From NCBI GenBank assembly GCA_019671135.1, contig JAHRHY010000001.1, positions 558,001 to 622,000 on the forward strand: DNA of 64,000 bases. Reading direction: 5' to 3'. The DNA comes from Linnemannia hyalina. Lineage: Eukaryota; Mortierellomycota; Mortierellomycetes; Mortierellales; Mortierellaceae. This document shows positions 1 through 64,000 of the stretch, one piece after another (the stretch's first letter is position 1; each line of letters opens with the position of its first letter). The notes below the pieces were generated by a model. The model was not told the origin of the DNA. It saw only the letters and a program-made list of their open reading frames with translations, and did not search any database. A program made the position numbers and the translations under genes.

Positions 1-1452
1 CAATCGGACTCCACTCATCCGTCTTTCCATAATAAAACACAAACTTGTCCGCGTTTTGTTTGATGGTCTCCTTGTCCATGACCTTGATGGCTTCCATTTC
101 CTGGCCTGCCAGGAAGAGGCAATTCTTGACGACGGAGCTGTGGAGGAGTTGTTGGGATGTGACTTGAGCCATGTCGGATTCTTGGCCGGTGAGGAGGGAG
201 ACGATGGAGCGTAGGATGGGGGGAGCAGAAAAGATGAAGCGGAGTGTGCTCACGGTGCCTCCAACGATTGATCGGACCGAAGGCTTGAACAAGTTCTATT
301 GATTGTCCATTATCCAGGAGCAATTAAGAGAACGCCAAGTAAAAAAGTCGTTGGTTGTTTCCCCACGAAAAATAAGAGAAAGAGAAAGAGGTAAAGGCGG
401 TTAGTCAGCACGATGGGAAATTCATTTCCAGAGCACGGGCAATCTAAACAGCCGAAAATATGTTGCTTTGCTCGCTGCATTCCCCATATGAAGGATAGGA
501 ACTGACCCAACCACCCACCGGGTCAATGCGCTCTCTTTTTTTGCTGGCTATCATTTTACAATCTTAGTTGGGCAAAATGAATTCCAACCACAAATTACCT
601 GCATCTTGCGGCCATTGGGGGTATCAGCGATCCGATGGATGGTCGGGAAGAGTCCAAATAGACGCTCGATGCCGTGGTTGGGACGAGCCTTGAGGACACG
701 AAGTGCCAACCAGGAACCCATTGAATGTCCCGCTAGGATGAATCGAGTTCCTGTAGGGTACTGTTCTCTGAGTCGATCCAGGATTGCAATCTTATTCTCG
801 ACCTGTTCTTCGAGCGTGTACATCTTCGATGTGTCCGTGACATGGTTTCCTGCCGAGTGGCCGAGATGCGATGCTACAAATATAGGATCATTTGACGGTT
901 AGAAGGCGGTCATTGAGTGAGTTCCTAGTTTCAGTAGCGATCATTGAACAGTAAAGACGAGACAGCAAAGGATGCAAGATGACCGATCTCGGATTCTGGA
1001 CGGTACTGGCGACTCCAGCGCTTGGGTCGAGTACTTATTTTGTAGCATACCTCCAAAGATGTCGATCTTGCCGTCGCATTTGTCATGAACGGTCTGGAGG
1101 AAGGGGATGTAGTAGTCAATCAGGCCAGGATTGCCTAGCATTGTCCGGTTACGGTTCAGTTGAGTAGAAGGAAGGTGTAATGATTAGAAAACGAGCAGCG
1201 AAGAGTTTAAGCAAGTGGACACGACGGTTAACCGATCAAATGAATATGATGATATGTTCGTGTGTTACCAGGGATCATGAAGAGGACAGTATGAACGGGC
1301 TGCTCAGCTCCCTTAGCAGTCTTAGTGGTAAGCTGACCCTTGGCGGGCCACCAGAGCGTAGGGACGTTCTCGCCCTGGACATTCCAGACCGCACGAACGG
1401 GGCTCTTGAAGAGTGTTGCCGGGTTGGCGGGTGTTGTTGATGTCGAAGTCAT
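1..1452 (-). CDS. LDAH: Lipid droplet-associated hydrolase (LDAH), 3' end outside the window
   Basis: Alpha/beta-hydrolase of the LDAH (C2orf43) family, which acts at lipid droplets; its physiological substrate (sterol ester or triacylglycerol) is debated. Exons read as 1452-1269, 1134-1051, 873-599 and 295-<1, with GT/AG borders and matching phases; 279 residues are visible. Seen: IPGNPGLIDYY early in the protein (the oxyanion-side GNPG motif), then HLGHSAGNHV, the nucleophile elbow AGHSMGSW with Ser at about residue 139, and YYGKTDEWSP near the left edge, where the family carries its acidic catalytic residue. The C-terminal His region is off the window. The start is the first ATG of the open first exon. 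Transcription is divergent from the 5-phosphatase gene, about 610 bp away. Confidence 0.85.
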
Positions 1453-2063
1453 GAGTGTTCGAATTGAAAGTCGAAGAGAGGGGTGGTAAAGGGATGGGTG
1501 ATGGAATGGCTGTCGTATGAAGAAGAAGCGGATGAGCATGCACCGATTAAGGAGAGAGAGGAGTGAAGGAGAACGAATGAGCGACAAAGAAGGAATGGAG
1601 ATTAATGGGAGAAGAGAAGGGAGAATGATAGTGTTGCGCGAATTGTTTTCAAGTAGAACAGGGGTACGAGGATGTGTGTATGTCGGTAACAAATACAAGA
1701 CGCCCAATACCCCTTCTCATACCTTGTTGTTCCTCAGAGAAAATCAGGGGCTGGGAGTGATGGTCACCTTGTCTCTCAGTTGTTGATCCTTTCTATCGAT
1801 CGGCCATATGTTGTATGCCATGTTGACTGACTGTGCGCCCACCCACCCACCCTCACGCTCAGCCAACGTGAACGGCTTCTTGGCTGTTCGTCATTCCAGC
1901 ATGACCTTTCCTCATCTCTTCCTCATTCCTCCCCTAGTTAATCTACTTTCCATCTCTTTTCTTTTTCGTCCCTTCTTCGTCTTCACATCCACACTCCGCA
2001 CTTCGTCCCTCCTCACTCACACCCTCTCTCATCCTTCTTTTCGCTGTTGACCCTTTCTATCCA
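1453..2063. promoter_or_regulatory. Divergent intergenic region between LDAH and the 5-phosphatase
   Basis: About 610 bp between two divergent start codons. The right half (about 1840-2050) is strongly pyrimidine-rich on the + strand (CTTCCTC, TTCTTT runs), a common look for fungal promoters and 5' leaders. No clear TATA box or other named site was recognised. Confidence 0.35.
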
Positions 2064-5000
2064 ATGGAGACGTGGGTGTCGCATATCACAAAGTGGCTCC
2101 TTACCTCAACCGCAGTCGCTACCACCGCAACCGCCGATCCAACAACTCCTTCCCCTTCCTCTTCTACCTCTTCCTCCACCACAACCATAACCACCGACCC
2201 TACGACAGGAACCGCCCCAACAGCGACATACTCCAACCAGACAGCTGAACTCCCCCTCTCCCAACCACAATTGATCACCGCCACTCCTGCCACTGCCACT
2301 CCTGCTCTCAGATCCTCCTCATCGATAACAAATCGTCATTCCAATAACTGCAATAACAGCAAAAACAACGACGGCCTTGACGAAGCAGGAGAGGAACATG
2401 TGGATGCCAGCCCTTGCTTCTTGAAGGAGACACAGACACATGTCGGCAAAAGCCATCCGTTCAAGGTATGCAAGGGAGTGAGGTCACGAAAGAAAAAAGG
2501 AGGCCAACAACACTTATGAGGCCATATAAGAAACAACGAGAGAGGCGTGATAAAAGAGTGAGAGAGTCTTGGGTGGGGTTTTGAGGAATTTGGGATTGGG
2601 ATTGTTTCGTTTAGATTAAGCTGCACTAGCTGAACCCGAACGGTCGGATCTACATATTAACCCAGCATCCTTTGCCTACCTAGGTGACAACAACGGTGAG
2701 GACAGTCTTGGGCACATCATCATCACCCTTGTCTGCCCCAGTAATATCGCCTAACAACGAGGGTGGTGTTGATCCAACCCAGCAGCAGCAACGTGTCGTC
2801 TTCTCCAGCATACAGGAACCGGTCTCTATCCACCCATCAACGAAAGAGGAACTGTTATCTCTTACTGTCCAACATGAACACGACCACGAACACCATCATC
2901 ATCACCAGCACCAACGCACAGACTCAGACTCGGACTCGATCGATTTGGTTGAAACCGACGACCTTGGTACTCGTCGAATCAACTTCCCTAAGATTGTTCG
3001 AGCGATCCAATGGGTGTTCAACGGGCCCAAGAGAGATGGGGCCCGCAAGGTCACGACGAACGATTCCACGTGGACGTCAGACAAGGACCAGGACAGTGAC
3101 GTTTCTTCACAGGAGATCCGTACTGACAAGCACAGGAGGAAGAAACGACGTCAGTCGGCAAAGTCGTTGCCGGCTATCCTACCGCGACCCACGATCAGCA
3201 AAACGAGACTGAAGGTATTTGTTGGTACCTGGAACATGATGGGGCAGATGCCTAATATTCGGGATGGGTTGACGGGGTTTCTGGATATTGATCGACAGCA
3301 GGAGCATCAGCACCAGCACCAGCAATCGTTACTAGATCCCAGTTTGAGGTCAAGTCCGAGCCCGATTCCCAGCTCAACCCCAAGTTCCAACCCAAGCTCC
3401 AATCCGCCAAACTTGGAGAAACCATTACCTCAACCACCTCATCCTGCAACATACCCGCTGGAGCAAGTTTTGATGAGTTCAGGATTGCTTGCTCCAGGAC
3501 CAACCAACTCAACTGCCCACTCGAACCGATCAGCGACAGAATCTACCACCAAAAACACACTTACACCACCACCCCCACAACAGTCCGTTGTCGACTCTGA
3601 CGCCCCAGCACCGCACAAGTCTCAAAAAAGACGAGCAAACGACCTACTGAACAGAATCCGACATCCGCACCATGCTTCCCGTACGGACCTGTCTTCAACA
3701 CCCTCTTCCAGCGGCAATCAGCGACGAGTACCCGATATCACATCAGCCTCTGGATCTGCACCTGGGATCTTGAAGGCACCGTTCTTGGAGATGAACACAA
3801 AGGCGCCATACCATATTATTGCCATCAACACTCAGGAATGTGAACGGGAGATTCGCGAGGCGGTGCTGTTTCCGTCCAAGAACACGTGGGAGAAACACCT
3901 CCAGACATCATTAGGACCGGACTATGTCATGATCAAGACCGAGACCATGGCGGCACTTCACATCGCCGTCTTTATCTGGAAACCCATCGAGGACCTCGTC
4001 AGTGGTAACATATTCAACTTGATTTTTGTCACGTTCTTGGTTGGCTGTTAGCTTTGAGTGTTCATATCCAACCCTGGCTTTCTTTGAACAATAGCGGTTG
4101 ACTCGTCAACGGTGGCAACTGGAATCGGAGGAATTGTAGGAAACAAAGGGGCTGTCGCCATCTCTGTCTACCTCGGAAGTACATCCTTGTTGTTTGTTAA
4201 CGCGCATCTCACAGGTAAAGGACGTTTGGACCTCATCTGCTTCATTTGTATTTTAATAGACCTCGATGTTTTACTGACCAACTCGCATATTTTTTTCCCC
4301 CACATTCCTGAACTACAGCCCACCAAGGAAACACACAAGCACGGAACAACGACTACAAAAGGATCATCCAAGAATTGCACCTGAATGAGGCACCTAAACG
4401 ACAGGCGCGAGGATGGCATTTCAAGGGCGACATGAAGCTTCGACGACATTACAATTACCCTCCCGTCTACCTTCCCAAACCTGGCATCAAAAACAACAAT
4501 GGCAAGGCGAAGGCGAGTAGTACCACCAACTTGCTTGATCCGAATCGATCACCAGTAGCAAAGGCTTCATCGTCTAGTGCTATCAGCCTTGTACATCCAC
4601 AACAGCTTCAGGCCAAAGGTCCGCAGCCTCCACAACAGGAACCTTACCCGGATGTGACGGATCAGTTTGATTATACGTTTTGGGCAGGAGATTTGAACTA
4701 TCGCGTGGATTTATCTCGAGAGAAGGCGGATGAATGTCTCCAGAAAGGCGATCTCGAGGTATATCTCTAATACTTTCTTGTTGCAGGTTCTTGGAGGGGT
4801 GCCACAAAGCAATGAGAGATAATCAGTATGCTAATTATTATTTCATTTTGCCTCTTCTAGACGATGCTGGCGCATGACCAGCTTTCGATCCAAAAGACCG
4901 CGGGAGCAATCTTTGACGGGTTCATGGAGGCACCGATCAAATTCAAACCGACCTACAAGTTTGATCCGCTCGTCCTCATCCCTACTACCGACACCAACAA

Positions 5001-6453
5001 CCGAACCCTTCGACGAAACTGGACAAGGACATTGCAAGGACGACCACTTTCGATGCTGCATTTGCATGGGCCAGAGGCGCCTGTTCTCTCACTTGTTTCT
5101 ACGCCTACGGGGTCACCATTGTACAGGATGGAGAATTCTAGATCTTGTCCGTCACTGTTGTTGGATGAGCACGGACATGGACTGGCGGCGGGGTTGCAAA
5201 GTGATGATGGGAGTAACCATGAGAGGACGTTTGAATCTGACACCGAGGGGAGTGCGAGTGCGAGTGGTGAGCGACGGCATCGCCGTCATTCTCATGGGCT
5301 ATCGGTCTCCAGAGCTATCCATTCTGTCCGCCGTCGTCGGTCGGCTGCCTTAGATGCCATTCAGACTACAGGCAACAGTCTGCATCAACGGGTCCCTTCG
5401 GATGATGTGGTGTTGAGTGGTGGGCATGCTCAGGATGCTGTGATGAGGCAACAGAGCCCGTTATCAGCTACTAGTCTCCCTGATGAATCGATTTTTGGTG
5501 ACCAAGGCCGGAGGGATAGTGGTGATGATGAGATGGTGGCCCGACCTGTGCGGGTTCAGACTCTGGAGTTGGATCAGGCGCTTCAGGATAAGCTCTTCTC
5601 AGACGCTGCTACTGCCAGGAATGGTCCAAACGCGGTAGGCGGTCAAAATGGACACCTTGCAAAGGAGCAGCAGCAACCGCTGACACTGGAGCAGAAACGG
5701 CAGAGGCTGCTGCAGATGGTGCGATACGACTCGAGTAGCAAGCAGAGAGTCCCTTCTTGGACGGACCGGATTCTGTGGAAGGCGACGGGGGGAAACTTTT
5801 ATTTACCGATCGAGATTGGGGATGATACCCGGAGTGAGAACGGGAATAGTAGGGGGTGGAGTCTTTTGAGGAAGACGCGGTCGCGCGCCATTGCGGATGG
5901 GGCGACAGGATCGTCGCCCAGGACCCCGGGAGGAGCTGCAGTCGGTGATGAAGACAATAGTGGTGGAGTTGGAGGAGGACCGACGTCACCGAATGGGTTC
6001 ATGATGAAGTTGGGAATGAAGAAGACCAAGGACTCTTCTGCTGCGCCTGAAGGAGGCGGGAAGATGAGTCTGTTGGAAAGTTTGCGGATGGAATTCCATT
6101 CCGCTACGTCTCGCTCGTCACGTCGCGGTGGGAACGAAGAAGGCACCTCCAAGTCTTTATCACAACATGCAGCAGCACCACAGTCGCCAGCACCACCATT
6201 GATGTCGGAGGATGACGAGAACCGGGCGGCGGTGCTTGTGAAACAGTATACGGCACATCACGATATCGGATTGTTCTCGGATCATCGGCCTGTTACGGCG
6301 GTGTTTGCGGTGCGGTTTGATTGGAAGTTGACGGATCGGGGTGGTGTTATTGGGAATGGTAATGGGGTGGGGAATGGGCTTTTCTTGACAAAGTCTCATC
6401 GGACGGCGGGGGAGCGGTGGGGTCCGCTGGATAAAGTTCTTGAGAGGATGTAG
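2064..6453 (+). CDS. Inositol-polyphosphate 5-phosphatase with large insertions in the catalytic domain
   Basis: Type II inositol 5-phosphatase, removing the 5-phosphate of phosphoinositides or soluble inositol phosphates at membranes. Exons 2064-2465, 2684-4004, 4095-4214, 4319-4758 and 4861-6453, phases consistent, 1,291 residues. Seen in order: VFVGTWNMMGQ, INTQECERE (catalytic Glu), IGGIVGNKGAV, FVNAHLTAHQ, FWAGDLNYR, FKPTYKFDP, RVPSWTDRILW and GLFSDHRPVTAVF, the complete family signature. About 250 residues of Ser/Gly-rich sequence separate TYKFDP from PSWTDRIL and about 160 more separate that from SDHRPV; both are normally short loops. The N-terminal ~350 residues are Ser/Thr/Pro/His-rich without a recognised domain. 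No SAC, SH2 or RhoGAP domain is visible, so it is closer to stand-alone 5-phosphatases than to synaptojanin, SHIP or OCRL. The GTG codon opening exon 2 follows an acceptor, so the ATG in exon 1 is preferred as start. Confidence 0.88.
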
Positions 6454-6667
6454 ATACCGTAGATCATCTTCCTTTGCCCAAGCATTAGTAGAAATGACGA
6501 TAGAAACCCTTAAGCGATTTTCTCGTGGGACTTTTCTTTTTTCTTTTTTCTTTTTGCTTTTCCTCGGTTGATCAACATTACAAAAAGAACGCAAGCGTTC
6601 TACTCCTTTTTGTTCATTTACCCCTCCCCTACCTACTCACACTCCCCCGCTTCCTCTCTCAACGAGC

Positions 6668-8878
6668 ATGTCCAGCAACAGGTAGCAACATCGTCACATC
6701 ACAAATCATAAAAAACCCAAGAAACAAAAAAAAACTCCACGCAAATCGAACAAAAAAGTACTAAACAGAATCACGTTTCTACTTTTCTGCGCATTTACCC
6801 CCCTCCCCCCCCCCCCCCCCCCCCCCCCTTCCAATAATAATAATAATAGAATCGTCTCGTCAACAATTATTCGCCCGGCGGTCGAAACCGAAGACGACAA
6901 AAGGACTCAACGCAGGAAGCGCGCTTTCCCCGACGCGCCCGAACCAGCTCGTCATCCCCAGTCCCGTTCTCGGTCACGCTCTCGTTCACCGTTAGCGAGT
7001 AGTCGTGATAATGCCCGCAGGAGGTCTAGTCAGGGACAAGGACAGGATATGGAAAAACCAGGAGGAAGTGGAGGAGGAGGAGGAGGAGTAGAAGGAGGTG
7101 CAGGTGGAGGGGAGAGGAGGGTGAGAGAGAGTCTTGAATCCGCATCCGCCGCATTCCGGAGACGCCCTTCAGGACCCGGTCACACCTCCTCTTCCTCCTC
7201 CACATATTCCAGCATCAACGACCGACTCGGCGATACCCACATCCACTCATCCTCCGCCTCCACAACCACCACAACAATATCAACAGCGGAGGCATTGGAC
7301 TCTGAAGCAAAACGGCTCCGGACCGCGAACGCGACTGAGGACGATAACCGACGTGGTAAACGGATGATGGGGATGATCCTTGGGACGTTGACCCAGTTTA
7401 AGCGGCAGGCGAGGACAGTTGTCCCTAGGGTTGCTGTGCCCCCGGTTAATAACGTGAATGCGACGGCTGTTGTTGGGAAGACTGATGTGGTGGAAAGTAG
7501 GAGTGGTCCTAGGGCATCATCGACTGCGACAGCAACGGTATCGACAGCGGCTACGGCAGCGACGGAGACTGTTACTACTACTACCACAACGGCTGCTGTT
7601 AGCAGGAGAGACGATAATAGAGCTGGAAGAGACGTCGATACAAGAGCTGGAAGAGACATCGATACTAGAGCTGGAAGAGATGTCGATACTAGAGCTGGAA
7701 GAGACGCCGATAGTAGAGGTGCTAGTGACAGTGACATCAGAGGTATCAGGGACATCGATAGCAGAGGTGCCAAGGACGTCGGCAGCAGAAGTGTCAGGGA
7801 CAGCGACAGCAGAAAGGATGGCGGCAGCAGACGTGGAAGAGATGACGGCAACGCACGAATCCCCAGCGCTCCGGCATTGGACGTACGAAGACTCAGCGAA
7901 CCAGAATTAGATATTGCACCGCCAACAGCTCCAGCTGCGGATTTGGGCAGGGCGAGTCGAGAGGCGGTTCAGGAACGTGTCCGAGAAAAGTTGAGAATGG
8001 AGAAGGAGGCCAATGAAGACCGGCTCCGCAAGGAGAGAGCTGATAGGGAGGCGAGATTAAGGGAGACACTCTTGAAACAGATCGCTGGACGAGTACGTTT
8101 CCTTTTTGTTTTGTTACTGTTTATGAATTGTTGGTGTTGTTATGGAGGTTTGATGGGTAGTATTGCTTTCGTGTTGCTATGATGAATCGCGGACTAACAT
8201 CAACATTGTCTTGTTTCTTATCATTGTTCCAATTCATAGTCGAGTGTCCCGGGACGCAGGAGGACTGCAGTGGGTGCACCAGCAGCGGCAACGACGGGAC
8301 CGTCATCACCAACACCACCAGTGCACCTATCACGACGATCGCGGGATGCGAGATACGAAAACGGATACCTTATGACAGAGACCAAGCCTCGGTTGAGGTA
8401 TATGCCCAAGGTCATGAACGAGGCGACACGGGAGAAGTTCGATCGCCAGGTAGAAGATAACTCGGATCAAAGAGCTATCCCTAAGCGTGGTGCCCCTCCA
8501 CCTCCTAGGAGGGAGGATGCGGATATGTCGTCGTCAAAGTCTCGGACACCAACAGCGCCTGCAGTAATAGCAACGGCGACAGCAGTAGGAAAAGTGGATT
8601 TCCATATGCAGGAAGATCGTTATGGGGAGGAGGATGGTGAACCATCTGCGGAAGCGGTTGCGAAGGCCGAGGCTGAGGCTGAACGTGAGCTGGATGCTGG
8701 TATGGATCTAGGCCTGGAAGGGTCTGCTAATGATGATTTTAGGAGAAGAGAAGTTCCAACGGATTCGACACGGGAAGAGGCGCAAAACTCGGAGGCTTCC
8801 GGGTCCTCGTCGGTGACTGTGTCTGGATCCCCGGCGACTGTACGAGATGGGGCTGAGGATGTTGCCATGGAAGAATAA
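6668..8878 (+). CDS. PNN: Pinin/SDK/MemA-domain protein (splicing-associated)
   Basis: Pinin-family protein; relatives bind the exon junction complex and SR proteins in the nucleus. Exons 6668-6681, 6850-8092 and 8240-8878, 631 residues. The first coding exon is only 14 nt (ATGTCCAGCAACAG); it is inferred because its phase restores an open frame into exon 2, whose acceptor (6848-6849) follows a 24-C tract. Seen: an RS-rich stretch (SRSRSRSRSP) near residue 40, the pinin core RRGKRMMGMILGTLTQFK, a charged coiled coil about 290-350 (VREKLRMEKEANEDRLRKE), and the conserved KPRLRYMPKVMNEATREKF in the last exon. A degenerate tandem repeat (RAGRDVDT-like units, about 7620-7800) sits in the linker. 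The C-terminus is acidic and ends in EE. It starts 215 bp after the 5-phosphatase stop, same strand. Confidence 0.85.
6805..6828 (+). repeat. Homopolymer C24
   Basis: Twenty-four uninterrupted C within the first intron of the pinin gene, about 20 bp before the inferred acceptor. It may act as the polypyrimidine tract; the length is likely to be unstable. Confidence 0.9.
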
Positions 8879-8927
8879 GGACCAGGACAAGCCAGCGACC
8901 AACTCACAGACCAGTCGACCAATTGAC

Positions 8928-8964
<37 letters not shown>

Positions 8965-9624
8965 GCGCCTCTGTATCTTATCAGGATTCACCTACTCATC
9001 ATTATAAAAAAAAGTAAGGAATAAAACATTTTGACGGCATTTTTGTTGTCGAGCCGTACACAGCATCCTCCAGTTCCTCCTGTCCATCTTCGTTCTTTGG
9101 TTGATATGGCATGAATTGCTTGGGCCTCAAAGAGAAGAAGAAAAACATCCGATGTGATCTCATAGCTACAGGAAGGACATCATGAAGATGGACTCGAGGC
9201 TCAACAAATCGACACGGACGAAGAGGGACTCGAGGATGTTCAATCTGACAAGAAATAGAAGGAGCGCATTCCTGTTCCAAACCGCTTCTTCTAATTAAAA
9301 AGCTAATACTTTTTCATATTGCTCAACTGTTTCCTTGCCTTGATTTTTTTTTGTTACCTAGATTAGGTTCTAACGGCGCGCTCAGATCCAAGATCAGTTA
9401 TCGGCACCAGGAGAAGGGCCAGAGACAAGCATGCCTTATGCCACTGCTCTGGGGGAGGGGAATGGCATCTTGATCAGCAAAGCTAAGAAGCACAAAGAGC
9501 TGGAAAAGCACAGGGTACTAATCCTCTTTGACGCCACTAAAATACGTCCTACATTTTTTTTTTTACACAGATTGAACATGCGGTAACTTTATTTAACGCG
9601 CCAAATCAGCAAAGAGCTGACACT
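8879..9624. other. Convergent intergenic region with exon-like orphan segments
   Basis: This lies between the 3' ends of the pinin and polymerase eta genes. It contains a T29 run (8931-8959). On the + strand, 9386-9514 is a 43-codon open segment bounded by a CTAAC branch plus CAG acceptor and a GTACTAAT donor, encoding a Lys/Glu-rich peptide that includes KAKKHKELEKHR. A pyrimidine-rich acceptor at 9569-9570 could continue it. An acidic open stretch (DTDEEGLEDVQSDKK) lies at about 9172-9257. No start codon, complete frame or family was recognised. Confidence 0.4.
8931..8959 (+). repeat. Homopolymer T29
   Basis: Twenty-nine T in a row, about 50 bp after the pinin stop codon, in the presumed 3' UTR. 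Confidence 0.9.
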
Positions 9625-12590
9625 TCAATTGGCGCTTGGTTTAAAGAACCTCGCCAGGGGTTGAGCAGTCGCCACCTTTTTCCGCTTGCTACCCGCTGCT
9701 CCTCCACGCCCTGACCCCGACGTCGCCGAAGATGATGAAGCACTACGTTTAGGTGCCTCATTAGAATTCTGAGACTGAGTCGAATTGCTCTGTCCTTGCA
9801 GTTGCTGACGCTGTTGCTGCCGTTCGAGTTTCCCTTGCTTCCTGTCATCCTCTAACACACTGAGCGCGAAATGATAATCTGTGTGCTGTTCCCATTCGTG
9901 GATCGGGATTTGTTGGCCGGGTGCGGGGCACTGAGTGCAAAGCAGCATAGCTGGCGCGGAAGATGTCTCGTCCTGCGCTGGTGGCGGTGGTAGTAGAGGT
10001 GAGTGCGGTGGTCTTGATCCAGTACTTGAGGGAGATGACAAAGGCGTGATAGCAGCCTCATGGATCTCGCTCTCATTGCCCATGGGCCGAAAGAACCGCC
10101 GCCTCACTTCCCTTTCCTTAGACTCGGCAGGCGGATGTATCCGATCATCCAGTCCCGACTTGCTCTTCACCTCCTCCATCTGCCTGGGTTGCGTTGATAC
10201 GGCCATTGTCGACGGCTGTGCAGACGCCTTGGAAAAGAACTTTGTAATGTCACCCATCGCACTATCATGCCCGCCCGCGAAATTCGACACCGTCACCGTC
10301 AAAAGAATAAGCGGCAAGACGGCTCTCCCCCTCCCATTCTCACTCTCCTTGATCAACTTCAACAGTGCGCCCCATATCTTTTTGGCCATCCCCTCAACTC
10401 CACCATACTCAAACCGACTCGGCAGCGGCATCGACCTAGTCCCCTTATGCCGGACCTGAATACTCGCCTTCGGATCCTTCCCCTCCATCTCCTTGACCGC
10501 CTTGGGCCCACCAAAGAACCCCAGCGAGATTGTCTTAGGCCACCGCTCCGTTTCGTCAAACTCCGCATGCATCCGAGCCTCCAACTCCAAACAAACCGAG
10601 GATATCCAAAACTGAATCTCTTCCACATCATTCAGCGCCGGAATGAAAGACTTGTGGGACGTCATGGATTTAGATTTGATTTTCCTGATCCCGATATGAT
10701 CGATCCCACGACACCATTGCCAGAGTTCTAGTCCTGCCTGGTCACCGTATCGTTCTTGGAGTTGGCGGAGCGGGACGGGCCAGAGTTCTGAGGCCATTTC
10801 GATGTTGTAGTCGGTTTTGATTTGTTTCCCGAATTTCCCACCTAGATTGCGGATCTTGGAGATCTTGAGGTCGTGCAGCAGATCCGGTATGTACTTTGGC
10901 AAAATAATCGTCTATTTCATAGTAGACATGAACATTAGCGACAGCATTCTACTTGGCATGAAATGGCCATTAACACCAAAATAATTGAAGGTACCTGCTG
11001 GAAGGGCTTGTTCATGCCAGAACCCAGTTTGGCCAAAAGTCGGTTGTTGGCAATGCCAGCAGAACAGGTGTATCCGAGCTCATCCTTGACAGTCTGCCGA
11101 ATCTCGTTACAATACTCGGCCGCCTTCAAGATCTGCAGCTCGGCCCAGAACTGCTCCTCGAACGTGTCGTCCGGGATTCCGTAGAAAGGCTGCAGGTACT
11201 CTCTCCTCTGACGACGCTCCTCTGCTTCGGCCTCCTTTTTGCCCTGCAGTTCCTCCTCGGACTTTTCATCCGCAACTCCTTCATCATGTTGAGGTGTATG
11301 TTCCTGAACGACTGGTTGGTGCTGGATAGTGTCACACTCTGTTGGTTTTGAAGGCTGACTCCATGTAGTCCCCAAGTCGTTCTCCAGGTCATTGAGATCC
11401 AGATCAAAGTCGTCATATATCCCATGCTCATATTCGCTCTTGTATCCATCATTCTCCTCATCATAGCGGTTGACATCCTTAGCGTCTACATGTTCCTCCA
11501 CAACTTCCTCGTTGCCATCATGATCCAGATCGCCATTCTCTGTCTCAAACTCCTCCTCTTCCTGCTCATCCTGAATACCGTCCCAATCCCCAGTCTTATC
11601 CTCCTCATCATCATCATCATCATCGTCACCCAGAAACACACTCGCACCAGCAGCAGACCCCTTCCCTTCCCCATCCTTAGTCATTCCAAACACAACCCCC
11701 GCATGCGAATAATCCCGCTTCCAATCCATCAACACCGCAGCCTCCCGATCCCATTTCGACAAATCCGCGCCATATTCATCCATGATCCTCTGGTTAACAA
11801 CATCAGTTACGTCCATGAAGACTTCGTCGAGCCCTCCCTTTTGATGTTTGGCCGTGAACTTTCGAAAAACGTTAAAGATCTTGGCAGACGCTTTGCGGTA
11901 GGGGTCGAGGGAGACTTTGTGGGTGTATCGGGATGGTGAGGGGTAGTAGTCTGGTTGCGCGTCACCTGGTCCCAACGTTGCCACATGAGCACATACGAGT
12001 TCTATTAGCAGAGAAGAGGAAGGCGTTAAAACACCTTCATAACGCAGGCACGAAATAACACGTCAAAGAGATGCTTGACATCCCAAGTAAAGTACCTGGA
12101 CAGAGCAACTTGGCGTCAAAGACGTTGTGGTGGAGACGGGTGATGCCTGATTTTCGGGCTGCATAGTTGACGGCGATAATGGCGTTCCATTGCTGCGAGA
12201 CCAAAGGCACATCGGCCGAGAGGCCTAGTCTGATTTGCTCTGTTTGAGCACAGATCGCGCGTCAAAAGAGAAAGTAGGGTTAGTGGTGCTATTGCTGCCT
12301 TCGTGCTGATACCGTGCAACTGCAGTGTCATTCTTACCAACTTGTGCGAAGAAACAATCTATGCAGGAGCAGAAAACAGACCAGGAACAAGGCAAGTTAA
12401 AAATTGGTGGCAAATAACGTAAAGTGACTTCTTTCGACAATAGCGCACGTCTCCATGCGAACGAGGCAAGGTCAATGCCTATGACCAACTTACCGAGGTC
12501 GATGTGTAGAAAACACTTTCGCCGTTTCAATATCGCTGGCACCTGGACACGCGTTCCTGTTGTTGTTGTGTTGGTGTTAGTTGTTGCCAT
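9625..12590 (-). CDS. RAD30: DNA polymerase eta (Y-family translesion polymerase)
   Basis: Translesion polymerase that bypasses UV photoproducts in the nucleus. Exons 12590-12494, 12358-12338 (21 nt), 12239-12096, 12001-10995 and 10911-9625, phases consistent, 851 residues. Seen: HIDLDCFFAQVEQIRLGL (first catalytic Asp and steric gate region), NYAARKSGI, LDEVFMDVTD (catalytic Asp-Glu), SAGIANNRLLAKLGSGMNKP, the helix-hairpin region ISKIRNLGGKFG, and a little-finger domain. A UBZ3-type ubiquitin-binding zinc finger follows (CTQC then HTDYHFAL). The C-terminus QPLARFFKP looks like a PCNA-binding box lacking the usual first Gln. About 145 residues of very acidic sequence (about 205-350, including a run of Asp) are inserted in the palm. 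The start is the only ATG ahead of the LDLDCFFAQ exon. Confidence 0.93.
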
Positions 12591-14294
12591 TCGGAATTCG
12601 CGAAAGAAGAAGAGACAATCGACGTGAAGTGATAAGCGGGTTTCTTTTGAGGAGAGTCAAGAAGAGCAAAGCCACACAAAAAATCATTCTGAGAGATCCG
12701 AATGTGGATATCGAACCGATGGTGGTGGATCTTGTCCAAGTGCCACACCAATGTGCATGCTTCCCCTGGATCGACCCTGTCTCAGGATCCGATATGGAAC
12801 TTTTACTACCTTATGAATATTGGAACTAAGGCCTTACCGACTCCTGAGTCCCAATCTATTGTGTCAGTCTAGGTTGACGGAATTCGTATGCAAATGGACA
12901 TTCCTGTCTGTGCGAACTGTGCCTGCAGATCACTCCACAAGCAATTGAAAGGGAGAGGGAGAGGGAGAGGGAGAGAAAAGGGTTGCAAATGAACAATTGA
13001 GAAAAAAGGCGTTCGATCTGTGAGTGAGAGTAATTGTGAAGGAGTATCCCTGTCATTGTCAGTGACCCAGGAACCAGCAGGGTTGCATGCCTGCGATGAA
13101 TAAAAATAGAAACAGAAAATACGGGGAAACGTGTGAAAAAAAATGAAGGTGGTAAGGAGTCCCAACGGCTTTTGTTATTTCAATTTAACCCGCCATAGGA
13201 CGGACCTCTTCGCATCCGGTGCTTCCGTCTGTGTTCCTCTGTAGTCTATGCAATGCCCTGCCCACAGCCAGCAGGTCCGCTCACTCAAAGTATCCCACGC
13301 CTAGCCTGGCCCGGTCTTCTTCCCCATAAAAAAGAAGGGACAGGAAAAACCACATACACGAAAATCCATTCTCAGTCTGCCTGCATGCCTGTCCATTCAA
13401 TTACCACACAAATGAGCTAAAAACGCCCGGTTCTGGCATGTTCTTTCCTCTCTCTCTCACCCTCTGGGTCTGTGTCTCTTCATGACAGGGTTATTTTTAT
13501 GCCTGTCCTTCCGTTTGCCCGTGGGCAACATTCACGTTTTGTTTGCTCACTTTTTTTTCGTTTTCGTTCCCGTTGGTTCCTCTAATTTCGCGAGAAGCTT
13601 AAAAAAAACGATGCGGGTTTGCCTCTTTTGGGTGGGAGACCCCGTTAGTTACGACCTGTGAGTGGACAGACAAAGGCGGGGGTATTAGGCACGGGTAAGA
13701 AAGGGGGAAGGAATTGACGACACGAAGGAAAGGAAGGGAGCTGAGTTGTTTTGCTATTTTCCTTTGCGTTCCGATCCCATGTCAGCAACATTGAAACACG
13801 ACTAGCAAACAACAAGCGCCTTGATCCTCAGAGTCAAAAGAAAAGAAACTCAAGGAACGAAGAAGAAAATTGGTGATGAGACATGGGTAGGAGAGATGTA
13901 TCCAAGCCGAGACAAATTGAGAGGACGGGACAGATAGGTAGGGCTGGATGAAGCAAATAAGTCAACTGCATTCCTGTTGAGATCTCAGATGAGTGAGACT
14001 CTTCCTCTCTTGAATATTTGTCTGTCTGTCAGTGTGTAGGTGTGAATGTGTCTCTTCCTGGCGCCCAAGAGAAGCGGCCGGAAGGGGTCTATGAGTTGAT
14101 GTGATTGGACAATGGGTGCCCCGCTGTATGAAAGAACAGAGTAATGACGTTGGATCAAAGGCAGTCACCCATCCGATGAACAGAAACCATAAAACATGGA
14201 TCCAGTTCCGCCGTCGTACACTTCTTCTTTTCTTTTTCTTCTTCTCTTCATCCCCAACACACCCCTTCACACTACCCCCAACCAACACTTCAAA
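12591..14294. promoter_or_regulatory. Divergent promoter region, polymerase eta / GAPDH
   Basis: About 1.7 kb without a convincing gene. The last ~90 bp before the GAPDH ATG is pyrimidine-rich (CTTCTTCTTTTC runs), followed by a short CAACACTTCAAA leader, as in many strongly expressed fungal genes. A GGGAGA repeat lies at about 12953-12975. CATAAAAC near 14188 is a weak TATA-like candidate; nothing else was recognised. Confidence 0.35.
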
Positions 14295-16154
<1,860 letters not shown>

Positions 16155-16276
16155 ATTGTCCGCACCCTCCTCTCTTCTCTTGCGCATATAATCCTCTCAT
16201 TCACCGCCACCGAGCAATCTCTCTTTCGAGTTCTTGCTGCAGTGCATAATTCACAGAATTGTCCTAATCCCATGTA

Positions 16277-16282
16277 AATAAA
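16277..16282 (+). terminator. Candidate polyadenylation signal of GAPDH (AATAAA)
   Basis: Canonical hexamer in an AT-rich stretch about 120 bp after the stop codon. Use is inferred only. Confidence 0.45.
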
Positions 16283-17554
16283 ATACAACATAGTACTCTT
16301 ACAAAAATTGCAGCAATGGCTTCGATGAATGATTAATGGTCACCAAAAAGACGTTGGGGAAGGACTTTCTGTATCAAAGTAAATGCCTACAAGGGTATCG
16401 ATATCGATGAACCTCTGTTGTTATCTTCTAATCGATTCTCCCTGTGTCCTTGTGTGAGCTCAAAGAGAAAATTGGTACTAAATCAAGCAGTCCCCTGCCA
16501 CTGAATTTGTTGTGGAGCGACCAGAGGAGAATAAAAAAATCTTTTTCTAACGGCGAACTTTGTCCTCTGTGAGAACCGAGATGCAGCGATTAGAACTCTC
16601 TTTATCGCGTATCGCGCTGATAAGGGAAGTACGAGTAAGTACAAAGGCTTTATCCAGTAATCGTGTTGTGGAGAAACACGTACCGTATCATCATCGTCAT
16701 CGTCCACTTTACGATCGGCGTTTTTTTTTAGTTTCTTTATCTTTATTATTTGCCAGTCCTTTATCTCGCTCGCCGTTATAGAAACGCGCCGAGTCGGCTG
16801 CCACTTGACTGTTCAATTTTTCGATACTTTTGTTCCATCGCATTCTTTTTTTTTTTTGTTTTGTGATCTCTGCGCTCTTTCGACTGATAGTCAACCTGAT
16901 ACCTGACGGTTCCTGAAAAAACGCCACTAAATCTTCGCGTCGATAAGAAATGTACCCTCACTTTCTCTTCAAGCCACCTTCTTTTCAATCTTCCTTTCCT
17001 CGTTTTGCTCTCTTTCTTTTTTTATTTCTTTTTTTTATTTCTTTTTTTTATCCTTGTTCTTTTCTGTTTCCTTGTTGTCATTCTTTCCTCGAGGAAGAGG
17101 GAATACTCCCATCCAAGTCCCTGTCGCCATCCATCAAAAGAGTTATCTCGTATGTATTCAAGTCAACGACTTGGATCCCCTCCCCTCTTGTTCCAAATCT
17201 CTATGGTGGCATCTCCAACTCCAGCTACAGAGACAACTGCCTCTCCGTAAAGTTGGGCGGCCATGAACCTTGCCTGAGCATAATACACGAAGCCACCAAA
17301 ATGAAATGAACCAGCTTTGCGCCAAGACGGGACACGGATGCAGATATGAACGGGGAACTGACAAGATGTAGGCGATGACTGGAAGGAGATGTTATTACGA
17401 AAAAGAAAAAAAGTAAAGTAAACACAAGCATGATATATAGAAACGTGAAAATTAAGTCTATGGTATCTTAGAAGGGCATAAAAAAAAGGAGAATGAAAAG
17501 GATGAAAGGGGAGGGGAAGAATGCAAAGTAAAAAAATACACAAAGAGTTACTAT
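16283..17554. other. Convergent intergenic region
   Basis: It lies between the GAPDH and DUF4097-like 3' ends. It is mostly low-complexity T/C-rich sequence (about 16980-17080). Around 17163-17330 all three readings stay open for 40-50 codons on one strand or the other, but none has a start, family motif or convincing splice site. No gene is called. Confidence 0.4.
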
Positions 17555-20500
17555 TTAAAACAACTCAACGACAATGTCGCCACTGCTGTTCTTGGCCATG
17601 ATCAACCCAACACCTTGTCCATAAGTCCCAATCAACTCCCGCGTCATGAACCGCCACTCCTCCTCCTCCCGCTTCCGCTGCTTCTCTGACTTATTACTAC
17701 TGACCCCATTCACACTGCTGGCAGACCCCGGTGATCCTCCATCGTTAAGCGACCCTGTCGTTGATTCTGCCCTCGAGTTGTGCTCAGATCCGTGAGTTGA
17801 TGATCCACCCGACCCTGCAGCTGAGGGGGGCTTATTGGCACTGCTGGTGTAGATGCCCTTCTTGAAATGGAGGTACTGCTGCGAGTGTGTCGAGACCGGC
17901 GACAGCGGCGGAATACTATGATGATCATCCTGACCGCCCCAAGATGACGTCGTCGTCCCCTGACTCGATGACCTCGACGACAAGACATTCGACAGATAAG
18001 ACCCCGGCGAGGGTAAGGTCGCCGTCCCGGAATGAATACTCAACGGCTCCGTCGGCGCAAAGAACGTCGGCACTTTCCGATCACTGGCCGACGGCAATGT
18101 CAACACCGCGTCCTCAATCACCGAAAACTCGGGGTCCTCCACAAAGATCTTTCCATAATGTGTTCGTGTCTCCAACCGCCCCTGGAACGACCTCGACATC
18201 TGGATCCGGGTTGCGCCTCCGAAATTGATAAAGTTGCCCAACACACGTTGTTGCTGCTCTGGTGCGACCGCCGCTGCAGCGGCCACAAGGGCAGCAGTCG
18301 TTTCGCTAAGGTGGAGTTTTACCTCGAGTGGTGAACATTGTGTCTTGGCTTCGACTGTAAAAGGTCCGAAGATATCGGACCCGTCAACTTCGAGATCGAG
18401 TCGAGAGTTTGCTGTGGAACAGATGACGCGCGGGGAGGGGAGTTGGTCGTCGGTGTTGAGGAGGTGGACGTTCGCGTTGACTTTTCCTGACCGCGCATGG
18501 GCGACAAGTCGTGCGACGCTGAACTTGCCTATGATCCCACCCTGATTCGTGTTGTTGATCGTCGCCAACTCTCCGTAGAACCCCTACATTAACCATATCC
18601 AACGATCACATTAATAGTTAGAACAAAGGCAAAGTACGGTAAATACACACACAAAGAAGAACAAAAAGAGACGGAGTAACTTACATCAATGTTGGTGTCC
18701 CCACGGCCGATATTGATGTTAAGACACCGAATAAAAGTATGGCTAATATCTCCAATCGCAAGATCCAAATTTGCGCCTTCAATCGTAAAGGACTCCAGAC
18801 TATCGAGCTGTCGTGGGATAGTAACAAACACCTGAAACGTAACCGCCTTCTCCAGCTTTTCCTCTAGAGGTGTATGGATCGTGTACCGGTACTGGTTCCC
18901 GTCCTGGACTGGCTCCAATGCGGCTGCGTTCTTGATGATCGCGCCCTTGGCCTGTACACTTGTCCGGATCTGAATCATGTCCTCGTTGCCGCTCACTATC
19001 GTGATCTCTCCCTAATATTTGTCACAAATGATGTATAATGAAATGCATGTAATTGTGGTTAGCATCGGTAACAGGAAATTGCAAATGTGAGTGTGAATGC
19101 AAGACCAAGACAACAGCAGGTAAACCGGGCATTGGACGCCCAAATGAGAGCCGAGCATTTCAGCGACTGCATGAGAGAGAAAAACATCAACAACAGGCGA
19201 TGAATGGGTGGACTGTCGCAATAGACTGAAGGCTGAAGGTAGGTTTGGAATGTTGCGGGATGTATTGCAAGAGATAGTTGATGCACAAACAAAAAAAAGA
19301 GGGCATGTAGTTGTGCGACAAACAACAACGAAATCACATTCACTAAATGTTGGAGCACCCAATTAGATGCGTTGTTTTAGCAGAGTTAAGAAAGACGAGA
19401 TTCTCAGTCCTCTCCTTTTCATTCAACTTACTCGTTAAGCGTGTGAATGAAAGGAACAAGTTGGTCGCCAAGGGAAAAACAAATCCCCTTCCCATCCCCA
19501 ACCGCATATTGCTCACCACCCCAGCTCACCGAAACGAAAAATAGGAAAAGAAAGGAGCAAAGGATAATAAGCATGACACATCGCGACACATCCACTCACA
19601 CACCATTGCTTCGATTTCCTGTCAGGAATGGTCCACTTTTCTCTAGAACATTTTTTTCTTCACAAACCGAACCCAATCCGCACGAAAACAGAAAGGCTCT
19701 CAACAAGGGTCAACTCACAACACCGGCGATAAAGAAACTCGACAAACCCGTCCATCGTGGCACGAAGGAAAAAAATTTGATTTTTGGTTTTTGAACAAGC
19801 GTAGAGAGGGAGCGGATTGTCGTGCAAAAAAAAGGGAGAGGGATATAACAAATCCTTTTCTTTCTTTCCTTCCTTCTACAAAGGTGGTACATCAATCACG
19901 CACGGCGCTCTCATAACCACATCCACTTGCTTGCTCGCTATGTTCCCCTTTATCATCGCAGGTGCTTTATCCGGCTTCCGGAATGAAAAAGGAATCGAGA
20001 AAATAAAATGTAGGGGCTGGACCCTCAAGAGAAGGAATGGGGAATGGAATGTGTTTGATGAATGTCAACAACCATCTCAAGGGTAGGATAGCGAAAAAGA
20101 AAACTATAAATCAAGAATTGAATATCCACTTGCAGAATCGGATAACGGGTTGTCGCTTGGCAAAAGCGTGTGGGAACAGAGGCCAAGGGTGTATGGGTTA
20201 GATGAATAGATGAAAAGAAATGTATGAGCTCTTGTGTCGTTCATGTTGGGCATGTATTTGTGGTAATCCACGGTAGATACAGTGTATGCCGAGAAAACAA
20301 AAATGGGCGAGGTGGGCTAGAAGGCTGAGAGCATTCGACCATTCATCCCTTCCTTGGTCAAACGATGTGCTATTTCCAGCCTCTAGTAATTACGCCTGAT
20401 GCACACGCTTCTTCCTCTTTATTCCTTGCCTTCAAGAAGATGCGATTGTGGCCACATCCATCAAAGGGATGCTCAATTGGTCGGACAAGACCATGAAAAT

Positions 20501-21512
20501 ACAAGGAAGCGAAAGGATGCAAACGTAGGAAACATAAGATTACAGCATGAGCGTGTGAAAGGAGTTTCCCGACAAACACCGCGTGTTTACTATACAACGA
20601 AACAACAATATCTTCAAGGACGTTTTCAAACGAGAGGGAAAAGAAACCAAAGAAAGAGGGGAGCCAGAAACCATATCACAACAACGCGCTGGACACTTTC
20701 CACACAATACAAGGAGCAAGAAACACTAGCAAACAAGTGCTCATTATCTTTTTGTCATATCAGACGAGCTGCGAGGGAAGGGAAGATTGAGAAGGCGTGT
20801 TGTTGTTGTTGGTGTGAAGGGAACATGTGTCCAATGTTTTCTTTGTTGATGCTTGCCCAGAGCAAGTGAATGAGAGCAAAAAAGAACACGGCCCGAATTT
20901 GAGTTCATGACAACCGAGAGGGGTCAATATGGAGGGAGGGAACAGTCAGCAATGAAGAGATATCATTAAGACAAGGGAAGGAAAGAGGGAAGGGAAAAAA
21001 GAGCTCGATTCGAGGAACCCTTTTTCTTCCTTTATGAACATGGGAATGAACGAGAATGAAAGAGGGCTGGTGAAGGGTGCTACTTCCTCGTTTGTTACGG
21101 CTAATTCGAAGCGTAGACAACCTCATTTTGGTTTTCCTTCATTTCCAGATCACAACCATGCAGCATGCAAAGCCCTTTTTTTTTATCCGAACCTGAATAC
21201 ATCCACTCTTTATGCAGGAACCAACACAAACCATTGTCCGTCTCCTAACCTGACCACTTCCCGGATAACTGCTACTCCTCATTATCAGCGTCATGCCGCC
21301 TTCGTTCTTTTTTAGTGCCGTATGACTAAGAAATACGCTAGAAGCGCACTGAGAGATAAAAATGGGCAAAGTGTAGTGGTGACAATACTCGGTGCTATTA
21401 CCTTGGCGAGTCCGACGACGTTGATGGTAATGTTGGAACAGAGTTCTGCGCTGATCTGGACGTCCTCGTTGTCGTACCGAGCCTGCAAGAGTGGTTTTTG
21501 AAAAATGCCCAT
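17555..21512 (-). CDS. DUF4097/adhesin-like beta-repeat protein of unknown function
   Basis: Exons 21512-21402, 19011-18685 and 18583-17555, all junctions in phase 0, 488 residues. The first ~260 residues alternate short beta-type segments with turns of the kind DIFGPFTVEAKTQCSPLEV, MIQIRTSVQAKGAII and NIGRGDTNIDGFYGEL. This resembles the DUF4097/putative adhesin fold, and a family assignment by eye is tentative. About 270-430 is Ser/Gly/Thr-rich and probably disordered. The C-terminus is a conserved-looking segment, EEWRFMTRELIGTYGQGVGL, with a basic lead-in KQRKREEEE. No signal peptide or membrane segment is apparent. The first intron (21401-19012) is 2.39 kb, far longer than any other in the window. 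ATG at 21512 follows an A-rich leader (ACAACAACAAA), a good fungal start context. Confidence 0.7.
19012..21401 (-). other. Unusually long first intron of the DUF4097-like gene
   Basis: Donor GTAATAG at 21401 and acceptor ATATTAG ending at 19012. The interior was read on both strands: many frames of 60-120 codons exist but none shows a recognisable motif, good start or splice pattern. It may hide regulatory sequence or a non-coding transcript. Confidence 0.5.
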
Positions 21513-23920
21513 TTTGTTGTTGTTGTTGTATGTTGTTGTGAAGGATTCAAGTTGTCAGTTGCTCAGAGTGGGCGTTAAATTAGAAGGGAAGGAATTGCTG
21601 CGGTTTGTCGTTGTCGTTGTGTTGAGTTATTGTTGAGGGAGAAGGAGACGCTGCGTTTGTTGTGTCGAGGGGTGTGTGTATGAGAGTGAGAGTGAGAGTG
21701 AGAATGAGAAGGGATGAGAGTGAGGATTGATGCAAAATGGTGTGAAGAGAAGCAATGTGGAATTAATAACAAATCGTAAAATTGGATGCGAGCGAACGTT
21801 GTCAATGAAGAAGTTACGACGAAGAGGAGAGAAAAGAAAAAGAAGGGAAAAAGAGCGAAATTAATGGGAAAAGGTCAGCGTGGCTAGTACAACAACAGGG
21901 CACACATACACTCGCACACACAACAAACAAACAAACCATCATCATCATCGAATAAGGAGTACATTGCATCCTCCCTCTACGCCATTGATCGGTGGACAAT
22001 GGTCTCGGTCTTTACTCTTGCAAAAACAAGGGCCACCAACTAGGCGAAGTGGACCAAGGGATAAACTTTGAGAGAAAAACGCAACAAAAAAATGAGCGAA
22101 GTGGAAATGAGTTCACAACCATAATGCTCAAAACAACAGCGATGGGAAATCTGAGTTTTGTTTCTTGGAGATGAAGGATGGAAGGATGCCGCAGAGAAGA
22201 AGAAAGGGCCAGACTGTCTGGGCGTAACGGTTGAATCGATAATGAACAAAAACAAATAATGAGACAGGCAATCGGGAATACTCATGTACTATGTCATGCC
22301 ATGCAACAGAAGCCTTCCCTTACTTTACTCTTCACTCACTCAACTCACCCCCCCACATAAACATACGCAAGCCTGCTGATAGCTGTTTGTTCAGCTGCTG
22401 CATGCATGGCAATCAACGAGAATTTGTCCTGTCTCTCACACCACACGCTGCTCACTCGGAAAATATGACATTTGTTTGGTGTAGTGTCTTTCGAAAGGCT
22501 GGATGCTTGGCGTAGTTGTCGATTGTCAATTCCTTCCATATCCAGCGTTTTTACCTACCTTCTCTAACAGAGACAAAAAAATGTGAGAAATTCTTCCAAC
22601 CACACATGTCCTGTTCTGCCCTGCGTCATCTCCCCTGCTTCTTTACACCTATCCATTCCTTCCTTTGCATATCTCCTTTCCCTTGAGGAATTTCTCGTCT
22701 TTGTTTCCCTTGGCCGTTTTTCATTTTTGTTATCTTCTTTCACCTTCAGACGTATACAATGAAAAAAGTCAGAGTCAATCGGATAATCGGGATGGAGATT
22801 GACAAGGACAAAATACGTGGTTGTTTAAAACGGTACAGTACAAGAGTACTAAAAGGTATCAAGCACCTCTTTCGAAAGCGCAATGGTTCCTTTCTGCCTC
22901 CTCCTTACTTTCATTTCTGATCCCCGCAAATGAAACGAAGGTCATTTTGTTTGTTTGTTGACACCATATCTTCAACAACAACAACAACAACAACAACATC
23001 ACCTCTTGCCTCACTACCCCGTTATCGTCGCAGCCTACAATAAACTGCGCTCGTTCTTCCGACTGGTCGACAAGACTGTCAACGGACGGTAAGGAGGGGG
23101 ATGTTGGTTGATTCGAAGAGGTGCAGTCAAGCAAGCGATGCGATGCTTACTTCATTTGCGACACCCGGGCCACCATTGCAACTCATACCGACAAATACCA
23201 TTTCTCTTTGTCCATGGACCAAACAAACAGCAAAGAATCAAGCGATGAGGAAATGCAACAGTCGATGGTACCAAAGAAAACAACATCAAATGACCACGAT
23301 TTCTAAAAAGTGCTCTCAAAAACGAGATCCTCAAACCCTTTCCTCCCATCGCAAGAAAGAGTCGAACCACTTGGCAGTCCTTGTGCTCTCATAGCTCCAT
23401 CCATTCATCGCTGGTGTCTGGTTAATCTGTCTGTCGAGTGTTCTGTGGCAATTTGCTACTCCATATTATTTTCGCAATCGCTTCCTTGTTTGGGCAAGCT
23501 GGATGCACTGGATATACAGGGTTAAATGCGTGCATGACCGAGGGAGCATGTATACATTACACCCTTCACTTGTCCTGTACAGTACATTAAAAGAAAGAGC
23601 GGCGGAGGATTTCTGTGGTCCGGGAAGTTTTTTATGCGCCAAACCCTTTCTCTCTCGCTCATTCATTCACCCTCATCACTTTCTAACTATTTTCAATGTC
23701 AGCCTAATTCATTTACCGCGAACCATACTTTTCGAGACCAACCCAACCAACGCCGTTTGTCTTTCCTCACCACCCTACTGTTGAGTTGACCCTATTTTGG
23801 CTTTTCTTCTTCCTCCGTTCTCAATCACCCCATCGCATTCACAGACAAACATTGCCAAAACGGCCCATTTTGATGTCTCAGCGTTTAAGGTACCTCATTC
23901 AATCCTATGTACAACTAAAA
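21513..23920. other. Intergenic region, DUF4097-like gene promoter and P450 3' flank
   Basis: About 2.4 kb. It contains a GAGTGA repeat (about 21684-21706) and an (AAC)n microsatellite at about 22976-23000. On the minus strand 23134-23010 is open and reads like ordinary protein (SLVDQSEERAQFIVGCDDNG), but no flanking exon or family was found. No gene is called. Confidence 0.4.
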
Positions 23921-25871
23921 TTACTGGCGAGCAGTGACAATGGTGAGGAGGGGGTTGGTCATAGGAATAGTAACCGAGGGTTTTGGGGTCGCGGGTACTT
24001 GACCAGGCACCAGTTTCAAATCGTATCGTTGTAGTAGCATGCAAGAAGTCACCAACGCCTCCAGCGTTGCAAATGTTTGTCCCTAATGGTAGTAAATAAT
24101 AAAGACGAGATGAGTTCGGGTCAGGGTAGCATTGCGTCAGTAAAATAAATATGTGGAAGCCATATATGAGCATTGCCAATGTCGATGCAGTACACGACTT
24201 ACGAGACAGAGACGAGGCCCTGCATTGAACGAGGTGAACTTGTATGGACTCTCCGCTTTAAACTTGCCAAATGGACTAGTATTCGCCTTCGCTCCTTCTC
24301 CTGGCAGAGCCCCATAATCAATCAACCACCTCTCAGGAACAAACTGCTCCGCATCCTCCCCCCAAACTTTCTTATTCCTGCCCAAACAATACGACGAGAT
24401 CCCAATCACATCCCCCTTATACACTCTCAACCCACCTGGCATTATATCATCATCAACAGCCATCTTCACGTTCTTTGGGACTGGTGGGTACAAGCGAAGG
24501 GTCTCGTGGAAGACTGCCTTGAGGTAAGGGAGCTCATGCATCATGGTTTCGTAGGTGTAGGAATGACCGTCCTGGAAGACGGTGTCGATCTCGCGGACGA
24601 GGTTCTTCATGACGCGAGGATGGGTCATGAGGAGGTAGAATTGCCAGGTGAGGGTTTGAGCTGTTGTATCGCGTCCCGCGCTACGGAAAAGAGAGAAAGA
24701 GAAAACATGTGAGTGGGAGGTAGTATCGGGAGCCTAAACAACGCGACTACTAGAAAAAATAACGCAAAGAAAAAAAACTTACATCATGAAGTTGACAAAG
24801 ACATCCCGGAGCTCAACATCTGTCAACTTGGTCCCATCCTCCGCAACATGATGAATAAAATGATCCAACAAGTCCCTCGGCCTCTTCTCCCTCTCTTCCT
24901 CCGTTTCCGCTCTCCGCTTCTCAACCGCCATATACCCAAACCTATCCAACACCCCAATCGCCTCCCTCAACTTCCTTTTCTTCCCAGGAATCACTCTATC
25001 CGTTAGGAACCAAAACGGATTCGACGTCCTCGAATCAACATTCGCCGTCAAGTAATCAAACGCGTCTCCAAACTCATTCGGCCCCTCGCAGGTCAACGCA
25101 TTAAACTCCAACCCGAACGTCAACTTCCCAAACGCGTCCAATGTAAGTTTCAAAAACTGTTCCTGTAAATCCACTGGTCGATGGAGGAGACGGTGGCGGT
25201 CAAGGACAGAGCAGAGGTCGAGGCCGGTATCCTGGAAGGCTCCCGAGACGAGTTGACGGTAGAGTTTTGTGGTAAAGATGTTGGCGGCGGTTTTGCGGTG
25301 GAAGCGCCAGTCTTCTTGATCAGAGACAAAGATTCCGCGTCCGAGGATGTCCTTGAGTTGGTCACTGAAGATCGATCCCTTGATATAGTTATTGAAGTTC
25401 GCTATAGATGTAAAAATTGAGAAGAATGGTTAGATATATGCTAAAAAGTAGGCGAGTAGAAAAGAACAGCGAGGAGATGAACTTACTCTTAAGGACATGC
25501 TCAAAGTGCTCAGGAGTGTTGACCAAGATAACCCTCCCAAACAGCGGAATCGTCAACGAAAAGAAATCCCCAAAATGCTTAAACGCCGTGTGCAAATGGC
25601 CAAGGGAATCATCACTATTCTTCAACATCTGTGGCATGTTTCCCAACAAAGGAAACCCCTTGACAGCTTTGTCTTTGAGGTCGGGGCGGGCACGGGTGAG
25701 GAAGGCTCGGTTGGGGTACTTGATGATGGCGCCGAGGAAGAGGCCAATGGTTGCGAGGATTACGTATTCGAAGAAGGACCGTTTGCGGTTGTGGAGTTGC
25801 CGTTCGATGAAGCGACGCAGGCCTATGAGGGTCATTGTGTTGTTGGTTGTGGTACTGATTACAGATGTCAT
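23921..25871 (-). CDS. Cytochrome P450, CYP52/CYP4-clan type (copy A)
   Basis: Haem-thiolate mono-oxygenase, probably ER-anchored; the clan typically omega-hydroxylates fatty acids or alkanes, so the substrate is an inference. Exons 25871-25487, 25401-24783, 24680-24203 and 24082-23921, 547 residues. Seen: an N-terminal hydrophobic anchor (FFEYVILATIGLFLGAII, about 35-52), the C-helix region DQEDWRFHRKTAANIF, the I-helix AGRDTTAQTLTWQF, the K-helix ETLRLYPPVP, a PERW motif, and the haem-binding FNAGPRLCLG. It is adjacent to a close paralogue (27083-29279) with the same exon layout, including a middle exon of exactly 619 nt. The start is the first ATG; a second in-frame ATG follows 12 codons later. 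Confidence 0.93.
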
Positions 25872-26216
25872 TTTAAAGAGCAGTGGGTTGGTTTGTTGGT
25901 TGGTGTTGCGTGCTTATTGTTCGGTGGCTGTGGTGGGTATGTGGGTGATTAAATACACGTGCTTTGCGAATGAAGGTGTGGGCGAAGTACAAAGAGGAGA
26001 GAGAGAGGCAAGGAACTACAGCAGGGGGAATAAGTTGTGGAAGTCGGAGATGAGGCGAGTAAGAGTGTGGACAGTCAAGAGAGGATAGATCAAAAACAGA
26101 AAAGAAAAAAAAAGAAAAGAGGGGAAGATCCAGACTCACCCATCTCTTTTATTCAAGAAAAACTAACGAACAGTAAAAAAAGAGCGTTTGGGGTGAGAGT
26201 CAAATCGCTAACCCGC

Positions 26217-26273
<57 letters not shown>

Positions 26274-27082
26274 CCCCCCTTTCTCCCCAAGCGAGCCGAT
26301 GGTGCTGTTGTTGTGTGTCAATGCAAGTCTCTGCGACAACAACAAACCATAAAACAAATTGCTGGTTGGAGATGTACGAGGAAGGAAAGGGGGGCTGACC
26401 GCGATCCAATTGCAAGCGTAAACAAATAAACAAAGACCCCCCGGCCGATCCATGATTCTTACTTCAACTTCTTTTTCTTCCCACAGTAGACCCTTACTGG
26501 TCAGAGAGTAAGCGCCCAGCAGTAGAAAACGACTGACACATGGTAGCACAACCAGACAAGAGTAGGAAATTCACAACTACAACTATTCTTTTCCCCCACA
26601 CTCGCCCAAAAAAAACGTGGCACAGTATGGTTTTTTATTAGATGACGGCGTACTACTTATCCCTTGGTGTGATGAGGAATCATTGAGGATGTAGGCGATC
26701 AAAGGCGAACGTATCGAGAGAGAACATAGTTGTGCCCTCCTGGGCGGATAGAAGAAAATAGTGTTGGGCATTGAACGGTTGACAACTTTTTTTCTTCCTG
26801 GGGTTTGTTGTGGATCGATGGAAGCAGAGAATGGGGACCAGCATCGGCTCGCTTTACGTGATCATCGTCATCATCGTTAACAACCCATTGTTTTTTTATC
26901 TTTGTTTTCTCCAGCACATTCACAAGCCGAGCATTACTGTGTTACACACCCATTCGCGAAATGCTCATTTATATGTTTTTATTCTCCACGAGTCCAATGG
27001 TTTCAAGTCTCTGGTAACCCGCGAACCGAGCACTGCACCTCTGCGTACCCTCGACCTCTATCGCACACCCTCCATCTCAACA
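25872..27082. other. Intergenic region between tandem P450 genes
   Basis: Promoter of P450 copy A plus the 3' flank of copy B. It includes a tetranucleotide microsatellite at about 26215-26269. No gene recognised. Confidence 0.4.
26215..26269 (+). repeat. Microsatellite (CAGA)n, about 13 units
   Basis: Uninterrupted CAGA units about 345 bp upstream of the P450 copy A start codon. Confidence 0.9.
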
Positions 27083-29279
27083 CTAGACAGAGATGTACGA
27101 AGAAGAGAGCGAAGAATCACCATTTCGTGAAGTCGTTGTCATCATGGATGACTTATTGTGCTGTTTACGGGTCGTGAAGGTCATCAGAGGGTTCAACATT
27201 GGCAAAGTGGCAGAGGGTTTGGGTTCTGGGATGGGCTGACCTGGGACCAGTTTGAAGTCAAACTTCTGTAACAGCATACAACTCGTCACCATCGCCTCCA
27301 ACGTTGCGAACGTTTGGCCCTACGTTTGTTATAGATGTGAAAAAGGTTAAGGGCCAGAATAATAAATTACACGCGGGGAGGAAAGGTGAGGGAAAAGAAA
27401 GTCGAGGATACTTACGAGGCAGAGGCGAGGACTGGCGTTGAAGGAGTTGAACTTGAACTGGTTCTCCATCTTGAACTTTCCGAACGGGCTCACACCCTTC
27501 ATGTTACTACCCTGTTGTTGTTGTGGAGGAGTAGAACGCGTCGCAGGCGATGAACCCTGCTTCTCAACATCCTCCTCATCCACCAACCACCTCTCAGGAC
27601 AGAACACCTCCGCATCTTCACCCCACACGCTACGGTTCCGTCCCATCGCATACGTCGAAAACGCCACCAACTCGCCCTTGTAAACCACAGTTCCATCAGG
27701 GAGGACATCATCCGAGACACACTCCTTGGCGTTACGGGGTACCTGAGGGTAAAGACGGAGAGTTTCGTGGAAGACCGCCTTGAGGTAGGGAAGTTCTTGC
27801 ATCATGATCTCATAGGTGTAGATCTCGGATCCTTGGAGGACAACGTCAAGTTCTTTGAGAACGTTTTTGAGGATTCGGGGGTTGGCCATGAGGGAGTAGA
27901 ATTGCCAGGTTAGGGTCAATGCTGTTGTGTCTCTTCCCGCGCTATGTTTTTTTGTGGAATGAAATGTGGAGTAAAGTAATTAGGGCTCTCGATCCATCCT
28001 TGGGTTCTCTTCTTCCTCCATAATCCACAGGCATGCATGCGTGCCACAGAAGTGAAACTTACATCATGAAGTTGACAAAGACATCCCTCAACTCCAGATC
28101 ATTTAACATAGACCCGTCCTCCCTGACATGGTTAATAAAATGATCCAACAGGTCCCTGGGCCTCTTCATTCTCTCCTCCTCCGTCTCCGCCCTCCGCTTA
28201 TGCACCGCCGAATACGCATACCGATCCAACACCGCAATCGCCCCCTTCAGTTTCCCAATCTTCCCGGGCGTCAACCGATCCAAAATCGGCCACAGCGGGT
28301 TAATTACCCTCCCATCAACATTCGCCGTCAAGTAGTCGAATGCGTCCCCAAACTCACTCCGTCCCTCCGTCAACAACGAATTGAATTCAATTCCAAACGT
28401 CAGCTTCCCAAATGCATCCATGGTCAACTTCAAGAACAACTGTTGCAAGTCCACAGGCTGGGAGAGAGACTCAGCCTTGTCGAAGATGGAGCAGAGGTCG
28501 CGTGCAGAGTCGGTGAATGCCCCTTCGGCGAGTTGGCGGTACATCTTTGTGGTGAAGATGTTTGAGGCAGTCTTGCGGTGGAAGCGCCAGGCGTCTTGGT
28601 CCGAGACAAATATGCCGTTCCCGAGGATGTCCCGGAGTTGGTCTCCGAATACTTTACCCTTAATGTAGTTATTGAAGTTGGCTATTTGGGTAAAGAGAGG
28701 TTAATGGAGTGAAGAGCAGAAAAGAAGCTTAGGTGAGCGCAATGCGCAGTTGGAAGAGACAAATCGACATCGCACGGACAAATTTGGACGAAGGATAGGG
28801 GAAACAAGGAAGGACGGAAGAGTCGGTTTAAAAAATACCGAAAAATCAATACTGCCACATGGTGGAAAACACTCCACAAGAACCAACAAACGGGGGAAAA
28901 AAAGGATCAAAGACTTACTCTTGAGGATGTATTCGATGTACATGGGGTGGTTGACCATGAAGAACCGCCCACGGTAAGGCACCGTAATGACATAAATATC
29001 CCCTCGCTTCTGAAAAGCCTTATTCAAAACAACCAGCGGGTTCTCCTTGCTGGTCAGTGCCTGAATCATGTTTCCAAAGAGAGGATGTCCGTCGGCGGTG
29101 ATCTCTTTGAGGTCTGGACGGGCACGGGTGAAGATGGCTCGGTTTGGGTATTTGGCGATAGCAGCGACTAAGAGCGCCAAGGAAGTAAGAGCCACGTATT
29201 CCAGAGGTGAGCGATGCTTCTTAGTCATTTGGCGCTCCACGAATCGCTTGACTCCAATGGCGAGCAGGAATATGGCCAT
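27083..29279 (-). CDS. Cytochrome P450, CYP52/CYP4-clan type (copy B)
   Basis: Paralogue of the P450 at 23921-25871. Exons 29279-28919, 28681-28063, 27941-27416 and 27319-27083, 580 residues; the three intron positions and phases (1, 2, 0) match copy A. Seen: an N-terminal anchor, DQDAWRFHRKTASNIF, AGRDTTALTLTWQF, ETLRLYPQVP, CPERW and the haem loop FNASPRLCLG. The loop keeps the Cys ligand but has Ser where the FxxGxRxCxG signature has Gly. A Gln/Ser/Pro-rich insertion of about 16 residues precedes the haem loop, and the C-terminus is about 25 residues longer than in copy A, ending in a Ser-rich tail. Same strand as copy A, 1.2 kb upstream of it, so this is a tandem duplication. The substrate is unknown. 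Confidence 0.92.
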
Positions 29280-29853
29280 TGTTGTTGTTGTTTGTTGGTT
29301 TATGTTGTCTTATTGGATCCTTCGGGAGTGTGAGTCCTATGGAGGCGGTGGTGTTTGCTGTTGTTCCGAAAAAAAAGAGAAAGAAAAGAAAGGAAAGGAA
29401 GGAAAAGAAAGGGAGAAAAGAAAAGTAGGAAGGAAAAGAATGAGCGAAAATTCGCTCGGGGCTAAGCAATGGCTTTAAATACCGGTTTTTTGTGCATCCT
29501 CCCTCGGCTCCTGAATTGGCTTTTTACGGAGAGACAGTGGGACAACAACAACATGCCCACTGCCACACACATGAACAACTGCACGCGTAGGATGAGCTCT
29601 CGGCTCGCTTTTAGTAATACAGAATGTGGAGTAAACACGCTGCACCAACATACCCTTGTTTCATGTCGCCCATCCCCTTTGTTTCTTTCTCTTCTCCCTC
29701 TAGCATGAAGAAGGAAATAATGAACGCGTCTTGTCTTGGTGAGCCGAATATCGATTGCTTGCATCAAAGAGTTCACTCTGATTCAACAACACACAAAAAA
29801 CTTTTGGTGGCGTTCTTTTTCTAATTTTTATTCGTGTTGTGCCACATTCTCAA
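29280..29853. other. Intergenic region upstream of P450 copy B
   Basis: About 570 bp between the P450 copy B start and the F-box protein 3' end. It holds an AAAG/GGAA purine-rich tract (about 29370-29440). No gene recognised. Confidence 0.4.
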
Positions 29854-30996
29854 CTACTCCCACTCATCAACCGATCCTCCCCATTTCATGGCGCCATAGA
29901 CCAAGATCTTAACGCGTCTCGGCCGCTTCCTCACGGCCTCTAGAAAGCCACCCCATATCCTCCCCGACGTGCGCATGTTGATCTTTTCCAGTGCTTGACC
30001 CCAGACCATATATTGAATCCCAGCACATGTAAACTCGATACTCGAGCAAGTAATCGAGAGCTCCCGCAAGTCCGACAGCGTCAATGCCACATGCTCCATC
30101 ATCCGGTTGGTCCAGTCCAGATGAGCCTCCAGGATCTGCAGGTTAGGCATCATATGGATCATCTCGATAAACTCTTGCTCGTACTGTGACGCCTGGCAGG
30201 CTTCAAAGATCAGACGTAACTCCCGCATTCGTCCTGGTGCAGGGAGGCTCTTGTAGAGACATTGCAGGGTCTCTGCGGAGAGAAAGCGAGGCTGGCAGAT
30301 ATAGAGGGATGAGAGGGAGGTCCACTTGGGGAAGGCCAGCTTGAAGATCTTGGGGAGGACTGGTTCTGAGTTGCGATGGATGCCTAGATGAAAGTGTTGG
30401 AGCTCGACACATTCGGCCATGGCGGTCCATTGATCGTCGGCAAGTGACTGGGAGAGATCCAGGGTCAGGGATTTGAGTCGGCCAGAGTCGCGTCGGTAGA
30501 GGTAAAGGAGACACTCAAACAGATCAGGTAGGGTGTAGGATTCAGTCTTTTGAAGGGAAATCTGGAAGTGTATGAGATGGTGGGTGGCCAAGAGGCAGGT
30601 CTGGAGAATGTCGGCCAGACTGTGGGGGGTCCACCCAGCGTCGGTCATGGACAGATCGGTAATGCGAGAGCCAAGTAGAGACTGAATCAGAAGGACGTTC
30701 TCGACACAGGGCAGATCGGCAACGTCGATGTGGAAGAGGTTGCCGCCGCTGGTGTCAAAGTCACGTCGAGAGGTGACGTCCAATGCCCGAACAAAGAGAC
30801 GGTCGTGGGGAGAGAGGTCCTCGAGGTAGTCGAGCATGCCGGTGTCTTTGAAGGGGTCACTGGGGAGAAGGGGGAGACGTCTGAGCCAAATAGGGAGGGC
30901 GATCCTTCTCCAACGTCGACAGACTTGTCGTGTGATGTCAGACAGGCCATCGTAGCAGAATATGTCTGCCAGGATCTCTGCAGGCAGTATATCCAT
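29854..30996 (-). CDS. F-box protein with leucine-rich-repeat-like C-terminus
   Basis: Likely substrate adaptor of an SCF ubiquitin ligase. Single exon, 380 residues from the chosen ATG. Seen: the N-terminal F-box MDILPAEILADIF followed by ITRQVCRRWRRIALPIWLRRL; then irregular Leu-rich repeats (LKSLTLDLSQSL, LQHFHLGIHRN, LSSLYICQPRF, LRELSITCSS). Mortierella-type fungi carry large families of such F-box/LRR proteins. An in-frame ATG 12 codons upstream (31032) would give 392 residues; the downstream ATG is preferred because it begins the F-box directly. The target is unknown. Confidence 0.82.
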   Translation of the reverse strand: MDILPAEILADIFCYDGLSDITRQVCRRWRRIALPIWLRRLPLLPSDPFKDTGMLDYLEDLSPHDRLFVRALDVTSRRDFDTSGGNLFHIDVADLPCVENVLLIQSLLGSRITDLSMTDAGWTPHSLADILQTCLLATHHLIHFQISLQKTESYTLPDLFECLLYLYRRDSGRLKSLTLDLSQSLADDQWTAMAECVELQHFHLGIHRNSEPVLPKIFKLAFPKWTSLSSLYICQPRFLSAETLQCLYKSLPAPGRMRELRLIFEACQASQYEQEFIEMIHMMPNLQILEAHLDWTNRMMEHVALTLSDLRELSITCSSIEFTCAGIQYMVWGQALEKINMRTSGRIWGGFLEAVRKRPRRVKILVYGAMKWGGSVDEWE

Positions 30997-31032
30997 TCTC
31001 CTTTTTTTTGTGGGGTGTAATAGAGTTGGCAC

Positions 31033-32040
31033 CGATTGTGGTGGGTGCGAGGGAGAGTAAGAGTGGAGTTGTTGACAGGTGAGGATGGGGGGATAGAAAG
31101 ATGAGGGTTGAATGGGGTATGATGCTTCTTTTCAAAGTGGGGCTGGTCTGTTCTAAGGTGAACGTATGACGTTGTGAGCAGGGCGTATGTTGAAGTGGGG
31201 ATGAGGCAAGGGTGATTGAGTGAATGGGTGGATGAGAGAAGGAGAATGAATCAGCCTGAGCGATGGAGAGTGGTGAATGGCATTGCATCCAAGTGTGGGG
31301 TGAGGAGGAAAGCACTAAAGAGGGTGAGAAAGGTGAAGGGAGCGATGCACTGATATGACACTGAGTGATCAAATAGAATGACACACCAAGGCTCAACAGT
31401 CGCACTCACTCCATCAAGACGTCTCGTCCCATCTGCTGATAGTATCACTGATCGCACGATTCCCTCCGTAGTCACTGTTGATCCACTTCCTGGATCCACT
31501 TTTTTTTCCTTCCCTCTTTTCGTTCTACAGAGAGTGAGAGAGGGGACGGGAGCAAGCTTGTATATTGGGATGATATTACTAGAGAAGACAACTGTAAGTA
31601 GCACGTAGACATAACGACGACAATCTCAACAATACAATCATTGCAACGGTTCTTCACGTTGACAAGCACAGTCAGGACTGCCCTACCTCTCTCTCTCATT
31701 CCATGACATCACATCTATCGTCTGAACCTTGCGCACGGCCAATCGCCGCTTGCAGTCACTCTACTCTCTGTCAGCTGTCTGCGAAAAAGGAAACGCAGAT
31801 TCAAAATCGACAGAAGGACAGACAGACAGGCTGACACACTTCTTCCCTCCCTTTTTTTTTCTTTCCTTTTCTTTGCCACCGCACAAAATACCCCACGCAC
31901 ACTCGCCTGCGGACAAAGACGACGCAATCAAGCCAACGACATCGAGCAACACATCTCTCAGGACAAGGACACTCTCAACAACGCAACAGCAACGACAACA
32001 ACAAAAACCTAGACACAACTAGACGAACACATATACCCTC
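31033..32040. promoter_or_regulatory. Divergent promoter region, F-box gene / SERINC
   Basis: About 1 kb between divergent start codons. The SERINC side is C/T-rich (about 31840-31880) and then A/C-rich (AACAACAACAA) just before the ATG. No named site recognised. Confidence 0.35.
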
Positions 32041-34352
32041 ATGGGAGCAGTTCTCAGTTTCCTTGCCTTGCCGGCGCTAGGCGGGATCGGATCGATTCTC
32101 GCCTCATGCTTCTCTGCCGCCGCATGCTCCCTCGCCTGTCGCTCATGCAACTGCAACAACTCCATAGCCACCCGTGTCGGGTACGCTGTAAGTTCCTAAT
32201 GGCATTACAGGAGCGTATGCTCCATTCGACATGCAATGCACAGTTCGAGGGGAGCTGTTGCTGGACCTCCTCAACTTGCCTCTGCTGCTCATTTGGCAGC
32301 CTTAGTTTCCGTTCGCTATTGGTATCTTTTGACTGACCATTTTCTCTCTCATGTTTCTATTGAACGGATAGCTCATCATGTTGGTGAATTCACTGGTAAG
32401 GGCGCAAAGGCAACAGCAGGCAAAAAAAAGCTATTGGATACCAAAAGGACGACTAAGTCTTGGCAAAACATCTATCTTTCGTTCAATATTTTATTTTGTT
32501 ACGTGGCGAATCTAACAACATATCCCTTTGGCCTTTTCATTTGACGACAATAGTTGGCATGGGTACTACTATCGGATTGGGCGTCCAAACAGCTGGAAAG
32601 CGCCACTCACGGATACCTTCAACTCAACTGTAAAGATGCCTCCTGCTACGGAAACCTTGGCGTAAGTTGCTTTTTAATTCAGGAGCAGCGTGTGTTTGTG
32701 TTGAGGATCACGCGATTCGCATTGGGGGGGGTGGAGGGGGGGGGTGAGAGAGAGGTTGACCAGCAGGTTGACCAGCAGGTTTTCGAGAACATAAAACAAA
32801 GGCATGGGCAACAAAACAAAACAAACAACAAAAAGCAACAAGACCAGACACTAACAACTAACACCACGTTCCTTATTTTGTGTGCTATCGTTCATAGGTG
32901 CAAAGAATCGGGTTTGCATTGGCATTGTTCCATTTTATTCTGGGGGCGTTGTTGATTGGAGTGAACGACTCTCGTTCGAAACGTGCTGCTATCCAAAACG
33001 GGTACGTCTCCCCTCGAAACAACACGTTGGCATTTTCAGCACTATCTTTCATTTCAACTCAGGGCCTCAATTGACAGGAATCATGGACCTGGCAGGAAGG
33101 ACAGAGCGACTAAACAACCCGTCTACAATCCTATTATCGATATGATTAGATGGTGGGGTCCAAAGGTGATAGTCTGGATTGCACTGGTGGTCGCTTCATT
33201 CTTCATCCCCACAGGATTCATCATGTCCTACGGCAACTACACAGCCTTGATCGGTGCAGGCATCTTCATCCTCTTTGGACTCATCCTCCTGGTCGACTTT
33301 GCACACACCTGGTCCGAGAGCTGTATTAGCAAATGGGAGCAATCCGACACCAACAAGTGGCAGTTCATCCTCATTGGGTCCACCAGTATCATGTACCTCG
33401 GCGCTATTATTCTGACAGGGATTATGTATGGATATTTTGCAGGCAGTGGATGCGGGATGAACATCTTTTGGATCACTTTTAATATGATCTTGGCTATTGC
33501 GGTCACAGTCATTGGGATCATGCCCTCCGTCCAGGAGGCCAACCCACGGTCTGGGCTGGCACAGTCGTCGATGGTGGTTATATACTGCGCGTACTTGATC
33601 CTGAGTGCGGTTGCCAACGAGCCGGATGAGGGAACCAACTGTAACCCGTTGAGTAAGGCTCGTGGTACCAGGACGACGACGGTCTTGATGGGCGCAATTT
33701 TTACTTTCCTCGCAGTTGCGTATTCTACATCGAGGGCTGCTACACAGGGAGGCAAGGCCACGTTGCAGAATGGAGAGTATTCGGCACTGCATTCTTCAGA
33801 GAACGATGTCCCTCTTGTCAGTAGTGCTCCTGGTACCACGTCCATGCGTCGCTCTGATGCCCTCCTTGCTGCTGTTGAGAGCGGGTAAGAACCCTTTTGT
33901 CGTTTTTCCTGTACCTTTGGGTTTTCTCTTTAGAGGTCCACGTCACAGTGTCTATTTGCCCAATTCTAACGATATTCTACTATCATCTTCTCTTCCCGCA
34001 AAAAATACCATCCCCTCAAACTCATAGAGCACTGCCAGTATCAGCACTAGACGACGACGATGACGACGATGATGACACCAACTACGACACAAAGGACGAC
34101 GAGAAGAACGGGGTTCAGTACAACTACACCTTCTTCCACCTCGTCTTTGCCCTCGCCGCCATGTACATCTCTATGGTCCTCACCAATTGGAACACTTACA
34201 AGCAGCCGGAAGGGGAAGAACATTTGATCTTGATTGGACAGAGTTGGCCAGCGGTCTGGGTTAAGGTCGTGTCTAGTTGGATCTGTTATGGACTTTATGG
34301 GTTCTCGCTGTTGGCTCCCGTTATTTTCCCGGATCGATTTGCTGAGTATTAG
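32041..34352 (+). CDS. TMS1: Serine incorporator (SERINC/TMS1) family membrane protein
   Basis: Polytopic membrane protein of the TMS1/SERINC family, linked to serine/lipid handling in membranes; the biochemical role is debated. Exons 32041-32187, 32372-32395 (24 nt), 32554-32661, 32898-33001, 33150-33884 and 34028-34352, 480 residues. Seen: the Cys-rich start CSLACRSCNCNNS, YALIMLVNSLLAWVLLSDWA, LNCKDASCYGNLG, the family signature VQRIGFALALFHFILGALL, NDSRSKRAAIQNG, then repeated hydrophobic segments (about ten in total) and a C-terminal NWNTYK with SWICYGLYGFSLLAPVI. An Asp run (DDDDDDDD) lies in the last cytosolic/luminal loop, as in many family members. The 24-nt exon encodes part of a membrane helix and was recognised because it restores the family sequence between its neighbours. 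Confidence 0.95.
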
Positions 34353-34766
34353 AGATTGAGCGTGAGAGAAAGGAGAGGGGGAGAGAGGAGAAGGGAAAGG
34401 GAAAGGAAGTTGTGGAATAAACGACAATTGAGATGTAACGTATAACCTGAGGTGAGAGTAAAAAGAAGGAAGACCCCTAAAAAAATGTTGGAATTTGCGT
34501 AAATGATCATGTTATTATCATCCCGAAAAAAAACGGGGGTGAGTTCTCTACGCGTGCCGTGGGTAAGAATATGCCCGATGCTTCCACTCTGAGGTCATTT
34601 GCCTGGCTCAATTGTCGTCCCAGATAGTTATACAATGCCAACACTAAAAGAAATAAAGCGTGTAATAGCCATTTATATATATGAGCATCATATGCATCCT
34701 ACAATGGCAATGTACGTGAGAGCTGTTTTGCTACGTGGTAAGTCTCAGCAAGAACTTAATGGTATG
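34353..34766. other. 3' flank of SERINC and accessory-region border
   Basis: AATAAA at 34416-34421 is a plausible SERINC polyadenylation signal. From about 34600 the base composition becomes more AT-rich. An open + strand stretch (34599-34814) reads PTLKEIKRVIAIYIYEHH and onward but overlaps the minus-strand gene to the right and matches no known family; it may be a fragment. Confidence 0.4.
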
Positions 34767-36979
34767 TCAAAGGAAGAATTGTGGGGTTTGGTAGTCTCGT
34801 CCCATCCCTTTTAACCGGAGTCGACCTCCATAAATCGAATTTCTGAAGGAGGTCTCCTCCTGAAGGTCTGGAAGAAAAGGACGACACACATCGTCTCGTG
34901 CTAGCAAGTGCACCCACTGGTGTGCTTCAACGAGGGTGGCTTCTGGTAGTGGGTCCACCAAGTCCTTTGTCGCTTCACAGAGTGCCTCCCAAGACTTGTC
35001 CTCGACCTCAGTTGCAAGCCTCCAGTCTGGTGATCCGCTTCGACAAGGAACATAAAGTTCACAGCCCTGCGCAAAAGCATGGTTTCAAAAGAAATTAGAA
35101 GGGTCCGATTCATCTGTATTCCTTTTTACTCTTCATCTCGGCACTGAAAAGGCACTTACAGCTTCTCGTGTGGCTCTGAAAGACCGCCATTGTTTTCGAC
35201 GATCAGACTCCTGAACGCCATGAGTTCATCGCCGACTTCAATATCATTATATACCCAAGGGCTATCCACACCAGAGTCGACTCTTCCAGGACCATCCAAG
35301 TAGTCCCAGGTATAAAATATGGATGGTGACCGATTGAGATAGCCTTGATCCACAAAGTTTGCATCCACAGGATCGCTGGACGGGGCTGGTCCGAGCAAGA
35401 CCCGAGAATAATAGCTTGGTGGAGTGGCATATGAGGGGTCGTCATCGGTAGCCATCATGGACTGATGGTGAAGGAACGCTATACGGTCAGAGTCGTTTTC
35501 ACATTAGCACTGAATTGAAAATGAAAACGAAAACGAAAACGAAAACGAAAAGGAAAAGGAAAAAAAAAGAAAAAAAAAAAAAAAAGCCTAGTATAAGGAG
35601 AATCCACTTACAGTCTTCTAGTGTCAGGCTGCGTCCTGACAAACCTATTAGAGATGAGACGAAGATGACGGCGATGAAGAACAATAGAAGTAAGTCCATT
35701 GCTCAGCAAACAAATCTAAGTCGAGTCGATTGATGGGGTTTCGTTACTTTTCCCTGGCCTACCTCCGTGTTGTGGTGTGTTCGGCGCGGGTGTTGACTGT
35801 TCAAGCTGTATGTCGTTTCTTGTGCCAGACGCCAACTCTGTGGAGGGAATTGACAGAACAGAAGCTTGTTGGGATAGCTTAGAAAGAGTGGGTTGTTCAA
35901 GCGGTGAAGTCCATTCGCCGTCTCTTGTACAGTTGTTGTCCTGAGGAGTGCGCTCACGAGGAGCAGGCAATGTCGGTCGTACATCCCCTCCTGTGTCAGG
36001 ATCAAAAATTAAATAGTGACAGTCGATTAGCAACGGAACTCAGAAAGTGGTGGAAGAGCAAACGAAGACCGCAAGAAAAAGGAACATTCACATACCATCA
36101 AACCCCTTGATATTGCGACTTGGAGCGCTCAGTTCAACCAATCCGGCCACAGCGACGACGTCTGGCACTGATTTTTCCGAGGGAACCGAGGTTTTTTTAA
36201 TGAAGTGGTCGTGAACGCTCCCTTGCCACTGTCTGCATTTTCACTGTCTTCAATGTTTCTCCATCGTGTTCTCCACTGGATTCAGCGATCGCCGAGCCAC
36301 TTGGTCGAGAGTCTACATTGAGGCACGGTTGTAAAGATGAGGGTATCATGATCATGGATGTTAGCGACTGGAGACAAAGCATTGCCACTTATAGCGATGT
36401 CCAATATACGTACCGGTAATGGCGGATCCTGGAAAAGAATCTATAGAAGAACAGACGAAAAGGTTAGCTTGTCCCTTCGCAATATATATCTCAACTGGCA
36501 GCAGGCGTGCAAAGTTAGATGAAGAGCGTACATGGCATACCTACTTCCTCTTGAAGCATCAGCTTCACTTTCTTGTTCACAAACGCACCCGCCAAACTTG
36601 TGACAGCGACGGATTGGAGTTTGGCGCTCCGTTTCCGTTTCTGTAAGGCCCAGTGCATGTCGTCCGCGTCCTTGTAAACGTTTTTGTCCCACTTCCGCTG
36701 CAGCCCCTCACCTAAGTGACAAAGACCTTGGTGTTTGCACTGAAGAAGACGATCGATAGTATCTTTCCAATTACTATACACCTGTGACCTCGTTAATTCT
36801 TCATCTTTCGATGTGAATGTGAGATAGCCTGGGTAATCGATGGCAGCAATTCGTGTGCAAGAGTTAGTATACTCCTCTGTGGCGAGCCCCCTCAGCTCTA
36901 CTCTCCAGTCGGCTTTCGTTTCGCTCGAGCGGTTGTTCGCTTCTGGTCGAGAGACATGAGTGACGATGGCAGACGACGT
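34767..36979 (-). pseudogene. Unknown multi-exon gene, 5' end not found, frameshifted
   Basis: Function not recognised. Seven exons can be chained on the minus strand: 36979-36541, 36440-36414 (27 nt), 36312-36096, 35990-35763, 35644-35612, 35478-35160 and about 35037-34767. Most have good GT/AG sites, one with a CTAAC branch. The first visible exon has 146 codons (ADWRVELRGLATEEYTNS, WKDTIDRLLQCKHQG) but no in-frame early ATG and begins at an acceptor, so a further exon is missing. In the third exon the reading switches frame twice, each time as if one base were missing (after GEHDGE and after ADSGKG), and the exon length fits only if two bases are restored. The last acceptor is uncertain. 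The product is acidic and Ser/Pro-rich; no domain was identified. It lies next to transposon remnants. Confidence 0.5.
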
Positions 36980-37837
36980 CTAAAAGAGATAAACAGAAGA
37001 AAACAGACGTAATGAATGGCCCCAAACGACTCGTAGAGAGGAGGAATAATAGATTGGTGAACCCAAAATCAAAGAAGGCTCTGCTAGAGCGTTAATGAGT
37101 ACTCCTGGGCCCCCAAGCAGGCACCCACCACTGGACTCTAGCATAACGAGTCCTCGAGTGGGGTTGAGATGATTGTAACATACTCAACATGAGTGATGGA
37201 TTCCAACGGCCATCCCTCATAATTAGATTCGGGAATGGTAGGATTGAGTTTCAGCATGGCTCAAGAAGGCTCCGCTCGAGCGTTATGAATACTCCAGGAC
37301 CCCAAAGCAGGCTGCCACTGTCAGATTCTAGCGTAACGAATCTTTAGGTGGTGTTGGATGATTAACATCCAACGCGCGTGGATGGAACAATGTAGGAGAG
37401 GTAGTCAACCCCATGCACCTCGACTAATGTAGTAGTGTTGGATAGGATTTGGGAAAATTGTCGTGTGCACTAACCTTGGGCTCGAGCTCAAAGGGCGGTT
37501 AGAGCGAATGCGATAGCAACTCAACAAAAAGACAAAGGCAGGGACAGCAGCGTTCGTCAAGATACGTAGCAAAAGGCGTTCGATTATGATGGAAAGAGCA
37601 AAAGGATGCAAGTCGTGGACCCATTTTACGTGTACAAGTCGAGTTTGATTCGGGCAATTTACTAACAGGACAATGCTATTGGCTGGAATGAGAAAGTGAA
37701 ATAAGCAGGCCTGGAATTTGGGCCATATTTTCTCCACACGACTCCTACCCACTACCCACATCCTTGACTCCTTCCCACACCCTGTACTCCTTCCCAAAAG
37801 ACATCACACATACACACACCAGCCCCTTCTCGCTGAC
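36980..37837. other. Gap holding two diverged structured repeats
   Basis: The interval between two broken divergent genes contains the repeat pair described separately (37072-37395). The remainder (37405-37800) has a 130-codon minus-strand frame without recognisable motifs. It probably includes the old promoter of the pseudogene on the right. Confidence 0.4.
37072..37395 (+). repeat. Two diverged direct repeats, about 135 bp each, spaced 191 bp, with conserved hairpins
   Basis: Copy 1 is at about 37072-37205 and copy 2 at about 37263-37395; both start AAGAAGGCTC and share GAGCGTTA, AAGCAGGC and TCTAGC(A/G)TAACGA. In each, a stem closes over TAGC(A/G)TAAC: GGACTC/GAGTCC in copy 1 and AGATTC/GAATCT in copy 2, so the pairs changed on both sides. 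A second stem is GTTGAG/CTCAAC in copy 1 and GTTGGA/TCCAAC in copy 2. The identity is unknown; a mobile-element end or structured RNA is possible. Confidence 0.6.
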
Positions 37838-38707
37838 ATGGGGATTGGCTCTCTTTGAGCCTTCATCAGGAAGAAGGGTTACATGCCCCAACTCATACGA
37901 GGACTCTCCGGTACACCTCCATCACCAAGCTCCAAGTTCCGCGTGGACCTACTAGCATCATTCTACCCCCAATTTCGCTATCACTACCTAAACGACTCAT
38001 CCACCTTTCCTCAAGCGATCGAGCGGCATCTTATCTCCTGTGAGTTGCACAAGGAAACCTCGGTACTCTACCTCGACGGAATATCTCCTGTGGAGAAACA
38101 ACACACAAACTCCTTGAGGCAGGACAAACGCAATACCGCACTGGCAGGAGTGGAGGATTGTATCCGGGATATGGAAAAATCGCTGGAGGGAGGTCACACT
38201 CCACACAAGCCCGCTTTCAAGATATTAGAGAAGAAGCTCCGTGGCACATTCTACCTCGGTCAAGACTCTTGGATGGTGTTGGCCACATATCTACGCGGAC
38301 AAGGTTGGGACTTGCCAGAAGTTGCGTCCGAATCGGATGTTGCCAATGCTCGTGATTTCAAGTCTGGAGATGTCGCTACAAACCAGCAAATCGTCGGTAA
38401 GGGACAGGATCAAGAACATGAGCCAGATTCGCGGAGCATGTACAATGAACAGGAGCCTTTCCTGCAGATCCTCTTGAACGCTATCATGAACACGACACAA
38501 CCTGGTACAAAGGCGAATATGAGAAAAATCACCGCGAATATGGAGCTCGCCCGTGAGTTTTTCAACAGGATCAACCTGTTTGGCGTCTCGGGTCCACCAA
38601 CCAAGCCGCCTTATCCAGCATCAACAATAGCCCAGCCTGTCGCCAACCAGGTTTACGTGGAATTCAAAAAGCATTACAAGAATGGCTCCATGGAACTCTG
38701 CAGGAAG
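37838..38707 (+). pseudogene. Decayed, internally deleted relative of the XPG-Fanzor fusion
   Basis: This aligns by eye to the N-terminal and linker parts of the intact protein at 47112-51424. It begins ATG GGG ATT GGC TCT CTT then TGA (37856-37858), where the intact copy has MGVPLLW, so the Trp position carries a nonsense codon. It continues with FRVDLLASF, VLYLDGISPVEK, WMVLATYLRGQGW and ASESDVANA. The GDSDML motif that completes the XPG catalytic centre is deleted and the sequence jumps to the late linker (EPFLQILLNAIMN, FKKHYKNGSMELCRK). It stops at the same donor position (GTAATG at 38708) as exon 3 of the intact gene; the whole Fanzor half is absent. The open frame from 37883 to 38781 is the residue of this copy, not an independent gene. 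Confidence 0.75.
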
Positions 38708-38786
38708 GTAATGACAACTAGAACTAATGTTGCCGATGAAACTCTTTTAGGGATAGAATTCTTAAACCCTGCCTCATAAAGTGCTC

Positions 38787-38986
38787 AACAAAAGTGATTC
38801 ATCTTTTTGTGAATTCTGCTTTTTTCTTGAAATGCTCATTCATCAATGTTCCGATCGGCCCCCAGGTTCCTGTAATTCATTCTCTTGATTCGTAGCCTCA
38901 TTCTTCACGCTTGTCTTTTTTTGCGTGGACCGACATCGGCTCATCGCCGTAATTGAAATGCCCCATCTCAATGAATCACTTTTGTT
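38787..38986. repeat. 200-bp segment bounded by 16-bp perfect inverted repeats
   Basis: AACAAAAGTGATTCAT at 38787-38802 is repeated inverted as ATGAATCACTTTTGTT at 38971-38986. The interior has no coding potential. This is a MITE-like layout, but no target-site duplication was found next to the ends. Confidence 0.5.
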
Positions 38987-40252
38987 ACAAGCATGCAGTG
39001 ACGAATGATTTCCATGTAAAAATTTTACATGGGTTTAGCACGGAACGACCTGTATTTTTTAACACCACACGCTCAATGCACTCTCTACAGGAAAACTGAA
39101 AGCAGTTCCATACAGGGCATACCAAGTCTTGAAAATAGAAAATGTACATCATTTCGGAAAAATTATTCGTCTTGTTTTTTTTATTGAGTAACGAGGTTGG
39201 GATCATATTCGTGTTTGGGGACGCAATTTTGTTTTATTATCGTGATGGCAGGTACCTTTGTGAGAACGAAAGGGGAGAAGAAGACAAACAATAAAACCAG
39301 GGGAGTGAAGCGGAAAAAGTGTGAAGTTAAAGAAAGGTCTTGAATGAAGGGAGGGATGGGAGTACTGAAGGAATGATGGGTATACAAATGGAGGTGAGGA
39401 AGAAGAGAACAGGAGGTCTTGAACGAACCTTGAGCTCCATAGTGTTTGTGGATACACTAGGATGACGACAAACACTTAGAGACCCCTCCAAGGAAAATAC
39501 ATGAAGAACCCCTTTTTGAGCGCGATTGCCCGACTGCATGCACTAAAAAAAACGTAATGCACTTCGTGAGATCAAGACACTAGCCTAACGAAAGAGGTAA
39601 CAGGTTCTTCTTGTGAACCCTTTTTTTGTCGTCAATCTTTACTAAACCAACCACACCGTGAGAAGAAAGAACCCGCCCCTTCGCCTGCTCTTACTCTTTA
39701 CGTCTCCACGTCAAGTCATCATCTTTGTTCCCCTCGCCTTGATCTTCGTGTCCTCACCCACCCATCGTATTCGTGTTTGCACTTTACCAGTCTATGGTAG
39801 AAAGAGGGGTAGAAAACTGCTTCTTACATAAAAACGCATTTAGGCGAATAATGTAAGGAGCAATTCCACTAATTTGCATCGCTATAAAATCGGAGGGTGA
39901 TGGTGCAGAGATCGAAAGAAGTATTGAAGGATCCTTGTTTTTTTTATTTAAAGGAGGACGGCATTGAATTGACTTTAGTGAAGACGACAATGGGCCGATA
40001 CTGCCAACCATTAAAAAATAAACAGCGGGATGGAAAGACGTGGTACGCGATTGCGGGGTAACATGACAAAACATGAGATGGAAACGAAGAGAGTGAAAGA
40101 AAGAACGAATACTTTTTTACCATTCAAAGCAAACAAACACCATTCCGCAAAAAAGACACCAATATGATACAGAGAATGAAAAGAAAAAGAGATAAAAAAT
40201 ACACACAAAAGAGGGAAAAGAGGGAGGAAAAGGCGAAACTAGAGCCTAAGGA
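38987..40252. other. Intergenic region, 3' flank of CCR4
   Basis: About 1.3 kb between transposon remnants and the CCR4 3' end; AT-rich with several A/T homopolymers. No gene recognised. Confidence 0.4.
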
Positions 40253-42746
40253 TTACTTGGAGTGGCTGTTTCGGTGGTTGTTGTGGTTACTGTTGCTGTT
40301 GTTGGAGTTGTTGGAGCCAGTGGCTCCAAAGTTGGGTGTCGCGGCTCCCTTGGGCAAAGTAACCTGAGAGCGGAACTTGAACTCGGCCAGGATAGGGACG
40401 TGGTCAGATGGGAAATGTGCATTGGGGAATCCAACACATCGACTCATGTACTCCTTTTCAACACCACCCAGCAGACCCAAGACAGACAGGAAGTTGGACG
40501 AGTAAAAGATGTAGTCGATCTCGGCTGCGAACGTAGGCGTAAAGTTGGTAAATGGCAGCTCAACACCGTCACTGTACGAAGAGCGAAGCGACATCTTGTG
40601 GGAAAGACCTTCTGAGGTATAGGTTCCGTAGGCATGATCTCCAAAATCGTCGTGTCCTTGGGTGATCGCTCCCTTTACCAAGAACTCGTAAACTCCCGAA
40701 TGTCGCTCAGAGTTGAAATCTCCACAAATAAGGGTGGGAAGCTTTCCAGTCGGGTTGGAAGGAGGCGCGTTTGATCCGGATACTGGGAGATGGGCCCATT
40801 GAGTCGACAGCTTGTCGAGCTCGTCCATCATCATTGCCACCTGAACCAATTTGACATCCTTGAAAAGCGGGTCCCAGTAGACGTGAGTGTTGACAACAAC
40901 AACCTTGTTCTTGGTGTCCTTGTGCTCCAAAAGGGTGATAACTGCAATCTGATCCTTGGTCATCACACGATTGAAAATATCCTCAGTCTTCCTGAAATCG
41001 GGTCTTTGCAGGGCAATGTGATTGAACTCGACAAGATGCTTATCAATTAAGGTAAATCTATGCACGTGGAAGCGAAGTATTCAAGAATACAATAGAAAAG
41101 CGGGTGGGGGGTCAGTTGGCAAAATCCTGCAACGCTCATCGACTCACGTCGTTTCTTGAAGCATATACGCTGTCAGTTCCAAACTGAACACCTACTTGGA
41201 TGCCTTGAAGAAGGTGCCACAACCGTCGACAATCCTGCGATCCTTCTCGGGCATAGTCTTTGCACGCGACTTTGGCCAGAAGACACTGTCGTAATCCGCC
41301 TGCTGCTTCATCTGCTCCTTGAAGTAATCCTCGTATTGGCCCATTTCAAGTTCCTATTGATCACACCATGAGATCGTCGAAAAGTAATAGATCAGATATA
41401 CAAGAGGCATCAAATAACAACATATCGCGCTTTTTCGCAGATCACTGTGGACTGTACCTGAAGACAGACAATGTCGGCGCTGTAGGCAAGAATCTCCTGG
41501 AGAATAAGCTCCTTGCGGTACTCCCATGTGAGGGCCCAAGAAGGAGTGTAGCCGTACATCTGAGGGGTGGCATAGTTCTCCGCCAGGATGTTGTAGCAAA
41601 AGGTCGTGAAGGTGTCCGAGTTTGTCGATGAGGTGTTGTCCTCGAGCGGGATCCATTCTCTCTCAGGAGGTGGCAGGGGAACTACAATAGAATGAATTAC
41701 AAAGGAAATCGACGCGTTGAGTTATTTGTCTCGTCGGATCTCAAAATATAGGTTCCTACAGGGCTACCAAGTAACCTACCAGGACAGTTCTCGCGGAGGT
41801 AATTAATCACGGCTCCAGTGCCTTCCTGTTGCAACAAGTTCTTGAGACTCTCGTTCAAAGGGTTTCCTTCCAGCGCCAAGATGTCCAGCTGGTACAGCGT
41901 GCCCATCTCTGCAGGCAGGGTCACAAGTCCATTGTCGACCAACAAGAGCTCCTTGAGGTTGGTCAGCATGCCGATCTCTGGTGGCACGGATGTCAGTTTG
42001 TTGCCAGACGCATCCAAAATGGTCAGCTTTGTCAGTCGGCTGATCTCGGGCGAGAGGAGATGCAGGTTGTTGTGGTTGATGTAGAGGGCGGTCAAAAATG
42101 CATACTGGAACAACTCGCGACTCATGTTCTTGAGACCCATGCCACCAAGATCCAGTGTAGTCCACTGCTGAAGGTTGGGCGCCGTGGCATTTCCTGTCTT
42201 GTCTGCGCCTTCGCCATTGACTGCCCCGGCCTTGGAGGGGTTGTTGGGATCTGTAATGGTGATAGCCGAGCTCAGTCCAGAGCTCCTTGCCACCGCGGCC
42301 GCAGCTCTGGCGCGGTAGTGAGGCGTGGCAGACTGACGCGAGACGCTGGCATAGTGAATTTGCTGCTGATAATGGGTCGAGCCGGCACCGAGCTGGGGAG
42401 TCAACGCGGCCGGGATAGTTGCGGGAGAGGACAGACCCGATTGTTGACGCATCTGGTTCTGGTGGTGGTTATGCTGCTGTAAATGCTGGTGGGTCAATGC
42501 CTGGTGCTGCTGCTGTTGCTGCTGTTGCTGCTGTTGTTGCTGTTGAAACTTTTGGGCTAAGTTCATCTGGACAGGGTAACGAGGCACTCCGCCATTGTAC
42601 ATCGCCATACCATGTCCAATATGGTATCCAGAGTTGGCGGGGGTTCCGACCAGGGACGCAGGCGAGGACTGGGCAGGCGAGTAGACCTGGTTGGGGCCGT
42701 TGTTAAGGGCTTGGTAGAGAATAGGGTTGTAGTGTTGCTCAGTCAT
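40253..42746 (-). CDS. CCR4: CCR4 deadenylase, catalytic subunit of CCR4-NOT
   Basis: Poly(A)-specific 3' exonuclease that shortens mRNA tails. Exons 42746-41780, 41681-41458, 41353-41196 and 41057-40253, 717 residues. Seen: a Gln/His-rich N-terminus with a 13-residue polyGln run, four to five leucine-rich repeats about 195-305 (LTALYINHNNLHLLSPEI, LTILDASGNKLTSVPPEI) that bind the NOT1 scaffold in yeast, then the endonuclease/exonuclease/phosphatase domain: TTFCYNILAENYATPQMYGY, IVCLQELE (metal-binding Glu, split by an intron), FWPKSRAKTM, VNTHVYWDP, LICGDFNSE, EIDYIFYSS and HFPSDHVPI (catalytic Asp-His). The tail is Asn/Ser/His-rich. Its promoter side has been invaded by the transposon starting 875 bp upstream. 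Confidence 0.96.
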
Positions 42747-43611
42747 CGTTCAGTTGTTTGGGGCGTTGAGGTTATTAGGTGCTACGCAATTTGTGCTGCT
42801 TTGTTGGTGTGTTGAGAAGCGAATAGGCTTGACGGTAGGGGGGCAGTAAAAACGCGACGGCGTACAAAGAACGGTGGGAGGAGTGAGGAAACGGTGTATT
42901 GGGGCGAGTAGCAAGAAGGGAGGAGGAGGAGTGCGAGCACTGGTGAAAGTCCTGGAATAGTCGTGGCTATTTGAAAGGGTGCAGCGACAGAGAGACGAAC
43001 ACCAATGGTGAGGGTTAGGGGGACAGTTCCATGATAAGTATACAACTTCTTCATAGGTCTATCGCTCTGCCCATGGCGATTTTGTTTGTTGCAATTAACA
43101 AAAAGCGTTGTTCTTCTTCCTGCTCAGCTAGCGAGAAAGGGGCGATTGTTGTGTCCTGTTTATTATGCGTTGGTTAACAAGAGAAGAGTCTTTTGCCTGC
43201 TGCGTAGTATGACTACTGTTGTGGCACTGATTATGGACGAAGGGCACGCCACCTCATGGTAAAAAGGCGACCCCGTAGACTTGCTCGTCGTTGGCTTTGT
43301 TCTTCTGATGTCAACAAGAAGACCCACGCACACACAAACACACAATCTTCCTCGAAAGCTTGGGTGGAAGGGAGGTTGGGCTTACATCGTTGACGACTGC
43401 GTGAGTATTTTTTTTTTTTTTTCTTGTATGTTTTTTTTATTGGTATCCTGCTAAGAGGGGACGAAGGCACATTGGCCGCGAAAACAAAGAGAACAAGGTG
43501 GGAGGAGAAGGAGGGGAATGGAAAGGAAGAAAAGAATGAGTGTCCAAGAGGAGAGAAAAGACAAACGAAAAAGGAAAGCTTTTTGTGTTCAATTTATCGG
43601 TGACGTCGTTT
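42747..43611. promoter_or_regulatory. CCR4 upstream region, cut by the transposon
   Basis: Original intergenic DNA between CCR4 and the BLOC1S5-like gene, now separated from its right part by the 8-kb insertion. It contains homopolymer T tracts (about 43408-43422). TCGGTGACGT at 43597-43606, just outside the insertion, is also present twice inside the right end of the element. Confidence 0.45.
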
Positions 43612-43620
43612 GACATTGGG
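43612..43620 (+). repeat. Left target-site duplication, GACATTGGG
   Basis: Exact 9-bp direct repeat of 51580-51588, directly outside the terminal repeat; 9 bp is the size typical of Mutator-like elements. The flanking bases differ (T...T versus C...G), so the match is exactly 9 bp. Confidence 0.8.
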
Positions 43621-43643
43621 TCCGAGACAATGGGCGCATCAAC
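43618..43643 (+). repeat. Left terminal inverted repeat
   Basis: Matches the reverse complement of 51554-51579 at 23 of 26 positions; the inner 18 bases, GACAATGGGCGCATCAAC, are identical. The outer three bases (GGG) overlap the 9-bp duplication, so the exact element end is ambiguous by 3 bp. Confidence 0.8.
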
Positions 43644-43678
43644 CCATTCTGGGAAAAGTGGACTGCAATTCTCATTTC

Positions 43679-46600
43679 CTAATCAGGACCCAAGACACAT
43701 TCCATTTGACAGTGCATTTGACAGCACATGCACTTTCGACCGGCATGAACCGTGTTCAAACCCTTCACCCCAAGAAGAGTGCACTCAAGGTCTGCTACCG
43801 TGCTCTGAAAGTACTGAAGAGTGCACTTTCTTCTTTTTTTGGCGCGTGCCTCATCCCCCATCGACTTCAATAAGTGTAACAGTCTTTTCTCGCACTCGTT
43901 GAACTCAATTGCTCGCTCAGACTCCCTTAATTTCCTCCGCTCTGCTTTCTTCTCAGCACGGGCTAGCTCCATTTGAAGCACAACAAGAGGTACGATAACA
44001 CGCCATGCAGCTGGGATTTCATCCTCGCTAGACTCATCATCGTCGACCTCACCGCCATCGTTGATATCGTCGTCAGTCACGCCTTCATCCCGGACAAACA
44101 TGTCACTTCCGTCATAACTGATATCCATGCTATTGTAAATCCAGGAGACCAAGTACAGATGCTTGCAGGGCATTTTGTGCCGGACGTAGTCGGGGCATGT
44201 GCAAGAAAGAAGTCGAGCTGCTTGTGCGTCTGCGCTGACGGCGTACTTGACATCAGGTGTAGTGAAAGAATTGACAAAGAACTACAAATGAATAAAAAAG
44301 TCAGAGGGATGTAATAATACTTAGAGAGTATTTTCAAAGGTCAGCACACATGCAAAAACAGGTTTCTTACCTCATTGTTCTCGTCCAGTTCGGCAACCAT
44401 GTCCTTGGAGGCAGCGAGTGACAACACCGTTGCTTTTTTCTTTATCGCCTTATCATATTCTGAGAGTACAATAGGCTCCAATCCATGTACAACCTTGAAG
44501 TGATGCGTCCTGAAGTAATATTACGCCTGTCAGCAAATGAATCAGATCATCTCCACGCATATCACGGATATGTTCCATATGTTGCCTCTTCAAAGTCGCA
44601 TGCCAGCTTTCTACAAGATTGTTTGTGTTGATATGCTGGTAGTCCTGTTGACGGAGAAGGAAAAAAAGACATAGGTAAATATCTGCATTTTCTTTGGTTA
44701 TTTGTAATGATCAATGATCAAAAGACTCACCTCTCGTTGGTAAAGTACCCATCTGATCATTTTCTCTGGCTTCATCCAATTATTGTTGATATAATCGATC
44801 ATCGAGGTTTGACCCGGAAACAAGCGCTGAAAGTTGACCCATTTTTTCCTGTAGCTCGGCTTCTGAGTTCGCATACCGAACGGCATTCAAGGCCTTGCGC
44901 ATATCACGTAGGCCCGCCGTCTAAATCGAACAAACCAAAAACAAACATGCATAATTTAGCATTTGTGTGATTTGAAAAAACAACAACACGGTAACTCATC
45001 CCTTTATAGGTCAAAGTACGTACGCCTCAATTCGATGTATATGTTCACATACCCCAAGCACTTCGAGAAATCCGCGCGCTTTTCGCTCCCATGCTTGTCC
45101 CACATGAAACAAGCAGTAGTAGATCTCCAAGGTCGGAAATACCTGCTTTAGTGTTTCTGTCTCCGCGACGGAACAGTCGACCATGAACTTGGTAGCTTGT
45201 AGGCCGCAATCTGTCTTGAGCCAAGTCAGCCACTTTCTCAGTAACATGCTATAGTAGTAAGAAGAAAATATTGTGAGTACAGATGGATCGAATTATCATT
45301 AGTAAAAAGTAACGGATGAACGAACGAGCGAACGAACGAATGAAACATAATAAATCGCGATCACTCATGAACCAAAATCAATATATAACCTAATTGGGTT
45401 CACATTTATTATTTTCCACTTTCCAACGGCCCATTCGACGTTCACCCAACAAGACTTACATCGACTCAGAGTTGCAAACCATAAAAGCGATCGGTATTCC
45501 CGAGCGCGATTGTCGATCTTTGACCAGAATCGTAAACAAGTACGCGGTTCCGTTGGCCTTCGGATTGTTGGGGTCCGGTCTCAATGACTTGACTGTTCTA
45601 TGGGTTGAGTCCATACACACAATCCCTTTGTTGTTGGCCATAATCTACAAATGAAAATGAACCAACGTTAGCAGCAGTGGATTGATGAGCAGATGAGAAA
45701 AACACGTAAATGAGACAACAGATCTGCTCCACTTGCCCTCATCTGGAACGCTGTGCACCAAGCAAACACATAAAGGTGTTCGAAACCTTTGACCCCGTCC
45801 ATAAACATGGATTTCCCTCCTTCTTGTTGGATACTGTCAAGCCAGAGCTTGACGCTTGCCGTAGCATCATCATGCTTACGAGAATCTGCAATCTTGTGTC
45901 GATAGGCGGCTGTCCGAACACCGCCGTAGTGCATGTAAAGGCATGGAGGCATGGGACCGAGAGTTTTTTGTTTCTCAAGCTTTATGCACAACGAGCAAAG
46001 TACAAGAATATCGTTAGAAAACAAGTAAGTCAGATGAGAGAAGTGTCGTCCAGGCAAGGAAAAATAAAATGGCAAGGAATAGAATACCGTATCCATTGTT
46101 TTTTTGTCCATGCGCAGTTGCGCCTTGATCGCCTTCCAGCTCTGGCCTGCTTTGGCCTGTGCCCTGATCCATTCCAGCTCGTTCTTGGCCATGGGTAGTT
46201 TCGCTCTCTCTTGCGGTGTATCCGGGTGATTGCGGATGCGGGTATACTCTACTTCCACCCTGTCTTGAAGCAAGATCTTTCGAATCCTGATCATGGCAGG
46301 ACAGTTAACGCCAACAGAATCCCGTTTGAGGATCAATTCCTTGGGAGGGCGATGTCTCCTGCACCTGAATAGAAGGCTCCAGTCGTACAACCGTGGTGAA
46401 CCAGGTGCACCTGGCGCTGTTGCGTTTTTGGTGGGGAGAAGTTGGTCGATGTCGAGCTTTGTTTGTATGATATCCCCTTTTTTTCTGCCCTCCTGACGAT
46501 GCTCAAACTGCATCGCAACTCGTTCGTTGCGCCAGAACGTCCTATGTCGAGGAATATGCGAATGAGAATTTACTAGGATTCAAGCTTGAGTTTGCAAATG

Positions 46601-46769
46601 GCGTACTGTGGCTGTACCTGAACTCTTCACCTTTGAATACATGTGTCCATGTCGCTTGTCCGTCTTCCCATACCATGTCCTCCGGGGGTATATGATGTGG
46701 TGCGACCGGGAGCAACGGGTCAAAGTCCTCAGGGTAAAGGAAAACATCCCCAGCCCTCAATGCAGTCAT
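43679..46769 (-). pseudogene. MULE (Mutator-like) transposase with SWIM zinc finger, two +1 frameshifts
   Basis: DDE-type transposase. Exons 46769-46618, 46541-46088, 45979-45737, 45644-45460, 45248-45053, 44920-44731, 44644-44371 and 44281-43679, 764 residues if two extra bases are ignored. Seen: GIVCMDSTHRTVKS (first catalytic Asp), KFMVDCSVAETETLKQVFP (second Asp), YYCLFHVGQAWERKARGF, NTNNLVESWHATLKRQHMEH (catalytic Glu), and a SWIM finger CTCPDYVRHKMPCKH followed by an acidic tail. Exons 6 and 7 are each one base too long: an extra A in an A6 run near 44842-44847 and an extra G near 44509 break the frame. Intron 3 (45736-45645) uses a GC donor (GGGCAAGT). It may be a young pseudogene or carry assembly errors; mobility would then depend on another copy. 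Confidence 0.85.
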
Positions 46770-47111
46770 GCCTGGGAGGAGTTAGGGGGTTCAGATATGA
46801 AGGAAACTGGGAAAGGGAGTACAGGAAAGAAAGGCAGCAAAAGGGGTGTAGTGATGATAAGAAGTTTTTTGTTTGTTTTGTTCTTTCAAGGGACGGCTGA
46901 GCGCGGAGTTTGATTGGATGGGAGGAGTGAGACTTTTCCCGCTCTGATGCAACATAAAGGAGGGTGACGTAAATGCACCCTAATGAATATGTAGCTCGTT
47001 GTTGCTTCTTTTTCTTTTTTCTTTTTTCCTTCTTTACACTTCCAACACACACACCCACAACACACCCACAACACACCTTATTCACCCTACTCACCCTACT
47101 TTCTCGCCCTC
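46770..47111. promoter_or_regulatory. Shared promoter of transposase and XPG-Fanzor genes
   Basis: A 342-bp divergent intergenic region inside the element. The nuclease side is rich in CAACACACCC units and CCCTACTCA repeats (about 47040-47100), a likely 5' leader. No TATA box is evident. Confidence 0.4.
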
Positions 47112-50100
47112 ATGGGAGTTCCCTTGCTGTGGCCTCACATACGGCAGGAGGGTCATGAGGCAACTCTGCTTAGGCAGTTTCCTCAAGGCCCTTTACCCCC
47201 TGATGCCCTTTATCGTGTCGACCTCCTTGCCTCCTTCTTTCCTTCCATCCGACGAATTTTCTCCTCCAGCACTCACGACTACCTTACCTCCAACGTCATC
47301 TTCGAGCGACATCTGGTCTCCAGTCGTATCCCCAAGGCATCCTCGGTGCTTTATATTGACGGTCCATCCCCAGAGGAGAAGCGAGAGACACGGCAACTTA
47401 GGGAGGAGAAGCGCATTGTTGCATTGCAAAAAGCCCACATCTGGCTCTGCAACATGGAGACCCGAGTTGGTGGTCGGAGGAGGGTCAGGAAACGTGACTT
47501 CACCAAACTCGACAAGCTTATCAGAGCCGCCTTTTATTGGACTCCGGATGCCCGCGCCTCCTTGGCCATTTACCTTCGCGTGCAAGGATGGACGGTTATC
47601 GAGTGTCCTTCTGAGGCAGACATTGCAATAGCTATCGACTCTCAACCCCAGGATATTGTAGTATCGGGAGACAGCGATATGCTCATCTATGCCACCGTTC
47701 ATACCATATGGAGGCCTATTTCGCGAGGCAAATACCTGGTGTACGATCTTCCAAAGGTGCTGAGTTATCTGGGTATCTCGAGACTGGCATTGACGGTTCT
47801 AGGCATCGTTTGCAAGAACGACTACACGTCCAACTTGACTCGAATGGGGTTATCGACCAACATCAAGATTCTCAAATCCCTAGAGGAGATGAAAGGTAAA
47901 GCTCAATTGCCTTGTATGTTTTTTTTTGAAGATATACGCTAATGGAGGTTTTTCTGATTCAATAGCTTTTGCTTGACCTCAGCACCTTGCTAACAACGCT
48001 TCTGTCCATTTGTCTTTTACTATGATAGATCCAGCAGCTGGAGTAGAGCCAGTCACCGAAGCAAATGTCGAGACAATGGTCAAGCGGTACTTGGCTCATC
48101 CGGAAGTAGTCAGGAGGAACCCTGCCGCGACTCACTTCGAGGCAGCGGTGAGGGTTTTTGCTGGCCGGCAGTTCAAGGTCGCGGTTGCTACAACACCATC
48201 ACAGCCATCTGACCATACAAGCTCAACCAACTGCTCGACCCAAAAGTCTTCCGATCTAGCAGCGTTGCTTGAAAGGCTGCGTGTTCTTCGCCAGCGATTA
48301 AACGAGAACAAGAAAAGGTAAGGAGTTGTTCCAACGGCGATAACTTAACTGTAATTAAATGAATGAATTGTATTCTAACCTTTGTTTTTCTTCTGTGATT
48401 CTTTTGTAGTCTCGTTGCCGATCAACTGGTGCAACAGACGGATGTATTTAACCGGTACGCCACCGTGGACCGTCCGCCAGATCAGCGGCCTCCTCCTCAT
48501 TCATCAGGGAGAAGATACAAGCACCGCCAACGATATGCTATCAAGACCCGCTCTCAGGTTGTGAAGCATGAGCCACCAGAAGCCATGAAACAGAACCAAT
48601 GGAAACCATACAAGTCGGCCCCTGATTCTCCGTTGGAACCGCAGTCTGCCGTCTCTTCATCGAAACCCAAGTCACCGAAACGTCTGCCGTCTGCGGAGGG
48701 TATGGACAAGAAGGATCTGGTTAATGCCATGGCAAGGGACCACCCCATGCGAACACTTGACATTGGCACCGTCAATGCCAACGCAACCAGAGGCCTGAAC
48801 AGGGAATTTGGTCCAGAAGGCTCGTCTGTTTATCTTCCGAGGGTCAAGATCGCCCTTCGAGATATTGCCCATCAGTCGTCTCATGTCAAGCGGGTTTGCC
48901 AGAGGGCTATTGGCTTGTACCTGGAGCGCCTTGCACTCTCCATAAACGAGTCAGTGGTGCCAGCGGTGCCAGCGGTGCCAGTGGTGCCAGCGTTGCCAAT
49001 GGTCATGGATGTGGTGGGGACCATCGAGTCCGTCCAGCCCCTTCAACAGCAACCCCTTCAACAGCAACCCCTTCAACAGCAACCCCTTCAACAGCAGCCC
49101 CTTCGGAAGCAGGCGAGTAAGCTTCATGCTGAAGATCGCTTAATTCTCGATAAGCTATGCCCAAAGTTCACCGCCAAGGACATTGCTGACGGCAGAAACA
49201 TCAACGACGGCACAACAGAGGATCTCACCAAGCCCGATGATTCTGAGCACGATGAAACATTGGACAAAAAGAACGAACCCCTCCAGTTCTTGATGTGTCT
49301 GTTGAATGCCGTGTACTCTGGCAAACTGCCTAAAAGGCAGAAGGGGAAGGAAAAAGGGGGTGCACCCTCAATTGACAGTCCAAGCGCAGTCTGCACCTTT
49401 ATCGAACGAGCCCGGGATTTTCTGCCAGCAATCACGAAGGACGGGGACGGGCTAGAAAGGGACTTTGCGGGTTCGAGCTTTTTACGATCAACCGCCTTGC
49501 AACTGTCGGTTGAGCTGAAGAAGCACTACAGGAATGGTTCGACGGACCTTTGCGAAAAGGTAAAGATCGTTTGAATGCGAAAAAAATTACTATTGAATCC
49601 TTTGTTTAGACTTGGACGAACGCTGTTATTGACGCTCTTCCGTTTTTTCTATAAAAAAAGATTGCCCTCCTCAAGACGAAGAAGCTCCTGCCACTCGAAG
49701 CAAGGGATTGCGTCGATCCCGACATCACTGCATTTGAGAATTTCGTCCTTTTGAACAGGGTATGCGGCTGCCCCCGTTCATTAGTGCCGATGTCGTCTTT
49801 TGAAAACAAGTTTATCACTGTCTCCGAGTTGGAACTTGCAAGGATCTTTTGGCGGGATCCGATGTTAAAGACAGTGCTTCAATCCTACGCATGGCCCGAC
49901 TTTCCAAGTATCGAATACGCCGACCAAGTGTCTCAGACTGATGTCGGAATGTGGCTCTCTAGAGCAGTACCCGGTTGCCTTATCACGAAGTTACTCACTG
50001 ACATTGGGGGATACTCGGAGGTGGAACGGAAAAGGCTGCGGAGCTACTCCCGGTCGACTCGCCTGATGCCTCTTGAAGATACAAGACGACACATACAACA

Positions 50101-51424
50101 AATCCGACACGCTGACTTCCAGCCCACATCATACACGGACAAGGGCTATGTCCTCCATGGATCCATTCGGACTGATGGTTTCCGTCTCCAGCTCATCGCC
50201 TTCAAAATGAACGAGCTGCATTCCGTCAAGTACCGACAGTTACCGGCGGATCGACTCCCGAATCGTCTCACTTCCACTGTTGCCGGCACGGACTACTTTC
50301 TGACGGAGATTCGGAACGTGGTGTCTACCCCGCAGGACGTTGTCGACCTCTGGGGATGTGATCCGAAAAGAATCAAGATTCTCGGTATCGACTTGGGACA
50401 GGCGTTTGTGGTGGGAGCAAGCGCTTTATTACCCTCTCGCAACAAGCACCTTGACGCGGAAGGAGGTCCAGAGGGAGCCCAGAAGGATCCATTGGTCAAG
50501 CAACCTACGACAAAGTATTTCAACCTCGCAGTCAAGCAGAAAGCGGTGTATCAACCTACCCTCAAGCACCGGCGTTGGTTAGAGCAGAGAAAGGCACAGC
50601 CGCTCGAGGGGGGAGGATCCATCTGCCAGATTGAGACCAGTCTGCCCGCTCGCTTTGGTCCTGATGCGAGTATTGCCGAGTACACAACAAGGATGCAGGA
50701 GGTGGAGGCCCAACTGGGTTCCTTTTATGGTAGTGTTGTCTTGAAGAAGCATCGGTGGAACGCCAGGAAGGCTCGCGACGAGGAGTACCGTCTGATTGCC
50801 AATCGTTTGCTCGAGATGGTTGGAGGATCATTGGGAGCCAAGAGAAAGGAGAGCAACAAGATCGTCATTGGAGTTGGCCTGGGGCAGTTCTCTTCCAGGA
50901 TCAGGCTCTCGTCGCTGCACGAGTCTTTTGAGTCGTACTTTATTCAAAAAGTAAGTACGCTGAACTATTACTCTTCGTCTTCTGTTATCGTTGGGAAATG
51001 CAGCATGCGGAGACTAACTATGTTATATTTTGTTCTTTTTCTCTATTAGGCACGATCGCTTGGATACATTGTTGTCGGTGTAAACGAGTATTACACTTCA
51101 AAGAAGTGCCCAACTTGTGGAGAGTTCGTTGGCCAAGTGGATCTCCGGCGCCTGTACTGTTCAGAGTGCAAAAAGTACATGCATCGAGACGTGATGGCCG
51201 GTCACAATATCTGTAATGTCATTCGTGGCCACCTCCTCAAGCAAGAGCGACCGCGCTACCTCCAGCCCAAGGACATTGATGGCAATTATCCCTGGGAAGA
51301 GAAACAGAGTTTCAGGCCCCGCCCTGAGGGATCTGGTGCTGGTGGGCACAAGGGCAAAGGGGTCAAACGAAAGGCGACCGACGAGGGAACAGATTCCAGT
51401 CAATTCAGGAGAGTAGCAGTGTAG
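47112..51424 (+). CDS. XPG/FEN1-like nuclease fused to a Fanzor (TnpB-like RuvC) nuclease
   Basis: Exons 47112-47895, 48029-48317, 48410-49559, 49661-50950 and 51050-51424, phases consistent, 1,295 residues without interruption. The N-terminal ~270 residues are an XPG/FEN1-family domain: MGVPLLWPHI, RVDLLASFF (Asp37), VLYIDGPSPEEKRETR (Asp83), ECPSEADIAIAI (Glu168, Asp170) and VVSGDSDMLIYA (Asp187, Asp189), the expected metal ligands. About 300-750 is a disordered linker with PLQQQ and VPA repeats. The C-terminal half is Fanzor: ILGIDLGQAFVVGA (RuvC-I Asp985), VIGVGLGQF, VNEYYTSKKCPTCG (Glu1184; Cys1191/1194) with YCSEC (Cys1208/1211), and MHRDVMAGHNICN (RuvC-III Asp1218). Glu placed just before the zinc ribbon (EY.TSK) is characteristic of Fanzors. 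Established: Fanzors are RNA-guided DNA endonucleases. Inferred: this protein has two nuclease centres. The C-terminus is basic (KGKGVKRKA), possibly nuclear targeting. Confidence 0.9.
49038..49099 (+). repeat. In-frame 15-bp tandem repeat in the nuclease linker
   Basis: About four copies of CCCCTTCAACAGCAA encode repeated PLQQQ. A GTGCCAGCG repeat (about 48955-48999, encoding VPA) lies just upstream. Both keep the frame. Confidence 0.85.
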
Positions 51425-51579
51425 TTTTCTATTTAGATCATTTGTGTATAAGCAAATACATATGATCGAGTTTGGGTTCCGGGAGAACGCACGACTACTC
51501 ACTTCGGTGACGTAGTTTGCGTTTGGCGTACGACTTGTTACTTCGGTGACGTAGTTGATGCGCCCATTGTCCTGGAACC
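51425..51579 (+). ncRNA. Candidate guide (omega/f) RNA scaffold at the right end
   Basis: This is the 155 bp from the Fanzor stop to the element end. In characterised Fanzors the guide RNA comes from the 3' end of the gene and runs out through the element terminus, so the guide would begin near 51580. Seen here: ACTTCGGTGACGTAGTT occurs twice (51501-51517 and 51540-51556). Each copy can form a hairpin with a UUCG loop closed by C-G: TCAC/GTGA (51499-51510) and GTTAC/GTGAC with one G-T pair (51537-51550). No transcript evidence exists here. Confidence 0.4.
51554..51579 (-). repeat. Right terminal inverted repeat
   Basis: Reverse complement matches 43618-43643 at 23 of 26 positions, with the inner 18 bases identical. 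The second 17-bp subterminal repeat (51540-51556) overlaps its inner edge. Confidence 0.8.
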
Positions 51580-51588
51580 GACATTGGG
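51580..51588 (+). repeat. Right target-site duplication, GACATTGGG
   Basis: Exact copy of 43612-43620, directly outside the right terminal repeat. Confidence 0.8.
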
Positions 51589-51652
51589 GACAAAGGTGTC
51601 CTCCCCTCGTGCAAGTTCCTTTTCAGCTTTGCCACCATTAAACTACTACGCC

Positions 51653-52621
51653 ATGCAACACGACTCGGGAACACCACCAAGAGCCACCACACCGGCACCA
51701 GGAACAACTGGTACTTACGCCACAGAATAAATTACAAAGGTCCAACTTCCCATGTATACAACACAAGTCTTGTTGGAAACAGCAACTGACATCGAATCAT
51801 TGGCCATCAACTTGCCTTCTTTTAGACGTTCACGCTCTCTACTCTCGACTCCTTGGCAACCCACAGGCCAATGCCAACAAGGCTATCTCTACCTTCCAGG
51901 AGGAGTTTGAAGTAACGTACACAGCATATCGTGCGACCCTTCTACACTATTCTTTTTTCGTTCGTATCTTTCGTCTTCATTAACCGTGCCTCCAGCTCTC
52001 GCACTTCAGTCTCAACCTGACTCATCCTGCTCACTCAAATCTCCTCAATTGTTCCATACAACTCGCTAGGCCAAGAAGACCCTATTCATGGAAAAGGATG
52101 ACGAAACTGTGTCAACGCTTCAACAGATTCCAGCCCAATTGAGCAGCGCCAAGGAGCACCTGGATAACAACCTCAGTGACACGCAGTCAACAGGTGAGTG
52201 GTGACTACCACCAACCACCTTTTGGTGACTACGATTCTTGGACTTGGCGGATCAAATTGACATCTTCTTTCTACCTTACTCCATCTAATTCTTCATTCGC
52301 TTAGCAAAACTAGCTGTTGAAAAGCTGCAAGCATTACAACAAGCTATCGCCGCGAACTCGCAGGTAAGAAGACAGGTACTCTATCCCGAACACCCTACGA
52401 CACGTTAATTTACGCCCGATTTTCCAGTTGTTAACCATATTTTATCATTCCTTTTCTAGGCGCGTGAAAAATCTGCCAACCCAACACGATCCGCCAAGGA
52501 GGCTTTTGAGAAAGACATCAATGATGCCAGAGAAGCATTCGATCAGGAAATGGCCCTTCGACATGCGGATGTGGTGAAGCAGTATGTGGGAGCATTTGTC
52601 AATCAAATCGACTCCTACTGA
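51653..52621 (+). CDS. Small coiled-coil protein resembling BLOC-1 subunit 5 (Muted)
   Basis: Exons 51653-51710, 51826-51911, 52070-52193, 52305-52363 and 52460-52621, phases consistent, 162 residues; every exon is too short to stand out alone. Seen: a Pro/Thr-rich start, DVHALYSRLLGNPQ, then FQEEFEAKKTLF and heptad-like helices to the end (LAVEKLQALQQAIAANSQ, AFDQEMALRHADVVKQY). The LYSRLL...EEFE.K pattern followed by coiled coil recalls the Muted/BLOC1S5 family of endosome-lysosome trafficking complexes. This was judged by eye and is tentative; another small coiled-coil subunit is possible. The start ATG lies 64 bp after the transposon's right duplication, so the original promoter is largely displaced. 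The 3' end converges on CMC1, 283 bp away. Confidence 0.65.
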
Positions 52622-52904
52622 ACCCACCTATACCACCCACCACCAACACTTGCTTGCGCTTTCTGGACTTGCATGGCGCTGGAACTGTCCTGGAGCTATA
52701 AGAGATGTGCAGCAGCACCCTTGTATCCTTGCGGTCCCGACGTTGTCTGACATGGGTTCGACAGAGTACACGATCAATTGCGTGAATGCCTTGTCGATGC
52801 ATGAGTTGTTTATTCTGGTAGTAAATGGTCGCCTGGGATTGGTATGCTGTTGGGAGACCGGACGGACGGACGACCGAGAATCGAATCCTGAGAAGAAGAA
52901 CAAT

Positions 52905-53516
52905 CTAGTGGACTCCAGGACTGTTGCTCTTGCTCTTCTTCTTGTTCTCCTCTTCCTTCAACTTCTGTTCCCTCTGCAATTGAGCGTGGTCGACCTTGCC
53001 CTCTGCCAAATCGTTCAAGTACTGGATCTTCAGCTTGTCCATATCTGCTTGTGTCGTCCTGTATTACCGAACGAATTCCCGAGGTTCCCAATAGCAGTTG
53101 ATTGTTTTGTGTAAGAGGAATAAAATACGACGGTTAATTTCAATTCTGAAGACGGTACAATAATTGCGAAGCAAGAGGTCAAGAGGAACTGAACGAACGA
53201 AAAAGGGCGAAGAGGCCTTACAATGCCATCAGACACTTGTTCATAGCCTTATGTTGTGCCCTGCAGCCCCAGAGAACTGTGACCAGCTTTCCGTGTGTGC
53301 ATTCAACGAATTCTAGCAAAAAGGGCGAACTCAACGGTTAATGAATTGCAAAGTCGATCCAAGCTTTTGGTTGACCATTCCATGGGTGGGTCATTCCATG
53401 CTGTTAACGGGTTGCTTTTTGTTGGTACCTTTGACGATTGGGTCGCATTCCTTGAGGGCGTTAGCCTTGAGGGTCTTGAAAAGTACTTCTTCTTCTGCTC
53501 TTGTAAGAATGTGCAT
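52905..53516 (-). CDS. CMC1: COX assembly mitochondrial protein CMC1 (twin CX9C)
   Basis: Small intermembrane-space protein needed for cytochrome c oxidase assembly (COX1 stabilisation). Exons 53516-53429, 53312-53222 and 53058-52905, phases consistent, 110 residues, the usual size. Seen: MHILTRAEEEVLF at the start, then the twin CX9C pair, Cys-DPIVKEFVE-Cys (split by the first intron) and Cys-RAQHKAMNK-Cys, followed by DMDKLKIQYLND and a charged tail EEENKKKSKS. The cysteines would be oxidised by the Mia40 relay. The two CX9C units sit about 12 residues apart, as in CMC1/CMC2 relatives. It is divergent from the NmrA-like gene, 550 bp away. Confidence 0.85.
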
Positions 53517-54065
53517 CCTGAATGAATGTGTCTGTGTGAGTTGATTCCTGTGGTGTTGAAGTTAGAAAAAAAAATGGTGTTTGTGGTCCGTCGCCCGGTT
53601 TTGTGCGCCCGATTCGATCGGAAGTGGCTTTGCTCTTTCCTTCCCTCAGACGCGTTTCCGTTATTGCCTTTTTCGCCATCGTTTTCGATCAATGAAAGGA
53701 GCTAAATTGATAACGCGACAGGTTCGCGTCTTGTTGCTATTCTTCGTACGCGTACGGTTTTTCTTACTGATATATGGGCGCTGCAGCATGAACAACCATC
53801 CTCCGAGATCTGCCTTTTGTAGATTCATCAAGTGGCGTCAAATATCGCCATCATCATCTATCTGTATACCCATCACATTCTCCTTCATTGACAATTGAGC
53901 CAGTAAAAGTGGCCACGATAGCAACCTTTCTTCCATCCCCAGCAGGTATAAAACTAGCCCAAGTCAACCCTCTTCTTTTATTTCTTTCTCTCTTGTAGCC
54001 ATAGCATTACACACCAACACACAACCTCAACCCCCACCAACACACAAAAACACACACACACACAC
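53517..54065. promoter_or_regulatory. Divergent promoter region, CMC1 / NmrA-like gene
   Basis: 549 bp. The NmrA side has a TATA-like GTATAAAAC at about 53946, then a C/T-rich and A/C-rich leader (ACACACACACAC) ending at the ATG, a typical strong fungal promoter layout. Use is inferred. Confidence 0.45.
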
Positions 54066-55171
54066 ATGTCCACCATCCAGTCCGCAATGTCGCACATCCT
54101 GCCCTCCTCCCACACCAAGAGGATCGCCATCACCAACGTCGACTCATGGCTCGGCAGCTGCATTGCCGTCCATCTGGCCGAGAAGCTCGAGAAGAAGAGC
54201 TCCAAGGTTCAGATCGTCGCCCTGGCCTGCAAGGACAACACCCACGCCGACTTCGACAAGCTTAAGAAGTTCAAGAATGTCCACATCCACAAGGTCGACT
54301 ACAACGACGAAAAGTCGCTCGAGAAGGCTATCTCCGGTGTCAGCTGCTCCATCCTGATCCCTGAGATGACCGAACACCGTGTCAAGCACGCCAAAAACTT
54401 CCTCTCTGCCATGAAGAAGGAGAAGGTCAAGGAATGCTTGCTTCTGTCGGTTGCTGGTGCCGAGAGCAAGGATCACAACCTGAAGGAGATCGTGACCTTC
54501 CACGAGATCGAGCAGATGGTCGAGGAGCACTGCTCCTGCTACCTGGTCCTCCGCAAGAGCATCTTCAACCAGTGCTTCTTCCTCTGGAGTCCCACTGTCC
54601 AGGAGAAGGGTGAGTTTCCCATGTCCTGTACCGCCGAATGTCAGATGGCGCCTCTCGATGCTTGTGACCTCGTCTGTGCAATCGAGACCCTCGTTATTGA
54701 ACACTACCACGACCACGACAAGGTTGCTGAGGACGAGGAGTCGACCGACGACGACCACTCCACAAGAACAAGAAGTACACCCTCACCGGCCCCGACAAGA
54801 TCACCGCCCAGGGTCTCGTCCAAGCCATGAACGAGGAGACTGGCCAGCGTGTCCAGTTCAAGCAGGTCTCTCGCGAGGAACTCAAGAAGTACCTCGAGTC
54901 GCTCAAGAAGCGTGAGGACTGGTCTGAGCAGCTCAACGTCGATAGGTGTCACGAGATCGCCTCCCCCGAGTCCTTTGTTGCCGGAGGTGACCACCACCAC
55001 ATGGCCCCCAACGAGTCGATGATCAACCTGTTGTTGGACGAGCTCGAGCTTATCAAGAAAGGCGAGGCCGGCTTTTTCTCAGGCGATCTGGAGAAGATCC
55101 TCGGTCACCAGGGTAAGTCTGTTAAGGACTTTTTGCACAAGTACAAGGATGAGTTCCGTCGTCAGCACTAG
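54066..55171 (+). CDS. NmrA-like NAD(P)-binding protein, one-base frameshift
   Basis: Rossmann-fold protein of the NmrA-like/atypical SDR group, which senses or reduces via NAD(P); the exact role is unknown. The frame is open from ATG 54066 and carries KRIAITNVDSWLGSCIAVHL (dinucleotide-binding region), VHIHKVDYNDEKSLEKAI, CLLLSVAGAESKDH and FPMSCTAECQMAPLDACDL. After an acidic run (AEDEESTDDD) the frame must shift near 54759-54766 to continue with YTLTGPDKITAQGLVQAMN, the expected NmrA follow-on, to the stop at 55171. With one base restored (CAC-TC?-CAC-AAG) the product is 368 residues. Both halves share the same strongly biased, highly-expressed-type codon use, so a sequence error is as likely as a mutation. 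A non-consensus GTTGCT intron could also bridge the gap. Confidence 0.75.
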
Positions 55172-56975
55172 GATAGTCTATCCACACTCACTTCTTCTTA
55201 GCACGAGAACAACAGAGATCTTGCTGCAGTCAGTTGTGTCTCTGTTCGTTTCTTATTTCCGCACCTACAGAGCAATTGTATTCACAATAGCATAGTATTC
55301 GCGCCATTAAAAAAGCAAGAATCCCAAAGAATAAACGCAGTTCGATTGATTGCAACCTTTTCTTTTCTTTTGCTTGGACGAATGTCGAAGTGATGCATTA
55401 TCGGAGAGATCCTGTGCGATGGGTATGAGACGTGTCGAAGCGCACACACTGGTGAAACACGCATATACACGCTCAACCCCGCACAACAACCGACTCCATT
55501 TGACACCCAAGGGAATAGCCGAGAACCAGCAATGGGTTTCCGACATGGTGTATGCACACTGCGTTCAAAACGATGTACACCAACATATCCACGTCTCCAC
55601 CTTTTCACCACTCCAACGTTCATCCCCACTTTTGTGTTTGTTGTTCCCTTACCTGGCCTTCCGACCTTCTAGCCTGCAAAGAATGGATCGCTTCACACTC
55701 TCGCCCCCGCACCTCCACCGCCCATCAACTCCACTTTCTTTTTTAATTGTACCTTACATGGTTCTCCGAGCTCTTCTTTCCCCTTGTAACATTTACTTCG
55801 CTGCGGTGCAACCATAACTTATTTTTTTGCTGTATTTTTTTTCTCTCACTCTCCAGCTCTACCATCTCTTCTAGGTCCTGATCCCTCTTTCCGCCCTCTA
55901 AATAAATGGTGGATACCTCCTCTCCTCAACCCCACATTCCCCTCATCCCCACAACCCACTTTTTTTTCTCTCCGTCTTTGTGTATTGAAGACTATGCGCG
56001 CACGAAAAGTGGATCCATCTTCCCCAGGAAATGCACATCATCCTTTCCGGCCTTGTCTGTCCTGGGGAGAGAGAGGGAGGGAGAGAGTGTGTGAGTGTGT
56101 GTGTTTGTGTGAAAGTTGTACACCCAATAGGTACCGAGGGATGAAATAGGGTATGCGATTCAGGAACGTTCTTTTATTCTTTTGCTGTTTTGGTATCTCC
56201 TCCTGGATGACCTGAAGAGGGTTGTTTGTTAAAAAAATTTAAGTGGGGACGGGGATCTAGCTGACCAAAGATGAAATAAAAAATGGCCCTGAAAGGAATG
56301 AACGGATGAACGAACAAAGAGAAGTGAGTGTAGGGTCAAAAGGATCGAAGTTGAGACTGACTCCTCCTTTCCTCACTTACTTTCCTTCCCTCTCAAACCT
56401 TCCCTCATATCTGGCAGGCATCGCTCATGAACGTTTTTTTATTGTCGTCAAATTGGCCACTCGTACTAGATCAATGGCGAAAATCACTCCCCCGCCGAAT
56501 GAGCTTCTACGTCTTCTCCCGACTAATACACCATCATCCATCCTGCCTCTTCATCACTTTCTCCTCCTATAAAAAAAGAAATGAGCACCTCTAGTCTGTT
56601 TGCTCTATATGTATGAAGGAGTTCAGAGAGAAGGCATCGACAAAGCGGCAGTTTCACGACAACCTTTTTCCCCACAAATCAAAAGACGAAATAGGAAAAA
56701 AAAATGCGGGGAACGATTCTGTGTTGTTGTTATTGTTTTCCCTTTGTTGTCGTTGCACGATATCGCTGAACCCAAACAAATGGACGAGGTACTGGATTTT
56801 TTTTGGTTCTCAGCACAGGCGAAATTGTGCTTCCTTTCTTATTTGCTTACTTCTCTCTTTCGCTCTTGTCAATTGCGATCCAATAGGATGCTAAGGTTGG
56901 ACAACAAGACACTACAACACAGACTTGGTTTTGTAGTCGCTTCGGACATGAGGCAGATGGTGGGTTTGCTTGAAT

Positions 56976-57017
<42 letters not shown>

Positions 57018-58388
57018 CAACAAATCAGCAACGTAGAGGACAACGGCTCTCAAACAAACTGACCGACCAACATGCAAACCGATAAAGGCATTTCACACAA
57101 TCATTTTTTAGGCATACAAAAGAGTCATGCGGCAAGAAAAAAATATCAAAAGAGACCCACAACCGATCGCCTTTGACCATTTCGTTCACAAACGCAAGCG
57201 ACGTAAAAACAATATTACCCATGTACCCCGCACTCGAATTTCTGTTATGGTTGTTGATTGTGTCCTGTATTCTTCCACGCTCACCAGTCATGGGTGATTT
57301 GACTTCTTTTCCACTCATCAACTTCATCCCACACTTTTTTCTCCACTGTTCTCCCTTTGCTCGACCCCAGTTGTTGCCATAATTGTTCATGCCCTTTTTC
57401 ATTGTTCGTTTGTTGTCAAGCAATCGAGGGACTGAGCATCTTCAATGATTTCGGCCGACCGAACACGGAAGTACCGATGTCGACAAAATAAAATCTCACC
57501 TCCACCATTCAGCCCGTCATGCAGCATGTCCGTTTGTTTATTTGCAATGGTCCTGACCTTGTCTTTCTCTCAATTGACAAAACAAGTAACCCCAGCCATT
57601 CAGCGTAGTTCCACACCAAAATGTCCAGGTCACCAATGAGCTCCCACAGGCTCCATTTTTAGCTACCCTTCAGTAGCAGCTCTTCTTTCTCCAATACCCC
57701 GCATTTTTCTTATTTTTCAAGCATGATCACGAAACCTTTTGTGTGTGCTTGTTTTGTTCCCTTTTTTGGGTCCGCATGTGTTATCACTCGCCCCTCCACC
57801 CTCGTCGAACTTGCACGCACAGGACCTAAAACAACTTCTCCTTTTTGTTTGTTTTTGTATGCGACTGAGTACTGATGTTATCTTCACACAAAACAGAACC
57901 CCGTGTGCTCTCTTTTTTTTTGTTCTCTCTTTTGTTCTCTATCTCTCTGTGTTGGTTTCTCTCCCCCTCAATCGCATCATCCTCCATCGTGAATTCGTTA
58001 TCCAGTTACACCCCTATCCAAGTTTCTCGCTCTTTGCTCACGCCCATATTCATATTCATATGCAATGCAAGTGTCAGATACATTTGCCCGACCTTCAATC
58101 ACATTCATTTTGTTACATTGTTACATGTTTGTGTCTGTTTGAAAAGAGCTGTCATTATTATTACTGGAATATTGTTTTGGGTTACTATACAAGAGGGGGT
58201 AAGGGTGTTCGTTTGTTGTGGCAGTATTGTAGCAAGCGAAAGCAAAAAAAAAAAAAAAGAGAATTAAAAGTACAAGAGGGTAAAGAGGTGGAGCGAGAAG
58301 GAGTGGACTATATCACAGGCATATGAGTTGTTGAAAAAAGAAGGTTGGGGAGAGGTGAAAAGAGAACAAGGGTGGGAAATTTCTTCCT
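55172..58388. other. Long intergenic region, NmrA-like / CreA 3' flanks
   Basis: About 3.2 kb. It holds an (AAC)n microsatellite at about 56977-57018 and low-complexity tracts. Frames up to 195 codons exist (for example 57739-58326) but are rich in Phe/Leu/Ser from T/C runs and show no motif or splice pattern. No gene is called. Confidence 0.4.
56977..57018 (+). repeat. Microsatellite (AAC)n, about 14 units
   Basis: Uninterrupted AAC/ACA units in non-coding sequence. Confidence 0.85.
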
Positions 58389-59330
58389 TCAGATGAACAA
58401 TGTGCTCATGATGGCCGAGATAGGAGGCAGGGTCACGCCCTGGGAAGGACGGAAGGGCGCCAAGACGGGAGGAGGCAACATGGTGGTCGCAGTCGAGGCA
58501 GGGGATGCCTTGGGGCTGGGGGGGAGTGAGAAAAAGTTGCTGCTGGTCGTGTTCTGGAACTGGAACTGCATTGGGGGCTGCTGGTTGTTGTACTGCTGTT
58601 GAGGGTAGTGTCCATGGTAGACGTGGTGGTGGGGCACGGGCGACGACTCAGGCGTGAAGAGAGGCGAAGAGGAGGCGTCGGATTCCGAGTCGGACATGGT
58701 CTGAGATGCTGGAGAGGCCGAGCCGTTGGTGAGCGGGGGTGAGGGCGCCATCATCATGGGGGGAGAGTACTCCTTGTGGGCGTGTGCCATCGATGGGTAA
58801 GGCGATGGGCGGTTGTTGAGGTGGTGTTGACGCTGCTGAGATGATGACGACTTGATAGGCGAAGGCGAACGAGAAGGTGTAGAGGTAGAAGACGACGAGG
58901 TTTTGTCAAAGGCGACCATGACGACCTTCATGAAGGGCTTGATCGAAATGTGGCAGGGGGGTGCGGTCGAACGCTCCTTCTTGGCTTTGGTGGTCGAGTG
59001 GATGCGCATGTGGCGAGTCAATTCGTCCGAGCGCGAGAAGCGCTTCTGGCAGGTGGAGAAGGAGCACTGATGGGGGCGCTCTCCGGTGTGGGTCCTGATG
59101 TGACGGGTCTGGTGCTCGAGACGGTGGAACGACTTTGGGCAGATGTGGCATTTATATGGGCGAGGCGCATCCTGGCCACTCCTGGGGACCGCAGCCGAGG
59201 CGGTCTTTTGTTGCTTGGGTGCTGGGGCCATGGTCATGATGGTCATGTTCATTTCGTTGCTGTTGTTGACAATATCGGCGGTGTTGGCGAGAGACAAGAG
59301 AGAGTTGGCAGCTGAGTGAAGTGCAGACAT
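58389..59330 (-). CDS. creA: C2H2 zinc-finger repressor CreA/Mig1
   Basis: Carbon-catabolite repressor, a nuclear DNA-binding protein that binds GC-rich SYGGRG-type sites when glucose is present. Single exon, 313 residues. Seen: two adjacent C2H2 fingers at about 58-115, [38 protein letters not shown] and onward in sequence, finishing [34 protein letters not shown] is diagnostic for the CreA/Mig1 group. A basic segment follows the fingers. The rest is Ser/Pro/Gln-rich with [14 protein letters not shown] phosphorylatable patches, a His/Gln-rich stretch (about 230-260), and a C-terminal [12 protein letters not shown] that may be a short repression motif. The 5' leader contains GTTGTTGATA repeats (about 59333-59380). 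Confidence 0.9.
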
Positions 59331-61865
59331 GTGGTTGTTGATGGTTGTTGATAGTTGTTGATAGTTGTTGATAGTTGTTGGTATATGATGTACACGGGAT
59401 AATACAGGGATGAATAAAGAGAGTCTTGATGGAAGGGAAGTGAAAAGTGGAAGTAGTAAAAAGAAGAAAAAGGAAAGAAAAAAAAACTGGAAAGAAGGGG
59501 GGAAATGGGGTCCGTTTATATACGGGTGAAGAAGGGACTGGAGAGGGAGAGGGATAGAGCGGAGAGTGAGAAAGGGCGGAAGAGAGGGGGAAAAAGTGGA
59601 GACAAAGAAGGTTGCCGCATTTTTTGATGTTCTCTCTTATCTGTTGTCTCACACATATAACAAGATCACTTACTATTAAATCAGATAGTATTCTATCCGC
59701 ACTTGCTCATTTTAAAGCACAGTGTTCAATTCAATCCACACATTACTATCCCACAGACATCGAAAACTGTATCCTCTCTTGCTCATATTCATACAAATAT
59801 AGTCAATTGCACTGGCACAACAGCACAACAGCGCGGGGAGGAGAACTACAAACATTATCAATGTGGGGATAGAAGGGCAACTTTCCTTTTCCGCACTCGT
59901 GCCCTTCTTGTTTATTGTCGTTTACCTTCTCATCTTCAACATCCCAAACTCATATGCTTCCTCCACCCTTCACCTCCACCCCTCATTGCCCTTTCTTTTT
60001 TTCTCTCGCTCCATTCTTCCCAGATAGGTAGGCAGAGTAGGCCACTATCGCCTCTTCTAGCACATAGGCATTGCATACTATCAGTCAAGAAAAAAAACGA
60101 CTAAAGGAACAATTAGGATCGCCTCTCCTCCTTAATCTTTCTTGAACCAACCTTCATCACGCTGCTGAAAGCCACTCTCAGCCTCATCCTCCTACTCGTT
60201 CCACATCTTTCCGTATCCACACTTGGCCCGAACTCTTCCTCGAGTTTTCCATGCGTTCATTGGTCTTATCGACCCTTGGTTGTATCGACCGACAAACATC
60301 CACGTTTCCCTTTCTTCACTTCTGCTCAACCACTTGTATGATTTGTTCCCTCGCACAACCAACCTAACCTGCCCCATACCTTCCCCTCATCTCCTCTCCC
60401 AGGTACAACGAATGAGAGCCATTCTGGGCCGGGTTCAACTTTCAGGGACTGGGGCTGGTTACCCCTGAGTTCATAAAGGTTCTTTCATGCTTCTATATAT
60501 TACTTGAGGAACGCGTATACCATGTAGCTCCACATCACCCATCCTCATTTACTAGGAATGGTTGACGCAGTTCTGCCCCTACCCGTAAATACCCCGATTT
60601 TTTTTTCTACTCAAAGACTCATTCCATCTCATCCGTTACAATTGAGGGAGTGAACACCCAAGCACTCACAGAAAGACGAGAGCTGTCTATTCTTGAATCA
60701 GATCGAACGGGAAAAAAAACAAGGAATCATCAAAACAAATCGTGCTTTTGAGCGATAGCATACTGCTGTAGCAAGCTGTCATAAGTCATAGTTTCCTGCT
60801 TCCATATCTTCTCCTTCTTCCTCTCCTCCTCCTTTTCTTATCCCTTACCTCCCCGAGGATGCCCATGAAAGGATCGGATTTGTTTACTCTTTTCCTCTGA
60901 TTATGCAGTGCCAAAGCAATACCTTGATTCAAGTGTTACAGACAGATAAAAACAAATGGCTCCAAAAATGACAACAATAGCGCAATGCGGACATGTGCAA
61001 GAAAAATCAATAGCAAAATGGCAATTTTGCTGGTGCGTTGAGAGAGGGGAAGGGAGGCACAGAAGGAGAAATCGCCCGTGCTTTTTGCAAACCCAAACAA
61101 CCACCTCTATTTTTCGTATGCTCTCTTCCTAAATTCTCCTTGGCCTTGCTTTTGGACTCTCTCTCAGAGAGAGAGAGTGTATGTGTGCTCATTGCTGGAC
61201 CACTTGCACCTCATGTAAGGGAGTTATCGGCCATTGAAGGGAAGCGTTGAGGCATATGGAAGAGACGTCTGGACATGTCCCACTTACCCATCCTGGATAT
61301 TTTCGTATCAAGATATTTCAGGTACAGGGCAGAAGCGGATACCAGGTTAGGGACTACGTTTCCTGGATTACCGTGAGACCTCTCCTGCGACTTTTTTGGT
61401 TGATCGATCAGGGTCCTAGATCCCCATTAACCGTTCCAAGCGATCAAAAGTCGTCAAAAACGACGCTGCCCTTCTTTCTCCTGCTCCTTTGTTGTTCCAA
61501 CTCACATTTCTCAGTTGTACATCCTAACATGAACCATGCTAGGTCCTACGTAGCAAGAAAAAGGTTTGTTTTGCTGTCAAGGTGCGCTTTGCAATCGACA
61601 TGTATTGCTCTGTTGCGCGTTGCTATTGTTTGGGGACGAGATAAGTAAGAGATCATATGTATTTTTCTTTTCTCGCTTCTTGTGCACACATTTTTTTATT
61701 TGCCTCATAGGCCCTGCCAGCCTTTGGCCAACATTCAAAAACAAATATGAAAAGGGAACCGAGCGCCATTGTTGTTGTATGTTGATTGTTTCCTATTGCT
61801 TCTCAACAATCAACAACAACAAAGGACAACATAATCAGGAGGAGGAGGAGAGCACAGCTACTTGC

Positions 61866-61889
61866 TCTACGATAAGCACTTATCGTAGA
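61866..61889. repeat. Perfect palindrome, 11-bp arms
   Basis: TCTACGATAAG and CTTATCGTAGA flank a CA centre. It could be a hairpin or a dimeric protein-binding site; function unknown. Confidence 0.6.
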
Positions 61890-62861
61890 CCAGCTCCTCT
61901 TCAAAGTCCCCATCTCCTGGCTCCACCTTCCTTCCTCTGAATCCTGGATCATACCCCCGCTTTTTTTTGGTGGCCACCACCATTTTGTGTCATGTTTTCC
62001 CCCGATCATAACGCGAGAAGGAGAAGCCCTTTTTTTCTTCCTCTGTTTTTAGACCCCATTTGAAAACTTGGTACTCCTCCCCTTCCTGATATACACCCTC
62101 CGTCATGAGACCCTTCCTCTCAACTCTTGACCTCTCTCCTGCATGCCCCATTCTCCCGTTTAGCCATAATCGTGGCATAAGACTCCGCAGATTGCGGTCG
62201 CTCAGTAGGTTGGGTTTGGTCGGCCGCCCATTAATGGGGTGTGTAAGCGACGATCCAAAGAGCCGGCCTGCATATTGCGAGCGACTTGCGAGAAAAATAA
62301 ATGGAACTCAAGGATACTGTCTATGCTGAGTTTCATAATCGCCACGTAATTTTCATCATCCATGCCGCTTTCTTCTTCTCTCCTCCTTATCTCTATACAA
62401 ATACAGAGAACAACAACTCCACCCTTCATAAAGCCCCGCGCAACGGCCTAGTCGCTCTTTCTTTTCTCCTCCCTTCCCTTGTTCAATTGTTATAATATCG
62501 TCGTTGTTTAGAAAAATAATATTTCCCCATCTTTGTACTCCTTTTTTCCGCGTGTTGGTTCTGCTGAGATCAAACTGTCTTGGATGGCTGGCCAGTCAGG
62601 AGCGCAGGAGAGCCAGATTTGTATGGCCGCGAAACCATTTTTCGACCTCCTCTGGCGAATAGGAGTTGGATCGGCTTCCGATCCTCTCCAGTTTCTTCCG
62701 ATATGGAGTTCTTATGAGGAGGTTGGAAGGAGGGATAGGGACAGGGGTTGTGGGCAGGGAAAGAGTGGGACAGGGGGAGGAGGGGAATAGGGAACCAGGA
62801 AGGGAAAGAGGAGAAATGAGGGGTAAGAGAGGATACACTTTCTGGGACTTTTGAGTTGAAG

Positions 62862-62887
62862 TTTTTTTTTTTTTTTTTTTTTTTTTT
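62862..62887 (+). repeat. Homopolymer T26
   Basis: Twenty-six T in a row in non-coding DNA. Confidence 0.9.
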
Positions 62888-64000
62888 GTTTGCCTGGTTC
62901 ATAACACTTCTGTGTTAGCAAGAAACCCTTCTCCTTCCCCTCCTTCCTCCTTTTCCTATGTCTCCCTCTTTGAGCGACGTACAGCCAACCCTTTCTCCCC
63001 CGCATTTTTCTTCTTTGTGAGAATATTGTTAGGGTTTGGATCAAGAAATATGAGTTGATTGCCTTTTCTTTGGCCGTCTTGATTTCATTTTGTTTACGCT
63101 TGTAATTTGGTTATTTCTCGTTGCTTCTTAGTTGAACTCAACGGATCAAAGCGGCCACAGGGCTAAATTAGATATCTGTCGCATACTCCAGGTGACCTTG
63201 GTACGCCGGGGAGCAGTACAAAAGGGATTTTCACCCATGTATTTTGAGATACCATCCGTCCTCCCCTCTTTTACTTCCTTATCCCACTCTCTTTTTTTTC
63301 GTAGAAAGCAATAGTACTGTACCGTCATCATTTCTTTCTTCTTTTCTTGGTCAGCCTTGTTGTGGGACAGTACAATACAGACCGTACGATACATGCCCAT
63401 TTTTTTTTCTTCCTGAGATTTCATTTCTACTCCGCGAATTGGCCATCTTGGCTACAAGATGGTGCAATTACTTTTTTTTTTTTCTTCCTTCCTTCCTTAG
63501 TTCACAAAAAAATAAAATGACCCGAGAAGGATGTATCTTCCTCAAGTGCCTTTTTTCAATAACCGTTTAGCCCTTCTCCTTATCACTTACCCACTTACTA
63601 CCCATTCCCCAGGTTTGGTTTCCATCACTGGAGCTGAAGCTGGAACTGGAGCTGGAGTCGTATAGTCTACTTTTGTTATGAGAATAAAAAGAGCGATGGT
63701 GGAGTGGAGATTTGAAAACGAGGGGAAGCAAGTTTACCCCTCATCAAAAAGAGCTTGACCATGCTTTTTGAACCTGGGGTAATAGATATGTGTCTTTAGG
63801 AAAGTGGGGATATTCTTGTTGTTAAGAATAGAAAACCAGAGGTGGAGAAATAGGTGGATATGGCTACGATGGTGGAGTGAGCAGTGAGGAACGACATGTT
63901 CGTGCACCAATCATAATATCATTTCATGGCAGCTTACTTTTTTACTGTACTGAATCCCCGTTACCCAGCAACCATTTGCTAGCTCTTTTCTCTCCTCTAC

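Follow-up and report, generated by a model that had tools for sequence, protein, structure and literature searches.

Positions 43612–51588 of the window, a 64,000-nucleotide stretch of the Linnemannia hyalina genome, hold a Mutator-like (MULE/MuDR) element. Its second gene appears to encode a fusion of two enzymes that cut DNA, the first a flap nuclease of the repair type and the second a Fanzor-like nuclease guided by RNA. The RNA guidance of the latter and the activity of the former are presumed from sequence. The best explanation, which we hold with rather more confidence than doubt, is a MULE/MuDR-type transposon of Mortierella-group fungi with an XPG-Fanzor-like protein and a probable right-end guide RNA, which would together serve its re-homing.

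Element Termini and Copies

The terminal inverted repeats, at 43618–43643 (plus strand) and 51554–51579 (minus strand), are complementary at 23 of 26 positions and rank first among 19 inverted pairs in 43300–51900. The 9-bp target site duplication GACATTGGG occurs at 43612–43620 and, as an exact match, at 51580–51588; if the duplication is 9 bp, the element proper begins at 43621. Both features had been reported in the preliminary description and are confirmed here.

A second near-complete copy, on contig C8 (L009), differs from the window copy (C1) by 78 substitutions in 7841 aligned bases. The preliminary description held that further copies should carry duplications of their own, and the C8 copy is indeed flanked on both sides by a different one, ATCGCGTGG, also of 9 bp. 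Thus, two copies with two different repeats display the 9-bp duplication of MULE/MuDR elements, together with their terminal inverted repeats. The left tip is present in C1 and C8, with a three-base difference if both duplications are 9 bp. Because C21 (left-truncated and internally deleted) and C22 (the last 125 bases only) also carry the right tip, the right end is identical in four of four places. A chance origin of the ends was rejected since the right tip recurs at these four places with different flanks. When the joined flanks were searched in this assembly for an empty site, they matched only their own two halves.

The Transposase

The transposase gene lies on the minus strand (43690–46769, the outer limit being approximate) and comprises several exons in a partly resolved model, of which exon 1 spans 46769–46618. 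The exon open frame at 43679–44281 (minus strand) contains a SWIM zinc finger (PF04434, 21.9 bits; cut-off 19.6). The catalytic D, D, and E and the CxxH motif were recognized by eye, the latter as CLFH between the second D and the E; C/DxxH is a signature of MULE-type DDE transposases according to the accessible text of PMC10045372. The MULE domain itself scores 26.1 bits, just under the cut-off of 27.6, in a typed piece read across a frame break; of the features proposed for the MULE transposase, SWIM thus passes its cut-off and DDE is read by eye. Exon 6 of the window copy contains a frame break, and exon 2 of the C8 copy has lost 38 bases, which disrupts the frame there; thus, neither near-complete copy looks autonomous as assembled.

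The Predicted XPG-Fanzor-like Protein

The nuclease gene is divergent from the transposase gene and, on the plus strand, forms a single five-exon open frame of 1295 amino acids with inferred splice sites. Its order is an XPG/FEN1-type nuclease followed by a Fanzor-like RuvC/zinc-ribbon nuclease, so the divergent double-nuclease gene that had been proposed is borne out. Domain comparison assigns the XPG/FEN1-type domain (residues 1–261) to exon 1 (47112–47895). Exons 2 (48029–48317) and 3 (48410–49559) encode a linker. Exon 4 (49661–50950) holds the motifs of a Fanzor-like WED (TDG) and RuvC-I (D985), and exon 5 (51050–51424) encodes the Fanzor-like zinc ribbon and RuvC-III, as judged by PF07282 and motif spacing.

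The XPG-half family profile matches RAD2 at an E-value of 2.2e-12 and also matches FEN1. All seven acidic active-site residues of the XPG/FEN1/RAD2 family are kept in 34 of the 38 proteins that cover all seven positions, the assignment using the FEN1 residue numbers and an alignment to RAD2/FEN1 computed here. With Pfam XPG_I (cut-off 24.9), the window protein scores 15.6, and its relatives P0028, P0009, and P0014 also fall below (23.5, 21.6, and 18.5, respectively), while P0025 passes at 26.2.

The Fanzor-like half of the window protein scores 51.8 bits for the zinc ribbon/TNB domain PF07282 (cut-off 26.3). The motif defined for Fanzor/TnpB, D-X(125,275)-[TS][TS]XX-C4 zinc finger-X(5,50)-RD (PMC3627910), is found with D985, TSKKC at 1187, and HRD at 1216. 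Among 114 proteins, the window protein included, the alternative glutamate of Fanzor, six residues before the zinc finger, is present in 49 of the 54 that matched the search pattern, and the Fanzor1 WED motif TDG in 50 of 52. With a pattern fitted to the XPG-Fanzor family, RuvC-I reads DLG in 42 of 44 proteins, DMG in one, DVG in one, and DPG in none. DPG at this position is described as near exclusive in Fanzors in the accessible part of PMC10711439. The fused protein is filed as a Fanzor-like clade and not as a canonical Fanzor because it lacks this DPG signature. Sequence searches with the fused nuclease matched no chain named Fanzor.

Between the two copies, the whole gene has a dN of 0.0041 and a dS of 0.0211. 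Four of the five differing sites in the Fanzor half alone change an amino acid; thus, this comparison shows no constraint on that half. Against a relative on C25, pN is 0.16–0.27 and pS 0.60–0.75 in the four exons compared, with no stops.

Fusion and Pairing Among Relatives

Both halves are matched, in some cases partly, by 74 of 108 related public proteins. The remaining 34 are database models with no XPG match, and 28 of these are shorter than 1000 amino acids, which, like the inferred splice sites of the fused gene, would suit an arrangement of XPG and Fanzor as separate neighboring genes, with the fusion an artifact of gene models. Such an artifact is highly improbable. The two halves stand in the same order in a single protein in database models of many species, XPG_I, XPG_I_2, and PF07282 all attain their Pfam cut-offs in P0025, and the spliced frame is open without an internal stop in both C1 and C8. 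In this genome, 34 of 84 XPG matches score above 60 bits, and at 26 of these 34 loci a Fanzor match follows on the same strand, no more than 5 kb downstream. Furthermore, the distances of the two halves correlate across 35 proteins (r = 0.71, reached in 0 of 2000 shuffles). When alignment A3 was used in a protein search, 12 of 7875 candidates matched, all from the Mortierella group; this result is not decisive for fusion elsewhere.

XPG-Fanzor sequence lies within 5 kb of six of the seven loci of the closest transposases and is head-to-head in five of these six. This recurrence in diverged relatives, together with the two near-complete copies that share a right tip and bear different 9-bp repeats, supports the earlier view that the two genes form one unit. 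The same view is qualified by the broken transposase frames and by the picture across this genome, in which just 4 of the 26 fused loci have a transposase match of the same type no farther than 8 kb away and 22 have none.

The XPG half might instead serve the transposase and not the Fanzor half, trimming flaps or gaps that MULE transposition leaves at the donor or target. Nucleases of the XPG type have 5′ flaps as substrates, and the nuclease encoded by Academ transposons is XPG-like. XPG genes without Fanzor also exist in this genome, as 37 of the 84 XPG matches, weaker ones at 27–31% identity, have no Fanzor place within 5 kb among the matches listed. In addition, the target site duplication lengths of two Academ lineages seem related to the encoded helicase or nuclease in the accessible text of PMC10045372. 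However, the fusion partner of XPG in the 74 two-half proteins is Fanzor, not a transposase, and most fused loci have no such transposase nearby, which makes a role in transposition unlikely.

The 22 loci that stand apart from a transposase would suit a gene that is only carried along by MULEs, either as a passenger or because it is useful to the host, for example in countering other mobile DNA. Both near-complete copies have an open nuclease frame but a broken transposase frame, as would be expected of such a gene. We give this reading rather little weight, since the pair recurs at six of the seven loci of the closest transposases and the putative right-end RNA would lie inside the element and use its terminal repeat as a stem.

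The Right End as a Candidate Guide RNA

The last 140 bases of the element (51440–51579) fold strongly (z = −6.63, 0 of 200 shuffles), whereas the fold of the left end is within chance (z = −0.26). The candidate guide RNA scaffold (51436–51579, plus strand) is predicted to consist of hairpin A (51436–51467) followed by a three-way junction that carries two UUCG hairpins and whose closing stem pairs 51475–51484 with 51570–51579. The closing stem is paired in 50 of 50 cells in five places (four distinct sequences), and one of its pairs occurs as C-G, U-A, and A-U. Stems of the scaffold are preserved partly via G-U states. Among 14 right ends, the loop reads UUCG in 11, UCCG in one, and UUUG in two. 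Thus, a right-end RNA in which the element tip forms a covarying stem is probably the guide RNA. The scaffold probably stops at the element tip because each of the two copies is flanked by a 9-bp duplication of its own, and the guide is predicted to start at the right duplication.

For one named hairpin, the paired cells (86.9%) and the covariation score are reached by just 4 of 500 shuffles, while its pairs with double changes are matched by 128 of 500; this hairpin is only partly above its shuffle controls. RNAalifold on the 14 right ends did not recover it, returning a different six-pair fold with no double change or covariation. Diverged right ends fold weakly (z = −0.31 to −2.18 in five of six others), the right-end model found no match in 10 of 19 other sources, and an Rfam search of 51380–51700 found none at E-values up to 1. 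Genome-wide, of 56 right-end motifs, 18 immediately follow a Fanzor match on the same strand, with about 0.07 expected; four of the 18 depend on matches that overlap the motif. The other 38 have no adjoining same-strand Fanzor match.

The fold may alternatively be a feature of the DNA, either a transposase-binding palindrome or a promoter site of the CRE type. It overlaps the terminal repeat, its conserved core alone has weak covariation support, and it contains TGACGT, which resembles a CRE site. A DNA feature is nonetheless improbable given that the motif is one-sided (a single outward-facing pair within 12 kb among the 56), that folding of the left end is no stronger than chance, and that G-U states and the UUCG loop are kept. 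In a published Fanzor1 guide RNA, the terminal repeat likewise provides the scaffold, as described in the accessible part of PMC10711439.

The two insertion sites (C1 and C8) are too few to establish a target-adjacent motif. A 16-base stretch in the left flank of C1 resembles the element's own right-end hairpin at 15 of 16 positions; no counterpart was found at the C8 site.

Proposed Mechanism

In the favored re-homing model, the minus-strand gene would encode a DDE-SWIM transposase, and the divergent gene a single protein with an XPG/FEN1-type nuclease at its N-terminus and a Fanzor-like nuclease at its C-terminus. A structured RNA would be made from the right end, and since its scaffold would end at the last base of the element, the flanking DNA would supply the guide. 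Excision of the element by the transposase, or a homologous site without the element, would act as the trigger. The guide would then direct the Fanzor half to cut the empty site, the XPG half would trim or resect the 5′ ends of the cut, and repair would copy the element back in. The protective or re-homing role that the preliminary description proposed for the nuclease is thus still a hypothesis, to which the probable right-end guide RNA now lends weight.

Relation to Known Systems

Fanzor1 occurs in the MuDr-type elements ROr-4, PBl-3, and MCi-4 of Rhizopus, Phycomyces, and Mucor, respectively, which resemble the present element in having a Fanzor-type gene, MuDR-like inverted ends, and 9-bp duplications in a fungal host (PMC3627910). 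In contrast, they lack a gene for the MuDR transposase according to that paper, and the term XPG is absent from its main text. The right-end guide RNA of the ascovirus SfAV Fanzor1 has stems that include the terminal repeat, as does the candidate described here, but its scaffold incorporates a short duplication and the element encodes Fanzor1 alone, according to the accessible part of PMC10711439. In the present element, the 9-bp duplication is a different one in each copy, and the scaffold probably ends at the tip.

SpuFz1, GtFz1, and PpFz1 are likewise RuvC and zinc-ribbon nucleases with a glutamate just before the zinc ribbon, and most Fz1 proteins have 600–700 amino acids (PMC11423790, accessible part). 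The present protein, in contrast, has 1295 amino acids, an XPG-type N-terminus, and DLG in place of the DPG of Fanzors (PMC10711439, accessible part). Compared with RAD2/XPG/FEN1, with which it shares the profile match and the seven acidic residues, the XPG-type half differs in having a Fanzor-like nuclease as its fusion partner and in residing on a transposon.

The preliminary description suggested that the unit may be undescribed. A 2013 paper already described Fanzor in MuDr-type elements of fungi (PMC3627910), while the XPG-Fanzor fusion was not found in the searchable full-text literature. The same literature yielded no report of Fanzor in Mortierella, of Mortierella Mutator-like transposable elements, or of XPG in Academ DNA transposons, and the one paper that joins Fanzor with FEN1 is listed as a review on large-cargo integration. 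We tentatively suggest, at somewhat less than even confidence, that the Mortierella-group fungi harbor an undescribed clade of eukaryotic RNA-guided nucleases in which Fanzor would cut and the fused XPG would resect or unflap the 5′ ends, steering repair toward recopying of the transposon, with the final stem of the guide RNA formed by the transposon tip itself. Since a single pair of ends encloses the transposase gene, the nuclease gene, and the candidate guide RNA, the retention hypothesis for Fanzor becomes directly testable. If true, a naturally occurring fusion in which an RNA-guided cutter is linked to an enzyme of the 5′ flap/exonuclease type would show that nature has already combined targeted cutting with end processing.

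Copies and Termini of the Element

The MULE/MuDR-like transposon at 43612-51588 has inverted ends complementary at 23/26 positions and is flanked by the 9-bp duplication GACATTGGG, both present where the preliminary description placed them. A second near-complete copy lies on contig C8 (locus L009, 341.7-349.7 kb) with ATCGCGTGG on either side; in an end-to-end alignment, it differs from the window (C1) copy by 78 substitutions in 7841 aligned bases and by 17 gaps. The C21 copy is missing its left part and has an internal deletion, and C22 holds only the final 125 bases. The right terminus falls at the same base in all four places, and the left tips of C1 and C8 differ at three bases, assuming a 9-bp repeat for both. 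The expectation of further copies with different 9-bp repeats and a common right end is borne out, on two near-complete copies only. No empty site was seen, as the joined flanks, searched across the assembly, gave no further match.

The left flank (43596-43611, TCGGTGACGTCGTTTG) matches the element's own right-end hairpin at 15/16 positions (0/500 single-base shuffles), and TTGGGGACAA is common to the C1 and C8 target sites (p 0.05). The insertion lies ~870 bp before the start of minus-strand frames (40253-42749) resembling a leucine-rich-repeat and exo-endonuclease-phosphatase protein, CCR4-type by eye. A second XPG-Fanzor relic (37838-38779, plus strand), with an internal deletion and a stop close to its start, is found ~4.8 kb left of the element, beside an end-like stretch, AACAGGACAATG, near 37664.

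The Two Genes

The minus-strand exons encode a SWIM finger scoring above cut-off and a MULE domain scoring slightly below it, with the D, D, E, and CxxH residues assigned by eye. The transposase frame is broken in both copies: in exon 6 for the window copy, which may reflect an assembly error, and for the C8 copy by loss of 38 bases from exon 2.

The plus-strand nuclease gene comprises five exons and 1295 codons free of stops, and the C8 frame is likewise open. Between these copies, dN and dS are 0.0041 and 0.0211 for the entire gene, 0.0068 and 0.0435 for the XPG part, 0.0009 and 0.0201 for the linker, and 0.0036 and 0.0030 for the Fanzor part, where four of five differences are non-synonymous. 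Against the C25 relative, whose synonymous sites are close to saturation, pN/pS is 0.269/0.725, 0.26/0.752, 0.18/0.667, and 0.156/0.602 for exons 1, 3, 4, and 5, all stop-free.

The Fused Nuclease Family

Protein searches returned 5 relatives among 3801 candidates and 107 among 8000 scored (108 distinct). Both halves are matched by profile in 74/108, some only partially (e.g., 22 residues in protein P0079); 28 of the other 34 are shorter than 1000 aa. All named sources are genera of the Mortierella group, including Linnemannia (Mortierellaceae).

With five further proteins from another search added, 50 have an XPG stretch of >190 residues, and 38 of these span all seven acidic sites; every acidic residue is kept in 34/38, the exceptions being P0083, P0111, P0092, and P0082. 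In the PDB, the family profile matches RAD2, FEN1, EXO1, and GEN1 (best E 2.2e-12). In the Fanzor-like half, patterns fitted to the family find RuvC-I as DLG in 42/44 proteins, TDG in 50/52, and the alternative-position glutamate in 49/54. A PDB sequence search matched LaTranC, mimivirus L79, and TnpB and returned no chain named Fanzor. NCBIfam gives guided_TnpB in 4/4 proteins and flap-endonuclease matches in 3/4, all below curated cut-offs.

Pairing with the Transposase

Searching the genome with the N-terminal domain of the transposase gives 11 matches, seven exceeding 90 bits (C1, C8, C25, C9, C6, C19, and C13). Six of these seven have XPG-Fanzor sequence no more than 5 kb away, head-to-head at the first five and same-strand at C19; none was found in the 9.9 kb surrounding the C13 locus. 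The C9 nuclease lacks the XPG part, and that of C6 is a weak remnant (E 1e-7). With the DDE part as query, 6/19 loci have an XPG or Fanzor match at most 8 kb away (binomial p 5e-6, three being one family), including C5 with a head-to-head fused gene. Conversely, the fused gene is far commoner than the two-gene unit, because only 4/26 fused loci (C1, C8, C25, and C5) have such a transposase match within 8 kb.

At C25 (locus L013, 6444-9901), a PIF1-helicase-like fragment, Helitron-like by eye, adjoins the head-to-head transposase N-terminus and XPG. Separately, a multi-copy XPG family, perhaps another mobile XPG gene, occupies 37/84 XPG places in the genome at 27-31% identity, 0/37 being within 5 kb of any listed Fanzor place.

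The Right-End Fold

The right end (51440-51579) folds at -59.7 kcal/mol versus -37.4 ± 3.4 for shuffles (z -6.63, 0/200), while the left end gives z -0.26 for 100 bases and -1.14 for 140. The predicted structure starts with a hairpin and continues into a three-way junction that bears two UUCG hairpins and is closed by the final ten bases of the element. Related right ends give z of -3.77 (C25), -2.18 (C12), -1.84 (C6), -1.73 (C17), -1.11 (C44), and -0.31 (C3:127k).

The tested stems were picked from the same sequences, with few independent families. The closing stem is paired in 50/50 cells over five places (C1, C22, C25, C49, and C8:57k, the C25 and C49 sequences being identical), with one pair seen as C-G, U-A, and A-U; it is bulged in C8 and C21 and, by eye, poorly formed in other families. 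The base of the first hairpin (51436-51467) is paired in 23/25 cells, with two pairs altered on both sides. The named core hairpin is paired in 86.9% of cells versus at most 47.7% when slid; its covariation score is matched by 4/500 shuffles and its double-changed pair count by 128/500, and RNAalifold favored a different fold.

A genome-wide pattern search finds 56 right-end motifs versus 0 for the reversed control. For 18, a same-strand Fanzor match is present at most 1.5 kb upstream (~0.07 expected), although four of these depend on matches overlapping the motif; one is beside an opposite-strand match, and 37/56 have no Fanzor match nearby. The right-end model also matched three loci outside its building set (L014, L018, and L022) and did not match ten others (L012, L015, L020, L023, L024, L025, L026, L028, L045, and L050). 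A 1.46-kb stretch, G000:C1:239134-240597, has an outward-facing motif on each side and is a possible non-autonomous derivative.

Candidate Guide and Predicted Role

The guide of TnpB and Fanzor systems is located past the right end. In a Fanzor1 RNA described in PMC10711439, the terminal repeat and the short duplication serve as scaffold, whereas the duplications of the present element are 9 bp and differ between copies. Because of this length and variability, the candidate guide following the putative scaffold (51436-51579, plus strand) probably begins with the 9-bp duplication.

Cas12-type nucleases leave 5′ overhangs. A 5′ nuclease joined to a Cas12-type cutter would favor both resection and copy-based repair, the predicted role of the fused nuclease.
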